DNA of 64,000 nucleotides from Clostridia bacterium (GTDB lineage: Bacteria > Bacillota > Clostridia > Oscillospirales > Acutalibacteraceae): contig JAFQVY010000010.1 of the NCBI GenBank assembly GCA_017407755.1, positions 124,001-188,000 of the forward strand, given 5' to 3'. The position numbers and the translations under genes are program-made. Position 1 is the stretch's first letter. Each line of letters begins with the position of its first letter. Below are positions 1-64,000 of this stretch, in pieces. The notes below the pieces were generated by a model that was not told the DNA's origin, did no database searches, and saw only the letters and a list, made by a program, of their open reading frames with translations.

Positions 1-115
1 CGCCGCGGCAGAATTCCTGCACCTATGCAGAGTCTCAAAAACTGATTTTCGTCAAATTCATTATTATTTTTATAAAAAACTTTTAATTTCCGTTAATTTG
101 ATGGGTTTAAAAGTA

Positions 116-144
116 TTGACAAAATATTCATATTATTATATAAT
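116..144 (+). promoter_or_regulatory. sigma-A promoter of the tRNA Arg-His-Lys operon
   Basis: A perfect TTGACA (116-121) and a perfect TATAAT (139-144) are separated by 17 bp, about 30 bp upstream of the first tRNA. The upstream bases 1-115 are AT-rich and hold no gene that I can support. Confidence 0.85.
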
Positions 145-173
145 AATCAGGCTGTGATTTTCATAGCCTCTAT

Positions 174-250
174 GCGTCAATAGCTCAGCAGGATAGAGCA
201 ACTGCCTTCTAAGCAGTAGGTCCGGGGTTCGAGTCCCTGTTGGCGCGCCA
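174..250 (+). tRNA. tRNA-Arg (anticodon TCT)
   Basis: The cloverleaf folds with acceptor GCGTCAA pairing to TTGGCGC (one G-U) and anticodon stem ACTGC/GCAGT. The 7-base loop carries TCT, which reads AGA/AGG. The discriminator is G and CCA is encoded in the DNA. It is the first gene of a three-tRNA transcript. Confidence 0.95.
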
Positions 251-255
251 TTTAT

Positions 256-333
256 GGTGACTATAGCTTAGTTGGTTAAAGCGCCAGGTTGTGGCCCTGG
301 AGACCGCCGGTTCGAATCCGGCTAGCCACCCCA
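256..333 (+). tRNA. tRNA-His (anticodon GTG)
   Basis: Anticodon stem CCAGG/CCTGG presents GTG. An extra 5' G at 256 sits opposite discriminator C330, the G-1:C73 pair that identifies tRNA-His. The 3' CCA is encoded. The acceptor stem has one apparent A-C mismatch at pair 4:69 (A260 against C326). Confidence 0.93.
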
Positions 334-336
334 TCT

Positions 337-412
337 GATCCATTAGCTCAGTTGGCAGAGCACTTGACTTTTAATCAAGGTGTCCGGAGTTCGAATCTCC
401 GATGGATCACCA
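337..412 (+). tRNA. tRNA-Lys (anticodon TTT)
   Basis: Acceptor GATCCAT pairs with ATGGATC. Anticodon stem CTTGA/TCAAG holds a loop with TTT. The discriminator is A and CCA is encoded. It is the last tRNA before a strong terminator. Confidence 0.95.
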
Positions 413-441
413 AAACCTCCGAAAATATTCGGAGGTTTTTT
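413..441 (+). terminator. rho-independent terminator of the Arg-His-Lys tRNA operon
   Basis: An 11-bp stem (413-423 with 428-438) encloses a 4-base loop and runs into a T-run ending at 441, directly after the tRNA-Lys CCA. Confidence 0.88.
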
Positions 442-443
442 AC

Positions 444-472
444 TTGATTTTTATTTAGTATTATGTTAGTAT
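444..472 (+). promoter_or_regulatory. sigma-A promoter of tRNA-Gln
   Basis: TTGATT (444-449) and TAGTAT (467-472) are spaced by 17 bp, 20 bp upstream of tRNA-Gln and just after the preceding terminator, so the gene appears to have its own promoter. Confidence 0.65.
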
Positions 473-491
473 AAAAAAGCAAATTTAATAT

Positions 492-567
492 TGGGCTGTA
501 GCCAAGCGGTAAGGCAACGGACTTTGACTCCGTCATCCCGTGGGTTCGAATCCCGCCAGCCCAGCCA
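492..567 (+). tRNA. tRNA-Gln (anticodon TTG)
   Basis: Acceptor TGGGCTG pairs with CAGCCCA, giving the U1-A72 pair usual for tRNA-Gln. The anticodon loop carries TTG within stem ACGGA/TCCGT. The discriminator is G and CCA is encoded. Confidence 0.94.
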
Positions 568-568
568 T

Positions 569-600
569 AAAATAGTCTGTACGTTTGTACAGACTATTTT
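569..600. terminator. bidirectional rho-independent terminator after tRNA-Gln
   Basis: A perfect 14-bp stem (569-582 with 587-600) has a GTTT loop and A/T runs on both sides, so it could stop transcription in either direction between tRNA-Gln and the opposing tRNA-Gly. Confidence 0.85.
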
Positions 601-650
601 AACTATCAATACGGGATTCGCTTTCGATTCTCTGCATCCTACGTTAGAAT

Positions 651-682
651 AAAAAAGACGGCATCCTTTTCAGGACGCCGTC
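651..682 (-). terminator. rho-independent terminator of tRNA-Gly
   Basis: On the minus strand an 11-bp stem (682-672 with 667-657) encloses a GAAA loop and is followed by six T (656-651). It lies 9 bases past the tRNA-Gly 3' end. Confidence 0.88.
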
Positions 683-691
683 ATTTATTTA

Positions 692-765
692 TGGAGCGGA
701 TGAAGGGAATCGAACCCTCACGATCAGCTTGGAAGGCTGAAGTTCTACCACTAAACTACATCCGC
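692..765 (-). tRNA. tRNA-Gly (anticodon TCC)
   Basis: On the minus strand acceptor GCGGATG pairs with CATCCGC, and anticodon stem TCAGC/GCTGA presents TCC. The discriminator is T and CCA is encoded. It is a single-gene transcript with its own promoter and terminator. Confidence 0.95.
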
Positions 766-783
766 ATATCGTCAACGCCAATG

Positions 784-813
784 ATTATATCACAGCGCAG
801 ACGTATTTGTCAA
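784..813 (-). promoter_or_regulatory. sigma-A promoter of tRNA-Gly
   Basis: On the minus strand a perfect TTGACA (813-808) and a perfect TATAAT (789-784) are spaced by 18 bp, about 20 bp before the tRNA 5' end. Confidence 0.82.
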
Positions 814-831
814 CAAAATTTGTGTCAAAAT

Positions 832-1233
832 TTACTGCTGACTTGAGTCGATTCTGTAAATGTTTTGGGAATCAATATCAATGTTGGGAATGATAATAGG
901 CTTAATACCTGCATTAGCAGTAACTGTTGTAACCAAAGCCTTAACATAAGGGTAAAGAATCTTAAAGCTTTCTGTATGAATCATTTCCTTTGTTGCACCG
1001 GGTGCATAGGAAAAAATACCAACAACAACTACTTTGATGTTAAGCTTCTTGTCCTCAGATGTGTCACCGGTTTCTACTTCAAACTCGCCGCGGCAAACAT
1101 TGCCCTGACCGTCTTTAGGGTACTTAACATTGTAAGAAAATTTATTACCGATTTTAATTTGCATATTTGGGTCCAAACGGTTAAAAAAGTTAATATCTGA
1201 AACTGTATAAGCCTTAAGCTCACAACAAGCCAT
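832..1233 (-). CDS. SecB-like protein-export chaperone
   Basis: A 133-residue cytosolic protein. The C-terminal half matches the SecB family (PF02556). It has a beta strand with GIFSYAPG, then FKILYPYVKALVTTVTANAG and KPIIIPNIDID, which corresponds to the family pattern of an FPYARELIS-type helix followed by an FPPLNLPPI-type strand. SecB tetramers hold unfolded preproteins. In Firmicutes classical SecB is usually missing, and SecB-like proteins are sometimes toxin-antitoxin chaperones, but no toxin gene is adjacent here. GAGGAG precedes the ATG. The gene is divergent from the secreted dockerin protein, each with its own promoter. The family call is good; the client is unknown. Confidence 0.75.
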   Translation of the reverse strand: MACCELKAYTVSDINFFNRLDPNMQIKIGNKFSYNVKYPKDGQGNVCRGEFEVETGDTSEDKKLNIKVVVVGIFSYAPGATKEMIHTESFKILYPYVKALVTTVTANAGIKPIIIPNIDIDSQNIYRIDSSQQ

Positions 1234-1266
1234 AAAAACAACTCCTCAAGATATAAGATTAAGTAA

Positions 1267-1294
1267 ATTATAGCACAATGTAACAAAAAATCAA
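1267..1294 (-). promoter_or_regulatory. sigma-A promoter of the SecB-like gene
   Basis: On the minus strand TTGATT (1294-1289) and a perfect TATAAT (1272-1267) are spaced by 16 bp, about 35 bp before the start codon. Confidence 0.68.
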
Positions 1295-1346
1295 TACGCT
1301 TGTGTTATTTTTCTACAATGTTTGTGAAAAAATATTTAGATTTTAC

Positions 1347-1375
1347 TTGCTTTTCTACTCGTATAGTAGTATAAT
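1347..1375 (+). promoter_or_regulatory. sigma-A promoter of the dockerin protein gene
   Basis: TTGCTT (1347-1352) and a perfect TATAAT (1370-1375) are spaced by 17 bp. The leader to the ATG at 1423 is about 40 bases and ends in AGGAG. Confidence 0.78.
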
Positions 1376-1422
1376 GAACAATGCAGTTTGTTCTGTAAAA
1401 ATTATGTTAGGAGATGAATTCT

Positions 1423-2271
1423 ATGAAAAACCAGTTCGCAAAAATCGTTGCAGTTCTCATGGTTCTTGCTATGGCTGTATCCGTTTTTGGTCTTTGCGCT
1501 TCTGCTGCAGAGGAAACAACTGAGGCTCAGGTAGCTCTTTTAGGTGACGTAAACCTCGACGGTAAGGTTACAATTCAGGACGCTACTCTCGTTCAGAAGG
1601 CTATCGCTAAGCTCGCAACTCTTGATGAGGTTCAGACAGCTGTTGCTGACGCTTTCGAAGATGGCACTGTTAACGTTAAGGACGCTACAGCTATCCAGAA
1701 GTGGATTGCTAAGTTCGAGGACGCTAACCAGAACATCGGCAAACCCCTCGGTTCTACCAACGATGAGGCAACACCTGAGGAGTCTACTCCCGAAGAGTCC
1801 ACACCTGAGGAGTCTACTCCCGAAGAGTCCACACCTGAGGAGTCTACACCTGAGGAAGCTACAAAGGATGAGGACGTTGTAGATCCTTCTACAAAGGACG
1901 AGGAAACTCCTGTTGAGCCTGAAGTTCCTGCAACAGAGGAAGAAGCAACTAAGGATCAGGCTACTGTTGACGAGCCCACAACTACTTACAACGTAGCAGG
2001 TGAGGAAGGTCTTTGTGGCATAGGTTGGGATCCTGCTGCTAACCAGATGACTTATGACGGCGACGGTACATGGAGCATTACTTTCACAGGTATTGCTGCA
2101 GGCACATACCAGTTCAAAGTTGTTGAGGGCGGCGCTTGGGGCAACCCCGACTACAACCTCGAAGGTTTAGCAAACAGCAGCGGTAATGCAAATATCACTG
2201 TTGAAATCGACAACGCTACAGTTGTTATCGGCTTCGACGGCGAGAAGGCTGTTATCGAGTCTATTGCTTAA
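1423..2271 (+). CDS. secreted dockerin-linker-X25-like protein (candidate amylosome component)
   Basis: A 282-residue exported protein. Residues 1-28 are a signal peptide with cleavage likely after CASA. Residues 39-99 are a type I dockerin-like pair: the first calcium loop (D42, N44, D46, G47, D53) is canonical, while the second (D76, D80, G81, D87) is degenerate with F78 at a ligand position. Residues 110-188 are an acidic Thr/Pro/Glu linker containing TPEES repeats. Residues 189-282 form a beta domain with GWDP, GDGTWS, AGTYQFKV and a WGNPDYN segment, resembling the X25 modules of pullulanases and of Ruminococcus bromii amylosome proteins. There is no catalytic domain, so a structural or starch-binding role is inferred. 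The ATG at 1414 abuts AGGAG with no spacing, so 1423 is preferred. Codons are strongly biased like those of the ribosomal genes here, which suggests high expression. Confidence 0.75.
   Translation: MKNQFAKIVAVLMVLAMAVSVFGLCASAAEETTEAQVALLGDVNLDGKVTIQDATLVQKAIAKLATLDEVQTAVADAFEDGTVNVKDATAIQKWIAKFEDANQNIGKPLGSTNDEATPEESTPEESTPEESTPEESTPEESTPEEATKDEDVVDPSTKDEETPVEPEVPATEEEATKDQATVDEPTTTYNVAGEEGLCGIGWDPAANQMTYDGDGTWSITFTGIAAGTYQFKVVEGGAWGNPDYNLEGLANSSGNANITVEIDNATVVIGFDGEKAVIESIA
1771..1860 (+). repeat. 30-bp tandem repeat encoding the TPEES linker
   Basis: Two identical 30-bp units (1771-1800 and 1801-1830) and a diverged third (1831-1860) each encode two TPEES pentapeptides, the last ending TPEEA. 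Near-identity at DNA level suggests recent expansion and possible length variation between strains. Confidence 0.88.
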
Positions 2272-2289
2272 TTAGTAATTTTTGCTTTT

Positions 2290-2319
2290 AACGGAGCTGA
2301 TATTTTTCAGCTCCGTTTT
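2290..2319 (+). terminator. terminator of the dockerin protein gene
   Basis: An 11-bp stem (2290-2300 with 2307-2317) has a 6-base loop and a short T-run. It lies 18 bases past the stop and only 10 bases before tRNA-Ala. Confidence 0.78.
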
Positions 2320-2328
2320 CCTTTATAC

Positions 2329-2404
2329 GGGGGCGTAGCTCAGTTGGTAGAGCGTTCGGTTCGCATTCGAAAGGTCGAGAGTTCAAATCTCTTCGTCTCC
2401 ACCA
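2329..2404 (+). tRNA. tRNA-Ala (anticodon CGC)
   Basis: Acceptor GGGGGCG pairs with CGTCTCC and includes the G3:U70 wobble that identifies tRNA-Ala. The anticodon loop carries CGC (codon GCG). The discriminator is A and CCA is encoded. There is no room for a promoter between the upstream terminator and the tRNA, and no terminator before the next gene, so it may depend on readthrough and be cut from a longer transcript. Confidence 0.93.
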
Positions 2405-2426
2405 TATTCAGTTTTGAGAGGGAATT

Positions 2427-4028
2427 ATGGGTAAAAAGCTTAAAAACTATAAAAATTACTTTATAAATTTAATATGCCCTGCTTTTATATTTGGTTCAAT
2501 TACAGGCGTACTTACAGCGATTGTTATCGTTCTTTACAAGAAATGTGCAAGTATTATTATTGGTTTTTCCGAAAGCGGTTATTCTTTTGTAAAGAGCAAC
2601 CTTTATTACGCCCCCTTGGTTTTAATTGGATTTATCCTTCTTGCTCTGCTTTTGTCTTTTCTTTATAAAAAAGCTCCTAACCTTAAAGGCGGCGGTATCC
2701 CAACATCAATTGGTATAATCAGAGGAGTATTGCCCTTCAAGTGGTTTACAAACCTTGTAGGAGTGTTTTTCCTTTCTCTTACTTCGTTTTTTGTTGGTGT
2801 TCCATTAGGTAATGAAGGTCCCGCAGTACAAATGGGTACTTTGCTTGGCAGAGCAAGTGTTTCACCTCTGTTAAAAAAACACAGAGCTTGGAGCAGATAT
2901 TCAATGACCGGCGGTGCTTGTGCAGGCTTTTCAGTTGCCACAGGTGCTCCTGTGTCGGGTATAGTTTTCGCTCTCGAAGAAGCCCATCAAAGCTTCTCGC
3001 CAATGATTATGATTGTTGCCTCAACCTCTGTAATGTTTGCACACATCACAACTGAGGTGTTATCGCTTTATTTCAATATAAATGTAAGGCTTTTTCATCA
3101 GCTGAATTTCCCCGCATTTCGTATTCGTGATATATGGATGCCTGTTGTTGTAGGCATTTTCGTGGGAATTCTTGCAGTGCTTGTCCTTAAATATTATAAG
3201 CTCATAAGCACTTTCATCAACAAAAAGCTTTCTTTTATACCTCTGAAATATAAGATTTTTGCTATTTATACATTTACATTCGTTGCAGGAATGTTTTCTT
3301 TTTCTTTTGTTTCTACAGGCCACCATCTGATTGAGGATTTGCTTATTTCATCTCCCTCATTTGTAATGCTTTTAGCAATACTTTTAATCAGGACAACCCT
3401 TACTTTTTCGGCAAACTCCAGCGGTATTACAGGTGGTCTTTTCCTGCCGATTATGGCTTTGGGAGCAACCTCCGCTTCAATAGTGGGAAAGGGGCTTGTT
3501 CTTGCAGGAGTAGACGAAAAATATTACACTTTAATCGTTGCTTTGGGTATAACCGCCTGCATTTCCGGTATGATGAAAACCCCCTTTACCGCGATGGTTT
3601 TCGCAATTGAAGCACTTTCTTGCAGCGGATATATTCTTCCTGTAATTGTAGCTTCCTGTGTTTCTTATGTAATTACAGAAATGCTTGACGTAAAATCGAT
3701 TACCGATATCGCTCTCGAAAACACCATAGAAAGCCTCTACCATTCGAAAGAACATGAGGTTTATGATACTTTTGTAAAAGTTAAATCAAACTCCTTTGCC
3801 GTTGGCAAGCAAATCAGAGATATTCTCTGGCCTAATAATCTCTTTGTGCTTTCTGTTAAAAGCAAAGATAGTCAGGCTGAGGTTGACGTTCGCGGTTCTA
3901 AACAACTAAAGGCAGGAGACGTTCTTCATGTTCGTTATATGACTTATAGCGAGCCTGACACAAAGGAAGAGCTCATTTCCATTGTAGGCGTGCAGGATTA
4001 TGATGAGCATATTGATACCATTATATAA
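2427..4028 (+). CDS. ClC-family chloride/proton antiporter with C-terminal RCK_C-like domain
   Basis: A 533-residue membrane protein. ClC selectivity motifs are present: GGGIP (88-92), GNEGP (128-132, with E130 as the gating glutamate) and a GGLFLP stretch near 350. FALEE (171-175) matches the internal proton glutamate, so both glutamates that mark exchangers rather than channels are kept. Residues from about 450 to 533 form a soluble beta-alpha domain like TrkA-C/RCK_C rather than the CBS pair common in other ClCs. The start follows GAGAGGGA. It lies 22 bases after tRNA-Ala with no terminator between them. The likely role is chloride or pH homeostasis. Confidence 0.88.
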   Translation: MGKKLKNYKNYFINLICPAFIFGSITGVLTAIVIVLYKKCASIIIGFSESGYSFVKSNLYYAPLVLIGFILLALLLSFLYKKAPNLKGGGIPTSIGIIRGVLPFKWFTNLVGVFFLSLTSFFVGVPLGNEGPAVQMGTLLGRASVSPLLKKHRAWSRYSMTGGACAGFSVATGAPVSGIVFALEEAHQSFSPMIMIVASTSVMFAHITTEVLSLYFNINVRLFHQLNFPAFRIRDIWMPVVVGIFVGILAVLVLKYYKLISTFINKKLSFIPLKYKIFAIYTFTFVAGMFSFSFVSTGHHLIEDLLISSPSFVMLLAILLIRTTLTFSANSSGITGGLFLPIMALGATSASIVGKGLVLAGVDEKYYTLIVALGITACISGMMKTPFTAMVFAIEALSCSGYILPVIVASCVSYVITEMLDVKSITDIALENTIESLYHSKEHEVYDTFVKVKSNSFAVGKQIRDILWPNNLFVLSVKSKDSQAEVDVRGSKQLKAGDVLHVRYMTYSEPDTKEELISIVGVQDYDEHIDTII

Positions 4029-4029
4029 G

Positions 4030-4064
4030 AAAATCACCTGAGATTAATTCTCAGGTGATTTTTT
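4030..4064. terminator. bidirectional terminator between convergent genes
   Basis: A 14-bp perfect stem (4030-4043 with 4049-4062) has a 5-base loop and T/A runs on both sides. The stop codon of the minus-strand flavoprotein lies in the loop. Confidence 0.85.
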
Positions 4065-5624
4065 CGTCATAATCATTTCTGCACATTTAATTCCGTCAAC
4101 CGCCGCAGAAACTATTCCTCCTGCATATCCTGCACCTTCGCCGCAAGGGTATAGTCCTTTTATATTAATAGCTTCAAGATTCTCGTCTCGTACAATTCGC
4201 ACAGGTGACGAGCTTCTTGTTTCAGCCGCAGAAAGAATAGCATCCTCAGCGTTAAATACCGACATCTTTCTTGCAAAAGCCGAAAGTCCGTCTTTAAGTC
4301 CGCTGTTTATAAATTCGGGGAAAATCTTTTCTATCTTAGTAAGATTATATCCGGGTTTTATAGAAGGCTTTACACTGCAAACCTTGTTATCAGCACCTTT
4401 AAGAAAACTTCCCACAGTTTCAATAGGAGCGTTATAATTCTTGCCGCCATTTTCAAAGGCATTTTTTTCAATACTACGCTGAAGCTCAATGCCTGCAAGG
4501 GGAGAGGAGGACGAGAAATCTTCGGGATATACACTTACAAGCACAGCCGAATTTGAGTTTTCGCCGTTTCTTCTGCTATAGCTCATACCGTTGGTGCAAA
4601 GTAAACCTTCTTCGCTTGAAGCGTTTACTACCACTCCGCCGGGACACATACAGAATGTATAAACACCCCTGCCTGAGGTGGCTTTAGCGTTAAGCTTATA
4701 GTCGGCAGTAGGCAGCTTTGAGGCGAAACTTCCATATTGACATTTGTTGACATCTTTAGCCTTGTGCTCAATTCTTACGCCTATAGAAAAGGGCTTTTGC
4801 TGTAAAACAACGCCCTTATTTAAGAGCATTTCAAAAGTGTCTCTTGCACTGTGACCTATAGCCAGCACTACGTGTTCGGTCTCAATAACGCTGTCTCTGT
4901 TTACTGTTACGCTTTTAATTTTTCCGTCTTTTATGTTAATGTCCGTAACCGCAGACTCAAACATAAAGCTTCCGCCCAAAGCAATAATCTCTTTGCGGAT
5001 ATTTTTGATAACGTTTTTCAATACATCTGTGCCGATATGAGGCTTTGCGTTTATAAGGATGTCTTCCTGTGCGCCAAACTCTACAAAGGTTCTCAAAACA
5101 TGCGTTGCTCTGCTGTCGTTGGTGCCTGTGTTAAGCTTGCCGTCAGAAAAAGTACCGGCGCCGCCTTCGCCAAACTGTATGTTTGAGCTTGTGTTTAATA
5201 AAGCGTATTTAAAGAAAAGCTCAACATCTTCGCTTCTTTTGTCAACGTCTTTTCCACGCTCAAGTACAATAGGCTTTGCACCGAACCTTACTAAAGTCAA
5301 AGCTGCAAATAATCCTGCTGGGCCGCTTCCGACAACCACAGGCCTTTCTTTTATTTCCTTTGTAGGATTAAAGCTATACCTGTATGGCTTAAACTGTTCA
5401 ACATTAGAATTTTTACCGATTATCTTACTTTCGTTTACATTAAGCGTTGCAGTAACAGTAGCGTTATAATAAACATTGTCTTTTTTTCTTGCATCAATGC
5501 TTATTCTATGAATCCTGTAGCTTTCGATACTTTGTTCATTGATTTTTAAGTTTTTTATAAGTGCATTTTTTATATCATTGCCCGTATATCCGACAGGCAG
5601 TTTTAAATTTGTAACTTTAATCAT
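4044..5624 (-). CDS. FAD-dependent oxidoreductase (COG2509 type)
   Basis: A 526-residue protein. About 90 N-terminal residues form a small domain, followed by a dinucleotide-binding motif GSGPAGLFAAL and a long FAD domain with FGEGGAGTFSDGKL near 150. The end carries PCGEGAGYAGGIVSAAVDG, the usual second FAD contact. This matches the uncharacterised FAD-dependent dehydrogenases of COG2509, whose substrate is unknown. The ATG overlaps the stop of the upstream flavoprotein as ATGA, so the two are translationally coupled. Transcription ends at the bidirectional hairpin at 4030-4064. Confidence 0.85.
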   Translation of the reverse strand: MIKVTNLKLPVGYTGNDIKNALIKNLKINEQSIESYRIHRISIDARKKDNVYYNATVTATLNVNESKIIGKNSNVEQFKPYRYSFNPTKEIKERPVVVGSGPAGLFAALTLVRFGAKPIVLERGKDVDKRSEDVELFFKYALLNTSSNIQFGEGGAGTFSDGKLNTGTNDSRATHVLRTFVEFGAQEDILINAKPHIGTDVLKNVIKNIRKEIIALGGSFMFESAVTDINIKDGKIKSVTVNRDSVIETEHVVLAIGHSARDTFEMLLNKGVVLQQKPFSIGVRIEHKAKDVNKCQYGSFASKLPTADYKLNAKATSGRGVYTFCMCPGGVVVNASSEEGLLCTNGMSYSRRNGENSNSAVLVSVYPEDFSSSSPLAGIELQRSIEKNAFENGGKNYNAPIETVGSFLKGADNKVCSVKPSIKPGYNLTKIEKIFPEFINSGLKDGLSAFARKMSVFNAEDAILSAAETRSSSPVRIVRDENLEAINIKGLYPCGEGAGYAGGIVSAAVDGIKCAEMIMTKKSPEN

Positions 5625-6835
5625 AATGCGCTCGCCGCCAAATATGCTGTTGCAAAGGCGAAATGCAGGTTAAAGCCACCGCAGTCGCCGTTGCAGTCAA
5701 GAGCTTCTCCAATTACATAAAGCCCCTTGATTTTCTTGCTTTCCATTGTATTTGCATCAATTTCGTCACCCTTAACTCCGCCTTTTGTTACTTGGGCGTC
5801 GCTTAGGTCCTTAACACCCAAAACCTCAAAATCCAATGAGTTAAGCTTGCTTGCAATAGCTTTTATTTCTTTGTCAGAAATATCCCGTGCCTTCTTGTTT
5901 AAAGAAACCTTCGCATCCTTCAAAACAATCTGAGCAACTCGTTTATGAAGCATTCCCGTCATAAGATTTTCGGCATCAAGGGTTGAAAAAACCTCTCTGT
6001 TTCTGCAAAGTGTTTCTACCAAAGCGTTAAAATCCAGTTCAGGCATGAGCTTGATTTTTAAGATGTAGCTCTTATGTTTTTCAATATACCCTGAAAGGTT
6101 AAAAACACAAATACCCGAAAGTGCATTCTCGGTAAACTGAATTTCGCCCAACTCTTTGCGAACGCACTTGCCGTCAACTTCTAAGCCTATTTCGCCCTGT
6201 ACTCTGACGCCTTTAAGGGACTTTAGATAGTCGGACTTTACCAAAACAGGGCATAAAGCAGGGGAGGGTTTTATAACTGTATGGCCAAGATTTTTAAGTA
6301 TCTCATAGCCTGACTTGTCACCGCCTGCCTTAGGCGATGCCGCTCCTCCTGTAGCAACAATAACCTTGTCCGCAGTAAAGTTACCCTTATCTGTTGCTAT
6401 TTTAAAGAGGTTGCTTTTCTCAACACTTAAGGCTTTACATTCACAGCAAAAAGTAACGTTTTCCTTTTCAGCGTTAAATCTCAGAACATCTAAAACCGAA
6501 CTTGCCTGATTGGATTTAGGATAAACCCTGCCAAAATCATCGGCTTTGGTCATAAGTCCCATTTCGCTGAAAAGCTCAAGAACCTTATCAGAAGAACACG
6601 CTTTCAGTACTTCACCTGTATAAATCCTGAAAGTGCCGTGATAGTTTTCTTCCTTAACATAAATATTTGTAAGGTTACATCTTCCGTTTCCTGTTATAAG
6701 CAACTTTTTGCCTACTCGTTGGTTCTTTTCAATTAATATGATATTTTTATCCTTGTGGATTTTAGCGGCAAGAGCTGTAAAGAAAAGTCCTCCTGCACCG
6801 CCGCCGATAACTGCAATGTCATAATGATTTTTCAT
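5621..6835 (-). CDS. HI0933/YhiN-family flavoprotein
   Basis: A 404-residue NAD(P)/FAD-dependent oxidoreductase. It has GGGAGGLFFTALAAK at the N-terminus, the family-specific KLLITGNGRCNLTN near 50, VATGGAASPKAGGDKSGY in the middle and GEALDCNGDCGGFNLHFA at the C-terminus. Some databases name members BaiN after a bile-acid 7-dehydroxylation gene, but nothing here supports bile-acid metabolism: no other bai gene is present. It is paired with a second flavoprotein through an ATGA overlap. The function is unknown. Confidence 0.86.
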   Translation of the reverse strand: MKNHYDIAVIGGGAGGLFFTALAAKIHKDKNIILIEKNQRVGKKLLITGNGRCNLTNIYVKEENYHGTFRIYTGEVLKACSSDKVLELFSEMGLMTKADDFGRVYPKSNQASSVLDVLRFNAEKENVTFCCECKALSVEKSNLFKIATDKGNFTADKVIVATGGAASPKAGGDKSGYEILKNLGHTVIKPSPALCPVLVKSDYLKSLKGVRVQGEIGLEVDGKCVRKELGEIQFTENALSGICVFNLSGYIEKHKSYILKIKLMPELDFNALVETLCRNREVFSTLDAENLMTGMLHKRVAQIVLKDAKVSLNKKARDISDKEIKAIASKLNSLDFEVLGVKDLSDAQVTKGGVKGDEIDANTMESKKIKGLYVIGEALDCNGDCGGFNLHFAFATAYLAASAL

Positions 6836-6843
6836 ATTAACAC

Positions 6844-6875
6844 CTAAAAAATAGGGGCAATTATGAAAATTGCCC
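6844..6875 (-). terminator. terminator of the small-multidrug-export-type gene
   Basis: On the minus strand an 8-bp stem GGGCAATT/AATTGCCC (6875-6868 with 6862-6855) is followed by CTATTTTTT. The AGGTG of the next gene begins right after the T-run. Confidence 0.7.
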
Positions 6876-6883
6876 GATAAATA

Positions 6884-7450
6884 TTATAGTAAAGTAATAA
6901 GCCACGGAATACCGTAGGTTATAAATGACATAATTGCCATTGCCATAATTACGCCCAAAAGAATACTGATTACAGAGTCCTTAAGGTTAAGCTTTAAAAG
7001 CACAGCAATAAGTGCTCCTGTCCAAGCGCCTGTACCGGGTAGAGGAATTCCGACAAAAAGCAAAAGTCCCCATCTTTTGTACTTAGTAACCTTAGCAGAC
7101 TGCTTCATAGCTTTTGCTTCAATTTTATTAACAAGCTTGCCAAGGTGTTTTGTTTTTTTCATAAGATTAAAAATCTTTTCAATAAACAGAAAGATAAAGG
7201 GAATAGGCAAAACATTGCCTATAACGCTTATAATAACTGCAAGCCAGTAGTCAACACCTAAAAGGCTTGCGGCAATCATACCGCCGCGGCATTCAAGAAT
7301 AGGGAAAAGAGAAATAATAAAAACTACCAACTCAGCAGGCACTCCGCCCATAAAGCTTACAATGCTGTTTACAAGTGTTTCGGTAAAGCCTCTGCTTTCG
7401 TCTGCAGTTGCAGAAGCACTGATTGCCAAGCTTTTGATTTTACTTAACAT
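6884..7450 (-). CDS. small multidrug-export-type membrane protein (COG2426/PF06695)
   Basis: A 188-residue integral membrane protein. Its features are PILECRGGMIAASLLGV, IGNVLPIPFIFLFIE, and a downstream GIPLPGTGAWTGALIAVLL loop between predicted helices, typical of COG2426 proteins. Export activity for this family is weakly supported in the literature, so the name is a family label. An upstream in-frame ATG (7483) exists, but GAGGTG sits just before the ATG at 7450, so that start is chosen. It is divergent from the VanZ-like gene. Confidence 0.8.
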   Translation of the reverse strand: MLSKIKSLAISASATADESRGFTETLVNSIVSFMGGVPAELVVFIISLFPILECRGGMIAASLLGVDYWLAVIISVIGNVLPIPFIFLFIEKIFNLMKKTKHLGKLVNKIEAKAMKQSAKVTKYKRWGLLLFVGIPLPGTGAWTGALIAVLLKLNLKDSVISILLGVIMAMAIMSFITYGIPWLITLL

Positions 7451-7481
7451 AGCACACCTCATAGATGAAATTAACACAACC

Positions 7482-7510
7482 ATTATATAATATATTTTTA
7501 ATTTTTACAA
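7482..7510 (-). promoter_or_regulatory. sigma-A promoter of the small-multidrug-export-type gene
   Basis: On the minus strand TTGTAA (7510-7505) and TATAAT (7487-7482) are spaced by 17 bp. It lies back to back with the promoter at 7519. Confidence 0.6.
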
Positions 7511-7518
7511 TAATAAAA

Positions 7519-7547
7519 TTGACATATCACTCACAATTCGATAAAAT
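7519..7547 (+). promoter_or_regulatory. sigma-A promoter of the vanZ-like/MATE operon
   Basis: A perfect TTGACA (7519-7524) and TAAAAT (7542-7547) are spaced by 17 bp. The predicted leader is very short, so the first codons are close to the transcript start. Confidence 0.72.
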
Positions 7548-7569
7548 ATTACATAGAATGGGTGATTAT

Positions 7570-8052
7570 ATGAATTTCAAAACAAAATCCATAATATTTC
7601 TACGGATTTTACTGTCAGCTTTAACCTTGTTGCTGATAGTTTTTATTTTTTCCAATTCAGTGAAAAACGCCGAAGCTTCAAGCGAATCATCCGGCAGAAT
7701 AGTTGCTTTTTTAAACCGTATATGTACTTTGTTAGGACTGAAATTTACCTTTACTCAGCCTGTTGTCAGAACCTTAGCACATTTTTGCGAGTTTGGATTG
7801 CTTGGTGTTTTAAGTCAACTTACATTTTTAAGCTGTTTCGGTGTCAAAGTAAAAGCTATCTTATCCTCTGTATTTTTAGTAATTCTCACAGCTTTAACCG
7901 ATGAGGTTATCCAGCTTTTTTCAGAGGGCAGAGCCTTTCAGATTTCAGATTTGATAATAGATTTTTCTGGCTCGCTTTTAGGTTTAGTGGCAATCTTTTT
8001 AATTGCAATGCTAATAAATAATCATAGATTAAGAAAATCAGAAAAGGAATAA
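7570..8052 (+). CDS. VanZ-like membrane protein
   Basis: A 160-residue protein with four to five predicted membrane helices. The VanZ family (PF04892) pattern is visible as RTLAHFCEFGLLG near 60-75 and TDEVIQLFSEGRAFQISDLIIDFSG near 110-135. VanZ itself gives low-level teicoplanin resistance; most relatives have no known function, and no van resistance genes are nearby. The ATG at 7570 follows GGGTGA with short spacing; an in-frame ATG at 7558 would start almost at the predicted transcript 5' end. It is followed after 2 bases by the MATE transporter gene. Confidence 0.82.
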   Translation: MNFKTKSIIFLRILLSALTLLLIVFIFSNSVKNAEASSESSGRIVAFLNRICTLLGLKFTFTQPVVRTLAHFCEFGLLGVLSQLTFLSCFGVKVKAILSSVFLVILTALTDEVIQLFSEGRAFQISDLIIDFSGSLLGLVAIFLIAMLINNHRLRKSEKE

Positions 8053-8054
8053 TA

Positions 8055-9452
8055 ATGGAAAACGTAAAAAAATTCAGTAATACAGAACGAATGGGCACTG
8101 CTCCTGTTTTGGGGCTTATTTTTAAGATGAGTTTGCCTGCAATGTTTTCAATGCTTATACAGGCACTTTATAACGTAGTTGACAGTATGTTTTTAGGCTC
8201 TTACGGCGGCAATTCCGATGCCCTTACAGCGGTTTCACTTGCCTATCCTATGCAGCTTTTAATGGTGGCTTTTGCGGTTGGTACTGCGGTTGGCGTTAAC
8301 TCTCTGATTGCCAGAAGATTAGGCGAGGGCAGACGTAAAGAAGCCGAATACGCCGCTACCCACGGTGTGTTGCTTGCGATTGCAACTTGGGTTGTTTTCG
8401 CCCTTTTAGGCATATTTGCATCAAAACCCTTTATGCTCTTTTTAAATAGCGGAAGCGACATAATCGTTGACTACGGTACGGAGTATCTGACAATAGCACT
8501 TGTGTTTTCTTTAGGTTCATTTGTGCAGGTAATGCTTGAAAAATCCATTCAAGCAACCGGCAATATGATTTTACCCATGGCGTCTCATTTAATTGGTGCC
8601 GTTACAAATATTATTCTTGACTGGCTTTTAATATTCGGCATCGGTTTTTTCCCTGAAATGGGTGTCAGAGGTGCCGCTATTGCAACGGTCTTCGGTCAGT
8701 GGATTGCAATGTTTTTCCTTATAATTGTTCTTCTTACCAAGGACACGGGCATCAAAATTTCTTTTAAGGGCTTCAAATTTAAACTTGGTGTTATCAAAGA
8801 TATCTATAAAGTAGGCCTTTCGGGCATTGTTATGCAGGCAGTAGGTTCTCTTACAGTTGCACTTATTAACTTTATTATCAAAACCTCAGGTGCTTACGGC
8901 GGCGATGTTTCAACTGCCGCCCAGACTGTTTACGGTGTTTACTATAAGATGCAAAGCTTTGTTTTTATGCCTGTTTTCGGACTTAACCAAGGCATTTCAC
9001 CCATTATCGGCTATAACTACGGTGCAAAAATTAGGTCTCGTATGATGCAAACCCTCAGATACGCCTTGGTTATTGCCGCAACAATTATGTTTTTAGGCAC
9101 CTTCGCTTTTAACGTATTCCCCGAAGCACTTCTTAATATGTTTGGCCTTGAGCCTGATTATATAGACATTGGCATAGTAGCACTTAGAAGAATCAGCCTT
9201 TGCTTCCTGCCTGCATCTATAGGCGTTGTGTTTACAGCTCTGTTTCAGTCTGTGGGCAAGGGCATTCGCAGTCTTCTTATGTCTCTTTTAAGACAGGTTA
9301 TTCTGATTTTACCTCTTGCACTTGTCTTTTCAAGAATAGATGTAAACCTTATCTGGCTTTCTTTCCCCATAGCCGAGGTTGTAGCAACTGTTGTTGCGAT
9401 TCTCTTCTTTATTGAGCTTAACAAAAAAGATTTTTCGCGCTTGGGTCAATAA
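8055..9452 (+). CDS. MATE-family multidrug/sodium antiporter
   Basis: A 465-residue membrane protein with about twelve hydrophobic segments. Family hallmarks include LPAMFSMLIQALYNVVDSMFL at the first helix, the VGTAVGVNSLIARRLGEG loop, GVRGAAIATVFGQ mid-protein and PVFGLNQGISPIIGYNYGA in the second half. MATE proteins expel cationic drugs or metabolites using Na+ or H+ gradients. AAGGAA precedes the ATG, and the gene is co-transcribed with the VanZ-like gene. The substrate cannot be read from the sequence. Confidence 0.92.
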   Translation: MENVKKFSNTERMGTAPVLGLIFKMSLPAMFSMLIQALYNVVDSMFLGSYGGNSDALTAVSLAYPMQLLMVAFAVGTAVGVNSLIARRLGEGRRKEAEYAATHGVLLAIATWVVFALLGIFASKPFMLFLNSGSDIIVDYGTEYLTIALVFSLGSFVQVMLEKSIQATGNMILPMASHLIGAVTNIILDWLLIFGIGFFPEMGVRGAAIATVFGQWIAMFFLIIVLLTKDTGIKISFKGFKFKLGVIKDIYKVGLSGIVMQAVGSLTVALINFIIKTSGAYGGDVSTAAQTVYGVYYKMQSFVFMPVFGLNQGISPIIGYNYGAKIRSRMMQTLRYALVIAATIMFLGTFAFNVFPEALLNMFGLEPDYIDIGIVALRRISLCFLPASIGVVFTALFQSVGKGIRSLLMSLLRQVILILPLALVFSRIDVNLIWLSFPIAEVVATVVAILFFIELNKKDFSRLGQ

Positions 9453-9460
9453 TCAAAAAC

Positions 9461-9484
9461 CACCTGCATATATTTAAGCAGGTG
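9461..9484 (+). promoter_or_regulatory. hairpin overlapping the ribosome-binding site of the 9490 gene
   Basis: CACCTGC (9461-9467) pairs with GCAGGTG (9478-9484) across a 10-base AT-rich loop. The 3' arm contains the AGGTG Shine-Dalgarno sequence of the gene starting at 9490. With only four T after it, it could be a weak terminator, a translational gate, or both. Confidence 0.5.
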
Positions 9485-9489
9485 ATTTT

Positions 9490-9816
9490 ATGGACAACTT
9501 CGAAAACTTGAATTCTTATCCTGAAAATAACTGGCAAAGCCTTTCAGAGCCTGTGGTAAAATCAGAAGAGCCTCAGCCCGATGTACAGGCTGTACCTAAA
9601 GCCAAAAAGCTCCCTCGCCACCCTGTTCTTACAATTCAGCTTACCCTTTGCCTTTGCGCTTTGCTTTTCCTGTTTATCGTCAAGTTTATGGCTTATCCTC
9701 TTTATAGCAAAATTATAACGTGGTACGAAAGCCAAATATCAAGGTCTGTAATTTATGACGGCGACTTTGAAAGCTTTGATTTTTCCACGCTTTTTTCCAC
9801 AACTGATGAAGCTTAA
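9490..9816 (+). CDS. small single-pass membrane protein of unknown function
   Basis: A 108-residue protein that I do not recognise. The first 55 residues are polar and acidic, with a basic KAKKLPRHP stretch just before one hydrophobic segment (about 60-80). A short polar tail rich in Asp, Ser and Phe follows. By the positive-inside rule the N-terminus should be cytoplasmic. It overlaps the M50 protease gene by 11 bases, so it may be an accessory or regulator of that protease; this is inference from position only. AGGTGA in a hairpin precedes the ATG. Confidence 0.65.
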   Translation: MDNFENLNSYPENNWQSLSEPVVKSEEPQPDVQAVPKAKKLPRHPVLTIQLTLCLCALLFLFIVKFMAYPLYSKIITWYESQISRSVIYDGDFESFDFSTLFSTTDEA

Positions 9817-10417
9817 GGCTTTTGGCGTTTGCTTTACTGTTTCATTTCCTGCAATTGCTTTCTTAGCCATTGCTATTATCTGTGACAGAAAAGGCACTGT
9901 TTTGCTCTGTTTAATTGCATCTTTTATGCACGAAGCAGGCCATATTTTGGCAATGCTTTTAAAGGGTGCAAAGCTTAAATCTGTTCGTTTTAATTTAGGT
10001 GATGTAGCAATCGACACCGAAAGCACAACCCTTTCTTATGATGATGAAATCTTCATATCTGTCAGCGGTGTTTTTATTAATCTTACTTTGTCTATATTTT
10101 CCTTATTGTTTTTTCTTTTCTTTAAGCTTTCGTTTTGTTATAATTTTTTTATAGTAAATTTACTCATAGCTCTTTTTAACCTTTTACCCATAAGGTTTTT
10201 TGACGGGGGACAGTTGCTTTTGTTTTTACTTAAAAAGCATTTCTCTATAAAAACCTGCGACATAGTTATAAATATCCTTACCGTAGTGTTTGTGGTGCCT
10301 GTGGGTGTGTTAGGATTTATTTTTGTTTTTAATTCAAGCTATAACTTTTCTCTGCTTTTTACAGCACTTTATCTAATATCGACACTTGTTTCAAAGGAGT
10401 TTAAAAATGTATCCTAA
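9806..10417 (+). CDS. M50-family intramembrane metalloprotease (SpoIVFB-like)
   Basis: A 203-residue multi-pass membrane protein. The zinc motif HEAGH (42-46) lies in a hydrophobic helix, and NLLPIRFFDGG further on gives the third zinc ligand of site-2 proteases. SpoIVFB in Bacillus cleaves pro-sigma-K; other M50 proteins process anti-sigma factors. No SpoIVFA or bofA partner is adjacent, though the small membrane protein upstream could play that part. The ATG at 9806 overlaps the previous gene and lacks a clear Shine-Dalgarno; an earlier ATG at 9755 is possible. The gene overlaps the radical SAM gene by 11 bases. Confidence 0.8.
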   Translation: MKLKAFGVCFTVSFPAIAFLAIAIICDRKGTVLLCLIASFMHEAGHILAMLLKGAKLKSVRFNLGDVAIDTESTTLSYDDEIFISVSGVFINLTLSIFSLLFFLFFKLSFCYNFFIVNLLIALFNLLPIRFFDGGQLLLFLLKKHFSIKTCDIVINILTVVFVVPVGVLGFIFVFNSSYNFSLLFTALYLISTLVSKEFKNVS

Positions 10418-12263
10418 GGAAGTTGAAAAAATATTATTAAAGGTTCAGAAACCCGGCAAATATACCGGCGGCGAGCTGAATGCAGTTATTAAAAATAAAT
10501 CCGAGGTTGACCTTCGATTTGCTTTTTGCTTTCCCGATACCTATGAGGTAGGTATGTCTCATTTAGGTATGAAAATCCTCTATAGCCAGTTCAATTCTGT
10601 CCCTTACATCTGGTGCGAAAGGGTATTTGCACCTTGGATAGATATGGAAGAGCAAATGATAAAGCACAACATTCCACTTTATGCTTTGGAAAGCGGAGAT
10701 GCTTTAAACGAGTTTGACTTTATCGGTTTTACTTTGCAGTATGAGCTTTCTTACACAAATGTACTCAATATGCTCAGGCTTGGTAATGTCCCTGTTCTTT
10801 CAAAAGACAGAACTGAGCTTAAAAATATTGTTGTAGCAGGCGGTGCATGTGCCTCCAACCCTGAACCCTTAGCCGACTTTATTGACATTTTCTTTATCGG
10901 TGAAGGCGAAGAAGTTGACCTTGAGGTAATGGAGCTTTTCCGTGCTTGCCGCAAAAACGGCGAAAGTAAGCAGGAATTTTTAGAAAAGGCAGCTCGGATA
11001 GAGGGCGTTTATGTTCCTGCTTTATATGATGTTTCTTACAATGATGACGGAACTATTAAAGAGTTTACCCCCAAAAACGGTGCACCCGCCAAAATTTCGA
11101 AGCGAATTATTATGGACCTTGACAGTTCATTTTTCCCCGAAAGCTTCGTTGTGCCCAATGTAGAAATTGTCCACGACAGAGCCGTTTCTGAAATTTTCAG
11201 AGGTTGTATCCGCGGTTGTCGTTTTTGTCAGGCTGGTTTTATGAACCGCCCTGTACGCGAAAAATCCGTTGATACTATCAGCAAGCAGTGCTTTGACCTT
11301 TGCAAAAACACAGGCTACGACGAGATTTCCCTTTCTTCTCTTTCGTCAAGCGACTATTCTCAGATTGTTCCTCTCTTAACAAAGCTTACAGAGTGGACAG
11401 ACGAAGAAAAAGTTAGCCTTTCTCTGCCTTCTCTTCGTGTTGACGGTTTTACTGACGAGATTATGAGCAAGCTTAAAACTGTCCGCAAAGCCGGCCTTAC
11501 TTTTGCACCCGAAGCAGGTACCCAGAGGCTTCGCGATGCAATCAATAAAAATGTACGCGAAGATGAGCTTTTAGAAACCTGTGCCACAGCCTTTAACGGT
11601 GGTTGGACTAACGTTAAGCTTTACTTTATGACAGGACTTCCAACAGAAACAGACGAAGATTTAGAGGGTATTGCCAATCTTGGACAAGCCGTAGTTAATA
11701 CATTTTATAAATGTGAAAACCGAGCAAAAGGCAGGGGTGTCAATGTAACCTGCTCAGCATCTTCCTTTATACCCAAGCCTTTCACACCTTTTCAGTGGGA
11801 GGCACAGGACGATATTCCCGAAATCAAAAGAAAACAGATGGTTGTTAAGTCAGCCATTAAAACTAAAAAGATCACTTTTAATTACCACGATGCCGCAACA
11901 AGTTTTCTTGAAGGTGTTTTTGCAAGGGGTGACAGAAAGCTCTGCAATGTTTTGCTTAAAGCTTCTGAAAAAGGTTTTCATTTTGACGGTTGGAATGACT
12001 GCTTCTCCATTGATAAATGGCTTGAACTCTTTGATGAATGCGGTGTTGACCCCTTATTCTACACCGCTCGTAAGCGTAGCTTTGACGAGATTTTACCTTG
12101 GGATTTTATCGATTACGGCGTCAATAAAAGCTTCTTAAAGTCGGAGTGCCTCAAAGCCTACGAAAGCAAAACAACACCCAATTGCAGAGAAAACTGTTCT
12201 GCCTGCGGTGCTGCTAAATACAAGGGAGGTGTCTGCATTGAAAAACGTAAGAATATGGTTTAA
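10407..12263 (+). CDS. TIGR03960-type radical SAM protein with B12-binding-like N-terminus
   Basis: A 618-residue enzyme. The N-terminal 250 residues resemble a cobalamin-binding-like domain (FPDTYEVGMSHLG near 42-54, FIGEGEEVDLEVME near 173). A radical SAM core follows with CIRGCRFC (C267, C271, C274) to hold the 4Fe-4S cluster. The C-terminus has clustered cysteines near CRENCSACGAAKYKGGVC. In many Firmicutes it is paired with the DUF2344 protein, as here, and the substrate is not established. AAAGGAG with 7-base spacing fixes the ATG at 10407. It overlaps both neighbours. Confidence 0.85.
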   Translation: MYPKEVEKILLKVQKPGKYTGGELNAVIKNKSEVDLRFAFCFPDTYEVGMSHLGMKILYSQFNSVPYIWCERVFAPWIDMEEQMIKHNIPLYALESGDALNEFDFIGFTLQYELSYTNVLNMLRLGNVPVLSKDRTELKNIVVAGGACASNPEPLADFIDIFFIGEGEEVDLEVMELFRACRKNGESKQEFLEKAARIEGVYVPALYDVSYNDDGTIKEFTPKNGAPAKISKRIIMDLDSSFFPESFVVPNVEIVHDRAVSEIFRGCIRGCRFCQAGFMNRPVREKSVDTISKQCFDLCKNTGYDEISLSSLSSSDYSQIVPLLTKLTEWTDEEKVSLSLPSLRVDGFTDEIMSKLKTVRKAGLTFAPEAGTQRLRDAINKNVREDELLETCATAFNGGWTNVKLYFMTGLPTETDEDLEGIANLGQAVVNTFYKCENRAKGRGVNVTCSASSFIPKPFTPFQWEAQDDIPEIKRKQMVVKSAIKTKKITFNYHDAATSFLEGVFARGDRKLCNVLLKASEKGFHFDGWNDCFSIDKWLELFDECGVDPLFYTARKRSFDEILPWDFIDYGVNKSFLKSECLKAYESKTTPNCRENCSACGAAKYKGGVCIEKRKNMV

Positions 12264-12897
12264 AAAGGATAAGGAGTGCCGATATATCTCTCACCTTGAC
12301 CTTAATCGAGTAATGCTAAGAGCCGTTTACAGAGCAAAGCTTCCCATCTGGTATACTGAGGGCTTTAACCCCCATCCCTTTATAACCTTTCCTTTGCCTT
12401 TGTCCTTAGGCTTTCGTGGTGAAGCCGAAAGTATGGATGTCCGCTTTTTGGATGAGAATTTCGACCTTTCAAACGTGGCTTATATTTTGAACCCCTTTTT
12501 ACCTGAGGGTATAAGGGTATATAGCGCCACAGAATCTAAAATGAAGCCGGGGGACATAGCTTTTGCTAAGTTTTCTGCAAAGCTTTATTCAGATAACCTT
12601 ACTGCAAATGAGCTGAAGACTGAGCTTTGTGAGCTTATGCTCTTAGATGAATACCTTGTTCCTAAAAAGACAAAGTCGGGCATTAAGGATATAAATGTTT
12701 CAGAGTATCTCAAGCTTATAGAGATTGCTTCCGATACAGATACTCTTAATATTAATGTAACTCTGCCTGCAGGAAGCTCTAATAACGTAAATATACAGCT
12801 TCTTATTAGAGCTCTTGAAAGCTACGTAAAGGCTGACGTGTATTACGATATAACCCGAATCGGCGTGTTCAATAAGGAGATGTGTCCCTTTGAATAA
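12238..12897 (+). CDS. DUF2344 (TIGR03936) protein, partner of the radical SAM enzyme
   Basis: A 219-residue protein with the DUF2344 opening: VRIWFKKDKECRYISHLDLNR followed by AKLPIWYTEGFNPHP and FPLPLSLGFRGEAE. In other bacteria it is adjacent or fused to the TIGR03960 radical SAM protein; joint action on RNA has been suggested but I cannot confirm it. AGGGAGGT with 7-base spacing points to a TTG start at 12238, inside the end of the upstream gene; the ATG at 12208 has no ribosome-binding site. It is the last gene of this operon. Confidence 0.83.
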   Translation: MKNVRIWFKKDKECRYISHLDLNRVMLRAVYRAKLPIWYTEGFNPHPFITFPLPLSLGFRGEAESMDVRFLDENFDLSNVAYILNPFLPEGIRVYSATESKMKPGDIAFAKFSAKLYSDNLTANELKTELCELMLLDEYLVPKKTKSGIKDINVSEYLKLIEIASDTDTLNINVTLPAGSSNNVNIQLLIRALESYVKADVYYDITRIGVFNKEMCPFE

Positions 12898-12948
12898 TTG
12901 TGTAAGATTCCTTTTTGAAATATTATTTTAAAAATTTATAAAAAATAC

Positions 12949-12977
12949 TTGATTTTTTTGAACTCTTGCTTTATAAT
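12949..12977 (+). promoter_or_regulatory. sigma-A promoter of tRNA-Ser
   Basis: TTGATT (12949-12954) and a perfect TATAAT (12972-12977) are spaced by 17 bp, 18 bp before the tRNA. Confidence 0.8.
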
Positions 12978-12994
12978 AGTCAACGTTGTCCAAT

Positions 12995-13087
12995 GCAGAG
13001 ATGTCCGAGCTGGCCGAAGGAGCACGATTGGAAATCGTGTGTACGGCTAAAACCGTACCAAGGGTTCGAATCCCTTTCTCTGCGCCA
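12995..13087 (+). tRNA. tRNA-Ser (anticodon GGA)
   Basis: This 93-base class II tRNA has acceptor GCAGAGA/TCTCTGC, anticodon loop with GGA in stem CACGA/TCGTG, and a long variable arm (GTACGG paired with CCGTAC). The discriminator is G and CCA is encoded. Confidence 0.95.
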
Positions 13088-13088
13088 T

Positions 13089-13118
13089 AAAAGCACTTGC
13101 TTATGCAGGTGCTTTTTT
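13089..13118 (+). terminator. terminator of tRNA-Ser
   Basis: A 12-bp stem (13089-13100 with 13105-13116) encloses TTAT and ends in six T. Confidence 0.87.
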
Positions 13119-13137
13119 CATATTCAGAGGTGAAATT

Positions 13138-13608
13138 ATGAGCGGATATATAATGTGGCTGCGTTCCTTTGTAGGCCATAAGCCTTTACTTCAGTGCGGT
13201 GCAGGCGTAATCGTTGAAAACGAAAAAGGCGAAATCCTACTTATTAAACGAACCGATAACAATTGCTGGGGATATGCAGGCGGTTCTGTAGAGCTTGGTG
13301 AAAAAGTAGAAGATACCGCTTGCCGCGAGCTATTTGAAGAAACCGGTCTTATTGCTGACAGTTTAGAGCTTTTTTCTGTTTTCTCAGGTGAGGACACCCA
13401 CTACACTTACCCAAACGGCGACGAGGTGCACAATGTTGACATCGTGTATATTTGCAAAGCCTTTCACGGCGAAATTAAAGCAGATAAAAAAGAAGCATCT
13501 GAGGTCAGATTTTTTAATATAAATGAAATTCCACAAAACATTTCGCCACCCCTTGTTACTCCCTTAAATAAATATTTGGAAATGCGAAAAACAGCCTGTA
13601 GCAAATAA
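13138..13608 (+). CDS. Nudix hydrolase
   Basis: A 156-residue hydrolase of nucleoside-diphosphate-linked compounds. The full Nudix box is present, from G at about residue 45 through EKVEDTAC, RELFEETGL (pattern G-5x-E-7x-RE-hydrophobic-x-EE-x-G-hydrophobic), which binds the catalytic magnesium. The substrate cannot be set; a nucleotide-pool cleaning or NADH/ADP-ribose role is equally possible. AGAGGTGA precedes the ATG. It sits 19 bases after the tRNA-Ser terminator with no clear promoter of its own, and is convergent with tadA. Confidence 0.88.
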   Translation: MSGYIMWLRSFVGHKPLLQCGAGVIVENEKGEILLIKRTDNNCWGYAGGSVELGEKVEDTACRELFEETGLIADSLELFSVFSGEDTHYTYPNGDEVHNVDIVYICKAFHGEIKADKKEASEVRFFNINEIPQNISPPLVTPLNKYLEMRKTACSK

Positions 13609-13621
13609 CTACAGGCTGTTT
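13586..13621. terminator. bidirectional terminator between Nudix gene and tadA
   Basis: A 13-bp perfect stem (13589-13601 with 13609-13621) has a 7-base loop that contains the Nudix stop codon. The T-run is better on the minus strand, so it mainly serves tadA. Confidence 0.78.
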
Positions 13622-13622
13622 C

Positions 13623-14066
13623 TTATCTTATTTTTTTAAAAAAATCTGTAAGTATTTTTGAGCATTTGTCTTCCATAACGCCGCCAAAACACTCGGTCTT
13701 ATGAGTAAAGGGCATTGAAAAAAGGTTTGTCACACTGCCTGCGGCACCATTTTTAAGGTCAAAAGCGCCAAAAACAACTTTGCTGATTTTTGCGTTTATA
13801 ATTGCACCTGCACACATAGGGCAAGGCTCTAAAGTAACATACATCTCACACCCTGTAAGATTAGCGGTACCTAAAAGTTTGTTGGCGTTTGTTATTGCAA
13901 CAATCTCAGCGTGTTGTACCGTTAATTTATCTTTTTCCCTCAGATTTCTTCCCGTTGCAATAACCTTGTTATCCTTAGCGATTACTGCACCTACGGGTAC
14001 ATCTTCGCTTTCTTTGCATTTTTCGGCTTCCTTTAAAGCAAGCCTCATAAAGTCGTAACGGTCCAT
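13623..14066 (-). CDS. tadA: tRNA(Arg) adenosine-34 deaminase TadA
   Basis: A 147-residue zinc deaminase that converts A34 to inosine in tRNA-Arg(ACG). HAE (H52, E54) and PCPMC (C82, C85) supply the zinc ligands and the proton shuttle. Length and motif order are standard for TadA, and it resembles TadA more than cytidine or guanine deaminases, which are possible alternatives. Its start codon overlaps the stop of the upstream CPBP protease gene as TGATG, so the pair is likely one transcript. Confidence 0.88.
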   Translation of the reverse strand: MDRYDFMRLALKEAEKCKESEDVPVGAVIAKDNKVIATGRNLREKDKLTVQHAEIVAITNANKLLGTANLTGCEMYVTLEPCPMCAGAIINAKISKVVFGAFDLKNGAAGSVTNLFSMPFTHKTECFGGVMEDKCSKILTDFFKKIR

Positions 14067-15103
14067 CAGTCAATTACCTTCAGCGTTACTAAGCATTCAA
14101 GCATGCTTATTGCAAGGAAAATTATTATAGTTGCAGAGGTAAAGAAGGTCTTGATTCTTTCCTTAAAAGTAAGCTCACCCTCGTAAGCTTTAAGCTTGCC
14201 AAAGTTTTTGTCGATTTTAGAGAATTTGTATACTGCAACCAGAGCCAAAGAGAAAGCCACAAGATACAGTCCCATATAAATAAAATCAACGTAAATTGTG
14301 TCTATAACTGCAGCTGAAAGGTTTTCATAAGCAATATCTGCAATTACAGACATAAAGTTGTTAAGACCGTGAATAATCATAGCAGGGAAGATTGAGCCCG
14401 AATAAATAACCGCCCAGCCTGTAGCAAGGCCTACCACAAAAGCAAATGGTGCCTGCAAAAAATTGCCGTGCATCATACCAAAAAGAAGTGCTGAAGTAAT
14501 AAGGGCAAAGCCATCGCCAAATTTTCTCAGCCTTCCCATAATACAACCTCTGTATACAAACTCCTCAGTAACTGCCGGTACTACAGAAACTGCTACAATA
14601 TAAGTAATGTGCTCTAAAATTGATGTGCTTCCCGTAAGCATATCCTCATAGGTTGTTTCCAATCCGAAGATGCTTAAATCAATTGAAAAAAGCTGTGCAA
14701 TGTAATTTGCACTTATGCATACAGTAAAACCGATTGCCACAACACCTAAGAGTCTCTTAAAAGACATCTTTTTGCTTGGCAAAATCTCGTCAAAATCCGT
14801 TTTTGTTGCCTTGCAGAATATTACCGCCACAACGCCAAATCCTAATAGTGACACAATAGCGTTTAAAAGCATATCTGGAATCAAGCTCAGCTTATCGCTA
14901 TAAAGCATAGGTGTGCCTTCGTAAGAGGACGTCATAATACCGCTTATAATTATAGCCAAAAGCGAAAAAGTAAACAGACATATAATGCATAAAAGTCCTG
15001 TTGAAACACATCTGCCTCTCAAGGCTCTCTTTTCATTAAATATTCTTTGTCTCTTTAAAACATCTTCCTCATTAATCTGCGGAATATTAAGTTCATTTTC
15101 CAT
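14066..15103 (-). CDS. CPBP-family intramembrane metalloprotease
   Basis: A 345-residue membrane protein with about eight predicted helices. The Abi/CPBP motifs are EEFVYRG, FGMMHGNF and HGLNN, giving the glutamates and histidines of a Rce1-like glutamyl/metal protease. Bacterial members are linked to bacteriocin self-immunity or are uncharacterised; no bacteriocin gene is adjacent. GAGGTGA precedes the ATG, and the minus-strand promoter at 15127-15155 drives it together with tadA. Confidence 0.85.
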   Translation of the reverse strand: MENELNIPQINEEDVLKRQRIFNEKRALRGRCVSTGLLCIICLFTFSLLAIIISGIMTSSYEGTPMLYSDKLSLIPDMLLNAIVSLLGFGVVAVIFCKATKTDFDEILPSKKMSFKRLLGVVAIGFTVCISANYIAQLFSIDLSIFGLETTYEDMLTGSTSILEHITYIVAVSVVPAVTEEFVYRGCIMGRLRKFGDGFALITSALLFGMMHGNFLQAPFAFVVGLATGWAVIYSGSIFPAMIIHGLNNFMSVIADIAYENLSAAVIDTIYVDFIYMGLYLVAFSLALVAVYKFSKIDKNFGKLKAYEGELTFKERIKTFFTSATIIIFLAISMLECLVTLKVID

Positions 15104-15126
15104 TTAAAATCACCTCAGACGTAAGT

Positions 15127-15155
15127 ATTATATCACTATAATACAAAGAATGCAA
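15127..15155 (-). promoter_or_regulatory. sigma-A promoter of the CPBP-tadA operon
   Basis: On the minus strand TTGCAT (15155-15150) and a perfect TATAAT (15132-15127) are spaced by 17 bp. It is divergent from the infC promoter. Confidence 0.7.
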
Positions 15156-15181
15156 TTTCTTTAAAAATTTTTAAAAAATCC

Positions 15182-15210
15182 TTGACAAAATCATATTTAA
15201 GGTGTATTAT
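15182..15210 (+). promoter_or_regulatory. sigma-A promoter of the infC-rpmI-rplT operon
   Basis: A perfect TTGACA (15182-15187) and TATTAT (15205-15210) are spaced by 17 bp, upstream of a leader of about 150 bases. Confidence 0.82.
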
Positions 15211-15216
15211 CTTGAG

Positions 15217-15368
15217 GTAATAATAAAGCAAAGCGAATAGCTTTCACCTGTGGGGTGCTGTCTGCACGGGTCAATATTACTGGATTTTATTTTATATTAT
15301 CCTTGTATTATTGTGCGGGCAGATTGTTCTGTCCGCTTTGTTTTTATCAAAACTGGAGGTGCTTTCAC
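15217..15368 (+). promoter_or_regulatory. infC-operon leader with terminator/antiterminator (L20-leader type)
   Basis: GCGGGCAGA (15315-15323) pairs with TCTGTCCGC (15328-15336) and is followed by TTTGTTTTT, forming an intrinsic terminator before infC. Upstream CTGTCTGCAC (15258-15267) can instead pair with GTGCGGGCAG (15313-15322), disrupting that terminator. This is the layout of the Firmicute L20 leader, where excess ribosomal protein L20 binds the leader and favours termination. Binding here is inferred from family knowledge. Confidence 0.72.
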
Positions 15369-15887
15369 ATTAGCAAACAGGAAGTTCTCATTAACGAGAA
15401 AATTCGCTGCGACGAGCTCAGAGTAATCGGTACAGACGGTGCTCAGCTTGGCATTATGTCATCTGACGACGCTCTCAAGCTCGCTTATGACCAAAATCTT
15501 GATTTGGTGCTTATCGCTGCCCAGGCAAAGCCACCCGTTGGCAAAATTATGGACTACGGCAAGTACCGCTTCGAGCAGGCAAAGAAAGAAAAAGAGGCCA
15601 AGAAAAACCAAAAGGTTATCAACATCAAGGAAGTTCAGCTTTCTCTTAAGATTGACACCCACGACTTTGATACCAAGAAAAATGCCGCCATCAAATTCTT
15701 ATCAAAAGGCGACAAGGTTAAGGTTTCTATCCGTTTCAGAGGCAGAGAAATGGGTCACTCCCAGTTCGGCTATGACCTTATGGAGCGTTTTGCCAACGAT
15801 TGTGCTGAGGTTTCCAATGTTGAGAAGCCTGCAAAGCTTGAAGGTCGCAATATGCTGATGTTCCTTGCCCCAAAACCAGTAAAGTAA
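15369..15887 (+). CDS. infC: translation initiation factor IF-3 (ATT start)
   Basis: A 172-residue IF-3 that binds the 30S subunit, checks start codons and prevents 70S formation. The N-domain begins with VLINEKIRCDELRVIG and GAQLGIMSSDDALKLA; a lysine-rich linker follows; the C-domain includes VQLSLKIDTHDF and KVKVSIRFRGREM. No ATG is available at the right place. GGAGGTG is followed by ATT at 15369, the rare start codon by which IF-3 represses its own translation in other bacteria. An ATG at 15255 would lie in the leader and add unrelated residues. Confidence 0.92.
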   Translation: MSKQEVLINEKIRCDELRVIGTDGAQLGIMSSDDALKLAYDQNLDLVLIAAQAKPPVGKIMDYGKYRFEQAKKEKEAKKNQKVINIKEVQLSLKIDTHDFDTKKNAAIKFLSKGDKVKVSIRFRGREMGHSQFGYDLMERFANDCAEVSNVEKPAKLEGRNMLMFLAPKPVK

Positions 15888-15908
15888 AATTAACAGGAGG
15901 ATTTAATC

Positions 15909-16106
15909 ATGCCCAAAATCAAAACACACAGCGGTGCAAAAAAGCGCTTTAAGGTTTCTAAGAACGGTAAAGTAATCCGTGCTCACGCTAACAAGAGACA
16001 CATTCTCAACAAGAAGACAACTAAGCGTAAGAGAGTTCTTCGTCAGACAGCTGTTGCAGATGCAACAAATGTAAAGCAGATGAAGCGTCTGATTCCTTAC
16101 AAATAA
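15909..16106 (+). CDS. rpmI: 50S ribosomal protein L35
   Basis: A 65-residue, highly basic protein of full family length, starting [15 protein letters not shown] and ending near MKRLIPY. It is a structural protein of the large subunit near the L15/23S contact. AGGAGG precedes the ATG. It is the middle gene of the infC-rpmI-rplT operon and shows the strong codon bias expected of an abundant protein. Confidence 0.96.
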
Positions 16107-16135
16107 TCACAAAAGAAACCTGGAGGTAAAATACA

Positions 16136-16483
16136 ATGGCTAGAGTTAAAGGTGCGATGGCTACTCGCAAAAGAAGAAATAAAGTATTAAAGCTCGCTAA
16201 GGGCTATTATGGTGCTAAGTCCAGACACTTCAAGATGGCTAAACAGGCTGTTATGAAGTCCGGCAACTACGCTTACATCGGCAGAAAGCAGAGAAAGAGA
16301 GATTTCCGTCGTCTTTGGATTACTCGTATCAGCGCTGCTTGCAGAGCTAACGGCACAAACTATTCCACATTTATGAACGGCCTTAAGAAGGCTAACATCA
16401 CACTCAACAGAAAGATGCTCTCTGAGATTGCTATCGCAGACCCCGCAGCTTTCGCACAGTTAGTTGAGAAAGTTACAAAGTAA
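16136..16483 (+). CDS. rplT: 50S ribosomal protein L20
   Basis: A 115-residue early-assembly 23S-binding protein of standard length, with [16 protein letters not shown] at the N-terminus and an [19 protein letters not shown] segment near 60. In Bacillus it represses its own operon by binding the leader, and the leader upstream of infC has the matching architecture. TGGAGGT precedes the ATG. Confidence 0.96.
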
Positions 16484-16494
16484 AAAGCTAAAAG

Positions 16495-16519
16495 TGCGCC
16501 CGATTTTATGTCGGGCGCA
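16495..16519 (+). terminator. hairpin after rplT (weak terminator or attenuator)
   Basis: A 9-bp GC-rich stem TGCGCCCGA/TCGGGCGCA has a 7-base loop, followed by TATTTCG rather than a full T-run. It probably reduces rather than stops transcription into the next genes. Confidence 0.5.
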
Positions 16520-16538
16520 TATTTCGTGTTGGTGAATT

Positions 16539-17315
16539 ATGCGAGAGATAACTTCAAAAGATAATAAAACAGTAAAGAACATTCAGAAGCTTTTAAGCAA
16601 AGCAAAATACAGAAAAGAACAGGGCTTGTTTGTAGTTGAGGGCATAAGACTCTGCAAAGATGCCATAAGAAGCAATGCACATATCGAAACACTTGTTTTT
16701 ACAGAGGATGCCCTGAAAAAACACCCCGACTCTATAAAAGAGCTTGAAAACAATGCCGAAAATTCCTATGTAGTAACTCCCAATATATTTAGTATATTGA
16801 GCGACACACAAACCCCACAGGGTGTGATTTGTGTTGTAAAAGCTCTTGACAATAAGCTTCAATTTGATAAAATAAATGGTAAGTATGTACTTTTGCAGAA
16901 CATTCAGGATCCCAGTAACCTCGGCGCCGTTTTAAGAAGTGCCGATGCACTGGGCTTTTTGGGCGTTGTGCTCACAAAAGACTGTTGTGACGTTTACAGT
17001 CCTAAGGTTTGCAGGGCAAGTATGGGTGCGGTTTTTCGTGTGCCTTTTGTCATTTGTGACGATGAATGTAGTTTTGTAAAAGAATTTAATGATTTTGGCA
17101 AATCCTATGCGGCAGTTGTCAGAAACGGCAAAAGCATAACGGCGTTAAACTACCAAGGTGCCTCTCTTCTTTGTATCGGCAACGAAGGTAACGGACTTAC
17201 TGATGATTTAGTAAGGTCTTGTACCTGTCCTGTTACCATACCTATGAAAGGCAACGCCGAATCCCTAAACGCCTCAGCCGCCGCAGGAATAATTATGTGG
17301 GAAATGATTAGATGA
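16539..17315 (+). CDS. TrmH/SpoU-family RNA 2'-O-methyltransferase
   Basis: A 258-residue SAM-dependent enzyme. The N-terminal 90 residues are an RNA-binding substrate domain (SKDNKTVKNIQKLLSKAKYR). The SPOUT knot shows NIQDPSNLGAVLRSADALG, then CIGNEGNGL and IPMKGNAESLNASAAAGI, the three TrmH motifs. The target, rRNA or tRNA, cannot be determined; the position between rplT and dprA resembles ysgA-like genes of Firmicutes. It ends in an ATGA overlap with dprA. Confidence 0.88.
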   Translation: MREITSKDNKTVKNIQKLLSKAKYRKEQGLFVVEGIRLCKDAIRSNAHIETLVFTEDALKKHPDSIKELENNAENSYVVTPNIFSILSDTQTPQGVICVVKALDNKLQFDKINGKYVLLQNIQDPSNLGAVLRSADALGFLGVVLTKDCCDVYSPKVCRASMGAVFRVPFVICDDECSFVKEFNDFGKSYAAVVRNGKSITALNYQGASLLCIGNEGNGLTDDLVRSCTCPVTIPMKGNAESLNASAAAGIIMWEMIR

Positions 17316-18208
17316 ATAAATCTACTCTTTATTATATATGGCTTACACAAAGTATAGGCTATTGTACTACCAAAGTAAAATATGTCTTTGAGCTTTATCC
17401 CGATATTGAAATGCTTTACAAAGGCGGTGAGCAGGAGCTTCGCCTTTGTGGAATCTTTACCGAAAATGAAATTTCAAAGCTTGCAAAAATACGGCTTGCT
17501 GATGCTGAGAATGTCCTCAGAAGATGCGATGAGCTTAACTTCAAAGCTATTGATATTTCTATGAAAGAATATCCTCAGTGCCTTAGAGGAATAAGCGATG
17601 CACCCGGAGTTATTTATGTAAGCGGTGAACTTCCCGATTTTGAAAACTTAGACACTGTTTCCATTGTTGGCACAAGAAAAGCTACGGCTTACGGAGTTCG
17701 CACGGCTTTTTCCTTAGGTGCAAACCTTGCAAAAGCAGGCTTTGTGGTTGTAAGCGGCGGAGCATTGGGTATTGACTGTGCAGCACATAAAGGCGTTTTA
17801 GAGCAAAATGGCATAGCTGTTTGTGTTCTTGGCTGCGGTATCGATTACGACTATCTTTTAGAAAACAAAGCTCTTCGCAAGTGTATTTCTAAAACCGGTG
17901 CCCTTGTGTCGGAGTATCCGCCGGATTTTCCGCCTGCTGCTCATAATTTTCCTCAGCGTAACCGCATTATTTCTGCACTTTCAAAGGGAGTAATTGTTGT
18001 AGAAGCTCCTCTTAAAAGCGGCTCTATGATAACAGTTGATTTTGCCCTTAAGCAGGGCAGAGATGTGTTTGCCGTTATGGGCAACGTTGACTCGCCATAT
18101 TCAAAGGGTGCTAACCAGCTTATTAAAGAGGGTGCCGTACCTGTTACAAATTGGCAAGACGTTGCCGAGTTTTACCGTGGCTTATTTGATGAAGAAACCG
18201 AAAATTAA
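17312..18208 (+). CDS. dprA: DNA-processing protein DprA, short form
   Basis: A 298-residue protein that in transformation loads RecA on incoming single-stranded DNA. The N-terminal SAM-like domain is followed by the Rossmann domain with VGTRKATAYG, VVSGGALGIDCAAH, AVCVLGCGIDYDY and FPQRNRIISALS. The C-terminal winged-helix domain of many DprA proteins is absent; the protein stops shortly after the Rossmann fold. It starts by ATGA overlap with the methyltransferase and is followed by topA, the order found in Bacillus. Confidence 0.92.
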   Translation: MNKSTLYYIWLTQSIGYCTTKVKYVFELYPDIEMLYKGGEQELRLCGIFTENEISKLAKIRLADAENVLRRCDELNFKAIDISMKEYPQCLRGISDAPGVIYVSGELPDFENLDTVSIVGTRKATAYGVRTAFSLGANLAKAGFVVVSGGALGIDCAAHKGVLEQNGIAVCVLGCGIDYDYLLENKALRKCISKTGALVSEYPPDFPPAAHNFPQRNRIISALSKGVIVVEAPLKSGSMITVDFALKQGRDVFAVMGNVDSPYSKGANQLIKEGAVPVTNWQDVAEFYRGLFDEETEN

Positions 18209-18226
18209 TTGGAGGTATACTGATAT

Positions 18227-20302
18227 ATGTCAAATTTAGTAATTGTTGAGTCGCCTGCCAAGGCTAAAACAATTAAAAAATACTTAGGCAAGGACTTTGA
18301 GGTTATTGCTTCAATGGGCCATGTCAGAGATTTGCCCTCTGCACGACTCAGCGTTGATGTTAAGAAGGACTTTGCACCTAAATATGAAATTATCAAAGGC
18401 AAGGAAAAGCTTGTTGATGAGCTCAAAAAGCTTGCAGGCAAATCTGACAAAGTATACCTTGCAACTGACCCTGACCGTGAGGGTGAGGCAATTTCATGGC
18501 ATCTTGCTTATATACTTGGTCTTGATATGAACGACACTAACCGTGTTGAATTTAACGAAATCACAAAGTCAGGCGTTAAAAACGGTATGGATAATCCCAG
18601 AGCCGTAAATATTGACCTTGTGAACGCTCAGCAGGCAAGAAGAATTTTAGACAGGCTTGTAGGCTATAAGCTAAGTCCCTTTGTATCTCAGAAAATCCGC
18701 CGCGGTCTTTCTGCAGGCAGGGTTCAGTCTGTAGCTGTTCGCATTATCGTAGACAGAGAAAACGAAATCAGAGCCTTCGTTCCTCAGGAATATTGGAGTA
18801 TTGATGCAAAGCTTGTTCCAAAAGGTGCAAGAAAGGCTTTCTCTGCCGCTTTTTACGGCAGTGCTGACGGCAAAAAAATAGAAATTAAATCCAAAGAGCA
18901 GGCTGATGAAATTTTAAGCAAGCTTGAAGGTGCTGAGTATACAGTAACTAAGGTTAAAAACGGCACTCGTAAAAAATCTCCCGTGCCTCCCTTTATTACC
19001 TCAACCTTACAGCAGGAAGCATCCCGAAAGCTCAGCTTTCAGTCAAGGCGTACAATGCGGGTAGCTCAGGAGCTTTATGAGGGCGTTGATATCGACGGTA
19101 TCGGCGCAACAGGTCTTATAACCTATATGAGAACCGACTCATTACGTGTTTCCAATGAAGCAATGAAAGAAGCCGCTGACTTTATATCAGTTAAATACGG
19201 CAAAACCTACTTACCCTCAAAGCCCCGATATTTCAAATCAAGAAATAATGCTCAGGACGGCCACGAAGCAATCAGACCTACTTCCGTAAACCTTACACCT
19301 GAGCGAGTTAAGTCAAACCTTACTACCGACCAGTATAAGCTCTATAAGCTTATCTGGGAGCGTTTCTTAGCTTCACAGATGGCTGACTGTATTCAGAAAA
19401 CAACTCAGGTTGATATAGAAGCTAATGACTTTCTCTTCAAAGCATCAGGCTATAGAGTGGATTTTGACGGCTTTACTGTTTTATATGTGGAGTCAAAAGA
19501 CGAGGCAGAGGCAAAGGCAAGCGAGCTTCCCACACTTGAAAAGGATATGCCCTTAAAGCTTAAGGAAATTGCTCCTAATCAGCACTTTACACAGCCTCCT
19601 GCACGTTTTACCGAAGCCTCTCTTATTAAAGCACTTGAAGAGTACGGCATCGGCAGACCTTCTACCTATGCCGCTACAATTACAACAATTGTTGGCAGAG
19701 AATACGTAAAGCGTGAAGGCAAAACCCTTCATCCTACTGAGCTTGGCGAGGCACTTTCTAACCTTATGAAGGAACGTTTCCCCAAGATTGTTAACGTTAA
19801 GTTTACTGCTCAGATGGAGCAGGATTTAGATACCGTTGAAAGCGGCGACGTTGAGTGGGTAGCTCTTTTAAATCAGTTCTACGGCGACTTTGAGAAAACT
19901 CTCAAGAAAGCTAAAACCGATATGGAGGGTGTAAAAATCCAGCTCAAAGAAGACCAGACCGACATCGTTTGTGAAAAATGCGGCAGGCTTATGGTTGTTA
20001 AGGTCGGCAGATACGGCAAGTTTATTGCTTGTCCCGGTTGGCCCGAGTGTAAAAACATCATACCTTATACCGAAAAAATAGGCGTAAGCTGTCCTGACTG
20101 CGGCAGTGATATTATTATCAGACGTACCAAGAAAGGCAAAATCTTCTACGGTTGCTCTTCGTTCCCCAAGTGCAACTTTATGTCATGGAACGAGCCTACC
20201 AATAAAAAGTGTCCCCAGTGCGGCGGTATGCTTTATAAGAAAAAAGGTAAGAAAGAAACCCTCTATTGCAACAAAGAGGGTTGCGGATACGAGAAAAAGT
20301 AA
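18227..20302 (+). CDS. topA: DNA topoisomerase I
   Basis: A 691-residue type IA topoisomerase that relaxes negative supercoils. The Toprim domain begins LVIVESPAKAKTIKKYLG and carries ATDPDREGEAISWH. The catalytic tyrosine is in TYMRTDS (about Y300). Three C-terminal zinc ribbons (CEKCG, CPDCG and CPQCG units) bind DNA. GGAGGT precedes the ATG. The stop overlaps the trmFO start as TAATG. Confidence 0.97.
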   Translation: MSNLVIVESPAKAKTIKKYLGKDFEVIASMGHVRDLPSARLSVDVKKDFAPKYEIIKGKEKLVDELKKLAGKSDKVYLATDPDREGEAISWHLAYILGLDMNDTNRVEFNEITKSGVKNGMDNPRAVNIDLVNAQQARRILDRLVGYKLSPFVSQKIRRGLSAGRVQSVAVRIIVDRENEIRAFVPQEYWSIDAKLVPKGARKAFSAAFYGSADGKKIEIKSKEQADEILSKLEGAEYTVTKVKNGTRKKSPVPPFITSTLQQEASRKLSFQSRRTMRVAQELYEGVDIDGIGATGLITYMRTDSLRVSNEAMKEAADFISVKYGKTYLPSKPRYFKSRNNAQDGHEAIRPTSVNLTPERVKSNLTTDQYKLYKLIWERFLASQMADCIQKTTQVDIEANDFLFKASGYRVDFDGFTVLYVESKDEAEAKASELPTLEKDMPLKLKEIAPNQHFTQPPARFTEASLIKALEEYGIGRPSTYAATITTIVGREYVKREGKTLHPTELGEALSNLMKERFPKIVNVKFTAQMEQDLDTVESGDVEWVALLNQFYGDFEKTLKKAKTDMEGVKIQLKEDQTDIVCEKCGRLMVVKVGRYGKFIACPGWPECKNIIPYTEKIGVSCPDCGSDIIIRRTKKGKIFYGCSSFPKCNFMSWNEPTNKKCPQCGGMLYKKKGKKETLYCNKEGCGYEKK

Positions 20303-21618
20303 TGTATATTAATGTTATAGGAGCAGGTCTTGCAGGCTGCGAGGCGGCATATCAGATTGCCAAAAGGGGAATAGACGTCCGTCTTTATGAAATGAAGCCT
20401 AATAAGAAGTCACCTGCCCACCACACAGATTTATTTGCTGAGCTTGTGTGCTCCAATTCTTTTAAGGCAGACAGAGTTGACTCAGCCGCAGGACTCTTAA
20501 AGCAGGAAATGCGAGAGCTTGACTCACTTCTTATGAAGTGTGCCGACAAATGCCGTGTTCCTGCAGGCGGAGCTTTGGCTGTTGACAGAACCCTTTTTGC
20601 TGAGGCTGTTACAGAGGCTGTTAAGTCAATGCCAAATATCACCGTTATTTCCGAGGAAATAACAGAAATCCCCACGGATTATGTGACGGTAATTGCCACA
20701 GGCCCCTTAACCTCAGATGCATTGTCTAATAGTATTTCAGAGCTTTTAGGGGACCAGTTATCCTTTTTCGACGCGGCGGCTCCTATTGTCACAAGAGAAA
20801 GCATAGATGACAGTTGCTCCTTTGCCGCTTCCAGATACGATAAAGGCGGCGATGATGACTACATCAACTGTCCCTTAAATAAAGAGGAATACGAAATATT
20901 TTATAACGCTCTTATTAATGCAGAGCGTGCGCCCTTGCACGACTTTGACGTCTATAACCCGAAGGTCTACGAAGGCTGTATGCCCATTGAGGTTATGGCT
21001 GGCAGAGGTGAAGATACTATCCGCTTTGGCCCTATGAAGCCTGTGGGGCTGAGAGACCCTCGAACAGGTCATCGTCCTTGGGCGTGTCTTCAGCTTCGTA
21101 AAGAAAATGCTAATGGTACTATGTATAACCTTGTCGGATTTCAGACAAACCTTAAATTCGGCGAGCAAAAGCGTGTGTTCGGACTTATTCCTGCACTTAA
21201 AAATGCAGATTTTGTCAGATATGGTGTTATGCACAGAAACACATTTATCGACAGTCCCCGCGTACTAAACCCTGATTTGTCTGCAAAGTGTCGAAGCGAC
21301 CTGTTTTTCGCAGGTCAGCTTACAGGTGTAGAGGGATATATGGAGTCGGCTTCCTCAGGCATAATTGCAGGTATTAACGCCGCAAATAAAATTTTAGGTA
21401 AAGAAAGCGTTATTTTGCCAAATGAATGTGAAATTGGTGCTTTGCTTTCTTACATTACAGACGAAACCGTTGAAAAATTCCAGCCAATGGGTGCTAATTT
21501 CGGCATACTTCCCGAGCTTTTAAACCGTCCTCGTGACAAAAAACTGAGAGCCCAAATGTATGCAAGCCGCGCCCTTGAAGCTTTAAAACAATTTATTACT
21601 GAAAGCGATGTGATTTAA
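20302..21618 (+). CDS. trmFO: methylenetetrahydrofolate-tRNA-(uracil-54-C5)-methyltransferase TrmFO
   Basis: A 438-residue flavoenzyme that makes ribothymidine at tRNA position 54 using methylene-tetrahydrofolate and FAD. The FAD motif IGAGLAGCEAAYQIA lies at the N-terminus, and VCSNSFKADR follows near 45. Near the end FFAGQLTGVEGYMESASSG is family-specific. The ATG overlaps the topA stop by one base; an upstream in-frame ATG within topA is rejected. dprA-topA-trmFO is conserved in Firmicutes. Confidence 0.95.
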   Translation: MYINVIGAGLAGCEAAYQIAKRGIDVRLYEMKPNKKSPAHHTDLFAELVCSNSFKADRVDSAAGLLKQEMRELDSLLMKCADKCRVPAGGALAVDRTLFAEAVTEAVKSMPNITVISEEITEIPTDYVTVIATGPLTSDALSNSISELLGDQLSFFDAAAPIVTRESIDDSCSFAASRYDKGGDDDYINCPLNKEEYEIFYNALINAERAPLHDFDVYNPKVYEGCMPIEVMAGRGEDTIRFGPMKPVGLRDPRTGHRPWACLQLRKENANGTMYNLVGFQTNLKFGEQKRVFGLIPALKNADFVRYGVMHRNTFIDSPRVLNPDLSAKCRSDLFFAGQLTGVEGYMESASSGIIAGINAANKILGKESVILPNECEIGALLSYITDETVEKFQPMGANFGILPELLNRPRDKKLRAQMYASRALEALKQFITESDVI

Positions 21619-22637
21619 TGAACATCATAGTTGACGCCTTTGGCGGAGATAACGCTCCCGTTGAAATAATCAAGGGTGCGGAAATGGCACGAAAAGACCT
21701 TGGCATAAACATCACTCTTGTAGGTAAAGAGGATGTTATCCGCAAGGTTTGTGCTGATAACGAAATCGATGCAGAAAATTTTGCAATTATTCACGCCGAT
21801 GAGGTTATTGCCACCGATGCTCCCGGTACAGATATTACCCGCTCAGCTAAGAACACCTCTATGGCAGTTGGCTTAAGGGCTCTTTATGACGGTTTGGGGG
21901 AGGGCTTCTTAAGTGCAGGTAACAGCGGTGCTGTGTGTGTTGGTGCTACCCTTATTGTAAAGCGTATCAAAGGTATCAGCCGCCCCGGTTTTTCACCTGT
22001 AATTCCTACCTTAGGCGGTAAAGTGCTTCTTATGGACAGCGGTGCAAATCTTCAGTGCAGAGCAGAAATGCTTTGTCAGTTCGCCATTATGGGCTCTATC
22101 TATATGAATAAGGTTCACGGCGTAAAAAATCCCCGTGTTGGTCTTCTTAATGTTGGCACCGAGGAGCATAAAGGCTCCGATTTACAGCACGAAGCTTATG
22201 AGCTATTAAAGAAAGCTCCCGTTAATTTCATCGGTAACGTTGAAGGCACCTTTATGAACGGTGATATTTGCGATGTAGTAGTGTGCGACGGCTTTTCGGG
22301 CAATATTCTTCTTAAAACCTACGAAGGCACCGCTATGGCACTGATGAAGAAAATCAAGGGCATTTTTACAAAAAATATAAAAAACAAGCTTGCCGCCGCT
22401 ATGGTTATGGGAGACGTTAAAGAGCTCAAAGATTCTATGAATCCCTCAGAAGTAGGCGGTGCGCCTGTGCTTGGTTGTGCAAAGCCTGTTTTCAAGGCTC
22501 ACGGCAACTCAGACGCCCGTGCTATTTACAGTGCATTAAAGCTTGTTAAAGATTATGTAGAAAACAACGTTGTTGACGAAATCGCGTCAACACTTAAATT
22601 GATGAAAACTCAGGAAGAGGAATGCAAAAATGACTGA
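21618..22637 (+). CDS. plsX: phosphate acyltransferase PlsX
   Basis: A 339-residue enzyme that converts acyl-ACP to acyl-phosphate for phospholipid synthesis. It opens with IIVDAFGGDNAPVEII and has GFLSAGNSGAVCVGAT and VLLMDSGANLQCRAEML, typical PlsX sequences. It starts by TAATG overlap with trmFO. In many Firmicutes fabD, fabG or acpP lie next to plsX; here rnc follows directly with an 8-base overlap. Confidence 0.95.
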   Translation: MNIIVDAFGGDNAPVEIIKGAEMARKDLGINITLVGKEDVIRKVCADNEIDAENFAIIHADEVIATDAPGTDITRSAKNTSMAVGLRALYDGLGEGFLSAGNSGAVCVGATLIVKRIKGISRPGFSPVIPTLGGKVLLMDSGANLQCRAEMLCQFAIMGSIYMNKVHGVKNPRVGLLNVGTEEHKGSDLQHEAYELLKKAPVNFIGNVEGTFMNGDICDVVVCDGFSGNILLKTYEGTAMALMKKIKGIFTKNIKNKLAAAMVMGDVKELKDSMNPSEVGGAPVLGCAKPVFKAHGNSDARAIYSALKLVKDYVENNVVDEIASTLKLMKTQEEECKND

Positions 22638-23304
22638 GCTTGAGAAAATCATCGGTTATGAGTTTAAAAATAAAGAGCTTTTAGAAACCGCTCTTACTCA
22701 TTCTTCCTTTGCAAATGAGCATTCAAAATCCATTGCTTGCAACGAAAGACTTGAATTTTTAGGCGACTCTGTGCTGTCGCTGGTGGTTTCAACCTTTATT
22801 TACAATAATTTTCCCAACTATCCCGAAGGAAATCTTACTAAGCTTCGTGCATCTCTTGTGTGCGAAAAAGCTCTTTTCGCTTTCGCAAAAGAAATCAGGC
22901 TCGGTGAGTTTATTAAGCTTAGCCACGGCGAAAAACGCGGGGGAGGAGCCAATCGTCCTTCAATAGTTTCTGATGCTTTTGAGGCTCTTATTGCCGCACT
23001 ATATCTTGACGGAGGATACGAAACTGCCCAGAGCTTTGTTTTAAAGTTTGTTGAGCCTCAGACAAAGCACATAAAAGCAATCCCTGTAAAGGATTATAAA
23101 ACTACTTTGCAGGAAATTGTTCAGAAAAATCCCGGTGAGCGTATCGAGTACAGATTAGTAGGCGAAAGCGGCCCCGACCATAATAAACACTTTTCCGTTG
23201 AGGTTATGCTTAACTCCAACTGTATAGGAAAAGGCGGCGGCAGAAGCAAAAAAGAAGCCGAGCAGCAAGCCGCACGTGAAGCTTTGGAGCTTATGGGCTA
23301 CTGA
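22630..23304 (+). CDS. rnc: ribonuclease III
   Basis: A 224-residue double-strand-specific RNase that processes rRNA precursors. The catalytic signature NERLEFLGDSVLSLVVS lies near 38-54, with the second acidic pair in SDAFEALIAALYLDGG. A double-stranded RNA-binding domain fills residues 155-224 (KTTLQEIVQKN to EAEQQAAREALELM). AGGAAGAGGAA precedes the ATG, which lies within the end of plsX. Confidence 0.96.
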   Translation: MTELEKIIGYEFKNKELLETALTHSSFANEHSKSIACNERLEFLGDSVLSLVVSTFIYNNFPNYPEGNLTKLRASLVCEKALFAFAKEIRLGEFIKLSHGEKRGGGANRPSIVSDAFEALIAALYLDGGYETAQSFVLKFVEPQTKHIKAIPVKDYKTTLQEIVQKNPGERIEYRLVGESGPDHNKHFSVEVMLNSNCIGKGGGRSKKEAEQQAAREALELMGY

Positions 23305-23305
23305 T

Positions 23306-24298
23306 ATGGCAAACGTAGCTATCTTTGTTCCTCATAACGGTTGCCCTCATAAATGTTCCTTTTGCGACCAAAGGCATATTACAGGTCAAAGCTCTCAACC
23401 TACTGCAAATGACGTTAAAAGCACGCTTAAAACAGCTCTTAGTTCTTTAAAAGAAAAATCCAAAGAGACTGAAATTGCTTTTTTTGGCGGAAGCTTTACT
23501 GCTATCGACAAGAACTATATGCTTGAGCTTTTAGAAAGCACCAAGGAATATATCGGCAGCTTCAAGGGCATTCGTATTTCCACACGGCCTGATGCAATAA
23601 ATTCAGAAATCCTTGATATTCTCAAAAGCTACAAAGTAACTTCCATTGAGCTTGGAGCTCAGTCAATGGTGGATTCGGTCCTTTCTGCCAACGAGCGTGG
23701 TCACAGTGCCAACGACATAAAAAAAGCATCTCACTTAATTAAATCCTATGGTTTTTCCTTAGGGCTTCAGATGATGACGGGACTTTATCAGAGCAATGAC
23801 GACTTAGACCTATACACGGCTAACGAGTTTATAAAGCTAAATCCCGATACCGTAAGAATTTATCCCACGGTTGTTTTAGATAATACTACACTTGCTTCGC
23901 TTTTTAAAAGTGGCAAGTATAGTCCTCCCGATGCAGAAACGGCATCAAAGCTTTGCGCAAAGCTTATACCTATGTTTGAAAATGCCAACATCAAGGTAAT
24001 CCGTGTAGGACTTCACGACACCGAAAGCCTTAAAAGCAATATGATTGGCGGTGCTTTTCATCCTGCATTTCGTGAGCTTTGCGAGGCACAGATTTATTAC
24101 AATAAAATCCTTACTGTGCTTAATGCTCAGAATATTAATAATGGCGAAATTAACATTTTAGTCCCCAAGGCTGATTTGTCAAAGGCAATCGGTCAAAAAG
24201 GGTACAACAGGCAAAAGCTCCTGACTATGGGCTTTACGCCAAGTTTTATTCCGAATGACACTCTTGCCAACAGGCAGGTTTTAATAAAGAAAGGCTAA
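23306..24298 (+). CDS. Elp3-like radical SAM protein
   Basis: A 330-residue enzyme. CPHKCSFC (residues 14-21) binds the 4Fe-4S cluster, followed by EIAFFGGSFTAID, IRISTRPDAI, IELGAQSMVDSVL and LQMMTGLY, as in the radical SAM core of elongator protein 3. The acetyltransferase domain of true Elp3 is absent, so the tRNA-acetylation role should not be assumed. The ATG at 23306 begins one base after the rnc stop. The position between rnc and smc recurs in Clostridia as I recall. The substrate is unknown. Confidence 0.85.
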   Translation: MANVAIFVPHNGCPHKCSFCDQRHITGQSSQPTANDVKSTLKTALSSLKEKSKETEIAFFGGSFTAIDKNYMLELLESTKEYIGSFKGIRISTRPDAINSEILDILKSYKVTSIELGAQSMVDSVLSANERGHSANDIKKASHLIKSYGFSLGLQMMTGLYQSNDDLDLYTANEFIKLNPDTVRIYPTVVLDNTTLASLFKSGKYSPPDAETASKLCAKLIPMFENANIKVIRVGLHDTESLKSNMIGGAFHPAFRELCEAQIYYNKILTVLNAQNINNGEINILVPKADLSKAIGQKGYNRQKLLTMGFTPSFIPNDTLANRQVLIKKG

Positions 24299-24301
24299 GC
24301 T

Positions 24302-27300
24302 ATGCTTCTAAAATCGCTTGAACTTCAGGGTTTCAAAACCTTCCCTGACAAGACAAAACTGAATTTTAATACAGGTATTACTGCAGTTGTAGGACCTAAC
24401 GGTTCGGGTAAAAGTAACATCAGTGATGCTATTCGCTGGGTTTTAGGTGAACAGGCTCCTAAGATTCTTCGCTGTAACCGAATGGAGGACGTTGTTTTCA
24501 ACGGTACAACAAACCGTAAACGTCAGGGTTACTCTGAGGTTACTCTTAATATCGATAACACCGACAGAGCTTTACCTTTTGACGGCGATACCGTGTCCAT
24601 AACACGCCGCTATTTCAGAAGCGGCGAAAGCGAGTACCTTATCAACAAGGCGCAGGTGCGTCTTAAAGATATCAATGAGCTTTTCATGGATACAGGCTTG
24701 GGCAGAGACGGCTACTCAGTTATCGGTCAGGGTAAGATTGACAGCATTGTTTCCTCTAAAAGCGAAGACAGACGTGAAATTTTCGAAGAAGCCGCAGGTA
24801 TTTCCCGTTACCGCTACCGCAAAACCGAGGCTGAGCGTAAGCTTTCTCATACTGAAGACAACTTAGTCAGACTCAGAGATATTGTAACAGAGCTTGAAGA
24901 CAGAATAGGACCTTTGAAAACTCAGGCTAAAAAAGCAGAGCATTTTCTTGAGTATTCTCAGGAAAAAAAGGGTCTTGAGATTGCTCTTTGGCTTAATACG
25001 CTTGAAAAATCCTCAGGAGTTATAAAAGACCACGAGGATAAAATAATCGTTGCCCGAAATCAGTGCAATGAAGCAGATGCCGAGATTGAAAGGATTTCTC
25101 AGCTTACTGAGTCTATGTATCTCGAAAACGGCACTTTGGCAGCAAAGGTAGACGAGTTGAGAGCCGCTATTGCAGAATATGAATCTGCAATTTCTGATAA
25201 AAAGGCCTCGATTTCTGTTGCTAAAAACGATATTTTACATAATAACGAAAACATAAACAGAATTAAAATTGATATCGAGCAAATCAATATGTTTGCTATG
25301 GATATCAGGAAAGAAATTGAAGATAAGCTAAAGCTTATTGAAGATTATAAAAATGACATTACATTAAAGCAAAAACTTTACGATGAAACCGCTGACGAGC
25401 TTAACCTTGCAAATGTAAATGCAAGCAGAAGCTCTGACTCCTTGCAGGAAATTACTGCAAAAATCGCTTCATTAAGTGCACAGCAGGCTGATGCAAGAGT
25501 AAGTCGTATGACCTGTGCCTCTACAATTTTAGAGCTTGAATCAAGAATTAACGGACTTTCAGATAATTCTCAGAAAAAAGCCGAGGCTAAAGCTGACCTT
25601 GAAGAAATTCTTTCTTCTTATAAAAATAAAGTAAGCGATGCTCAGAAAAAAGTCACTCAGCTTACTAATGCCGAAAAAGGTCTTGCCCTTAAGCTTGATT
25701 CCCGCTCAGCATCCCTTGAAAATCTTAAGAATAATGCCGACAAGCTTATGCTTGATGCTTCTGAAAAATCCCGCCGTGCAAAGCTTTTAGAGGATTTAGA
25801 GCAGAATATGGAGGGCTTTAATCACTCTGTAAAAACGGTTATGAAGCGTGCAAAAGCAGGCGAGCTTAAGGGTATAAAGGGCCCTGTGTCCCGAATTATT
25901 ACTGTACCTTCAGAGTATACTGTTGCTATAGAAATCGCTCTTGGTTTTGCAATGCAAAACATAGTAACCGCAACGGAGGAAGACGCTAAGCGTGCCATTG
26001 CTCTCCTTAAAAAAGACAATGCAGGCCGTGCAACATTTTTACCCGTTAACACAATCAAAGGCAGACGTCTTGAAGAAAAAGGTATTGACGACTGCTATGG
26101 CTTTATCGGCATTGCCTCTGACCTTTGTTCCTGTGATAATGAGTATAACGGTATTCTTTTATCATTGCTTGGAAGAATTGCCGTTTTCGAAGACATAAAT
26201 TCAGCAGTTACCGCCGCTAAAAAATACGGTTATAAATTCAAGGTTGTTACCTTAGATGGTCAGGTTGTAAATGCAGGCGGCTCACTTACAGGCGGCTCTC
26301 TTGCTAAAAACAGCGGACTTTTATCCCGCAGTGCCGAAATCAACGATATTAAAGCCGAGGCTCAGAAGCTTTTGAAAAAAGCAGAAGAAGCCAAGAGTGC
26401 ATACTTGGCGGCACAGTCCGATTACTCTAAAATCGAGGCTGAAATTTTAGGCGTTCGTGCTGATTTATCCGTAAGTGCTCAGGAGCTTATAAGACTTGAA
26501 ACAGAGCAAAAAGCCTGTGAAAATGAGCTTATGATAGCTTCAAATGATTTAAAAGCCCTTGATGATGAAATAGCAAATTGCCACAGCAGAATTAAGACCC
26601 TTAAAGAGGAGCAGTTAAACGCCGAGGCTGTAATCGGTACATTTACTCAGCAGATTGCCGCAGAAGAGGCAAAGGCGGAAGAAATCAGCGGAAGCCGAGC
26701 AGGCATAAAAGAAAAGCGCGAAGAACTTTCTCAAAAGCTTCAGGAAATCCGACTTGAAATTGTTACTTTGCAAAAGGACATCGAAACTCTTAATGCGGAA
26801 ATAGCGAGCTCTCAGAATATGGGTGATAATCAGGAGGAGCGTAAGTCTGAGCTTAAATCTCAGATTGAAGAGCTTTTTGCAAAAAGCAGCGAAAGCGAAG
26901 CGTTAATTGGCACCCTTAATAAAGAAATCGATGAGCTCACTTTCTCAATTAAGTCTTGTGAGCAGGATATGGATTCCGTTTCAAAGCGCAGAGAAGAAAT
27001 TGAAAAAGAAAACTACTCACTTCGTCAGCGAGAAAAGGACAAACTCTCAGAGCGTGAGCAGGCTTCAATGGAGCTTGCAAGACTTGAAGAACGCAAAATC
27101 CACCTGCAGAATCAATATGACACCATAATTTCCAAGCTTTGGGAAGAGTATGAGCTTACCCGTAAGGAAGCAGAAGAAATCGCAGAAGAAATCGAAGATA
27201 TCCCTTCAGCCAATAAACGCCTTGCAGAGCTTAAACAAAAAATAAAAGCCTTAGGTTCTGTAAATGTCGGTGCAATTGAAGAATATAAAGAGGTTTCAGA

Positions 27301-27877
27301 GCGTTATACTTTTATGAGTGAGCAGGTAGAGGACGTAGAAAAATCCAAGAAAGAGATTATCAGCCTTATCGGCGAGCTTACAAAGAAAATGAAAGAAAGC
27401 TTTATTGAAAGCTTTAATGAAATCAACAAGCACTTTATCCACACCTTTGCAGAGCTTTTCGGCGGCGGTTCGGCTAAGCTGGAGCTTGCAGACCCCGAGG
27501 ATATTTTAAACAGCGGAATCGACATTTCAGTGCACCCTCCCGGAAAAATCGTTACACACCTTGAGGCTCTTTCCGGCGGTGAAAAAGCACTTGTTGCAAT
27601 CGCTCTTTACTTTGCAATTATGAAGGTTCGCCCTGCACCTTTCTGTGTAATGGACGAGATTGAAGCGGCTCTTGACGAGGTTAACGTTGACCGCTTTGCC
27701 AGATATATGAGAAATTTAACCGACACAACTCAGTTTATAACAATTACCCACCGACGTGGAACCATGGAAGAAGCAGACGTTCTCTATGGTGTAACAATGC
27801 AGGAGGAGGGTATTAGTAAGCTTTTAGAGCTCAGAGCAACGGAGGTTGCCGAAAAGCTTAAAATGCAGGCTAATTAA
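24302..27877 (+). CDS. smc: chromosome segregation protein SMC
   Basis: A 1191-residue condensin ATPase. Walker A is GPNGSGKS (31-38). Two long coiled coils flank a hinge at about 510-670 containing GLLSRSAEI after GGSLTGGS. The C-terminal head has the signature LSGGEKALVAIALYF and Walker B FCVMDEIEAALDEVN. It works with ScpAB, not in this window, to load at parS and compact chromosomes. It starts 3 bases after the radical SAM gene and is followed by ftsY, the Bacillus order. Confidence 0.97.
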   Translation: MLLKSLELQGFKTFPDKTKLNFNTGITAVVGPNGSGKSNISDAIRWVLGEQAPKILRCNRMEDVVFNGTTNRKRQGYSEVTLNIDNTDRALPFDGDTVSITRRYFRSGESEYLINKAQVRLKDINELFMDTGLGRDGYSVIGQGKIDSIVSSKSEDRREIFEEAAGISRYRYRKTEAERKLSHTEDNLVRLRDIVTELEDRIGPLKTQAKKAEHFLEYSQEKKGLEIALWLNTLEKSSGVIKDHEDKIIVARNQCNEADAEIERISQLTESMYLENGTLAAKVDELRAAIAEYESAISDKKASISVAKNDILHNNENINRIKIDIEQINMFAMDIRKEIEDKLKLIEDYKNDITLKQKLYDETADELNLANVNASRSSDSLQEITAKIASLSAQQADARVSRMTCASTILELESRINGLSDNSQKKAEAKADLEEILSSYKNKVSDAQKKVTQLTNAEKGLALKLDSRSASLENLKNNADKLMLDASEKSRRAKLLEDLEQNMEGFNHSVKTVMKRAKAGELKGIKGPVSRIITVPSEYTVAIEIALGFAMQNIVTATEEDAKRAIALLKKDNAGRATFLPVNTIKGRRLEEKGIDDCYGFIGIASDLCSCDNEYNGILLSLLGRIAVFEDINSAVTAAKKYGYKFKVVTLDGQVVNAGGSLTGGSLAKNSGLLSRSAEINDIKAEAQKLLKKAEEAKSAYLAAQSDYSKIEAEILGVRADLSVSAQELIRLETEQKACENELMIASNDLKALDDEIANCHSRIKTLKEEQLNAEAVIGTFTQQIAAEEAKAEEISGSRAGIKEKREELSQKLQEIRLEIVTLQKDIETLNAEIASSQNMGDNQEERKSELKSQIEELFAKSSESEALIGTLNKEIDELTFSIKSCEQDMDSVSKRREEIEKENYSLRQREKDKLSEREQASMELARLEERKIHLQNQYDTIISKLWEEYELTRKEAEEIAEEIEDIPSANKRLAELKQKIKALGSVNVGAIEEYKEVSERYTFMSEQVEDVEKSKKEIISLIGELTKKMKESFIESFNEINKHFIHTFAELFGGGSAKLELADPEDILNSGIDISVHPPGKIVTHLEALSGGEKALVAIALYFAIMKVRPAPFCVMDEIEAALDEVNVDRFARYMRNLTDTTQFITITHRRGTMEEADVLYGVTMQEEGISKLLELRATEVAEKLKMQAN

Positions 27878-27894
27878 CAGGAGGCATACTAAAA

Positions 27895-28812
27895 GTGGGA
27901 TTTTTCAGCAAAATTAAAGACGGACTTAAAAAGACAAGGGATTCAATTGTAGGCAAAATCGACTCCGCTTTAAAGTCCTTTACAAAAATTGACGAAGACC
28001 TTTTCGAAGAGCTCGAAGAGCTTTTGGTTATGGGAGATGTTGGCGTTGTTACTGCCCAGAAAATGTGCGATGAGCTTAGAGTAAGAGTCAAAAAGCAGGG
28101 CATAACCGACCCCTCATTGATTACAGGACTCCTTTGCGAAATTACCGAAGAAATGCTTTCAGGCGGTCAGGAGCTTAATATAAGCACAAGCCCCTCGGTA
28201 ATTCTTGTAATCGGCGTAAACGGCGTTGGCAAAACCACTACTATCGGAAAGCTTGCCAATAACTTCGTTAAGGACGGCAAAAAGGTTACTCTTGCCGCCG
28301 CCGACACCTTCCGTGCTGCCGCTATAGACCAGCTTGATATCTGGGCTCAGAGAAGCGGTGCTGATATTGTTAAGCAAAACGAGGGAAGTGACCCTGCCGC
28401 CGTTGTTTTTGATGCAATTTCCTCTGCTAAAGCCAAGCACTCAGATATTATTATCTGCGATACCGCAGGCAGACTTCATAACAAAAAGCATCTTATGGAC
28501 GAGCTTGCTAAGATTAACAGAATAATCGACCGCGAGCTTCCCGATGCCGCTAAAGAAGTTTTACTTGTTTTAGACGCTACAACAGGCCAGAACGCCGTTG
28601 TTCAGGCAGCAGAATTTTCAAAGGCTACAGGCATTACAGGTATAGTTCTTACAAAGCTTGACGGTACCGCAAAAGGCGGCGTAGTCCTTGCAATTAAAGA
28701 CGGCTTGCAGATTCCCGTTAAATACATCGGTGTTGGCGAGCAGGTTGATGACCTTCAGCCTTTTTCACCCTCAGATTTTGCTAAAGCACTTTTTGACAGA
28801 GGTGAAGCCTGA
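27895..28812 (+). CDS. ftsY: signal recognition particle receptor FtsY (GTG start)
   Basis: A 305-residue SRP receptor GTPase that docks ribosome-SRP complexes at the membrane. The short charged N-terminus is followed by the N domain and the G domain with GVNGVGKTTTIGKLA (G1), DTFRAAAIDQL, DTAGRLHNK (G3) and TKLDGTAKGG (G4). The start is GTG at 27895, with AGGAGG ten bases upstream. The stop overlaps the next ATG. Confidence 0.96.
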   Translation: MGFFSKIKDGLKKTRDSIVGKIDSALKSFTKIDEDLFEELEELLVMGDVGVVTAQKMCDELRVRVKKQGITDPSLITGLLCEITEEMLSGGQELNISTSPSVILVIGVNGVGKTTTIGKLANNFVKDGKKVTLAAADTFRAAAIDQLDIWAQRSGADIVKQNEGSDPAAVVFDAISSAKAKHSDIIICDTAGRLHNKKHLMDELAKINRIIDRELPDAAKEVLLVLDATTGQNAVVQAAEFSKATGITGIVLTKLDGTAKGGVVLAIKDGLQIPVKYIGVGEQVDDLQPFSPSDFAKALFDRGEA

Positions 28813-29429
28813 TGGCTGATAAATTCGTAATAGCTTCTAATAACGCCCATAAAATCCATGAATTCAAGCGGATTTTGTCAACCCTTGGCGTTGAGGTGCT
28901 CAGTGCAAAAGAGGCTGGAGTAGATTTTTCAAATGTTGAGGAAACAGGCGAAACCTTTGCTGAAAATGCCAGAATAAAAGCATTGTACGCCTTTAAAGAA
29001 TGCGGCTTACCCTCTATTGCTGACGACTCAGGTCTTTGTGTTGATGCATTAAACGGCAGACCCGGAATTTACTCAGCACGCTACGGCGGCGAAAACTCTA
29101 CTGATGACGAAAAAATAAAGCTTCTTTTAAGTGAGCTTTCAAATGTTGAGCTTAAAGATAGAACCGCTCACTTTATTTGCAGTATTTGCTGTGTTATAAG
29201 CGAAAACGACATCGTTACCGTTGAGGGTAAATGCCAAGGTTTTATCGGCAATCAAAAGAAAGGCAAAAACGGCTTTGGCTATGACCCTGTGTTTTATCTT
29301 GATAACGGAAAGTCTTTCGCAGAGCTCGATTCTGCTGAAAAAGACCTTTTCAGCCACCGTGGCAATGCACTGCGAAACTTTTATACCCTTTTAAAGGAAA
29401 GGAAAGATTTATATAATGTTAACCAGTAA
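28812..29429 (+). CDS. rdgB: XTP/dITP diphosphatase (RdgB/HAM1 family)
   Basis: A 205-residue house-cleaning enzyme that hydrolyses dITP, XTP and ITP. The typical motifs are IASNNAHKIHEFKRIL at the N-terminus, PSIADDSGLCVDALNGRPG near 70-88, and GYDPVFYLDNGKSFAEL and HRGNAL near the end. It begins by TGATG overlap with ftsY and overlaps the RNA-binding gene by 14 bases. Confidence 0.93.
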   Translation: MADKFVIASNNAHKIHEFKRILSTLGVEVLSAKEAGVDFSNVEETGETFAENARIKALYAFKECGLPSIADDSGLCVDALNGRPGIYSARYGGENSTDDEKIKLLLSELSNVELKDRTAHFICSICCVISENDIVTVEGKCQGFIGNQKKGKNGFGYDPVFYLDNGKSFAELDSAEKDLFSHRGNALRNFYTLLKERKDLYNVNQ

Positions 29430-29718
29430 ACAAAGAGCATACTTGCGAGGTATGGCGAATTCTTTTGATACAATCCTCATTGTAGGCAAAGGCGGAATAG
29501 TTGATACTGTAATAAAACAAGCTGACGACGCCTTAAAAGCAAGAGAACTTTTTAAAGGCAAGGTTTTAGAAACCTGCGAGCTTTCTTCCAGAGAAGCCGC
29601 CGACCAGCTTGCGGAAAAGACAAGCTCAGACGTTGTTCAGGTTATCGGCTCAAAGTTTATTTTATACAGAGCAAACCCCGATAAGAAAAAAGACGAAAGA
29701 ATCCGTCTTCCTAAGTAA
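29416..29718 (+). CDS. yhbY: YhbY-family (CRM domain) RNA-binding protein
   Basis: A 100-residue single CRM-domain protein associated with pre-50S ribosomal particles. LTSKQRAYLRGMANSFDTILIVGKGG is the family N-terminus and FILYRANPDKKKDERI the end. Its Bacillus counterpart yqeI lies in the same nadD-yqeK-rsfS operon. The ATG lies within the end of the rdgB frame. Confidence 0.92.
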   Translation: MLTSKQRAYLRGMANSFDTILIVGKGGIVDTVIKQADDALKARELFKGKVLETCELSSREAADQLAEKTSSDVVQVIGSKFILYRANPDKKKDERIRLPK

Positions 29719-29719
29719 T

Positions 29720-30313
29720 ATGAGGCTTGCAATGTTCGGCGGGAGCTTTGACCCCGTACACAACGACCACATAGCCCTTTGCAAAACCATGATAGAAAAG
29801 GCAAGCCTTGACAAGGTTGTGGTTTTTCCTGCGGCATGTTCACCCTTTAAGGACAGTACCAATACCGATAATGTCCATAGGCTCAATATGTGCAGACTTG
29901 CTTTTGATAGCATCGATAATGTTGAGGTGTCTGACTTTGAAATACTAAGGGGCGGTAAAAGCTACACCGTTGATACCTTGAAATATCTTAAAGAGCAGTA
30001 TAAGAGTTCTGAGCTTTATCTAATAACCGGCGCTGATGCCTTTCTTACGCTTTCGAACTGGTATAAGTCGGATGAAATTTTCAGCCTTGCACATATCCTT
30101 ACAGTAGTACGCGAAAACGATAACATTGAAGCACTCAATCTAAAAGCAAAGGACTACGGTGCTGACTGTACTCTTTTGAGCACTCCAATAGGCTCAATAA
30201 GCTCCACAAAAGTGAGAAAAGCTCTTAAAAACAGGGAAGACGTAAGTAAATATCTACCTGAAAAAGTAGCTGAATATATTAGAATAAACGGACTTTATAA
30301 TTATGCAGATTAG
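29720..30313 (+). CDS. nadD: nicotinate-nucleotide adenylyltransferase
   Basis: A 197-residue enzyme that adenylates nicotinate mononucleotide in NAD synthesis. The nucleotidyltransferase motif GGSFDPVHNDH is at the N-terminus, and the ISSTKVRKAL motif closes the active site. The start at 29720 is one base after the yhbY stop; an earlier in-frame ATG inside yhbY is rejected. It overlaps yqeK by 11 bases. Confidence 0.95.
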   Translation: MRLAMFGGSFDPVHNDHIALCKTMIEKASLDKVVVFPAACSPFKDSTNTDNVHRLNMCRLAFDSIDNVEVSDFEILRGGKSYTVDTLKYLKEQYKSSELYLITGADAFLTLSNWYKSDEIFSLAHILTVVRENDNIEALNLKAKDYGADCTLLSTPIGSISSTKVRKALKNREDVSKYLPEKVAEYIRINGLYNYAD

Positions 30314-30869
30314 TGATTATTATTCTTTAGCTCAGAACTGCTTAAGTGAATATCGTTTTCATCACAGTAAAATGGTTGCAAAAGCCGCCAAGGAACTTGC
30401 CCAAAAGTATGGTGCAGATTTAAATAAGGCAGAGCTTGCAGGTATTCTTCACGACATTACAAAAGAGATGCCTGTAAATAATCAGTTGCAATTACTTACG
30501 GATAATGATATAATGCTTGACAGTGTTACAAAATCAAACTCTCAGATTCTTCACGCCGTAAGCGGTGCGGCTTATTGCGAGTTTGTGCTTGATATTAAAG
30601 ACAGGGACGTACTTAATGCCGTTCGTTACCATACAACGGCACGAAAAGGTATGTCATTGCTTGAAAAAATCGTTTTTATTGCTGATTTTATCAGTGAGGA
30701 CAGAACCTATCCCGATATTGACACTATGCGAAAAGAAGCGGACATATCTTTAGAGAGAGGTATGAAATACGCTTTAAGCTATGTTATAAAAAGCTTAGTT
30801 GAGCGTTCAAGGTGTGTTCACCCTGATGCAATCGATGCTTTTAATGAAATTATAATGAAAGGAATATGA
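30303..30869 (+). CDS. yqeK: YqeK-type HD-domain hydrolase
   Basis: A 188-residue metal-dependent phosphohydrolase. The HD signature is seen as HHSKMVAKAA, then LAGILHDITKE, HAVSGAAYC and VRYHTTA. Bacillus YqeK hydrolyses Ap4A symmetrically, so this role is likely here. It lies between nadD and rsfS as in Bacillus. Confidence 0.92.
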   Translation: MQISDYYSLAQNCLSEYRFHHSKMVAKAAKELAQKYGADLNKAELAGILHDITKEMPVNNQLQLLTDNDIMLDSVTKSNSQILHAVSGAAYCEFVLDIKDRDVLNAVRYHTTARKGMSLLEKIVFIADFISEDRTYPDIDTMRKEADISLERGMKYALSYVIKSLVERSRCVHPDAIDAFNEIIMKGI

Positions 30870-30872
30870 AAT

Positions 30873-31229
30873 ATGACAGCTTTTGAAACAGCGATTAAAG
30901 CGGCACAGCTTTTTTCAGATAAAAAGGGTAAGGACATAACGGTTATAAAAATTACCGATGTTTCTTCTCTTGCAGACTATATGGTTATTGCTACCGGTAA
31001 CAACTCAACTCATGTAAAATCCCTTGCAGACGAAGTGGAGTATGCTCTTAAGGAGCAGGGAAGAGTTGTTGACCATATTGAAGGTCACCGCACAGAGAGC
31101 TGGGTGCTTTTGGATTACTCAGATGTCATCATCAACGTTTTCTCTGATGAAGCACGTGAGTATTACGGTCTTGAGCGTCTGTGGCAAAGCGGCGAAGCAG
31201 TAGACCTTAATGAGTATATATCTGACTGA
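30873..31229 (+). CDS. rsfS: ribosomal silencing factor RsfS
   Basis: A 118-residue protein that binds L14 and blocks subunit joining when nutrients are low. Visible signatures are KKGKDITVIKITDVSSLADYMVIATG, HIEGHRTESWVLLDYSDVIINVF and REYYGLERLW. It starts three bases after yqeK and is followed by leuS. Confidence 0.95.
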   Translation: MTAFETAIKAAQLFSDKKGKDITVIKITDVSSLADYMVIATGNNSTHVKSLADEVEYALKEQGRVVDHIEGHRTESWVLLDYSDVIINVFSDEAREYYGLERLWQSGEAVDLNEYISD

Positions 31230-31247
31230 TAAAAGAGAGGGATTACT

Positions 31248-33662
31248 TTGAAATACGAGCATAAATGTATTGAGCCTAAGTGGCAAAAAATTTGGGAAGA
31301 CAGCGGTGTCTTTGAAGCAAAAGATAACAGCAATAAGAAGAAATTCTATGCTCTTGTAGAGTTTCCTTATCCCAGCGGTGCAGGTATGCACGTTGGTCAT
31401 ATCAAGGCTTATTCAGGTCTTGAGGTTGTTTCCAGAAAGCGTAGAATGGAAGGCTACAACGTACTTTTCCCCATAGGCTTCGACGCTTACGGTCTTCCTA
31501 CTGAAAACTACGCTATCAAAACTCATATTCACCCCAGACAGGTAACTGACACCAATATAGAAAGATTTACAAGTCAGCTTAAGAAGGTAGGCTTTTCTTT
31601 CGATTGGAACAGAGTAATTGACACAACCGAAGAGGACTATTACAAGTGGACACAGTGGATTTTCCTTAAGATGTTCGAAAACGGTCTTGCTTTCAGAGAC
31701 AAGACCCTTGTTAACTATTGCCCTTCCTGTAAGGTTGTTCTTTCCAATGAGGACTCTCAGGGCGGTAAGTGCGACATCTGCCACAGCGACATAGTTCAGA
31801 AATCAAAAGACGTTTGGTACCTTCGTATTACCGAATATGCAGACAAGCTCCTTGAGGGTCTTAAGGATGTTGACTACCTTCCCAATGTAAAACTTCAGCA
31901 GGAAAACTGGATTGGTAAATCTACTGGAGCATTTGTTAACTTTACTGTTAAAGATACTGACGAAACTCTCAGAATTTACACAACCCGTCCCGATACTTTG
32001 TTCGGCGTTACCTTTATGGTTATGGCTCCTGAGCATCCTATGCTTGACAAGTATAAGGATATGATTGCTAATTTCGACGAGGTTGAAAACTACAGAACCG
32101 AGTGCGCTAAGAAAACTGAGTTTGAAAGAACTCAGCTTGTTAAAGATAAAACCGGCGTCAAGCTTGATGGTTTTGTAGGTGTAAACCCTGTAAACGGCAA
32201 AGAGATACCTATCTTTATTTCCGACTACGTAATGATGGGTTACGGCACAGGTGCCATTATGGCTGTGCCTGCACATGACCAGCGTGACTACGACTTTGCC
32301 AAAAAATTCGGCATTGATATTATCGAGGTAATCAAAGGCGGCGATATTGCCAAGGAAGCCTACACAGGCGACGGCGAAATGGTTAACTCTGATTTCCTTA
32401 ACGGCCTGAAAGACAAAAAGAGCTCAATCGCTAAAATGCTCGAAGAACTTGAGAAACAGGGAATTGGCGAAAAGGGCGTTCAGTACAAAATGAAGGACTG
32501 GGCATTTAACCGCCAGCGTTATTGGGGCGAGCCCATTCCAATTGTGCACTGCGAAAAATGCGGTATGGTAGCAGTTCCTTATGATGAGCTTCCTTTAAAG
32601 CTCCCGAAGGTAGAAAACTTCGAACCCGGTCAGGACGGCGAAAGTCCCCTTGCTAAAATCGAAGATTTCGTGAACTGCACTTGTCCTAAGTGCGGCGGTA
32701 AAGCAAAGCGTGAAACCGACACAATGCCTCAGTGGGCAGGTTCTTCTTGGTACTTCTTACGTTATATCGACCCACATAACGACTCCGAGCTTGCAAATAT
32801 GGAAAAGCTCAAGTATTGGATGCCTATTGACTGGTACAACGGCGGTATGGAGCACGTAACCCGTCACCTTATTTACTCTCGTTTCTGGCATAAATTCCTT
32901 TACGACATCGGCGTTGTTCCTTGCGAGGAGCCTTATGCCAAAAGAACCGCTCAGGGACTTATCCTCGGTCCCGACGGCGTAAAAATGAGTAAATCCCGCG
33001 GTAACGTTGTAGACCCCAATGAGGTAGTAGACCAGTACGGTGCAGATGTTTTACGTACTTATGTGCTCTTTATGGGTGACTATGAGCAGGCTGCTCCATG
33101 GTCTGAAAGCTCAATGAAGGGCTGCAAGAGATTTATTGACAGAATCTGGAATCTTCAGGACATTCTGGTAGAGGGCGACGAATATTCATCAGAGCTTTCT
33201 GCTGACTTCCATAAAACAATCAAGAAAGTAAGCGAAGATATCGAAAGCCTCAAATTCAATACCGCTATCGCTTCCCTTATGACTCTTATCAATGCTATTT
33301 ATACAAAGGGCTCAATCAATAAGGCAGAGCTTAAAACCTTTATCCTTCTTGCTAATCCTTTTGCTCCTCATATTACCGAGGAAGTAAACAGCGTTGTATT
33401 TGAAAACGAGGGTATGCTTGCAAATGCTCAGTGGCCTGAGTTTGATGAAGCTAAGTGTGCTGATGAGACTGTAGAAATTGCAGTTCAGGTTTGCAGTAAA
33501 ATCAAAGCAAGGCTTATGGTTAGCGTAACAGCAACCGAAGATGAAGTTTACGCTCAGTGCTTAGAAGACGAAAATGTCAAAAACGCTTTAGAGGGTATGA
33601 CAATCATTAAAAAGTTCTACAAAACAGGTAAGCTTGTTAATTTTGTAGCAAAACCTATGTAA
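31248..33662 (+). CDS. leuS: leucyl-tRNA synthetase (TTG start)
   Basis: An 804-residue class Ia synthetase charging tRNA-Leu. HIGH is in PYPSGAGMHVGHIKAY, the zinc cysteines in NYCPSCKVVLSNEDSQGGKCDICH, the editing domain in the middle third, and KMSKS in VKMSKSRGNVVD. The start is TTG with AGAGAGGGA upstream. No T-box leader fits in the 18-base gap, so it depends on the upstream operon. Confidence 0.97.
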   Translation: MKYEHKCIEPKWQKIWEDSGVFEAKDNSNKKKFYALVEFPYPSGAGMHVGHIKAYSGLEVVSRKRRMEGYNVLFPIGFDAYGLPTENYAIKTHIHPRQVTDTNIERFTSQLKKVGFSFDWNRVIDTTEEDYYKWTQWIFLKMFENGLAFRDKTLVNYCPSCKVVLSNEDSQGGKCDICHSDIVQKSKDVWYLRITEYADKLLEGLKDVDYLPNVKLQQENWIGKSTGAFVNFTVKDTDETLRIYTTRPDTLFGVTFMVMAPEHPMLDKYKDMIANFDEVENYRTECAKKTEFERTQLVKDKTGVKLDGFVGVNPVNGKEIPIFISDYVMMGYGTGAIMAVPAHDQRDYDFAKKFGIDIIEVIKGGDIAKEAYTGDGEMVNSDFLNGLKDKKSSIAKMLEELEKQGIGEKGVQYKMKDWAFNRQRYWGEPIPIVHCEKCGMVAVPYDELPLKLPKVENFEPGQDGESPLAKIEDFVNCTCPKCGGKAKRETDTMPQWAGSSWYFLRYIDPHNDSELANMEKLKYWMPIDWYNGGMEHVTRHLIYSRFWHKFLYDIGVVPCEEPYAKRTAQGLILGPDGVKMSKSRGNVVDPNEVVDQYGADVLRTYVLFMGDYEQAAPWSESSMKGCKRFIDRIWNLQDILVEGDEYSSELSADFHKTIKKVSEDIESLKFNTAIASLMTLINAIYTKGSINKAELKTFILLANPFAPHITEEVNSVVFENEGMLANAQWPEFDEAKCADETVEIAVQVCSKIKARLMVSVTATEDEVYAQCLEDENVKNALEGMTIIKKFYKTGKLVNFVAKPM

Positions 33663-33699
33663 ATTTTCGACATTTTTGAAGAATATTCTGTTTTTTCTA

Positions 33700-33728
33700 T
33701 TGACACAATCGTCAAAGTTATGTATAAT
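33700..33728 (+). promoter_or_regulatory. sigma-A promoter of rpsU
   Basis: A perfect TTGACA (33700-33705) and a perfect TATAAT (33723-33728) are spaced by 17 bp, 50 bp before the start codon of rpsU. Confidence 0.87.
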
Positions 33729-33777
33729 AACATTTGAATTTTGAAATATCCCTTATTTTAGATGGGAGGGAAACCCG

Positions 33778-33954
33778 ATGGCAGAAGTAAGATTAAAAGA
33801 GAATGAATCTCTCGAGAATGCTTTAAGAAGATTTAAGAAGCAGTGCGCAAGAGCTGGCGTTATCGCTGAAGTTCGCAAGAGAGAGGCTTATGAAAAGCCC
33901 TCTGTAAAGCGTAAGAAGAAGTCTGAAGCAGCTCGTAAGCGCAAGTATAAGTAA
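33778..33954 (+). CDS. rpsU: 30S ribosomal protein S21
   Basis: A 58-residue basic protein of full family length. It begins [19 protein letters not shown], then [23 protein letters not shown], and ends in a lysine/arginine-rich tail. S21 helps the 30S subunit find ribosome-binding sites. GGGAGGG precedes the ATG. It is a single-gene unit with its own promoter and terminator. Confidence 0.95.
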
Positions 33955-33960
33955 TCTTTT

Positions 33961-33993
33961 AGGCGGACAGGATAGTTTAACTGTCCGCCTTTG
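33961..33993 (+). terminator. terminator of rpsU
   Basis: A 10-bp GC-rich stem AGGCGGACAG/CTGTCCGCCT (33961-33970 with 33981-33990) is followed by T-rich sequence. Confidence 0.82.
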
Positions 33994-34012
33994 ATTTTTT
34001 TGAGGTGATAAT

Positions 34013-35086
34013 ATGTCGATTTTTGAAAAACGAGTTAACGCTTTAAAACAAAAGCTTGACGGCAATCAGGCAGCACTAATAAGCGACGAAATTTCTATTT
34101 TTTATTTTACAGGCTTTCCTCACAGCGAAGGATATTTTTTTGTTACTAAAGACGAAAGCTACCTGTTGGTTGATTTCAGATATATTGAAGCGGCCGAAAA
34201 TACTGTGAAGACTTCTAAAGTGGTTATTTTTTCTAACCCCTATGAAACTGTAAATGAGCTTATTTCAGCTCATAATATTAGCGAAATCCTTTTAGAAACC
34301 GACAAAATTACTCTGGCATCTTATAGTTCAATGCAAAAGACTGTTAAAGCAAGCCTAAGTGATAGCAGTTTTCTTTCTGACACCATTAAAGAGCTGAGAA
34401 TTATTAAATCAGAGGACGAAATAGAAAAACTTAAAATTGCGCAAAACATTGCCGAAAAGGCTTATCTTGAAGTTTTAAACTTCTTAAAGCCCGGTGTAAC
34501 CGAAAGAGCAATCGCCCTTGAGCTTGAGTATCTTATGAAAAAGCAGGGCGCTGAAAGAATTGCTTTTGACCTTATCACTGTAACAGGCAAAAAAACCTCA
34601 CTTCCTCACGGAGTACCTGCTGACATAGAGGTTAAAAGCGGAGACTTTGTAACCTTTGATATCGGTGCCGTTTTTGAAGGCTACCACAGTGATATGACCC
34701 GAACCGTTGCAGTTGGCGAAGTAAGCGATGAGCAACGTAAAATCTACGATATTGTCTTAAAAGCTCACCTTGCAGGTCTTGATGCGGTTAAAGCTAGTGT
34801 GAGCGGTTATGACGTTGACAAGGTTTGCCGTGACATCATTAAAGATGCAGGCTATGGCGAATATTTCGGCCACGGTACAGGTCACGGTGTAGGCTTGGAA
34901 ATTCACGAAGAACCACGTGTGAACCCAAAAGGCAATACTGTCCTCAAAAGCGGTATGATTATCACCGTTGAACCCGGTATTTATTTGCCCGATAAGTTCG
35001 GTGTAAGAATCGAAGACACCGTCCTTGTTACTGACGATGGCTTTGAAAGTTTTGCTCATATACCCAAAGAATTAATAATTATTTAA
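34013..35086 (+). CDS. M24-family Xaa-Pro aminopeptidase
   Basis: A 357-residue metallopeptidase that removes residues before proline. The N-terminal creatinase-like domain is followed by the pita-bread domain with FDIGAVFEGYHSDMTRT (metal aspartates), GHGTGHGVGLEIHEEP (histidine), and VEPGIYLPDKFGVRIEDTVLV (glutamates). In Firmicutes it often precedes efp, as here. TGAGGTGA precedes the ATG. No separate promoter was seen after the rpsU terminator. Confidence 0.93.
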   Translation: MSIFEKRVNALKQKLDGNQAALISDEISIFYFTGFPHSEGYFFVTKDESYLLVDFRYIEAAENTVKTSKVVIFSNPYETVNELISAHNISEILLETDKITLASYSSMQKTVKASLSDSSFLSDTIKELRIIKSEDEIEKLKIAQNIAEKAYLEVLNFLKPGVTERAIALELEYLMKKQGAERIAFDLITVTGKKTSLPHGVPADIEVKSGDFVTFDIGAVFEGYHSDMTRTVAVGEVSDEQRKIYDIVLKAHLAGLDAVKASVSGYDVDKVCRDIIKDAGYGEYFGHGTGHGVGLEIHEEPRVNPKGNTVLKSGMIITVEPGIYLPDKFGVRIEDTVLVTDDGFESFAHIPKELIII

Positions 35087-35092
35087 TTTGTA

Positions 35093-35122
35093 TTGACAAG
35101 ATGTACCATTATTTTGTATAAT
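35093..35122 (+). promoter_or_regulatory. sigma-A promoter of efp
   Basis: A perfect TTGACA (35093-35098) and a perfect TATAAT (35117-35122) are spaced by 18 bp, 50 bp before the efp start. Confidence 0.85.
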
Positions 35123-35171
35123 AAATTGAATAAATAATAACTTTTTATAAGTTTATTAGGAGGAATTTAAA

Positions 35172-35729
35172 ATGATTTCTGCAGGTGATTTCAGAAACGG
35201 CGTTACATTTGAAATGGACGGCCAGGTTGTTTCTATTGTTGAGTTCCAGCATGTTAAGCCCGGTAAAGGTGCCGCATTCGTTAGAACAAAAATCAGAAAC
35301 GTTATCACAGGCTCTGTAGTTGAAAAGACTTTCAACCCCAACGACAAGTACCCCACAGCTTTTATTGAGAGAAGAGATATGGAGTACAGCTACAATGATG
35401 GCGACCTCTACTACTTTATGGATACAGAAACATGGGAGCAGGTTCCCATCAACAAGGATATCCTCAGCGACAACTTCAAGTTCGTTAAGGAGAATATGAC
35501 CTGTAAGGTTCTTTCCTATAAAGGTAACGTATTCGGTGTAGAGCCTCCCACATTTGTTGAGCTTCAGGTTACTCAGACTGACCCCGGTTTTGCAGGCAAC
35601 ACAGCTACTAACGCTCTTAAGCCCGCAACTCTTGAGACAGGCGCTGAGGTTAAGGTTCCTCTCTTTATCGAGGAAGGCGAGATGCTCCAGATTGACACAA
35701 GAACAGGCGAGTACCTCGGCAGAGCATAA
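35172..35729 (+). CDS. efp: elongation factor P
   Basis: A 185-residue factor that rescues ribosomes stalled at polyproline. It starts [18 protein letters not shown] and carries K32 in KPGKGAAF at the tip loop, the residue modified in some bacteria. [11 protein letters not shown] closes the third domain. No EpmA, EpmB or YmfI-type modification gene is nearby. AGGAGGAA precedes the ATG. Confidence 0.97.
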
Positions 35730-35753
35730 TTTTTGCTAAAAGGAAGTATTATT

Positions 35754-36233
35754 ATGACTTTAACTGAAAAGATTTCTTACATCCGCGGTCTTGCTGACGG
35801 CTTAAAGCTTGACGAGACCAAGGACGAGGTTAAGGTGCTTAATGCTATTATTGAGCTTCTTGACGATATGGCTCTTGCAGTTACAGAAATGGAAGAGCTT
35901 TACGACGAAATGAGTGAGCAGCTTGATGCTGTTGACGAAGATTTGTCAAATCTTGAAGAAGACTTCTACGACGACTGCGATTGTTGTGATTGTGATTGCG
36001 ACGATGACTGCGATTGTGATTGTTGCTGTGATGATGATTGTGACTGCGACTTAGACGACGAGGTTTTCTACGAAGTAACCTGCGGCAAATGCGGCGAAAC
36101 AATCTGCATTGACGAAGATACTCTTTTAGAGGGCGAAATCGTTTGCCCTGTTTGCGGCGAAGTTTTAGAGTTCGATTTTTCAGACCTTGACTGCTGCTGC
36201 GACGATGATTGCGACTGCGGTTGCCACGATTAA
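35754..36233 (+). CDS. CD1247-type protein with Cys/Asp-rich insert and zinc ribbon
   Basis: A 159-residue protein. Residues 1-70 are a helical acidic domain (LTEKISYIRGLADGLKLDE, ELLDDMALAVTEMEELYDEMSEQ) as in Clostridia proteins annotated CD1247 N-terminal domain-containing. Residues 74-99 are almost only Cys and Asp. A zinc-ribbon-like CGKC and CPVC pair (C110, C113, C131, C134) follows, then a second Cys/Asp tail (147-159) ending in GCHD. The composition suggests metal binding or buffering, but no function is known. The ATG at 35754 follows AGGAAG; an in-frame start at 35733 lacks a ribosome-binding site. It lies 24 bases after efp with no promoter seen. Confidence 0.75.
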   Translation: MTLTEKISYIRGLADGLKLDETKDEVKVLNAIIELLDDMALAVTEMEELYDEMSEQLDAVDEDLSNLEEDFYDDCDCCDCDCDDDCDCDCCCDDDCDCDLDDEVFYEVTCGKCGETICIDEDTLLEGEIVCPVCGEVLEFDFSDLDCCCDDDCDCGCHD

Positions 36234-36246
36234 TTTTTCACATTTT

Positions 36247-36285
36247 ACACACCTTTGGTATAGGATACCAAGGGTGTGTTTTTTT
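36247..36285 (+). terminator. strong hairpin with T-run, overlapping the yunB start region
   Basis: A 15-bp stem (36247-36261 with 36265-36279, one G-T) has a 3-base loop and a seven-T run (36279-36285). It terminates the efp operon. The 3' arm holds AGGGTG and the probable yunB start TTG lies at the T-run end. Confidence 0.85.
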
Positions 36286-36922
36286 GTTACATAAACGTAA
36301 ACCTAAAAGAATAAAACGAACTTTAATTAAACTGATTTTACTTTTGCTTATTATTTCAATAGGCTTATTTGTGTTGTTTGAATTTAAGGCCAGAGACTTG
36401 GTGTATAACACCGTTGATAATGAGCTTGAAATAATCGCTCAGTCTTCAATGGATAATGCTGTAATTGATGTTTTAGAAGATATCGTAACCGATTATGATG
36501 ACTTGGTCATTGCACAAACCTCTGAAAATTCCAAAATAACTTCATTAAAAACGGACAGCAAAAAAATTAATATGCTAAAAGCCGAAATTTCCAATGCAAT
36601 TACTGAAAATATCCGTCAAAGCAAGCGTGTAAGTGTATCGGTACCCGTAGGTGCTTTCACGGGACTTGTGCTTCTATCTTCCATAGGACCGGAAATGCCT
36701 GTAAAGCTTAGAATGGACGGAAGCTGTACCACCACCATTGAGTCTGAATTCACAGCCGCAGGAATTAACCAAACGGTGCACCATATCTACCTTTATGTTG
36801 AGGCTGACGTAAGCCTTACCTGTCCGATAATCGCTCACGAAACTACAATTATTTCCAAATATGAGCTGTGTCAGACTGTTATTGTGGGCTCAACACCCAA
36901 TATGTTTGCAAATATCGGGTGA
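36284..36922 (+). CDS. yunB: sporulation protein YunB
   Basis: A 212-residue membrane-anchored sporulation protein made in the mother cell in Bacillus. A basic N-terminus (KRKPKRIKR) precedes one helix (about 12-31). Downstream are family segments such as VSVPVGAFTGLVLLSSIGPEMPV, a TTIESEFTAAGINQTVHHIYL stretch and VEADVSLTCPI. There is no in-frame ATG near the beginning. TTG at 36284 with AGGGTG seven bases upstream is the best start, but both lie in the terminator hairpin. An ATG far upstream would read through the CD1247 gene end and is less likely. Its presence supports an endospore-forming host. Confidence 0.83.
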   Translation: MLHKRKPKRIKRTLIKLILLLLIISIGLFVLFEFKARDLVYNTVDNELEIIAQSSMDNAVIDVLEDIVTDYDDLVIAQTSENSKITSLKTDSKKINMLKAEISNAITENIRQSKRVSVSVPVGAFTGLVLLSSIGPEMPVKLRMDGSCTTTIESEFTAAGINQTVHHIYLYVEADVSLTCPIIAHETTIISKYELCQTVIVGSTPNMFANIG

Positions 36923-36948
36923 GTTTTCACAATATATTGTATAAAATT

Positions 36949-36962
36949 AAGCCTATAGGCTT
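36949..36962. promoter_or_regulatory. perfect palindrome at the miaB promoter (candidate operator)
   Basis: AAGCCTATAGGCTT is a perfect 14-bp palindrome whose last two bases form part of the -35 box TTGAAA. A second palindrome, ACAATATATTGT (36929-36940), lies just upstream. Neither is followed by a T-run, so a protein-binding site is more likely than a terminator. No binding protein is known. Confidence 0.4.
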
Positions 36963-36989
36963 GAAATGAATGAGATATTGTGGTATTAT
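36961..36989 (+). promoter_or_regulatory. sigma-A promoter of the miaB-ymcA-mutS-mutL operon
   Basis: TTGAAA (36961-36966) and TATTAT (36984-36989) are spaced by 17 bp, about 30 bp before the miaB start region. Confidence 0.68.
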
Positions 36990-37022
36990 GTACTTTGAAA
37001 TATCAGATTGGGGGAGTGTACC

Positions 37023-38435
37023 CTGAATAATAATTTGTATCAATATACCGCAATGGACTCAACACAGCAGGAATACCTCAATTTAATTGCTGAGATTATG
37101 GATGTCCGCAAACGCTCATCAAAGCCTTTGGCGTATATACATACCTACGGTTGCCAGCAAAATGTTGCCGACAGCGAAAAAATTAAGGGCATGCTTTTTC
37201 TTGCAGGCTTTGATTTTACCGAAGCAGCCGAGGATGCCGATTTTATACTTTTCAACACCTGTGCAGTAAGGGAACATGCCGAAGACAGAGTTTTCGGAAA
37301 CGTAGGTGCACTTAAAAATATTAAACGCCGTCATCCATCTGTTATTATTGCACTTTGCGGATGTATGATGGAGCAAGCTCACGTTGCTGAAAGAATTAAA
37401 AGAAGCTATCCTTTTGTAAATCTCGTTTTCGGTACTCGTTCTCTTTTTCATTTCCCCGAAATTCTTTATAATGTGCTTTTAACAGGGGACAGAACCTTTG
37501 AGCGTGATATTACTGAAAAATCAGTTTGTGAAGGACTTCCTGTGCTTCGCGACGGCAGCTTCAAGGGTTGGCTTCCTATAATGTATGGTTGTGATAATTT
37601 CTGCTCATACTGTATAGTGCCTTATGTCCGCGGAAGAGAACGTTCCCGCTCAAGTGAGGCTGTTATTGCCGAGGCAAAGGATATGATAAGCAAAGGCTAT
37701 AAGGATATTACCCTTTTAGGTCAGAACGTCAATTCTTACGGTAAAGGCTTGAATGAAGACATTAACTTCGCAAAGCTTTTAAAAGAAATTGATAAAATAC
37801 CCGGCGATTACCGCCTCAGGTTTATGACTTCACACCCTAAGGACTGCTCCAAAGAGCTTATTGACACTATTGCCGAGGGTACTCATATCTGTACTCACCT
37901 GCATTTGCCTTTTCAGTCGGGCTCTGACAGAATTTTAAAATTAATGAACCGCAAGTACGACAGAAAAAAGTACCTCGAAATAGTTAACTATGCTAAAGAA
38001 AAAATCCCCAATGTTTCCCTTACAAGCGACATTATCGTAGGCTTCCCCGGTGAAACCTACGAGGATTTCTGCGATACAATTTCGCTTATCAAAGAAGTAG
38101 AATTTTCCTCGCTCTTTACTTTTATCTATTCTCGCCGCAAGGGTACTCCTGCCGCCGAAATGGAAGATGTAGCAACTGACGCTGAAAAGTCTAAGTGGTT
38201 TACAGAGCTTTTGAAAACTCAGGAAGAAATTGCCGCAAAACGTTGTGCATCTATGGTAGGCGAAACCCACAGGGTTTTAGTAGAAGAAAAGAACGAAAAG
38301 AACGGTCTTTTGACCTGCCGAACATCCGGTAACATAATTGTTGAAATTGAATCTGATGAAAGCATCATCGGCACATTCAAAGATGTTAAAATTACAGAAG
38401 CTCGCAACTGGATACTCAGAGGCGTTCTTATATAA
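37023..38435 (+). CDS. miaB: tRNA-2-methylthio-N6-dimethylallyladenosine synthase
   Basis: A radical SAM methylthiotransferase of about 470 residues acting on A37 of tRNAs. The N-terminal domain keeps three cluster cysteines (YGCQQN, NTCAVREH, LCGCMM). The radical SAM cysteines are in GCDNFCSYC. A TRAM domain closes the protein (HRVLVEEKNEKNGLLTCR). No ATG lies at the usual spot: GGGGGAG is followed 6 bases later by CTG (37023), and TTG at 37035 or ATG at 37053 are alternatives, so the exact start is uncertain. It works after MiaA, encoded downstream. Confidence 0.94.
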   Translation: MNNNLYQYTAMDSTQQEYLNLIAEIMDVRKRSSKPLAYIHTYGCQQNVADSEKIKGMLFLAGFDFTEAAEDADFILFNTCAVREHAEDRVFGNVGALKNIKRRHPSVIIALCGCMMEQAHVAERIKRSYPFVNLVFGTRSLFHFPEILYNVLLTGDRTFERDITEKSVCEGLPVLRDGSFKGWLPIMYGCDNFCSYCIVPYVRGRERSRSSEAVIAEAKDMISKGYKDITLLGQNVNSYGKGLNEDINFAKLLKEIDKIPGDYRLRFMTSHPKDCSKELIDTIAEGTHICTHLHLPFQSGSDRILKLMNRKYDRKKYLEIVNYAKEKIPNVSLTSDIIVGFPGETYEDFCDTISLIKEVEFSSLFTFIYSRRKGTPAAEMEDVATDAEKSKWFTELLKTQEEIAAKRCASMVGETHRVLVEEKNEKNGLLTCRTSGNIIVEIESDESIIGTFKDVKITEARNWILRGVLI

Positions 38436-38464
38436 AAGATTTTTAAATTAAAGGAGATATAAAA

Positions 38465-38869
38465 ATGGATATTATTGAACTTTCAAGAGAGTTAGGCAGA
38501 AAAATTCAGCAGGAGGAATCTTACATCAATATGCAGGCAGCTAACAAAGCTTGCGAAGAAGATGAGGCACTTCAGGCTCTTATCGGTGAATTCAACCTTA
38601 AAAAACTTGCTCTTAACGAGAAAATTTCTGCTCCCGAGCAGGATAAAGACGCCGTTGCAGCTCTTAACACAGAGATGCGCAAAATCTATGCCGACATTAT
38701 GGTTAACGAGAATATGATTAAGCTTAACGAGTCAAAAACTCAGTTTGACACCGTTATCAACAGAGTTTTCGCTATTGTTTCCAATTCAGCAAACGGTGAA
38801 GACCCCAACACAACTGACTATCAGCCCTCTTGCTCAGGCAGCTGCAGCTCCTGCTCAGGCTGTCACTAA
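38465..38869 (+). CDS. YmcA/YlbF-family (Ric) regulator with Cys-rich tail
   Basis: A 134-residue helical protein. The family core is ELSRELGRKIQQEESY, then ACEEDEALQALIGEFNLKK. In Bacillus YmcA, YlbF and YaaT form a complex that binds iron-sulfur clusters and controls RNase Y processing, competence and sporulation, and ymcA lies between miaB and mutS exactly as here. The C-terminal tail has five cysteines in CSGSCSSCSGCH and one just before, which could bind a cluster. AAGGAGAT precedes the ATG. Confidence 0.86.
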   Translation: MDIIELSRELGRKIQQEESYINMQAANKACEEDEALQALIGEFNLKKLALNEKISAPEQDKDAVAALNTEMRKIYADIMVNENMIKLNESKTQFDTVINRVFAIVSNSANGEDPNTTDYQPSCSGSCSSCSGCH

Positions 38870-38897
38870 TTAAATTTTAACGAAAGGAAGTGAGCAA

Positions 38898-41495
38898 ATG
38901 GCAGAGCTTTCTCCAATGATGAAACAATATTTTGAAATCAAAGAGAATAACAAAGACAGCATTTTGTTCTTTCGTTTAGGCGATTTTTATGAAATGTTCT
39001 TTGATGATGCCAAGCTTGCTTCCCGTGAACTTGACCTCACCCTTACAGGCAGAGACTGCGGTCAGGAAGAACGTGCACCTATGTGCGGCGTGCCTTTTCA
39101 TAGCTGTGAGGCATACATACATAAACTTGTTTCAAAAGGCTACAAGGTTGCCATTTGTGAGCAGACCCAAAACCCTGCCGAAGCAAAAGGTCTTGTAAAG
39201 CGTGACGTAATCCGTGTTATTACTCCGGGTACGGTTGTAGAGGCAGGTATGCTTGACGAAAGCAAAAATAATTACATCGCAAGCCTTTATTCCGACGGAA
39301 GTGATACAGGTGTTTGTTTTTGTGACGTTTCCACAGGTCAGCTTTATGTCACAATGCTTTCAGGAAAAACCGTTGCCGACGAAATTAAAAGTCAGCTTAT
39401 AAGCTACAATCCCCACGAAATACTTCTTGGCGGCACTTTGTCGTCAAGCGTTGCCCTTGGCACTTTTATTTCGGATAAGCTCATAGCAAGTGTTGAAAAG
39501 CCCGATGAAGGGGAATATACATATCTTGATTGCTTTGATATTATCTTAAAGCAATTCGGTGCAAAAAAGGCCGAAAAAATCAAAGACCATCAAGCGTCTG
39601 TTCTTGCTTTAGGAGCACTCCTTTCGTATCTCTATAAAACCCAGATGACAGGCTTAGAGAGAATCAGCGACATTGAGGTTTATTCTGTCAATCAGTTTAT
39701 GAAGCTTGATTTCAACACCCGTCGAAATCTTGAGCTTACTCAGACTATGCTAACAAAAGAGAAAAAAGGCTCTCTTTTGTGGGTTCTTGATAAAACCCGT
39801 ACAGCCATGGGCAAAAGGCTTCTTCGCTCTTGGATTGAGCAACCTCTTATGAACGCTGCTGCAATTATCCGCAGGCATACTGCTGTTGAGGAACTTCTTA
39901 ATAACACAGTAAAACGTCTTGAGCTTACCGCCGCTTTGTCGGGTATTCTGGATATTCAGCGTATTATGACAAAAATTGTTTTCGGTTCAGCCAATGCCCG
40001 CGAGCTTAGGTCTCTTAGTTCAGCCTGCAAAGAGCTTCCTAATATAAAAGCTCTTTTGAGCGACAGCTCTTCAAGCTATCTAAAAGAACTCTATAATAAC
40101 CTTGATACTTTAGAGGATATTAATTCGCTTATTGATAGTGCAATTGTGGAAGACCCGCCCTTTACAGTACGCGAAGGCGGTATGATTAAAGAGGGCTATA
40201 ACGAAACCCTTGATTCTGTTCGTTTCGATATGACAGGCTCAACCTCTCTTCTTGCAAGGCTTGAAGCAAGTGAGCGTGAAAAAACAGGTATCCCAAAGCT
40301 TAAAGTTGGGTACAATCGAGTTTTCGGCTATTATATCGAAGTTACCAATTCTTATAAAGACTTAGTCCCCGAAACCTATATCCGTAAACAAACCCTTGCA
40401 AATTGCGAGAGGTACATCACTCAGGAGCTTAAAGATTTAGAGGCACGTATTTTAGGCGCCAAGGATAAATCTGTGGCTATGGAGTATGAAATTTTTACAA
40501 GTGTGCGCAAGTTTGTTGCTGAAAATCTTTCGAGGATTGAGTCAACAACCTCGGCAATTGCTACTTTAGATGTACTTTGCTCTCTTTCTAACGTTGCAAG
40601 TGACAATAATTACATAAGACCCGATATTACACTTTCATCTACCTTAAGGCTTAAAAACTCACGTCACCCCGTTGTTGAGGTACTGCTGAAAAATTCAATG
40701 TTCGTTCCAAACGACGTTTTCCTCGACTGCGACTCAAACCGCGTTGCTATTATCACTGGTCCCAATATGGCTGGTAAATCTACATATATGAGACAAACCG
40801 CCTTGATTGTGCTTATGGCACAGATGGGAAGCTTCGTTCCCTGCGAAAGTGCCGAAATCGGTATTGTTGATGCTATCTATACCCGTGTAGGCGCCTCTGA
40901 CGACTTAGCCGCAGGTCAGTCAACTTTTATGGTTGAGATGAGTGAGGTTGCCAATATCGTCAAGAACGCCACCTCAAAAAGCCTTCTTGTTTTTGACGAA
41001 ATCGGACGCGGTACATCAACCTTTGACGGTATGAGCATCGCACGAGCCGTTCTTGAATATGTAGTGAACAAAAAGCACTTAGGCGCCAAAACCCTGTTTG
41101 CTACCCATTATCACGAGCTTACTGTTCTTGAAAGCCTTATGGACGGTGTAAAGAACTATAATATTGCCGTAAAAAAACGCGGTGACGATATTACTTTTTT
41201 AAGAAAAATTGTCAAAGGCGGAGCCGATGAAAGCTACGGCATTGAAGTTGCAAAGCTTGCAGGTGTCCCTGAATCTATTATCCGCCGTGCTAAGGAAATT
41301 TTAAAAGAGCTTACCGCTTCTAAGCCCGATGACGAAAATATCGTTGTCAGAACAAAAGCACCTGAAAGCGACCAACTCACTCTTTTAAATCCGGTAAACG
41401 ATATTATTTCAGAAAAATTAAACAAAGTTGACATCAACACATTAACGCCTATTGAGGCAATTAATCTTATTTACGAACTTAAAAGTCTGCTTTAA
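38898..41495 (+). CDS. mutS: DNA mismatch repair protein MutS
   Basis: An 865-residue mismatch sensor. The N-terminal mismatch-binding loop is in LFFRLGDFYEMFFDDA (the Phe-x-Glu contact). Walker A is GPNMAGKST near 620, followed by GASDDLAAGQSTFMVEM and Walker B LLVFDEIGRGTSTFDG. The helix-turn-helix dimer region is at the end. AAGGAAGTGAG precedes the ATG. It forms an operon with mutL. Confidence 0.98.
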   Translation: MAELSPMMKQYFEIKENNKDSILFFRLGDFYEMFFDDAKLASRELDLTLTGRDCGQEERAPMCGVPFHSCEAYIHKLVSKGYKVAICEQTQNPAEAKGLVKRDVIRVITPGTVVEAGMLDESKNNYIASLYSDGSDTGVCFCDVSTGQLYVTMLSGKTVADEIKSQLISYNPHEILLGGTLSSSVALGTFISDKLIASVEKPDEGEYTYLDCFDIILKQFGAKKAEKIKDHQASVLALGALLSYLYKTQMTGLERISDIEVYSVNQFMKLDFNTRRNLELTQTMLTKEKKGSLLWVLDKTRTAMGKRLLRSWIEQPLMNAAAIIRRHTAVEELLNNTVKRLELTAALSGILDIQRIMTKIVFGSANARELRSLSSACKELPNIKALLSDSSSSYLKELYNNLDTLEDINSLIDSAIVEDPPFTVREGGMIKEGYNETLDSVRFDMTGSTSLLARLEASEREKTGIPKLKVGYNRVFGYYIEVTNSYKDLVPETYIRKQTLANCERYITQELKDLEARILGAKDKSVAMEYEIFTSVRKFVAENLSRIESTTSAIATLDVLCSLSNVASDNNYIRPDITLSSTLRLKNSRHPVVEVLLKNSMFVPNDVFLDCDSNRVAIITGPNMAGKSTYMRQTALIVLMAQMGSFVPCESAEIGIVDAIYTRVGASDDLAAGQSTFMVEMSEVANIVKNATSKSLLVFDEIGRGTSTFDGMSIARAVLEYVVNKKHLGAKTLFATHYHELTVLESLMDGVKNYNIAVKKRGDDITFLRKIVKGGADESYGIEVAKLAGVPESIIRRAKEILKELTASKPDDENIVVRTKAPESDQLTLLNPVNDIISEKLNKVDINTLTPIEAINLIYELKSLL

Positions 41496-41513
41496 GCATA
41501 AGGAGGTGCAGTA

Positions 41514-43403
41514 ATGAGCAGAATTAATGTACTTGATAAACATGTAGCCGAGCTTATTGCTGCAGGCGAGGTTGTAGAAAGACCCTCCTCCGTTATAAAA
41601 GAGCTTGTTGAAAATTCTATTGATGCAGGCTCAACTAATATCACCGTTGAAATCAAAAACGGCGGTAAAACCTTTATACGTGTAGCCGATAACGGTTGCG
41701 GAATTGAGCGTGACGACGTGAAAATCGCTTTTTTACGCCACGCTACAAGCAAGGTTAAGATTCAGGACGACCTTGACTCTATAAGCACCTTAGGTTTTCG
41801 CGGTGAAGCGTTGGCGTCGGTCAGTGCTGTTTCCAATGTTGAGCTGATTACTTGTGCCGATACCGAAGAAGTAGGAACATTTTATTCTGTCTCTGCAGGA
41901 GAGGAAGTCGAGCTTTCTGACATAGGCTGTCCCAAGGGCACTACAATTATTGTAAGAGACTTGTTTTTCAACATTCCTGCACGCCAGAAGTTTCTAAAGA
42001 AAGATGTTTCCGAAGGCAACGCCATAGCTCAGGTAATTGACCGAATTGCACTTTCTCACCCTGAGATAGCTTTTACCTTTATCCGTGACTCCAAGGTTTC
42101 CTTAAAAACCTCTGGCGACGGAAAGTTAAGCTCTGCAATTTACTCTGTTTTCGGCAGAGATTTTGCAACCTCAATGCTTGAGGTTGACTATAAATTAGGT
42201 CAGATTGAGGTAAAGGGATTTATCTCAAAGCCTGAGTCCGCCCGCCCTACCCGCAGTATGCAAACCTTTTTTGTAAACGGACGCTTTGTCAAAACCCGTA
42301 CTGCCGCTGCGGCAGTTGACGAGGCGGCAAAAGGCAGTGTTATGGTTGGAAAATTCCTTTCCTGTGTTCTTAACATAAATATGTCTTTTTCTGCCGTTGA
42401 CGTAAATGTTCACCCTGCAAAAATCGAAGTCAGGTTTGCAAATGAGCGTCCTATCTTTGACGCTGTTTATCATGCAGTCAAATCTGCACTTTTATCAAAC
42501 GACGAAAGAAAGAAAGCACAGCTTTTTTCAAATATAGTTGAAAAGCCAAAAATTGAGCCTTTTACATATTCTACCGTTAAATCAGCACCACCGGTTTCAA
42601 AACCTGCACCAAAGCCCTTGTATGAGCGTACAGTTGCTGTTTCTGATTTTAAGGAAAAAACCGAAAACTTCCTTAAATCCTTGGAAATAATTAAAGAGGA
42701 CGAAATTAATCGAGAAGTAAAGCCTCAACCGATTATAGAAGATAAACCACAAATTATTTCTCAGCCGATAGTTATAAATAAGGAGCCTAAGGTAGAAGAA
42801 GCCCCCGTTATCCTTGACAGTGTCTTTGAAAAAAAGGAAGAAGACTTCAAATATGTTGGCGAAGCTTTTTCCACGTACATAATAATTGAAATCGAAAACA
42901 AACTGATGCTTGTGGACAAGCACGCCTTGCACGAGCGGATTATTTATGAAAAGCTTAAAAGCGAATGTAACACCTACAGCCAGATGCTTTTAATGCCTGT
43001 TACCGTCACTTTGCAAAAAGACGAGTATAATGCGGTCCTTGATAATCTCGAAATTTTCAGAAAAGCCTCCTTTGAGGTTGAAGATTTTGGCAATGGTAAT
43101 CTTTTAGTCAGAAGCTGTCCGCAGTTTCTTGACTCGGCAGATATTGAGTCAAGTGTTGCCGAAATGGCTTCTTACCTTATGCAAAATAAGCTTGATATAA
43201 GCACAGAAAAAATGGATTGGATTTACCATAACGTTGCCTGCCGTGCGGCTATAAAGGCGGGTAATAAATCAAAAACTCCTGAGCTCATTGATTTAGTAAA
43301 GCAAATGCTTTCTAATCCTCAGCTAAAAACCTGCCCTCACGGCAGACCTGTGTGTATTGAGCTTACTAAAAATGAAATTGAAAAGCAGTTTGGCAGGGCA
43401 TAG
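41514..43403 (+). CDS. mutL: DNA mismatch repair protein MutL
   Basis: A 629-residue GHKL ATPase and endonuclease. ATP motifs are ELVENSIDAG, DNGCGI and STLGFRGEALASVSAVS. A Pro/Lys-rich linker spans about 345-430. The C-terminal endonuclease motif reads DKHALHERIIYE rather than the usual DQHA form, and CPHGRP is present near the end, so nicking activity is expected. AAGGAGGTG precedes the ATG. It is followed after 2 bases by miaA. Confidence 0.96.
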   Translation: MSRINVLDKHVAELIAAGEVVERPSSVIKELVENSIDAGSTNITVEIKNGGKTFIRVADNGCGIERDDVKIAFLRHATSKVKIQDDLDSISTLGFRGEALASVSAVSNVELITCADTEEVGTFYSVSAGEEVELSDIGCPKGTTIIVRDLFFNIPARQKFLKKDVSEGNAIAQVIDRIALSHPEIAFTFIRDSKVSLKTSGDGKLSSAIYSVFGRDFATSMLEVDYKLGQIEVKGFISKPESARPTRSMQTFFVNGRFVKTRTAAAAVDEAAKGSVMVGKFLSCVLNINMSFSAVDVNVHPAKIEVRFANERPIFDAVYHAVKSALLSNDERKKAQLFSNIVEKPKIEPFTYSTVKSAPPVSKPAPKPLYERTVAVSDFKEKTENFLKSLEIIKEDEINREVKPQPIIEDKPQIISQPIVINKEPKVEEAPVILDSVFEKKEEDFKYVGEAFSTYIIIEIENKLMLVDKHALHERIIYEKLKSECNTYSQMLLMPVTVTLQKDEYNAVLDNLEIFRKASFEVEDFGNGNLLVRSCPQFLDSADIESSVAEMASYLMQNKLDISTEKMDWIYHNVACRAAIKAGNKSKTPELIDLVKQMLSNPQLKTCPHGRPVCIELTKNEIEKQFGRA

Positions 43404-43405
43404 CT

Positions 43406-44365
43406 ATGAACGACTATAATAAACCAAAGGTAATTGCCGTAGTAGGCCCTACTGCATCAGGTAAAACGGCTCTTTCTGTAGAAATCGCAAAACGCTTTGA
43501 CGGCGAGGTTATTTCTGCTGATTCAATGCAGATTTACAAGGGTATGGATATTGCCACCGCTAAACCTACAGCTGAAGAAATGCAAGGCATAAAACATCAT
43601 CTTGTGGATTTTTTTCCTGCCCAAAGCTTATTTTCCGTAGCCGCGTATGTAGATTTAGCGCACAAAGCAATCAGCGAAGTCCTTTTAAAGGATAAACTTC
43701 CCGTAATTGCCGGTGGCACAGGACTTTACGTAGATAATCTACTTTCGGGCACTTCCTTTACAGAGGGCGAAACAGACTTCGCTTTAAGAGCTGAGCTTCA
43801 AGCAAGGCTTGATAATAACGGTCTGGATTCTCTTCTTGATGAGCTTAAATCGATTGACACCCAAAGCTTTGAAAAGCTCAGTGTGGAGAGAAACCCTAAA
43901 AGAATTATCCGCGCTTTGGAGATTTTTAAAACTACAGGCATTACAATGACTGAGCAAAACAAGCTCTCTAAGCCTTCTGACGCTCCTTATGAAAGTGTGA
44001 GAATTGGTCTTGATTTTAAAGAACGCTCTAAGCTTTACGACAGAATAAACATGAGAGTTGACCTTATGCTTGAAGCGGGGCTTTTAAATGAGGCTGAAAG
44101 CTTTTTTAAAACCGATGCAAGCAACACGGCAGTGCAGGCGATCGGATACAAGGAGCTCGAACCTTATTTTAAATCAGGTGCTCCTCTTGAAGAATGCATC
44201 GATTCGCTCAAGCAAGCTACCCGCAGATACGCCAAACGTCAGCTTACTTGGTTCAGACGCGACAAAACTACAAATTGGTTTTTTGTTGACGAATATAAAT
44301 CTTCTGATGAGCTTATTAAGGCGGTTACTGATTTTTTAATAACAAAAGGATTTGATTTAAAATGA
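43406..44365 (+). CDS. miaA: tRNA dimethylallyltransferase
   Basis: A 319-residue enzyme adding dimethylallyl to A37 of tRNAs reading U-starting codons, the first step before MiaB. Walker A is GPTASGKTAL, followed by ISADSMQIYKGMDIATAKPT and VIAGGTGLYVDNLL. The substrate-binding end has RRYAKRQLTWFRRD. It overlaps the next gene by 4 bases (ATGA). No hfq follows, unlike Bacillus. Confidence 0.96.
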   Translation: MNDYNKPKVIAVVGPTASGKTALSVEIAKRFDGEVISADSMQIYKGMDIATAKPTAEEMQGIKHHLVDFFPAQSLFSVAAYVDLAHKAISEVLLKDKLPVIAGGTGLYVDNLLSGTSFTEGETDFALRAELQARLDNNGLDSLLDELKSIDTQSFEKLSVERNPKRIIRALEIFKTTGITMTEQNKLSKPSDAPYESVRIGLDFKERSKLYDRINMRVDLMLEAGLLNEAESFFKTDASNTAVQAIGYKELEPYFKSGAPLEECIDSLKQATRRYAKRQLTWFRRDKTTNWFFVDEYKSSDELIKAVTDFLITKGFDLK

Positions 44366-45648
44366 AAAAAGAAATCCTGAAAAAAATAGGCATCGTTGCA
44401 GTTGTGTTTACAATAGTAATTTATGTTGTAATTACAGCTGTTAATGCTAATATGAAAAATTCCAACGAGCTTGAAACCGAAATCGCAGTTAAATATGACT
44501 ATAGCGAAAGTATTTCTGCCAAGGCTACAATTGTTCGTGATGAAACTTTAATTAACAACGTAACCGACGGTGTAGAATACTATATGGTAAATGACGGCGA
44601 TAAGGTTGCCGTAGGCTCTGTTGTTGCAAAGGTTTTTGCTGACGAGACCGATGCACTTTTTTATAACAAGGTTCAGGAAATTGATGCAAAAATAGCCGTT
44701 TTGGAAAGCCTTAATACGCCCTACGATAACGTTTCTACTGATTCAGCAGTAGACGCTCAGATTTATCTTAACATTAAGAGTCTCTTAGGTTCTGTTAACG
44801 AGGGCAATTTCAAAGACAGAGATTTAGCCTCTCAGTCCCTTGTGTATTCAGTTAACCAACGCCAACGTATTGTAGGAACGGTTTCCTCGTTTAATTCTGA
44901 AATCCAGTCTCTTCAGCAGGAAAAAGCAAAGTATTCCGAGGCTAGCTCAAGCTACATTGCTGATGTTAAGTCTCCCAAGGCAGGCTATTTCGTTGCTAAT
45001 GTAGACGGTTTTGAAAATGTTTATGACTATGATAAAGTTACCGAGCTTACTGTTGAGGATTTGTCAAAAGAATATATTCCTCAAAATATCTCAGATTCTT
45101 CAGTAGGTAAAATCGTAAGCGGTCTTGATTGGTACATTGTTTGCAAGCTTTCTGCCGACGACGCCCTTTCTCTTTCACATAGCGAAAGCTATCCCGAAAT
45201 TATTTTTTCTTCCGCATCTGAAGAACCTGTTCCTGTTGACCTTGTTGCCCTTAATCAGGCTACCAAGCAAAGTGATGCAGTGGCAGTATTTAAGTGCAAT
45301 TATATGAATAGCACCTTAAGCGGTTTAAGAAACGAAAATATTCAGATTATAATTAATAGCTTTGAAGGTGTCAGAATTTCGAAAGATGCACTTCACGATG
45401 ACTACATACAGGTTGTTGACGGTGAGGGAGAGCTGACAGGTGAAACCGCCCGTGTTCAGGGTGTATATATCCTCCACGGCAATGAGCTTATGTTCAGAGA
45501 GGTATCCGTAATTTATGCCGGCAGTGATTTTGTTATTGTTGACATAAATCCCGAATCTGCAATTCTGAAAAGCGGCAAAACTATAATCATCAATGACCAA
45601 GTTGTTATAGAAGGTGACGATTTGTATGACGGAAAGATTATTAAATAA
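44362..45648 (+). CDS. HlyD-like membrane-anchored adaptor protein
   Basis: A 428-residue protein with one N-terminal membrane helix (about 9-29). A biotinyl/lipoyl-like hairpin follows (YYMVNDGDKVAVGSVVAKVF), then a coiled-coil stretch (about 100-195) and a second lipoyl half (DVKSPKAGYFVANVDG). A beta domain continues to the end. HlyD-like adaptors usually join ABC or RND exporters, but no transporter gene is nearby. Its place between miaA and the YggS/SepF genes suggests a link with envelope or division functions; this is inference. It overlaps miaA. Confidence 0.72.
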   Translation: MKKEILKKIGIVAVVFTIVIYVVITAVNANMKNSNELETEIAVKYDYSESISAKATIVRDETLINNVTDGVEYYMVNDGDKVAVGSVVAKVFADETDALFYNKVQEIDAKIAVLESLNTPYDNVSTDSAVDAQIYLNIKSLLGSVNEGNFKDRDLASQSLVYSVNQRQRIVGTVSSFNSEIQSLQQEKAKYSEASSSYIADVKSPKAGYFVANVDGFENVYDYDKVTELTVEDLSKEYIPQNISDSSVGKIVSGLDWYIVCKLSADDALSLSHSESYPEIIFSSASEEPVPVDLVALNQATKQSDAVAVFKCNYMNSTLSGLRNENIQIIINSFEGVRISKDALHDDYIQVVDGEGELTGETARVQGVYILHGNELMFREVSVIYAGSDFVIVDINPESAILKSGKTIIINDQVVIEGDDLYDGKIIK

Positions 45649-46342
45649 CATTGAGTATAACTATAAAACCATCTGCGAAAACATTGCAAAGGCTGCTCAA
45701 AGGTCAGGTAGAAAATACGAGGATATAACTTTTTTAGCGGCAACAAAGACTGTAGAAGCAGAGTACATAAACTACGCCATTTCACTGGGGCTTAATCATA
45801 TCGGTGAAAACCGTGTTCAGGAACTGCTTTCAAAGTATGAAAGCTACGACCTTGAAAACACTAAGCTTCACATGATTGGCCATCTGCAAACCAATAAGGT
45901 AAGACAGATTGTAGATAAGGTTGATATGATTGAATCTGTAGACTCCTTAAAGCTTGCAAAGGAAATTTCTTTGCAAAGCGAAAAGAGAAATATTTCTACA
46001 GATGTTTTAATTGAAGTCAACATCGGCGGGGAAGAGAGCAAGTCGGGAATTTCACCTGATGAGCTCGATGAACTTATTTGTCAAATTTCCGAACTTCCTG
46101 CAATTAAGGTGCAAGGACTTATGACAATTCCCCCGATTTGTGAAAATAAACAGAAAATTTTTGGATATTTTGAAAATATGCGTAAACTGTTTATTGACAT
46201 ATCATCAAAAAAGATAGATAATATATCTATGAATGTCCTTTCAATGGGTATGTCTGACGATTATGTTGAAGCCATAGAAAGCGGTGCAACATTAGTCAGA
46301 ATAGGTTCCGCATTGTTCGGTGCACGAAATTATAATATTTAA
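45626..46342 (+). CDS. YggS-family PLP homeostasis protein
   Basis: A 238-residue pyridoxal phosphate-binding protein without known catalysis, related to Bacillus YlmE. AATKTV carries the PLP lysine, and HMIGHLQTNK, EVNIGGEESKSG and LSMGMSDDYVEAIESGATLVRIGSALFG are typical. AAGGTGA precedes the ATG at 45626; a GTG at 45614 would overlap that ribosome-binding site. It lies just upstream of sepF, as ylmE does. Confidence 0.93.
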   Translation: MTERLLNNIEYNYKTICENIAKAAQRSGRKYEDITFLAATKTVEAEYINYAISLGLNHIGENRVQELLSKYESYDLENTKLHMIGHLQTNKVRQIVDKVDMIESVDSLKLAKEISLQSEKRNISTDVLIEVNIGGEESKSGISPDELDELICQISELPAIKVQGLMTIPPICENKQKIFGYFENMRKLFIDISSKKIDNISMNVLSMGMSDDYVEAIESGATLVRIGSALFGARNYNI

Positions 46343-46361
46343 ATTACGGAGGTAATGAATA

Positions 46362-46808
46362 ATGGCAGGTTTTGTTGATAAGTTTAAGCGTATGTGGGAT
46401 GCTCCCGATGAAGAATATGAGTATGACGAGTACGGCTACGGCGATAACGACGAAGCTGAAGCTCAGGAAGAAAGATACGAAACTCGTTCTTCTCAGAGAA
46501 ACAAGGTAATCAACATCAATGCAACAGCCAAGCTTGCAGTTGCTCTCTTTAAGCCTGAGCGTTTTGGCGAAGAAACAAGAGCAATTGCTGACGAGCTTCT
46601 TAAAACTCACACTGTTGTATTAAATCTTGAGAATACTAACCGCGATATGTCCAGAAGAATTATCGATTTCCTTTCCGGTGTTGCTTATGCAAACGGCGGC
46701 AAGATTAAAAAGGTAGCTTCAAGCACATTTATCATCATTCCCAACAACGTTGACCTTACAGGCGACGATTTGTTGGACGAACTTGAAAACAACGGCGTTT
46801 ATTTCTAA
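46362..46808 (+). CDS. sepF: cell division protein SepF
   Basis: A 148-residue FtsZ membrane anchor. The N-terminal amphipathic helix (MAGFVDKFKRMW) binds the membrane. An acidic Tyr-rich linker follows, and the globular core begins near VININATAKLAVALFKPERFGE and ends in STFIIIPNNVDLTGD. ACGGAGGT precedes the ATG. ylmG, usually between sepF and ylmH, is absent. Confidence 0.95.
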   Translation: MAGFVDKFKRMWDAPDEEYEYDEYGYGDNDEAEAQEERYETRSSQRNKVININATAKLAVALFKPERFGEETRAIADELLKTHTVVLNLENTNRDMSRRIIDFLSGVAYANGGKIKKVASSTFIIIPNNVDLTGDDLLDELENNGVYF

Positions 46809-46810
46809 TA

Positions 46811-47536
46811 ATGAATGAAACCCGTCTTTTGCTTTCGCGTCTTGACGATTTAGTCTATAAAAGCTACTGCGGTGAGGTTGAAGGCTTAGGCTTTCTTAAT
46901 GAGCTTGAGGTTTCTGTCTCTCATAATTACCTTAATAACCTTAAGGTTGAGCATACCTTTTTCGGCGGCTACCCTGCAGCATCAAGAATGTATCTTTATC
47001 TGAGTGATAACACCGAAGGTTTTAACGATATAACTCCTTTGAAGATTTCGCCCAAGGGCGGTACCCTTACTCACAGGGATTATTTAGGCTCTCTTATGGG
47101 TCTTGGTATAACTCGTGAATGTGTGGGAGATATCCTTTTAAAGGAAGATTTTGCCGTCGTTTTTGTAAGACGTGATATTTCTCACTATATTATGCAAAAT
47201 TTAAGCTCTGTGGGTAGAGTGGGCGTTTCTGTAACCGTTTATGATGATGACCTTACTGCTTTTAGTGCTAATTATAGTGAAGGCGAGATAATAGTTACGT
47301 CAATGCGAATTGATAATTTTATTTCGTCAGTTGCAAAATGCTCACGGCAAAAGGCGAGTGAATATATTTTAAGCGATTCTGTTTTTATCAATTACAGTTG
47401 TGTTGATAAAGTGTCAAAGGTTTTATCAAGTGGCGACACCGTAAGCATTCGCGGTATCGGCAAGTTTAAAATCGGCGAAGTTTTACGTAATACCAAAAGC
47501 GGCAGATTAGTTCTTTCGGTGTTACAGTACAAATAA
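46811..47536 (+). CDS. ylmH: YlmH-family S4-domain RNA-binding protein
   Basis: A 241-residue protein. The N-terminal 150 residues are the YlmH-specific domain (SRLDDLVYKSYCGE, FFGGYPAASRMYLY, ITRECVGDIL). The C-terminal S4 domain contains SSVAKCSRQKASEYI and SSGDTVSIRGIGKFKIG. Related proteins help rescue stalled ribosomal complexes. It starts two bases after sepF. Confidence 0.92.
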   Translation: MNETRLLLSRLDDLVYKSYCGEVEGLGFLNELEVSVSHNYLNNLKVEHTFFGGYPAASRMYLYLSDNTEGFNDITPLKISPKGGTLTHRDYLGSLMGLGITRECVGDILLKEDFAVVFVRRDISHYIMQNLSSVGRVGVSVTVYDDDLTAFSANYSEGEIIVTSMRIDNFISSVAKCSRQKASEYILSDSVFINYSCVDKVSKVLSSGDTVSIRGIGKFKIGEVLRNTKSGRLVLSVLQYK

Positions 47537-47549
47537 AGGGGATGTAAAT

Positions 47550-48362
47550 ATGCTAACTATTGAAGAAATCAAGCAAGTAAGCTTTAGAAAAGCAGGCATC
47601 GGCGGCTATAAACCTGAGGATGTAGATGCTTTTATCGACCAGGTTCTTATAACTATGGAGCAAATGAAAAAGGAAAAGTCCGACCTTGTCAAAAAGATGG
47701 ACATCCTTGCAACAAGAGTTGAGGAGTACCGTGCCGACGAAGATGCTGTGCGCAATGCTATGCTTGCTTCTCAGCGTGTTGCAGACTCTACCATAAAAAA
47801 CGCTAAGGCAAAGGCTGCTCAGATTATAGAAGAATCTGAAAATGCCGCCAAAGCTAAGCTTTATGACCTTAACCTTCAGATTAAAGAGCAAAAAAAGCAG
47901 TATGCTTTACTGCTTTCTGAGTGCAATAAGTTAAGAGAAGAACTTATTTCTGTTTGTAATAAGCACATCATTTCTGCTAAAGAGCTTCCTTCCAAAACCA
48001 AGGTTGAGATTATCGAAAAGCAGATAGAAGATAAATTTCCTACCGATAATTCCGACGAGATTGAACGTGCCGACGAAGTAATGCGTCCTCCTGTTTCGGG
48101 TGAACAGACTGCTGTCAGTGAGCCCGTTGAGGATGTTAAAGCTCCTGAGGTTGAGAATATCACTATTGAAGCTTCTGAAAACGAAAATTCCAACGTAGCT
48201 GATTTTTTTGGTAGTGAAGTAAATCTTATTGACGATTTAAGCGATTCACAAAACGACGCTGATGTTATAGTTGCCGATAAAAAGAAAAAAGGCAAACTTT
48301 TCGGTGTTCTTAAATTCGGCGATGATTATAATATCGACGAAGACAACGATAACGATAAATAA
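47550..48362 (+). CDS. divIVA: DivIVA-family cell-pole protein
   Basis: A 270-residue coiled-coil protein. The membrane-binding start is LTIEEIKQVSFRKAGIGGYKPEDVDAFID, followed by coiled coil to about 150. The C-terminal 120 residues are acidic and disordered, longer than in Bacillus DivIVA, and end in an Asp/Asn-rich tail. It marks negative membrane curvature at septa and poles. AAGGGGATG lies upstream of the ATG. It sits before ileS as in Bacillus. Confidence 0.9.
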   Translation: MLTIEEIKQVSFRKAGIGGYKPEDVDAFIDQVLITMEQMKKEKSDLVKKMDILATRVEEYRADEDAVRNAMLASQRVADSTIKNAKAKAAQIIEESENAAKAKLYDLNLQIKEQKKQYALLLSECNKLREELISVCNKHIISAKELPSKTKVEIIEKQIEDKFPTDNSDEIERADEVMRPPVSGEQTAVSEPVEDVKAPEVENITIEASENENSNVADFFGSEVNLIDDLSDSQNDADVIVADKKKKGKLFGVLKFGDDYNIDEDNDNDK

Positions 48363-48376
48363 TTGGAGAGTAAAAA

Positions 48377-51142
48377 ATGGCACAGGATTATAACAAAACA
48401 CTTAATCTTCCCAAAACCGATTTTCCTATGAGAGCAGGTCTTCCTCAGAGTGAGCCTGTTACCTTAGAGGCTTGGGATAATAAAGACATCTATAATAAAT
48501 TGATGAAGAAAAACGAGGGAAAGCCTCAGTTTATTCTTCACGACGGCCCTCCTTACGCTAACGGTAATATTCACTTAGGCACCGCACTTAATAAGGTTCT
48601 TAAAGATTTTATCGTAAGATATAAGAATATGTCCGGTTTTCATGCTCCATTTGTGCCCGGTTGGGATACACACGGTCTTCCTACAGAGCTTAAAGCAAGA
48701 GCAAAGGCAGGCGTTTCAAGCTCTGATGCTATTTCCGATGTAGAGCTTAGAAAAATCTGCCGTGAGTTTGCCCTCGGTTATCTCGATGACCAGAGAAATC
48801 AATTCAGACGTCTTGGCGTTATCGGTGAGTGGGACAATCCTTACATTACACTTACAAAGGATTTTGAAGCAACTCAGATTGAGATTTTCTCAGAAATGGC
48901 TCAGAAGGGCTATATCTATAAAGGCTTAAAACCTGTTTATTGGTGCCCGGAGTGCAAAACTGCACTTGCAGAGGCTGAAATTGAGTATATGGACATTCCT
49001 TGCTACTCAATTTATGTAAAACTCCCTGTTAAAGACGACCTTGGCAAAATTTCTGCTTTAGGCGTAGACCCTGCTAAGACCTACTTCGTTATCTGGACAA
49101 CTACTACTTGGACTCTTCCCGGTAACGTTGCTATCTGTGTAGGCCCTGAATTTAATTATAACATCATCAAGTGCGGTGATGAGTTCTATATTATGGCTGA
49201 GGAGCTCTATAAGAGCGCTTTCGAAGCCGCCGGCATCGAAGACTATGAGGTTGTTGGCGAGATTAAGGGTTCCGACCTTGAGTTTATGAAAGCAAGCCAC
49301 CCCTTCCTCGACAGAGAATCCCTTGTTATTGTAGGTGACCACGTAACTTTAGAAAGCGGTACAGGCTGTGTTCATACTGCTCCCGGTCACGGTGTAGAGG
49401 ACTACGATGTTTGCCGCAATTACGAAAATATTCCCATTATTGTTCCTGTTGATGCTGACGGCAGACTTACTGAGGAAGCAGGACAGTTCGCAGGACTCTT
49501 AACAGATGATGCCAACAAACCCATTGCTCAGCACCTTGAGGAAATCGGTCTTCTTTTTGCAATTAAAAAGATTGTCCATCCTTATCCTCATTGCTGGAGA
49601 TGTAAGAACCCTGTTCTTTTCCGAGCTACAAACCAGTGGTTCTGCTCGGTTGACGACTTTAAAGATGCTGCTGTTAAAGCAATCGAAACTGCACAGTGGA
49701 TTCCCGGTTGGGGCAAAGACAGAATTACCTCAATGGTAACAGAGCGTAAAGACTGGTGTATTTCCCGTCAGCGCCGTTGGGGTATTCCTATTCCTATCTT
49801 CTTCTGTGCTGATTGCGGCGAGCCTTATATCGACAAAGACGCTATGAAGGCAGTTGCCGACCTTTTCCGTGAAGAAGGCAGTGACGCTTGGTATATTCAC
49901 CCTGCGGAGGAAATCCTTCCTGAGGGTGCTAAGTGTAAAAAATGCGGTCACACTCATTTTGAAAAAGAGCGTGACATTATGGACGTTTGGTTTGACAGCG
50001 GTGTAACTCATGCCGCAGTTTGTAGGGAAAGAGACTACCTCAATTGGCCTGCAGACCTTTATCTTGAAGGTGCCGACCAGTACAGAGGTTGGTTCCAGTC
50101 CTCACTTCTTACTTCCGTTGCCGCTTTCGGTCGGGCTCCTTATAAGGCAGTTCTTACTCACGGCTGGGTTGTTGACGGCGAAGGCAGAAAAATGAGTAAG
50201 TCTCTTGGTAACGGCATTGACCCTCAGGAGGTTGTTGACCAGTACGGTGCTGATGTTCTTCGTCTTTGGGTTGCTTCTTCCGACTACCACGCTGACATCC
50301 GTATTTCCAAAGATATCTTAAAGCAGCTTTCTGAGGCATACAGAAAAATCAGAAACACTGCCCGTTATATCTTAGGTAACATTTCTGACTTTAATCCCGA
50401 TACTGACTCAGTAGTAATTGATGAGCTTATGCCGATTGATAAGTGGGCAATTAACAAACTGAACGAGCTTATTACAAAGGTAAAAGCAGGTTACGATGCT
50501 TACGAGTTCCATCAGGTTTACCACAGCATCCATAACTTCTGTGTTGTAGATATGTCTAACTTCTACCTTGACGTATTAAAGGACAGACTCTATACCGAAA
50601 AGGCTGATTCTAAGGCACGCCGTGCTGCTCAGACAGCTATCTATATTATTCTCGATGCTATGACAAGAATGATTTCTCCCATTCTTGCATACACTTCCGA
50701 CGAAATCTGGAAGTATATGCCTCACTCTGCTAATGCAGATGCTGAGTGTGTTCTCTTTAATGAAATGCCCAAAGCTATAGAGCTTTCTCTTGATGAGAAC
50801 TTTATCTCTGACTGGGACAAAATCCACGACCTTCGTGATGTTGTTAAGAAGCAGCTTGAAAATGCGGTTAAGGACAAGCTCATTAAATCTTCTTTAGAAG
50901 CAAAGATTACACTTTCTGCAAGTGGCAGTGAGCTTGAGTTTATCAAGAGTGTTGAAAACGAGCTTGCAGCAGCGTTTATTGTTTCAGCCGTTGAAGTAGT
51001 TGCAGGTGAAGGCGAACTTAAGGTTGACGTTGAAAAGGCAAATGGCGAAAAGTGCGAGCGTTGCTGGGCATTCAGTGAATCTGTAGGTGAGTGTTCTGAG
51101 CATCCCACACTTTGCTCAAGATGTGCCAAGGTTTTAGAATAA
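48377..51142 (+). CDS. ileS: isoleucyl-tRNA synthetase
   Basis: A 921-residue class Ia enzyme. HIGH is in PPYANGNIHLGTALNK and KMSKS in GRKMSKSLGNG. The C-terminal zinc finger has CERCWAFSE and LCSRCAKV. The length and zinc finger match the bacterial (mupirocin-sensitive) type. No T-box leader is present in the 14-base gap after divIVA. Confidence 0.98.
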   Translation: MAQDYNKTLNLPKTDFPMRAGLPQSEPVTLEAWDNKDIYNKLMKKNEGKPQFILHDGPPYANGNIHLGTALNKVLKDFIVRYKNMSGFHAPFVPGWDTHGLPTELKARAKAGVSSSDAISDVELRKICREFALGYLDDQRNQFRRLGVIGEWDNPYITLTKDFEATQIEIFSEMAQKGYIYKGLKPVYWCPECKTALAEAEIEYMDIPCYSIYVKLPVKDDLGKISALGVDPAKTYFVIWTTTTWTLPGNVAICVGPEFNYNIIKCGDEFYIMAEELYKSAFEAAGIEDYEVVGEIKGSDLEFMKASHPFLDRESLVIVGDHVTLESGTGCVHTAPGHGVEDYDVCRNYENIPIIVPVDADGRLTEEAGQFAGLLTDDANKPIAQHLEEIGLLFAIKKIVHPYPHCWRCKNPVLFRATNQWFCSVDDFKDAAVKAIETAQWIPGWGKDRITSMVTERKDWCISRQRRWGIPIPIFFCADCGEPYIDKDAMKAVADLFREEGSDAWYIHPAEEILPEGAKCKKCGHTHFEKERDIMDVWFDSGVTHAAVCRERDYLNWPADLYLEGADQYRGWFQSSLLTSVAAFGRAPYKAVLTHGWVVDGEGRKMSKSLGNGIDPQEVVDQYGADVLRLWVASSDYHADIRISKDILKQLSEAYRKIRNTARYILGNISDFNPDTDSVVIDELMPIDKWAINKLNELITKVKAGYDAYEFHQVYHSIHNFCVVDMSNFYLDVLKDRLYTEKADSKARRAAQTAIYIILDAMTRMISPILAYTSDEIWKYMPHSANADAECVLFNEMPKAIELSLDENFISDWDKIHDLRDVVKKQLENAVKDKLIKSSLEAKITLSASGSELEFIKSVENELAAAFIVSAVEVVAGEGELKVDVEKANGEKCERCWAFSESVGECSEHPTLCSRCAKVLE

Positions 51143-51155
51143 TAACTTTACCTTT

Positions 51156-51181
51156 AAGCGGTGTATAAACATACACCGCTT
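51156..51181 (+). other. intergenic hairpin between ileS and lspA
   Basis: A perfect 11-bp stem AAGCGGTGTAT/ATACACCGCTT has a 4-base AAAC loop. No T-run follows, so it is more likely an mRNA-processing or stability element or a weak attenuator than a terminator. Confidence 0.6.
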
Positions 51182-51205
51182 GATGTGTATTATTAGGAGG
51201 ATAAT

Positions 51206-51730
51206 ATGAAAAAGCGAATTGGTGCAATTCTGGCACTTTTCTGTGCCGCTTTGATTGTTGTTATTGACCAATTAAGCAAGTACCTTGTTGTAGAGAATTT
51301 GAAAACGGAAGGTACCTCTGTAACTGTTATAGACGGACTTCTTAATTTTACTTTAAGCTATAACGATGGTATGGCTTTTGGCTTAGGCTCTTCTGTTTTT
51401 CGTTGGGTTTTTGTTGGTGTAATGGTTATTGTAGGCGGGGTGCTTGTTTATCTTATGTTTAACCCTAAATACAACAGCCCCTTGTTTTTAACTGCCGCAT
51501 CTCTTGTTATCGGAGGTGGTGTGGGAAACGCCATTGATAGGGTAATTAACGGTTATGTTGTTGATTTTCTTGCTCTTTCATTCTTTCCACCAATTTGTAA
51601 CATCGCTGACTATGCTATTACTATCGGTACAGTTTTGCTTCTTATTTACGTTATTTTTGTGTACGGTAAGAACGATAAGAAAGCCTTAGTCAATGAACCC
51701 GTTGAATTTGTAACTGATGAAAATGAGTGA
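51206..51730 (+). CDS. lspA: lipoprotein signal peptidase (SPase II)
   Basis: A 174-residue membrane aspartyl protease cleaving before the lipobox cysteine. The motifs are YNDGMAFG (52-59), GNAIDR (107-112), the catalytic aspartates D120 (VVDFL) and D135 (NIADYA). A short charged C-terminal tail is cytoplasmic. AGGAGG precedes the ATG. It overlaps rluD by 14 bases. Confidence 0.95.
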   Translation: MKKRIGAILALFCAALIVVIDQLSKYLVVENLKTEGTSVTVIDGLLNFTLSYNDGMAFGLGSSVFRWVFVGVMVIVGGVLVYLMFNPKYNSPLFLTAASLVIGGGVGNAIDRVINGYVVDFLALSFFPPICNIADYAITIGTVLLLIYVIFVYGKNDKKALVNEPVEFVTDENE

Positions 51731-52637
51731 GTATATCTTTAGTGTAGAAAACGACGAAGGCTTACGTCTGGATAAGTTTTTGTCCGAGCAGATAAGCGAC
51801 AGGTCACGAAGTTTCATTAGCAATCTCATTAAAGATGAAAAGGTGCTTGTAAACGGGAAAACTGTCAGCAAAAGCTATGTTTTAAAGGATAACGATATAG
51901 TAAAAGCCTACATTCCCGAAGCGGTTGAATACACAGCCGAGGCTGAGGATATTCCTCTTGATGTAGTTTACGAAGACAGCGACCTTATAATTATAAATAA
52001 ACCAAAGGGTATGGTTGTACATCCTGCCGCAGGTAATTTCACCGGGACGCTTGTTAATGCATTAATGCACCACTGCAAAGGTCAGCTTTCAGGAATAAAC
52101 GGTGTATTACGCCCCGGTATTGTTCACCGAATCGACAAGAATACAAGCGGACTTTTGGTAGTTGCCAAAAACGATATGGCGCACAATATTCTTGCTGAAC
52201 AGCTTAAAGAGCATAGCGTTAAGCGTGAATACAGAGCTGTTGCTTACGGCCGTTTTAAAGAGTTAGAGGGTAGAGTGGACCTTCCAATAGGCAGAGACCA
52301 GAACGACCGCAAAAAAATGACTGTAACCTATAAAAATTCAAAAAATGCCGTTACAAATTATAGAGTAATTGAAGAACTCAATGGGTTTTCTTACATAAGC
52401 TGTGTCTTGGAAACAGGCAGAACTCATCAGATTCGAGTTCACATGGCGCATTTAGGTCACCCTTTGGCAGGTGATGATGTTTACGGACCAAAGAAGGTCG
52501 TTTCAGAGTTACAAGGTCAGTGCTTACACGCCAAAACCTTAGGTTTTGTTCATCCTGCAAGCGGTGAATATATGGAGTTTGATTCAGAATTACCCGAATA
52601 TTTTACCGCTTTTTTAGAAAAACACAGAAATTTCTAA
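51717..52637 (+). CDS. RluD-type 23S rRNA pseudouridine synthase
   Basis: A 306-residue enzyme. An N-terminal S4 domain (RLDKFLSEQISDRSRSFISNLIKDEKVLVNG) precedes the catalytic domain with HRIDKNTSGLLVVAKND, containing the catalytic aspartate. Its place after lspA matches Bacillus ylyB. The ATG at 51717 or 51723 lies within the end of lspA. Confidence 0.92.
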   Translation: MKMSEYIFSVENDEGLRLDKFLSEQISDRSRSFISNLIKDEKVLVNGKTVSKSYVLKDNDIVKAYIPEAVEYTAEAEDIPLDVVYEDSDLIIINKPKGMVVHPAAGNFTGTLVNALMHHCKGQLSGINGVLRPGIVHRIDKNTSGLLVVAKNDMAHNILAEQLKEHSVKREYRAVAYGRFKELEGRVDLPIGRDQNDRKKMTVTYKNSKNAVTNYRVIEELNGFSYISCVLETGRTHQIRVHMAHLGHPLAGDDVYGPKKVVSELQGQCLHAKTLGFVHPASGEYMEFDSELPEYFTAFLEKHRNF

Positions 52638-52677
52638 AAATATTTATAAAATCTTAATTCTTATCAGTAAAAAAGAC

Positions 52678-52706
52678 TTGCTTTTTTTAAAGTCTTGTGT
52701 TATTAT
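52678..52706 (+). promoter_or_regulatory. sigma-A promoter of rplS
   Basis: TTGCTT (52678-52683) and TATTAT (52701-52706) are spaced by 17 bp. The leader to rplS is about 115 bases. Confidence 0.75.
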
Positions 52707-52710
52707 ATTA

Positions 52711-52817
52711 AAGCATTTGATTTCCGTCGTACTCAGCGACGAGATATTAAAAGGCAAATGCCTAATAATGTGAGCAGTCCTCTGCCGAAGGGTTACGAAT
52801 GCTCGAGAAAAATAATT
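52711..52817 (+). promoter_or_regulatory. structured rplS leader (L19-leader type)
   Basis: GCATTTG (52713-52719) pairs with CAAATGC (52755-52761), enclosing an inner CGTCG/CGACG hairpin (52725-52729 with 52737-52741). A second domain closes with GAGCA (52772-52776) and TGCTC (52800-52804) around CCTCTGCCGAAGGG. This resembles the Firmicute ribosomal L19 leader, thought to act in autoregulation. Confidence 0.62.
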
Positions 52818-52831
52818 GGAGGTCATTTAAA

Positions 52832-53179
52832 ATGGACGCATTAAAATTAATCGCAGCAGATTCCGTAAAGGCAGAAAAACCCGCTTTCTCCGTTGGTGAT
52901 ACTGTTAAGGTATCCGTTAACATCCGTGAGGGTGAGAGAGAAAGAATCCAGATGTTCGAGGGTACAGTTATCGCAAAGCGTGGTAGCGGTGTTTCCGAGA
53001 CATTCACAGTAAGACGTGTATCCTACGGCGTTGGTGTTGAAAGAGTATTCCCTGTAAACTCTCCCAATGTTAAGGATGTTCAGGTTGTAAGATACGGTAA
53101 AGTTCGCAGAAGCAAGCTCTACTATCTTCGTGACAGAGTGGGTAAGGCTGCCAAGGTTAAGGAAGCTATCCGTAAGTAA
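52832..53179 (+). CDS. rplS: 50S ribosomal protein L19
   Basis: A 115-residue protein at the 30S-50S interface, of normal length. [29 protein letters not shown]-type sequence spans about 20-50, and [20 protein letters not shown] closes it. GGAGGT precedes the ATG at 52832; an earlier ATG at 52799 is inside the structured leader and is rejected. Unlike many genomes, trmD is not adjacent. Confidence 0.97.
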
Positions 53180-53189
53180 TTTTCTAAAG

Positions 53190-53218
53190 AAAGGGACAGC
53201 TTCGTGTTGTCCCTTTTT
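53190..53218 (+). terminator. terminator of rplS
   Basis: The stem AAAGGGAC/GTCCCTTT (53190-53197 with 53209-53216) is followed by a five-T run (53214-53218). Confidence 0.82.
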
Positions 53219-53241
53219 CATTTATTTTAAGTGGTGTTAGT

Positions 53242-53901
53242 ATGAAGAAAATCAATCTTGACGAGTATGATATTGATATAAACGACGAATCCTTCGGTTT
53301 AGAGGAAGCTCAGGAAGTAGAGGTAAACACCTCAAAGGCCGCTAATGTAGGCTTTGAGTGGGGTCACTGTATAATTTCTGCAGTTGTTATTGTTGTGATT
53401 CTCTTAACCTTTGTTTTCCGCCTGGTTAACATTGACGGCTCATCAATGCTGCCGACACTTGTTAACAGCGACAAGGTCATTATTACAAACTTCTTCTACG
53501 AGCCTAAAGTTGGGGATATCGTTGTTATCCCTGCAGGCAAGTATCACGACGAGCCTATTATCAAGCGTATTATTGCTTTAGGCGGTCAGGAAGTTTATAT
53601 CAACTACGAAACTCATGAGGTTTACGTTGACGGTGTTTTATTGGAAGAAGACTATATCAATTCTCCCACAATTCACTCTTTAGGCGAAAAGGAGCTTTCC
53701 TTAACTGTTCCTGAGGGCAGAGCATTTATTTTGGGCGATAACCGTGGCGACTCCAAAGACAGCCGTTATTTCGGTGTTGTTTCTGAAAATGATGAAGTAA
53801 TCACAGATTTAGGCGAAGCCAAGTGTATCGAAGTTGACGACATTATCGGCAAAGCTCAGTTTGTTATCTTCCCATTTAACCATTTTGGCTATCTTTATTG
53901 A
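53242..53901 (+). CDS. lepB: signal peptidase I
   Basis: A 219-residue membrane serine protease that removes signal peptides. One helix (about 43-63) precedes the catalytic serine S68 in GSSMLPTL, and the general-base lysine K108 is in IIKRIIALGG. LGDNRGDSKDSRYFG is the third box. A 35-residue acidic cytoplasmic N-terminus precedes the helix. Its position between rplS and ylqF is conserved in Firmicutes. Confidence 0.96.
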   Translation: MKKINLDEYDIDINDESFGLEEAQEVEVNTSKAANVGFEWGHCIISAVVIVVILLTFVFRLVNIDGSSMLPTLVNSDKVIITNFFYEPKVGDIVVIPAGKYHDEPIIKRIIALGGQEVYINYETHEVYVDGVLLEEDYINSPTIHSLGEKELSLTVPEGRAFILGDNRGDSKDSRYFGVVSENDEVITDLGEAKCIEVDDIIGKAQFVIFPFNHFGYLY

Positions 53902-53905
53902 TTTT

Positions 53906-53934
53906 AAAGCTTACATCCTTTGATGTAAGCTTTT
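53906..53934 (+). terminator. terminator after lepB
   Basis: The 12-bp stem AAAGCTTACATC/GATGTAAGCTTT (53906-53917 with 53922-53933) has a 4-base loop, and a short T-run ends at 53934. Confidence 0.75.
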
Positions 53935-53949
53935 CTTGTAGGTGATAAT

Positions 53950-54825
53950 ATGAATGAAATTAAAAATCAGAATATACAGTGGTTTCCCGGACATATGACT
54001 AAAACCAAGCGTCTTATTGAGGCTTCTTTAAAACTTGTAGACGCTGTAGCTGAAATCAAAGACGCCCGTGTTCCTATTTCCTCAAGTAATCCCGATATCG
54101 AGGAGCTTATCGGCAAAAAGCCTCGTATTATTCTTCTGAATAAATGCGATATGGCTGATAACCAAACTACTGCTCAGTGGATTTCTTATTATAACAGTAA
54201 AGGAATCCCTGCTTTAGCTATAGATTGTAAAAGCGGAAAGGGTCACAATAACTTTGTCCCTGCAACCCGTAAGCTTTTGAATGATTATATAGAAGCAAAG
54301 CAGAAAAAAGGCATTCCTAACCCGACAATTCGCGTAATGATTGTAGGTATTCCCAACGTTGGTAAATCATCTTTTATAAATAGAGTTGTAAAGAAAAACA
54401 GAGCAAAAGTAGAAGATAGACCCGGCGTTACCAGAGGCGGTCAGTGGTTTACTCTTGACAGAGGCTTTGAGCTTTTAGATACTCCAGGTGTATTGTGGCC
54501 CAAGTTTGAAGATCAGACCGTAGGCGAGCGTTTGGCTTTTACAGGTGCAGTTAAAGACCAGATTCTTGATGCTGAGCTTTTAGCCGTAAGGCTTTTAGAC
54601 CTGTTTAAAGAAATTAAGCCCCCTGTCTTTATGGAGCGTTTTAAGATTACTGATGACGAGTTTGCTCTTGAATCTTACGACCTTTTAGGAGTTATTGCCA
54701 AAAGAAGAGGAATGCTTATTTCTAAAGGCGAGCCTGACACAGAGCGTGCCGCAATTATGCTTTTAGATGAATTCAGAGGTGCAAAACTTGGCAAAATTTC
54801 ACTTGAAAGTCCCAAGGAGCTGTGA
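53950..54825 (+). CDS. ylqF: ribosome biogenesis GTPase YlqF (RbgA)
   Basis: A 291-residue circularly permuted GTPase needed for late 50S assembly. The order is G4 (NKCD), G1 (GIPNVGKSS), G3 (DTPG), with IQWFPGHMTKTKR at the start and an ANTAR-like C-terminal half. GTAGGTGA precedes the ATG. It is followed by rnhB. Confidence 0.95.
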   Translation: MNEIKNQNIQWFPGHMTKTKRLIEASLKLVDAVAEIKDARVPISSSNPDIEELIGKKPRIILLNKCDMADNQTTAQWISYYNSKGIPALAIDCKSGKGHNNFVPATRKLLNDYIEAKQKKGIPNPTIRVMIVGIPNVGKSSFINRVVKKNRAKVEDRPGVTRGGQWFTLDRGFELLDTPGVLWPKFEDQTVGERLAFTGAVKDQILDAELLAVRLLDLFKEIKPPVFMERFKITDDEFALESYDLLGVIAKRRGMLISKGEPDTERAAIMLLDEFRGAKLGKISLESPKEL

Positions 54826-54827
54826 TT

Positions 54828-55427
54828 ATGGATTGGTTGTTATACGAAAACGAGGCATATAATAAAGGCTTTGAGTATGTTTGCGGTGTTGACGAAGCAG
54901 GCAGAGGTCCCTTAGCAGGACCTGTGTGTGCGGCGGCAGTAATATTGCCCAAGGGTATGATTATCGATGGGGTTAATGATTCTAAAAAGCTTTCTGAAAA
55001 AAAGCGAGAAGCACTTTTTGATGTGATTTGCAGTTCTGCCCTTGCTTACTCAATTGAGTTTGCCGATGTTAAGGAAATTGAAGAGGTTAACATCTTAAGA
55101 GCAACCATGAATGCTATGAAAAGAGCAGTTGAAAAGCTGAGTGTTAAGGCTGATTTTGCATATATCGACGGAAATACTATGCCGCCAATCCGGATTAGCG
55201 GAGAATGTATTGTTAAGGGTGATGCAAAATCAATGTCCGTTGCCTGTGCTTCAATTCTTGCAAAAGTAACGCGTGACAGATTGATGCTTGAATATGCAAA
55301 AGAATACCCCCAGTATTCATTTGAAAAACACAAGGGATACGGCACTAAAGTCCATACCGAAGCAATTAAAGAATTCGGCCCGTGTCCCATACATAGAATG
55401 AGCTTTTTAACTAAAATATTAAAATGA
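54828..55427 (+). CDS. rnhB: ribonuclease HII
   Basis: A 199-residue nuclease cutting RNA in RNA-DNA hybrids, including single ribonucleotides. GVDEAGRGPLAGPV (D22, E23, R26) and VNDSKKLSEKKRE mark the active site, and SILAKVTRDRLM supplies another acidic residue region. AAGGAG is 8 bases before the ATG at 54828; a GTG at 54822 is too close. It ends in an ATGA overlap with yraN. Confidence 0.95.
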   Translation: MDWLLYENEAYNKGFEYVCGVDEAGRGPLAGPVCAAAVILPKGMIIDGVNDSKKLSEKKREALFDVICSSALAYSIEFADVKEIEEVNILRATMNAMKRAVEKLSVKADFAYIDGNTMPPIRISGECIVKGDAKSMSVACASILAKVTRDRLMLEYAKEYPQYSFEKHKGYGTKVHTEAIKEFGPCPIHRMSFLTKILK

Positions 55428-55795
55428 GAAACAGAAAACTTTCACCCATTGAAAAAGGGCGAATAGGCGAAAAATATACTGCAAAATTTCTTAAAAGAAA
55501 AGGTTATCGTATCCGCCAGATGAATATGAGAAATTTTATTTCTGAGATAGATATTATTGCAGACTCTAAAGAATATATTTTTTTTGTTGAGGTTAAAACC
55601 CGTACTGTCGGTCAGTTGTATCCGCCTCGCAGTGCAGTAAATACCGATAAACAGACAAAGATAAAGCATGCAGCAAAGGCATATTTATCATATAAGAAAA
55701 TTAAAAAGCAACCGAGATTTGATGTTTCAGAGGTATATATTACACCCGATACCTGTAAGGTACAAAGCATAAATTACATTGAAAATTGCTATTAA
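55424..55795 (+). CDS. yraN: UPF0102/YraN-family endonuclease-like protein
   Basis: A 123-residue protein with a restriction-endonuclease-like fold. GRIGEKYTAKFLKRKGY begins it and EIDIIA followed by FVEVKTRT gives the D-ExK nuclease motif. The biological role is not known, but it is usually next to rnhB, as here. The ATG overlaps the rnhB stop. Confidence 0.9.
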   Translation: MRNRKLSPIEKGRIGEKYTAKFLKRKGYRIRQMNMRNFISEIDIIADSKEYIFFVEVKTRTVGQLYPPRSAVNTDKQTKIKHAAKAYLSYKKIKKQPRFDVSEVYITPDTCKVQSINYIENCY

Positions 55796-55809
55796 CAGCA
55801 GGAGGGGCT

Positions 55810-56676
55810 ATGGAGCTTTTTGATTTACATTGCGATACTCTTTATAGGGTTTACACGGAAAAATCGCCCGAATTAAGCATAACGCCTGAGAAAGCTAATG
55901 TACTTGATAAATATTCTCAGCTTATGGCTGTTTTTATTCCCGATAATATAAGAGGCGAAAAGGCATTTGAATTTTTCAAAAACTGTGCCGATATTTATAA
56001 AAATAATTATCTTGTGCTTAATAACAGTCGCATAAACTTTATGTTGTCTGTTGAAAATGGTTCTGTAATCGGCGGTGATCTCAGAAAAATCAAGCTTTTG
56101 AAAGAGTATGGCGTCAAGTCGGTAACTTTGGTTTATAACGAAGATAACGAGCTTGGAAGCGGTGCACTATCAAACTCTAAATTCGGGCTCACAAGTATAG
56201 GCAAATTGGCGGTTAAAGCTCTCAATGAAAATAAAATTATTATTGACCTTTCTCATTCAAGCTCAAGAACCTTTTATGATGTTGCAGAAATATCCGAAAG
56301 CCCCATTATTGCTACTCATTCTAATTCCTGCTCTCTGTGTCCACATAAGAGAAATCTTACAGACGAGCAGTTTGAAATAATCAGAAAAAGTGGGGGAGTG
56401 GTAGGTGTTAATTTTTACCCTCCTTTTTTAAATACCGATCCTTCAAATGCAAGCTTTTATGACGTTATTAAGCATATATATCATTTCCTTTCTTTAGGCG
56501 GAGAGGATACGGTATCGATAGGCTCTGATTTTGACGGATGCGAAACCATAAAAGAGCTTGATTCTCTTGATAAAATCTCGGTTTTGTACGAAAGCTTGCT
56601 TAAACACCGAATAAATGAGCAAGTTGTACAAAAAATTATGTACTATAATGCACATAATTTCTTTAGCCGATTTTGA
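55810..56676 (+). CDS. membrane dipeptidase (M19, renal dipeptidase family)
   Basis: A 288-residue zinc dipeptidase-like protein. LFDLHCDTLYRVY supplies the first zinc ligands and IDLSHSSSRTFYDV a further histidine, followed by PIIATHSNS and SIGSDFDG. No signal peptide is visible, so it acts in the cytosol. AGGAGGGG precedes the ATG at 55810. Its end overlaps the thrC promoter. Confidence 0.9.
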   Translation: MELFDLHCDTLYRVYTEKSPELSITPEKANVLDKYSQLMAVFIPDNIRGEKAFEFFKNCADIYKNNYLVLNNSRINFMLSVENGSVIGGDLRKIKLLKEYGVKSVTLVYNEDNELGSGALSNSKFGLTSIGKLAVKALNENKIIIDLSHSSSRTFYDVAEISESPIIATHSNSCSLCPHKRNLTDEQFEIIRKSGGVVGVNFYPPFLNTDPSNASFYDVIKHIYHFLSLGGEDTVSIGSDFDGCETIKELDSLDKISVLYESLLKHRINEQVVQKIMYYNAHNFFSRF

Positions 56677-56701
56677 CTTTTACCAAACTTTAGTGTATAA
56701 T
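56673..56701 (+). promoter_or_regulatory. sigma-A promoter of thrC
   Basis: TTGACT (56673-56678) and a perfect TATAAT (56696-56701) are spaced by 17 bp. The -35 box overlaps the dipeptidase stop codon. Confidence 0.78.
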
Positions 56702-56737
56702 AATATATTATTTTGGCTAATAGGAGCTGATTTTTAA

Positions 56738-58243
56738 ATGCAGTACATCAGTACCAGAGACAATTCAAAGAAAATATCATCAGCTGAGGCTATCGCAAGA
56801 GGTATTTCTTCTGAAGGCGGTCTCTTTGTTCCTGAGTCTTTTCCAAAGTATGACGGTGTTACCTTTGAGGCACTTATGCTTATGGATTACAAGGGCAGAG
56901 CAAAAAAGGTAATCGGCGATTACCTCACAGATTTTACCGCAGAGGAAATTGCTGATTGTGTTGATAAAGCTTATACCGAGGAAAAGTTTGGCACATCAAA
57001 CCCCGCTCCCATAAGCATCGTTAACCACGGCGACAAAAAACTTTGCCTTTTAGAGCTTTTCCATGGCCCCACTTGTGCCTTTAAAGATATGGCACTTCAG
57101 ATTTTGCCTCATTTGCTTACTTACTCGTTAAAGAAAACTGCCGACGGCAAAAAAGCTGTAATTCTTGTTGCAACAAGCGGTGATACAGGTAAGGCAGCAC
57201 TTGAAGGCTTTGCAGGTGTTAAAGATACAGAAATCGTTGTGTTCTATCCCAGCGACGGCGTAAGCCCAATGCAGAAGCACCAGATGGACACAACCTTAGG
57301 CGATAACGTTAACGTTTGTGCTATCCGCGGTAATTTCGATGACGCTCAGACAGGCGTTAAAAAGATATTCACTACTGATGAAATCATCAAAAAACTTGAA
57401 AATAATAACATGATGTTCTCCAGCGCCAACTCAATTAACTGGGGCAGACTTCTTCCTCAGATTGTTTACTACATCTCTGCTTATTGCGATATGGTAAATG
57501 CAGGTGAAATCAAGCTTGGCGATAAAATCAACATCACCGTTCCCACAGGCAACTTCGGTAATATCCTTGCCGCTTATTTTGCCAAGCAGATGGGTCTTCC
57601 CGTTAATAAGCTTATCTGTGCTTCTAACTCGAATAATGTTCTTACAGACTTTATCTCAACAGGTACTTACGACAAGAACAGAAAGTTTATTACTACTGTT
57701 TCTCCTTCAATGGATATTCTTGTTTCAAGTAACCTTGAAAGACTTCTTTACCTTTTAGGCGGCAGAGATGACAGCCTTGACAAGACATATATGTCTGCAC
57801 TTAATAATGAGGGTAAATATACAGTAAATGAAGCAGTAAAGAATGCTGTTCAAGCTGATTTTTGCGGCGGTTGTTGCTCAGAAGACGAAACAATTAGAAC
57901 AATTTCTTCACTTTACAATGACACAGGCTATCTCTGCGACACCCACACTGCTGTTGCTGTTAACGTATATGAGAAGTATGTAGAAGAGACAGGTGACAAA
58001 ACTCCCAACATAATTGCTTCTACTGCAAGCCCCTATAAATTCTCTCGTGCAGTGCTTTCTGCCGTTGTCGGCGAAGAAATTACTGAAAGTGACGAGTTTG
58101 CTATCGTTGACAGACTCTCTGCTCTTACAAATACTGAAATCCCTGCACCTCTTGAAGCAACACGTACAATGGAGGACAGATTTAAAAATCTTATTTCAGT
58201 TGACGAAATGCCTCAATATGTTGTTAACTCACTGGAGCTTTAA
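56738..58243 (+). CDS. thrC: threonine synthase
   Basis: A 501-residue PLP enzyme that converts O-phosphohomoserine to threonine. The N-terminal fold starts MQYISTRDNSKKIS and GGLFVPESFP, and the PLP lysine is in FHGPTCAFKDMALQ. The phosphate-binding loop is VATSGDTGKAALEGFAG. The length fits the longer yeast/E. coli-type enzyme. No T-box or attenuator was seen in its short leader. AGGAG lies upstream of the ATG. Confidence 0.96.
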   Translation: MQYISTRDNSKKISSAEAIARGISSEGGLFVPESFPKYDGVTFEALMLMDYKGRAKKVIGDYLTDFTAEEIADCVDKAYTEEKFGTSNPAPISIVNHGDKKLCLLELFHGPTCAFKDMALQILPHLLTYSLKKTADGKKAVILVATSGDTGKAALEGFAGVKDTEIVVFYPSDGVSPMQKHQMDTTLGDNVNVCAIRGNFDDAQTGVKKIFTTDEIIKKLENNNMMFSSANSINWGRLLPQIVYYISAYCDMVNAGEIKLGDKINITVPTGNFGNILAAYFAKQMGLPVNKLICASNSNNVLTDFISTGTYDKNRKFITTVSPSMDILVSSNLERLLYLLGGRDDSLDKTYMSALNNEGKYTVNEAVKNAVQADFCGGCCSEDETIRTISSLYNDTGYLCDTHTAVAVNVYEKYVEETGDKTPNIIASTASPYKFSRAVLSAVVGEEITESDEFAIVDRLSALTNTEIPAPLEATRTMEDRFKNLISVDEMPQYVVNSLEL

Positions 58244-58246
58244 TAA

Positions 58247-58933
58247 ATGATTTATGCAATAGCTGACCTGCACCTTTCATTGGGTACTGACAAGCCAATG
58301 GATATTTTCGCAGGTTGGAGTGATTACACAAAACGCCTTGAAGCTAACTGGAAAAAGCTCATTAATGATAGCGATACTGTTGTTATTGCAGGTGACATTT
58401 CATGGGCAATGAAGCTTAACGAGTGCTATGAAGATTTCTCTTTTATACACAAGCTTCCCGGTAAAAAGCTTTTCTTAAAAGGCAACCACGATTATTGGTG
58501 GGGCACTAAAAAGAAGATTGATGAATATTTAATCGAAAACGGTTTTGACAGTATTAAAGTTATTTTCAATAACGCCTATGAGGTTGAGGGTAAAGCTCTT
58601 TGCGGAACCCGCGGCTGGATTAGCGAGCCCGGCGGTGAAAAAGACGCCAAAGTCTTAGCCAGAGAGGTAGGAAGACTTGAAAAATCAATAACAGAGGCTT
58701 TAAAAACCGACCTTGAACCCATTGTGTTCTTGCACTATCCGCCTGTGTATGATTCTGTAGTCTGTGATGAAATTTTAAACGTCTTAAAAAAGTATAACAT
58801 AAAGCATTGCTACTATGGTCATCTGCACGGAGCATATACCCATCGACACGCTGTTACAGGCGAGTATGAGGGTATTAACTTTCATTTGATTTCATGCGAC
58901 TTTACAGGTTTCTTTCCTGTACCTGTCGTCTGA
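58247..58933 (+). CDS. calcineurin-like metallophosphoesterase
   Basis: A 228-residue two-metal phosphoesterase. The motifs appear in order: IADLHLS, VIAGDISWAM, LKGNHDYWW, and later VFLHYPP and YYGHLHGA. The substrate is unknown. It begins 3 bases after the thrC stop, with the GGAGCTT end of thrC as a possible ribosome-binding site, so it is co-transcribed with thrC. Confidence 0.88.
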   Translation: MIYAIADLHLSLGTDKPMDIFAGWSDYTKRLEANWKKLINDSDTVVIAGDISWAMKLNECYEDFSFIHKLPGKKLFLKGNHDYWWGTKKKIDEYLIENGFDSIKVIFNNAYEVEGKALCGTRGWISEPGGEKDAKVLAREVGRLEKSITEALKTDLEPIVFLHYPPVYDSVVCDEILNVLKKYNIKHCYYGHLHGAYTHRHAVTGEYEGINFHLISCDFTGFFPVPVV

Positions 58934-58971
58934 ATATACCAAAATTTTTAAGTTTTTCGGAGGAATTTAAA

Positions 58972-60246
58972 ATGAGTCTTAAATCTTGCAATCTTAAGGA
59001 AACAAATAAGTACGAAATCGAAGTTTTTGTTGATGCTGAAACTTTCGAAGCTGCTGTTCAGAAGTCTTACAAGAAGAACATCGGCAAAATCAATATGCCC
59101 GGCTTCAGACGCGGCAAAGCTCCCCGCCAGATGGTAGAGAAGATGTACGGCAAGGACGTTTTCTATAACGATGCTATTGAAGAGTGCTATCCCGCAGCTT
59201 TAGAGGCAGCAGTAGTTGAAGCTAACCTCAAGCTCGTTGCTACAGAGAGCTTAGAGGAAATCGACACTGAGAACGGCTTCACTTTCAAGGCAGTTGTAGT
59301 TGTTGAACCTGAAGTTGAAATCGACGGCTATAAGGGCATCAAGGTAGAGTCCAAGGCTGTCAGAGTTACTGAAAAAATGATTTCCGAAGAAATCGATAAG
59401 GTAAGAGACAGAAACAGCCGTATGGTAACTGTTACAGACAGAGCTGCAGCAGAGGGTGACACAGCAGTTATCGACTACGAAGGTTTTGTTGACGGTGTTG
59501 CATTTGACGGAGGTAAGGCAGAAAACCACAATCTTCAGCTTGGCAGCGGTATGTTTATCCCCGGTTTTGAGGAGCAGATAGTAGGCCACAACGCCGAGGA
59601 AGAGTTCTCTATCTTTGTAACTTTCCCCACAGAGTATCACGCTGAAAATCTTGCAGGAAAGGAAGCAGAGTTTAAGATTAAGCTTCACGAGATTAAAACA
59701 AAAGAGCTTCCTGAGCTTGACGACGAGTTTGTTAAGGACGTAAGCGACAAGGAAACTGTTGAGGATTACAAGAAAGAAATCAAAGAAACTATCTCTAAGC
59801 GTCTCAAGGACGAAAAAGAGGCTCAGATTAACAATGACCTTTCTGAGAAGCTTATTGAGCTTGTACAGGGCGAAATTCCCACTCAGATGTATGATAACGA
59901 AGTTAGCGCTATGATTCGCGAGTTTGATATGCGACTTCGTTCACAGGGCTTAGATGCTATGTCTTACCTTAAGTATACAGGTATGGACGTTGAAGGCCTT
60001 GCAAATATGTACAGACCCGATGCTGAAAAGAGAGTTAAGCTCCGCCTTGCTCTTGAGAAAATTGCTAAGCTTGAAAATATCGAGATTACCGAAAAGGACC
60101 TTGATGAAGAGTATGCTAAGATGGCAGAAGCTTACAATATGACTGTAGAGCAGATTAAGCCTATGTTTACAGACTCTGCTTTAAAGGCAGACCTTGCTGT
60201 TCAGAAAGCAATGGATTTAGTAAGAAAAGAAGCAGTTACAAAGTAA
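58972..60246 (+). CDS. tig: trigger factor
   Basis: A 424-residue ribosome-bound chaperone and prolyl isomerase. The ribosome-docking signature is GFRRGKAPRQMVEKMYG (about 43-60). The FKBP-like domain is at about 150-235 and the helical C-domain follows. CGGAGGAA precedes the ATG at 58972; an upstream in-frame ATG in the phosphoesterase end is rejected. Confidence 0.97.
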   Translation: MSLKSCNLKETNKYEIEVFVDAETFEAAVQKSYKKNIGKINMPGFRRGKAPRQMVEKMYGKDVFYNDAIEECYPAALEAAVVEANLKLVATESLEEIDTENGFTFKAVVVVEPEVEIDGYKGIKVESKAVRVTEKMISEEIDKVRDRNSRMVTVTDRAAAEGDTAVIDYEGFVDGVAFDGGKAENHNLQLGSGMFIPGFEEQIVGHNAEEEFSIFVTFPTEYHAENLAGKEAEFKIKLHEIKTKELPELDDEFVKDVSDKETVEDYKKEIKETISKRLKDEKEAQINNDLSEKLIELVQGEIPTQMYDNEVSAMIREFDMRLRSQGLDAMSYLKYTGMDVEGLANMYRPDAEKRVKLRLALEKIAKLENIEITEKDLDEEYAKMAEAYNMTVEQIKPMFTDSALKADLAVQKAMDLVRKEAVTK

Positions 60247-60299
60247 TTGCATAAAACCTACACTTTTTGTTAAGTATTATTTTGGAAGGAGATATTATT

Positions 60300-60884
60300 A
60301 TGAGTTCATTAGTTCCTTATGTTGTGGAACAAACAAGCCGTGGTGAGCGTTCCTATGATATTTTTTCACGCTTACTTAACGACAGAATTATTATGCTTAA
60401 CGACGAAGTAAACAGTGCTACCGCAAGCTTGGTTGTAGCTCAGCTTTTGTACCTTGAGGGTCAGGACAGCTCCAAGGACATCAGCCTTTACATCAATAGC
60501 CCCGGCGGTTCTGTTACAGACGGTTTAGCTATCTACGACACAATGCAGTATATCAAGTGCGATGTTTCAACTATCTGTATGGGTATGGCGGCTTCTATGG
60601 GTGCATTCCTGCTTTCAGCAGGCACCAAGGGCAAGCGTTATGCTTTACCTAATGCCGATATTATGATTCACCAGCCCAGCGGCGGTGCCCGCGGTCAGGC
60701 TACTGACATTGAAATTCATGCAAATCATATCCTCAGAACCAAGAAGAAGTTAAATGAAATCTTAGCGGCTAACACAGGTCAGCCCTTTGATGTAATTGCA
60801 AGGGATACCGAGCGTGACAATTTTATGTCGGCACAAGAGGCACTTGAATACGGCCTTATCGACAAGGTACTTGACAAAAGATAA
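60300..60884 (+). CDS. clpP: ATP-dependent Clp protease proteolytic subunit
   Basis: A 194-residue serine protease forming a double heptamer ring. The catalytic triad is S99 (GMAASMGA), H124 (MIHQPSGG) and D173 (in the ERDNFMS segment). AAGGAGAT precedes the ATG at 60300; an earlier in-frame ATG at 60267 lacks a ribosome-binding site. tig-clpP-clpX is a conserved operon. Confidence 0.97.
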
Positions 60885-60899
60885 TAAAGAGGTTTAATT

Positions 60900-62165
60900 A
60901 TGCCTAATAACAAAGACAATAACGAGGTTTATTGTTCCTTTTGCGGCAAACCACAGGGTATGGTGGGAAAGCTGATTGCAGGTAACGGCGTTTATATTTG
61001 TGACCAGTGTATTGAGCTTTGCAAGTCCATTCTTGACGAAGGAGTTTTAGAGCCTCAGGCTATAAATAACGAAATTGACGTTGCTACGCTTCTTAAACCA
61101 CAAGAGATTAAAGCTATTCTTGACGAATATGTAATCGGTCAGGATAAAGCAAAAATCACTCTGAGTGTTGCGGTTTACAATCACTACAAAAGAGTCTTCA
61201 ACGAAGATGACGATATCGAATTTAATAAAAGCAACGTTTTGCTTTTGGGGCCTACGGGTGTTGGCAAAACATTGCTTGCACAAACCTTAGCAAAAGCTTT
61301 GGATGTACCCTTTGCAATTGCTGATGCCACCACTCTTACGGAAGCAGGCTATGTAGGTGAGGATGTTGAAAATATCCTTTTAAAGCTTATTCAGGCTGCC
61401 GACTATGATATAGAAAAGGCTCAGCACGGTATCATCTATATTGATGAGATTGACAAGATTTCAAGAAAATCAGAAAATCCATCTATTACAAGAGATGTCA
61501 GTGGCGAAGGCGTACAGCAGTCCCTTCTTAAAATGATTGAAGGTACTGTTGCCAATGTACCGCCTCAGGGCGGCAGAAAGCACCCTCAGCAGGAATTTAT
61601 TCAGATTGACACAACAAATATTCTCTTTATTTGCGGCGGTGCCTTTGACGGACTTGAAAAGGTTATTGAAAAGCGCATCGGTTCATCGTCCTTGGGTTTT
61701 GAAGCTAATATTATCGATAAGAAAACATTAGACCAGACTTATTGGATGGAAAACGTAATCGCCAAAGATTTAGTGAAATTCGGTCTTATTCCCGAGCTTG
61801 TTGGCCGTCTTCCTGTAATTACCGCTTTAAGCGGTCTTGACGAAGAGTCGTTGGTAAAAATCCTTACAGAGCCTAAAAATTCACTTGTTAAGCAGTACAA
61901 AAAGCTTTTTGCTTTTGATGATGTAATGCTTGAATTTGAAGATAAGGCTTTAAAGGCAATTGCTAAAAAGGCGATTGATGCTCAGACAGGCGCAAGAGGC
62001 TTGCGAGGAATTTTGGAAAACGTTTTAACTCAACTTATGTTCGAAGTTCCTTCCGATGAAACCATTGAAAAAATTCTTATTACAGAAGACTCTGTAAAGA
62101 ATGGGGCAGACCCCAAAATCTTCAGAAACAATGGCAAACTTACTGATGAAGTAAAAGCTTGCTAA
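60900..62165 (+). CDS. clpX: ATP-dependent Clp protease ATPase subunit ClpX
   Basis: A 421-residue unfoldase. The N-terminal zinc domain has CSFCGKPQ and CDQC. Walker A is GPTGVGKT, Walker B is [10 protein letters not shown], and the IGF-like ClpP-docking loop falls near [12 protein letters not shown]. It is followed by lon after a hairpin. Confidence 0.97.
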
Positions 62166-62174
62166 GTAGGCTAA

Positions 62175-62199
62175 GGCTGTGCGTTTTATTCGCACAGCC
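62175..62199 (+). other. intergenic hairpin between clpX and lon
   Basis: A perfect 9-bp GC-rich stem GGCTGTGCG/CGCACAGCC has a 7-base AT loop. No T-run follows, so transcription probably continues into lon with possible attenuation or processing. Confidence 0.6.
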
Positions 62200-62222
62200 A
62201 CGCTCATTTGAGGTAAAAATTT

Positions 62223-64000
62223 ATGACTAACTTAGAAAATATGATTATTGATGTTCCTGTTCTTCCTTTAAGAGGCATTGTTGTTTTTCCTAAGATGATG
62301 CTTCATTTTGACGTTGTAAGGAAAGAATCAATAGCTGCTATAAATAGAGCAATGACTGCTGACCAGCTTGTGTTTGCGGTTGCACAGGAAGACGCTTCCA
62401 AAAGCACAGTTGTAGCTTCAGACCTTTATCAGGTCGGCACAGTTTCAAAGGTTGTTCAGATGGTAAAGCAACCCGACGGATCCCTTCGTGTTGTACTTGA
62501 AGGTCTTTACCGTGCTGAAATCAAATACATTTCAGAAGGCAGAAGCGGCTTTCTTGCCGATATCATTAAAGCTGAAGAAACTGAGCCTGATAATTCTCTT
62601 AATGAGCTTGCGCTGGTTCGCTCTTTGAAGTCCTCTTTTGAAAGCTACGTTAAGCTTAACCCAAAGCTTCCTGCTGATATTATGTTTAAAATCGGACTTT
62701 CTGAAAATGCAGGGGAGCTTTCTGACTATATCGCAAGTAACATTGTTCTTGACTATAGAAAAAAGCAATCGGTCTTGGAGCAATTTGACTCAGTAAGCCG
62801 TATCGAATCCCTTATCGAACTTATAAACGATGAGCTTGTAATTCTTGAAATTGAGCGTGATATCAACGAGAGAACAAGGTCTAACATTGACCACAATCAA
62901 AGAGATATGTACCTTAGAGAAGAGCTCAGAGCTATACGCGAGGAATTAGGGGATTATGACGAAGCAGAGACTGATGATCTGAAAGAAAAAATCAAATCCC
63001 TTAAGTTAAAGCCTGAGATTGAGGAGTTGCTTCTTAAGGAATGCTCCAAAATGGAACGTATGCCTTATGGTTCTCAGGAGGCAGCATTAATAAAAACGTA
63101 TCTTGATACCTGCCTTGAGCTCCCTTGGAATACATACACAACAGAAAATATCGACCTTGACAGCGTAAGAAAAGAGTTGGATAAAAACCATTTCGGACTT
63201 ACTAAGGTTAAGGAAAGAATTATTGAATCCCTCGCAGTAAGAAAACTTAACCCTGACAGTAAAGGGAATATTCTCTGTCTTGTTGGCCCTCCCGGAATCG
63301 GTAAAACCTCTATAGCGGTGTCAGTTGGTGAAGCTATCGGCAGAAATACTGCCCGTATTTCTTTAGGCGGAGTCAAAGACGAGGCGGAAATCAGAGGACA
63401 TAGACGAACCTACCTTGCATCTATGCCCGGCAGAATTATTTCAGGCATTAAAAGAGCCAAAAGCTCTAATCCGCTTTTAGTCCTTGATGAAATCGATAAA
63501 CTTTCAAACGATTATAAAGGGGACCCTACATCAGCACTTCTTGAGGTGTTGGACAGTGAGCAGAATTTCGAATTCCACGACCATTATCTTGACATTCCTT
63601 ATGACTTGTCAAAGGTTATGTTTATCACTACCGCAAACGATTTACACGCTATTCCTGAGCCTCTGAGAGACAGAATGGATGTTATCGAGCTTCCTTCTTA
63701 CACCAGAGAAGAAAAGTTCCACATAGCCAAGAAACATCTGATTAAAAAGCAGTTGCAGGAAAACGGACTAACCGCTAAAAGCTTTAAGATTTCCGATTCT
63801 GCTATTTATTCCTTAATCGACTCATATACCAAAGAGGCTGGTGTTCGTTCGTTAGAGCGAATTATTGCCGGCGTAATGCGAAAATCTGCCGTGAAACTTG
63901 TTGATGGTGAAGAAAAAATCAAGGTTGATAAGAAAGACCTTGAAGCTATTCTTGGCCCTAAGAAATACCAGCTTGACCTTATCGAAAACAAGGACTTAGT
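62223..64000 (+). CDS. lon: ATP-dependent protease Lon (partial, cut by window end)
   Basis: The first 592 codons of a Lon protease. The N-terminal substrate domain starts with VPVLPLRGIVVFPKM. Coiled coil follows, then the AAA+ domain with Walker A GPPGIGKT near 355 and Walker B LLVLDEIDKL near 420. The protein runs off the window at the end of the AAA+ domain, so the proteolytic Ser-Lys domain is not seen. TGAGGT precedes the ATG. It follows clpX as in Bacillus. Confidence 0.95.
   Translation, partial: MTNLENMIIDVPVLPLRGIVVFPKMMLHFDVVRKESIAAINRAMTADQLVFAVAQEDASKSTVVASDLYQVGTVSKVVQMVKQPDGSLRVVLEGLYRAEIKYISEGRSGFLADIIKAEETEPDNSLNELALVRSLKSSFESYVKLNPKLPADIMFKIGLSENAGELSDYIASNIVLDYRKKQSVLEQFDSVSRIESLIELINDELVILEIERDINERTRSNIDHNQRDMYLREELRAIREELGDYDEAETDDLKEKIKSLKLKPEIEELLLKECSKMERMPYGSQEAALIKTYLDTCLELPWNTYTTENIDLDSVRKELDKNHFGLTKVKERIIESLAVRKLNPDSKGNILCLVGPPGIGKTSIAVSVGEAIGRNTARISLGGVKDEAEIRGHRRTYLASMPGRIISGIKRAKSSNPLLVLDEIDKLSNDYKGDPTSALLEVLDSEQNFEFHDHYLDIPYDLSKVMFITTANDLHAIPEPLRDRMDVIELPSYTREEKFHIAKKHLIKKQLQENGLTAKSFKISDSAIYSLIDSYTKEAGVRSLERIIAGVMRKSAVKLVDGEEKIKVDKKDLEAILGPKKYQLDLIENKDL

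Follow-up and report, generated by a model that had tools for sequence, protein, structure and literature searches.

What would a gut bacterium gain from a small protein, likely to be secreted, that carries a dockerin and an X25 module and no catalytic domain? The question is raised by a gene in a 64,000-nucleotide stretch of DNA (hereafter the window) from a Ruminococcus-like gut bacterium, whose genome (G000; 1.56 Mb, 93.7% complete) has roe-deer gut MAGs as the nearest named relatives found. We put the probability at roughly 70% that its product is an amylosome subunit that is abundant, non-catalytic and serves in starch adherence. The features of the gene and its surroundings, by position in the window, are:

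835..1233, minus strand: SecB-like gene, divergent, a syntenic anchor outside the proposed mechanism (Pfam SecB 25.8 bits, cut-off 26)
1347..1375, plus strand: promoter-like element, TTGCTT, 17-base spacer, TATAAT (read from sequence)
1409..1413, plus strand: ribosome-binding site AGGAG; AGGAGATGA stands in the leaders of 9/9 genes at the locus
1423-2271, plus strand: dockerin–X25 ORF, 282 aa, with the translation that the earlier note had described
1423..1509, plus strand: signal peptide, residues 1-29 (read from sequence; residues 1-30 are identical in the orthologues L045 and L046)
1540..1701, plus strand: type I dockerin, residues 40-93 (Pfam Dockerin_1 E 2.6e-9, 37.6 bits, cut-off 22.9)
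1744..1980, plus strand: acidic Thr/Pro/Glu linker, residues about 108-186, of varying length between orthologues
1981..2268, plus strand: X25 module, residues 187-282, with W202 and W239 (Pfam match 198-271)
2290..2317, plus strand: intrinsic-terminator-like hairpin of 11 pairs (1 found versus 0.8 expected in shuffles, weak alone)
2329..2404, plus strand: tRNA-Ala(CGC), the right-hand neighbour, also present in L045 and L046

The gene stands alone, with the SecB-like gene diverging on its left and the terminator-like hairpin and tRNA-Ala on its right. A second in-frame ATG lies nine bases upstream, at 1414, but overlaps the ribosome-binding site, and 1423 is therefore the likely start. The encoded protein, which is probably secreted, comprises a signal-peptide-like N-terminus, the dockerin, the acidic linker and the C-terminal X25; no catalytic family scored over cut-off in Pfam or NCBIfam, and no second folded domain was found. 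An earlier note on this DNA had proposed a strong promoter, which holds in part: the -10 element (TATAAT, 1370-1375) is perfect and the region is conserved in the two orthologues, L045 and L046, but the -35 element (TTGCTT, 1347-1352) is weak and the promoter was absent from the list of a sigma-70 consensus scan.

To take part in an amylosome, the protein would have to dock. The Dockerin_1 match covers both repeats (profile positions 1-54 of 57) over the curated cut-off, and the best PDB sequence matches were dockerins of the R. bromii proteins Amy10 (E 4e-9), Amy16 (2e-8) and Amy12 (2.1e-6). The dockerin fold rests on these sequence matches because the full-length AF2 prediction, made from three sequences, was poor (pLDDT 46) and was set aside. 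As the earlier note had seen, one calcium loop is canonical (loop 1, DVNLDGKVTIQD) and one degenerate, loop 2 (DAFEDGTVNVKD) having Phe at ligand position 3 with the remaining ligand positions kept. Among the 47 of 49 dockerin ORFs in G000 that could be compared at both loops, with ligand sets of our own choosing, a non-ligand residue occurred in loop 2 of five and loop 1 of two; N-terminal placement of the dockerin is likewise a minority arrangement (7/49). The suggestion that asymmetric loops signal single-mode cohesin binding found no support. The recognition helices, IQDATLVQKAIAKL and VKDATAIQKWIAKF, placed according to the dockerin literature, are identical at 8/14 residues, near the G000 median of 9/14 (range 3-11), and the loop 2 ligand test was passed by six of the nine genes at the locus and failed by three (G000, L045 and G319), so asymmetric binding is not indicated, although it may still occur.

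Beyond the dockerin, the linker contains 5.7 copies of a 15-base tandem repeat (1771-1856) and leads to an X25 module that matches Pfam X25_BaPul_like at residues 198-271 (E 1.5e-9, 38.2 bits versus a cut-off of 27). Its beta-sandwich fold is like that of known X25 modules, with X25-2 of Sca5 (PDB 7rpy) as the closest solved structure and further matches to SusF and SusE. The acidic repeat linker and C-terminal X25-like beta domain reported from the letters alone are borne out, the signal peptide again being a reading of the sequence, and the profile searches that had been proposed found dockerin and X25 alike over their curated Pfam cut-offs. The long low-complexity linker does draw some weak unrelated matches, as would be expected if the domain assignments were spurious and the product no more than a secreted protein of low complexity, but the results of this analysis refute that reading, and the probability we leave it is negligible.

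Whether the X25 module touches starch is a separate matter. W202 and W239 align with the Trp pair of the second Sca5 X25 module and are invariant among 16 aligned X25s; in the comparison with the first Sca5 module, alignment is limited to the first Trp, and the other is displaced by about four residues. A tandem X25 pair with one four-Trp site was not found, the protein having a single X25. According to PMC9112005, neither maltotriose nor maltoheptaose was bound when the halves of X25-2 from R. bromii Sca5 were isolated, and Sca3 conserves only one of the tryptophans, so that X25 modules can diverge. Since isolated halves bound no maltooligosaccharides and the X25 is single here, we infer starch binding by this protein rather than assert it. 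The non-binding halves and the divergence in Sca3 would suit an X25 that serves as a structural or protein–protein module inside the complex, without starch contact. We regard this as improbable, given that both Trp are invariant in the aligned set, that SusF and SusE, besides Sca5, match in fold, and that three syntenic replacements of the module, described below, end in a CBM26-like stretch.

The remainder of the genome offers partners of the kind that a starch-adherence subunit would need. G000 has 51 dockerin matches, 49 of them over cut-off, and five cohesin matches, three over cut-off (two in whole ORFs and the third when a stretch was scanned); the search for cohesin scaffoldins in the same genome, which the earlier note had called for, therefore found candidate scaffoldin genes. 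We extracted 57 ORFs with a dockerin, cohesin or X25 match, of which 50 were domain-scanned, with the window protein scanned separately. GH13 is joined to a dockerin in five scanned ORFs; two of the five have CBM48-GH13-MucBP pullulanase-like layouts that resemble the ones given for Amy10 and Amy12 of R. bromii in PMC5814915. CBM26 scored over cut-off in fifteen scanned ORFs, while the remaining ones include CotH, BspA-type LRR, CHAP and papain-like proteins. Genome-wide, G000 has 18 GH13 matches. A cellulosome was considered and set aside: G000 has no GH9 match genome-wide, the search at that scale covering GH9 and not GH5 or GH48, and no cellulase family was reported for the 50 scanned ORFs. 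The candidate cell-surface scaffoldins are:

G000:C16:104461-108251 (L089:6465-10252): three tandem single-cohesin genes

The products of two of these genes terminate with PPTG followed by a hydrophobic stretch and then RKK, which reads as a sortase-signal-like tail. One tailed protein has an N-terminal CBM26 (Pfam) and a cohesin of 31.8 bits that appeared only when the stretch, not the whole ORF, was scanned; in the other, a profile of our own picked out a CBM26-like stretch (E 2e-7 among 57 ORFs). With a CBM26, or a stretch resembling one, at the N-terminus of two of them, the scaffoldins may themselves bind starch. Elsewhere in the genome, an ORF in L100 combines a dockerin with a cohesin match of 16 bits, and C20:39096 gave 22.2 bits, both below the cut-off of 24.1; no cohesin was reported for the whole C20 ORF. 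Both families are widespread in the genus, with cohesin matches in 99/100 sampled genomes (94 over cut-off) and X25 matches in 93/100 (83 over cut-off), against two (one over cut-off) and one (none over) among 14 named control genomes. The cohesins, dockerin–GH13 enzymes and CBM26 proteins support the proposal of a non-catalytic amylosome component, and by predicted genome content the protein would belong to an amylosome of the R. bromii type, the assembly itself being a prediction.

Codon usage suggests that the protein is also probably abundant. Against a reference of 20 ORFs from the ribosomal-protein cluster around L16, which themselves score 0.59-0.85, the gene has a CAI of 0.836, second among the 50 ORFs in the window that are 150 aa or longer (median 0.545), and the codon bias that had been noticed earlier is real. 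Of 55 scored among the 56 other dockerin, cohesin or X25 ORFs, only the two tail-anchored C16 cohesin proteins are higher (0.90 and 0.87). Synonymous sites are held in this gene, unlike in three neighbouring genes: 9/42 four-fold sites differ from L046 and 5/41 from L045, whereas the neighbours differ from L046 at 21/36, 78/142 and 52/84. High expression would follow from this bias.

The gene also belongs to a locus that recurs in related genomes. The SecB-like neighbour was found in 30/100 genus genomes, and in eight of the ten with at least 70% SecB identity, a split chosen after the list had been seen, the divergent gene encodes a signal peptide–dockerin protein (G000, G325, G369, G327, G342, G375, G363 and G319). 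Of the other two, G386 has no divergent dockerin gene and in G309 the contig ends. Among the 20 genomes whose SecB identity is 49-57%, a simple dockerin motif flagged nothing within 1.5 kb; in three of these 20 (L212, L215 and L227) the contig breaks off within 600 bases. What follows the dockerin and linker differs from genome to genome:

G000: one X25
L045 (the protein of the G325 gene; full-length orthologue from Ruminococcus sp. RGIG3852, roe deer caecum): dockerin, X25 and a second, unclassified 'YING' module
L046 (full-length orthologue from Clostridia bacterium RGIG4202, roe deer colon): dockerin, then X25 twice
G369, G327 and G342: a tail with a CBM26-like stretch at its end
G375 and G319: the YING module alone
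G363 (239 aa; L208:2099-2815): signal peptide, dockerin and repeat linker, then no module

Orthology of these genes is based mainly on position: the gene at the locus is the best match of the window protein in G325, G363, G375 and G342, which does not hold for G319, G369 or G327, and the dockerin of G319 is degenerate (Pfam E 0.13). The CBM26-like tails were called with a profile built from 15 G000 stretches (full-sequence E of 9.2e-8, 1.7e-6 and 1.8e-6 against a set of nine sequences); Pfam reported no CBM26 for them even with E values as high as 1 allowed, and a PDB search with the L205 tail returned only two antibody chains (E 0.16 and 0.76), so that their membership of the CBM26 family is weakly indicated. 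The YING module, of about 90 aa, lies at L207:378-650 (-), L210:96-398 (-) and L045:2499-2780 (+) and begins with YYxVGYINGxDY in two of the three; neither the L207 nor the L210 copy matched a Pfam family, and the single PDB sequence match for L207 had an E of 0.36. Beyond the tRNA-Ala in L045, at 3313-7285, are prophage-like genes (holin, endolysin and reverse transcriptase; PHROGs), with an Asn/Gly-rich ORF that may resemble a diversity-generating retroelement target.

Codon bias is shared across the locus, where the nine genes have CAI values of 0.78-0.87 versus 0.54-0.75 for the SecB-like neighbours, values that are approximate because the G000 reference was borrowed for all genomes except G000. 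G363, which has no module, retains a CAI of 0.864 on that reference, the best evidence for the main rival to starch adherence: a cheap, highly expressed dockerin stub that fills or caps cohesins and sets enzyme density or spacing, with the tip optional. Persistence of the dockerin and linker style while the tip varies points the same way, as does the finding that the only compared ORFs with higher CAI are the two tail-anchored cohesin proteins. However, eight of the nine genes carry a module after the linker, X25 keeps both Trp and G363 may be a secondary loss; we therefore think this rival unlikely, though less so than an X25 of purely structural use. Returning to starch adherence, we read the locus as a slot for a highly expressed dockerin protein whose starch-adhesion tip can be exchanged. 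In its fuller form this reading is tentative and more doubtful than the subunit role itself: in a sub-clade of the genus, a codon-biased dockerin and low-complexity linker would be kept beside the SecB-like gene while the tip is exchanged wholesale, giving an abundant cell-surface amylosome adaptor that acquires new tips through domain exchange when the type of starch or the host changes, or else one that mainly occupies cohesins.

Several known proteins share parts of this design. Sas20 of R. bromii, as described in PMC9112005, is likewise non-catalytic and dockerin-bearing, and it too combines a Thr/Pro linker with X25 modules that bind starch, but its length is given as 657 aa in the text and 630 aa in the table, its dockerin is C-terminal, and it has the further domain Sas20d1 and two X25s in tandem that together make one site, whereas the present protein has 282 aa, an N-terminal dockerin and one X25. 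It is accordingly an amylosome-type dockerin protein with X25, not a Sas20. Sca5 supplies, in X25-2, the closest solved structure and the matching Trp pair of its second module, but is a scaffoldin with cohesins, a sortase sequence and X25s in tandem. Doc8 (245 aa) and other R. bromii 'Doc' proteins are also small, secreted and dockerin-bearing; the same source lists Doc8 as SP-DUF-Doc, with the dockerin last and no X25 listed, and reports it from washed cells, among EDTA-eluted proteins. Within G000, the 621-aa paralogue L094:3880-5742 has a dockerin and an X25 64% identical over query residues 175-281, in reversed order (another N-terminal region, X25, repeat linker, C-terminal dockerin). 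It adjoins a second ORF (5895-8243, 782 aa; together L094:3880-8243) that starts much alike. In G100, of another genus in the same family, L132:1348-1860 encodes a 170-aa signal peptide–single X25–membrane tail protein without a dockerin motif, hence a lone X25 anchored differently. Our searches of an open-access library yielded Sas20 (PMC9112005) and no prior account of a dockerin–X25 protein at such a slot; new here is a predicted dockerin gene in the same place in related genomes with differing tips.

The computed modules, fold, Trp pair, genome partners, codon bias and conserved locus can be assembled into a mechanism as follows. The protein would be secreted, and its N-terminal type I dockerin, with calcium, would bind a cohesin of the cell-surface scaffoldins at C16:104461-108251, the particular cohesin being conjectural. 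The long acidic linker would extend the C-terminal X25 outward, where it would touch starch through its two conserved Trp. Because one X25 is half of the R. bromii four-Trp platform, weak binding per molecule is expected, and strength would come from number, a large set of cohesins each holding a copy next to CBM26 modules; tip exchange would be the source of variation at the locus. Against this explanation we count the Sca5 X25-2 halves without maltotriose or maltoheptaose binding (PMC9112005), the misaligned second Trp of the first Sca5 module, loop 2 being one ligand short, the two X25s of L046 and the added module of L045, as if one were insufficient, the tipless G363, the poor AF2 model and the cohesin of one anchored scaffoldin that is seen only as a stretch.

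As of a five-strain comparison of R. bromii, amylosome organisation had been shown only in strain L2-63 (PMC5814915). Here an amylosome is predicted in a 1.56 Mb genome, with a minimal dockerin–X25 protein among its most codon-biased parts. This protein provides a small construct for a question left by the work on Sas20, namely whether a lone X25 can bind starch once a scaffoldin carries it in many copies, and the differing tips at one locus would form a natural series of proteins in which the dockerin context is common and the binding module varies.
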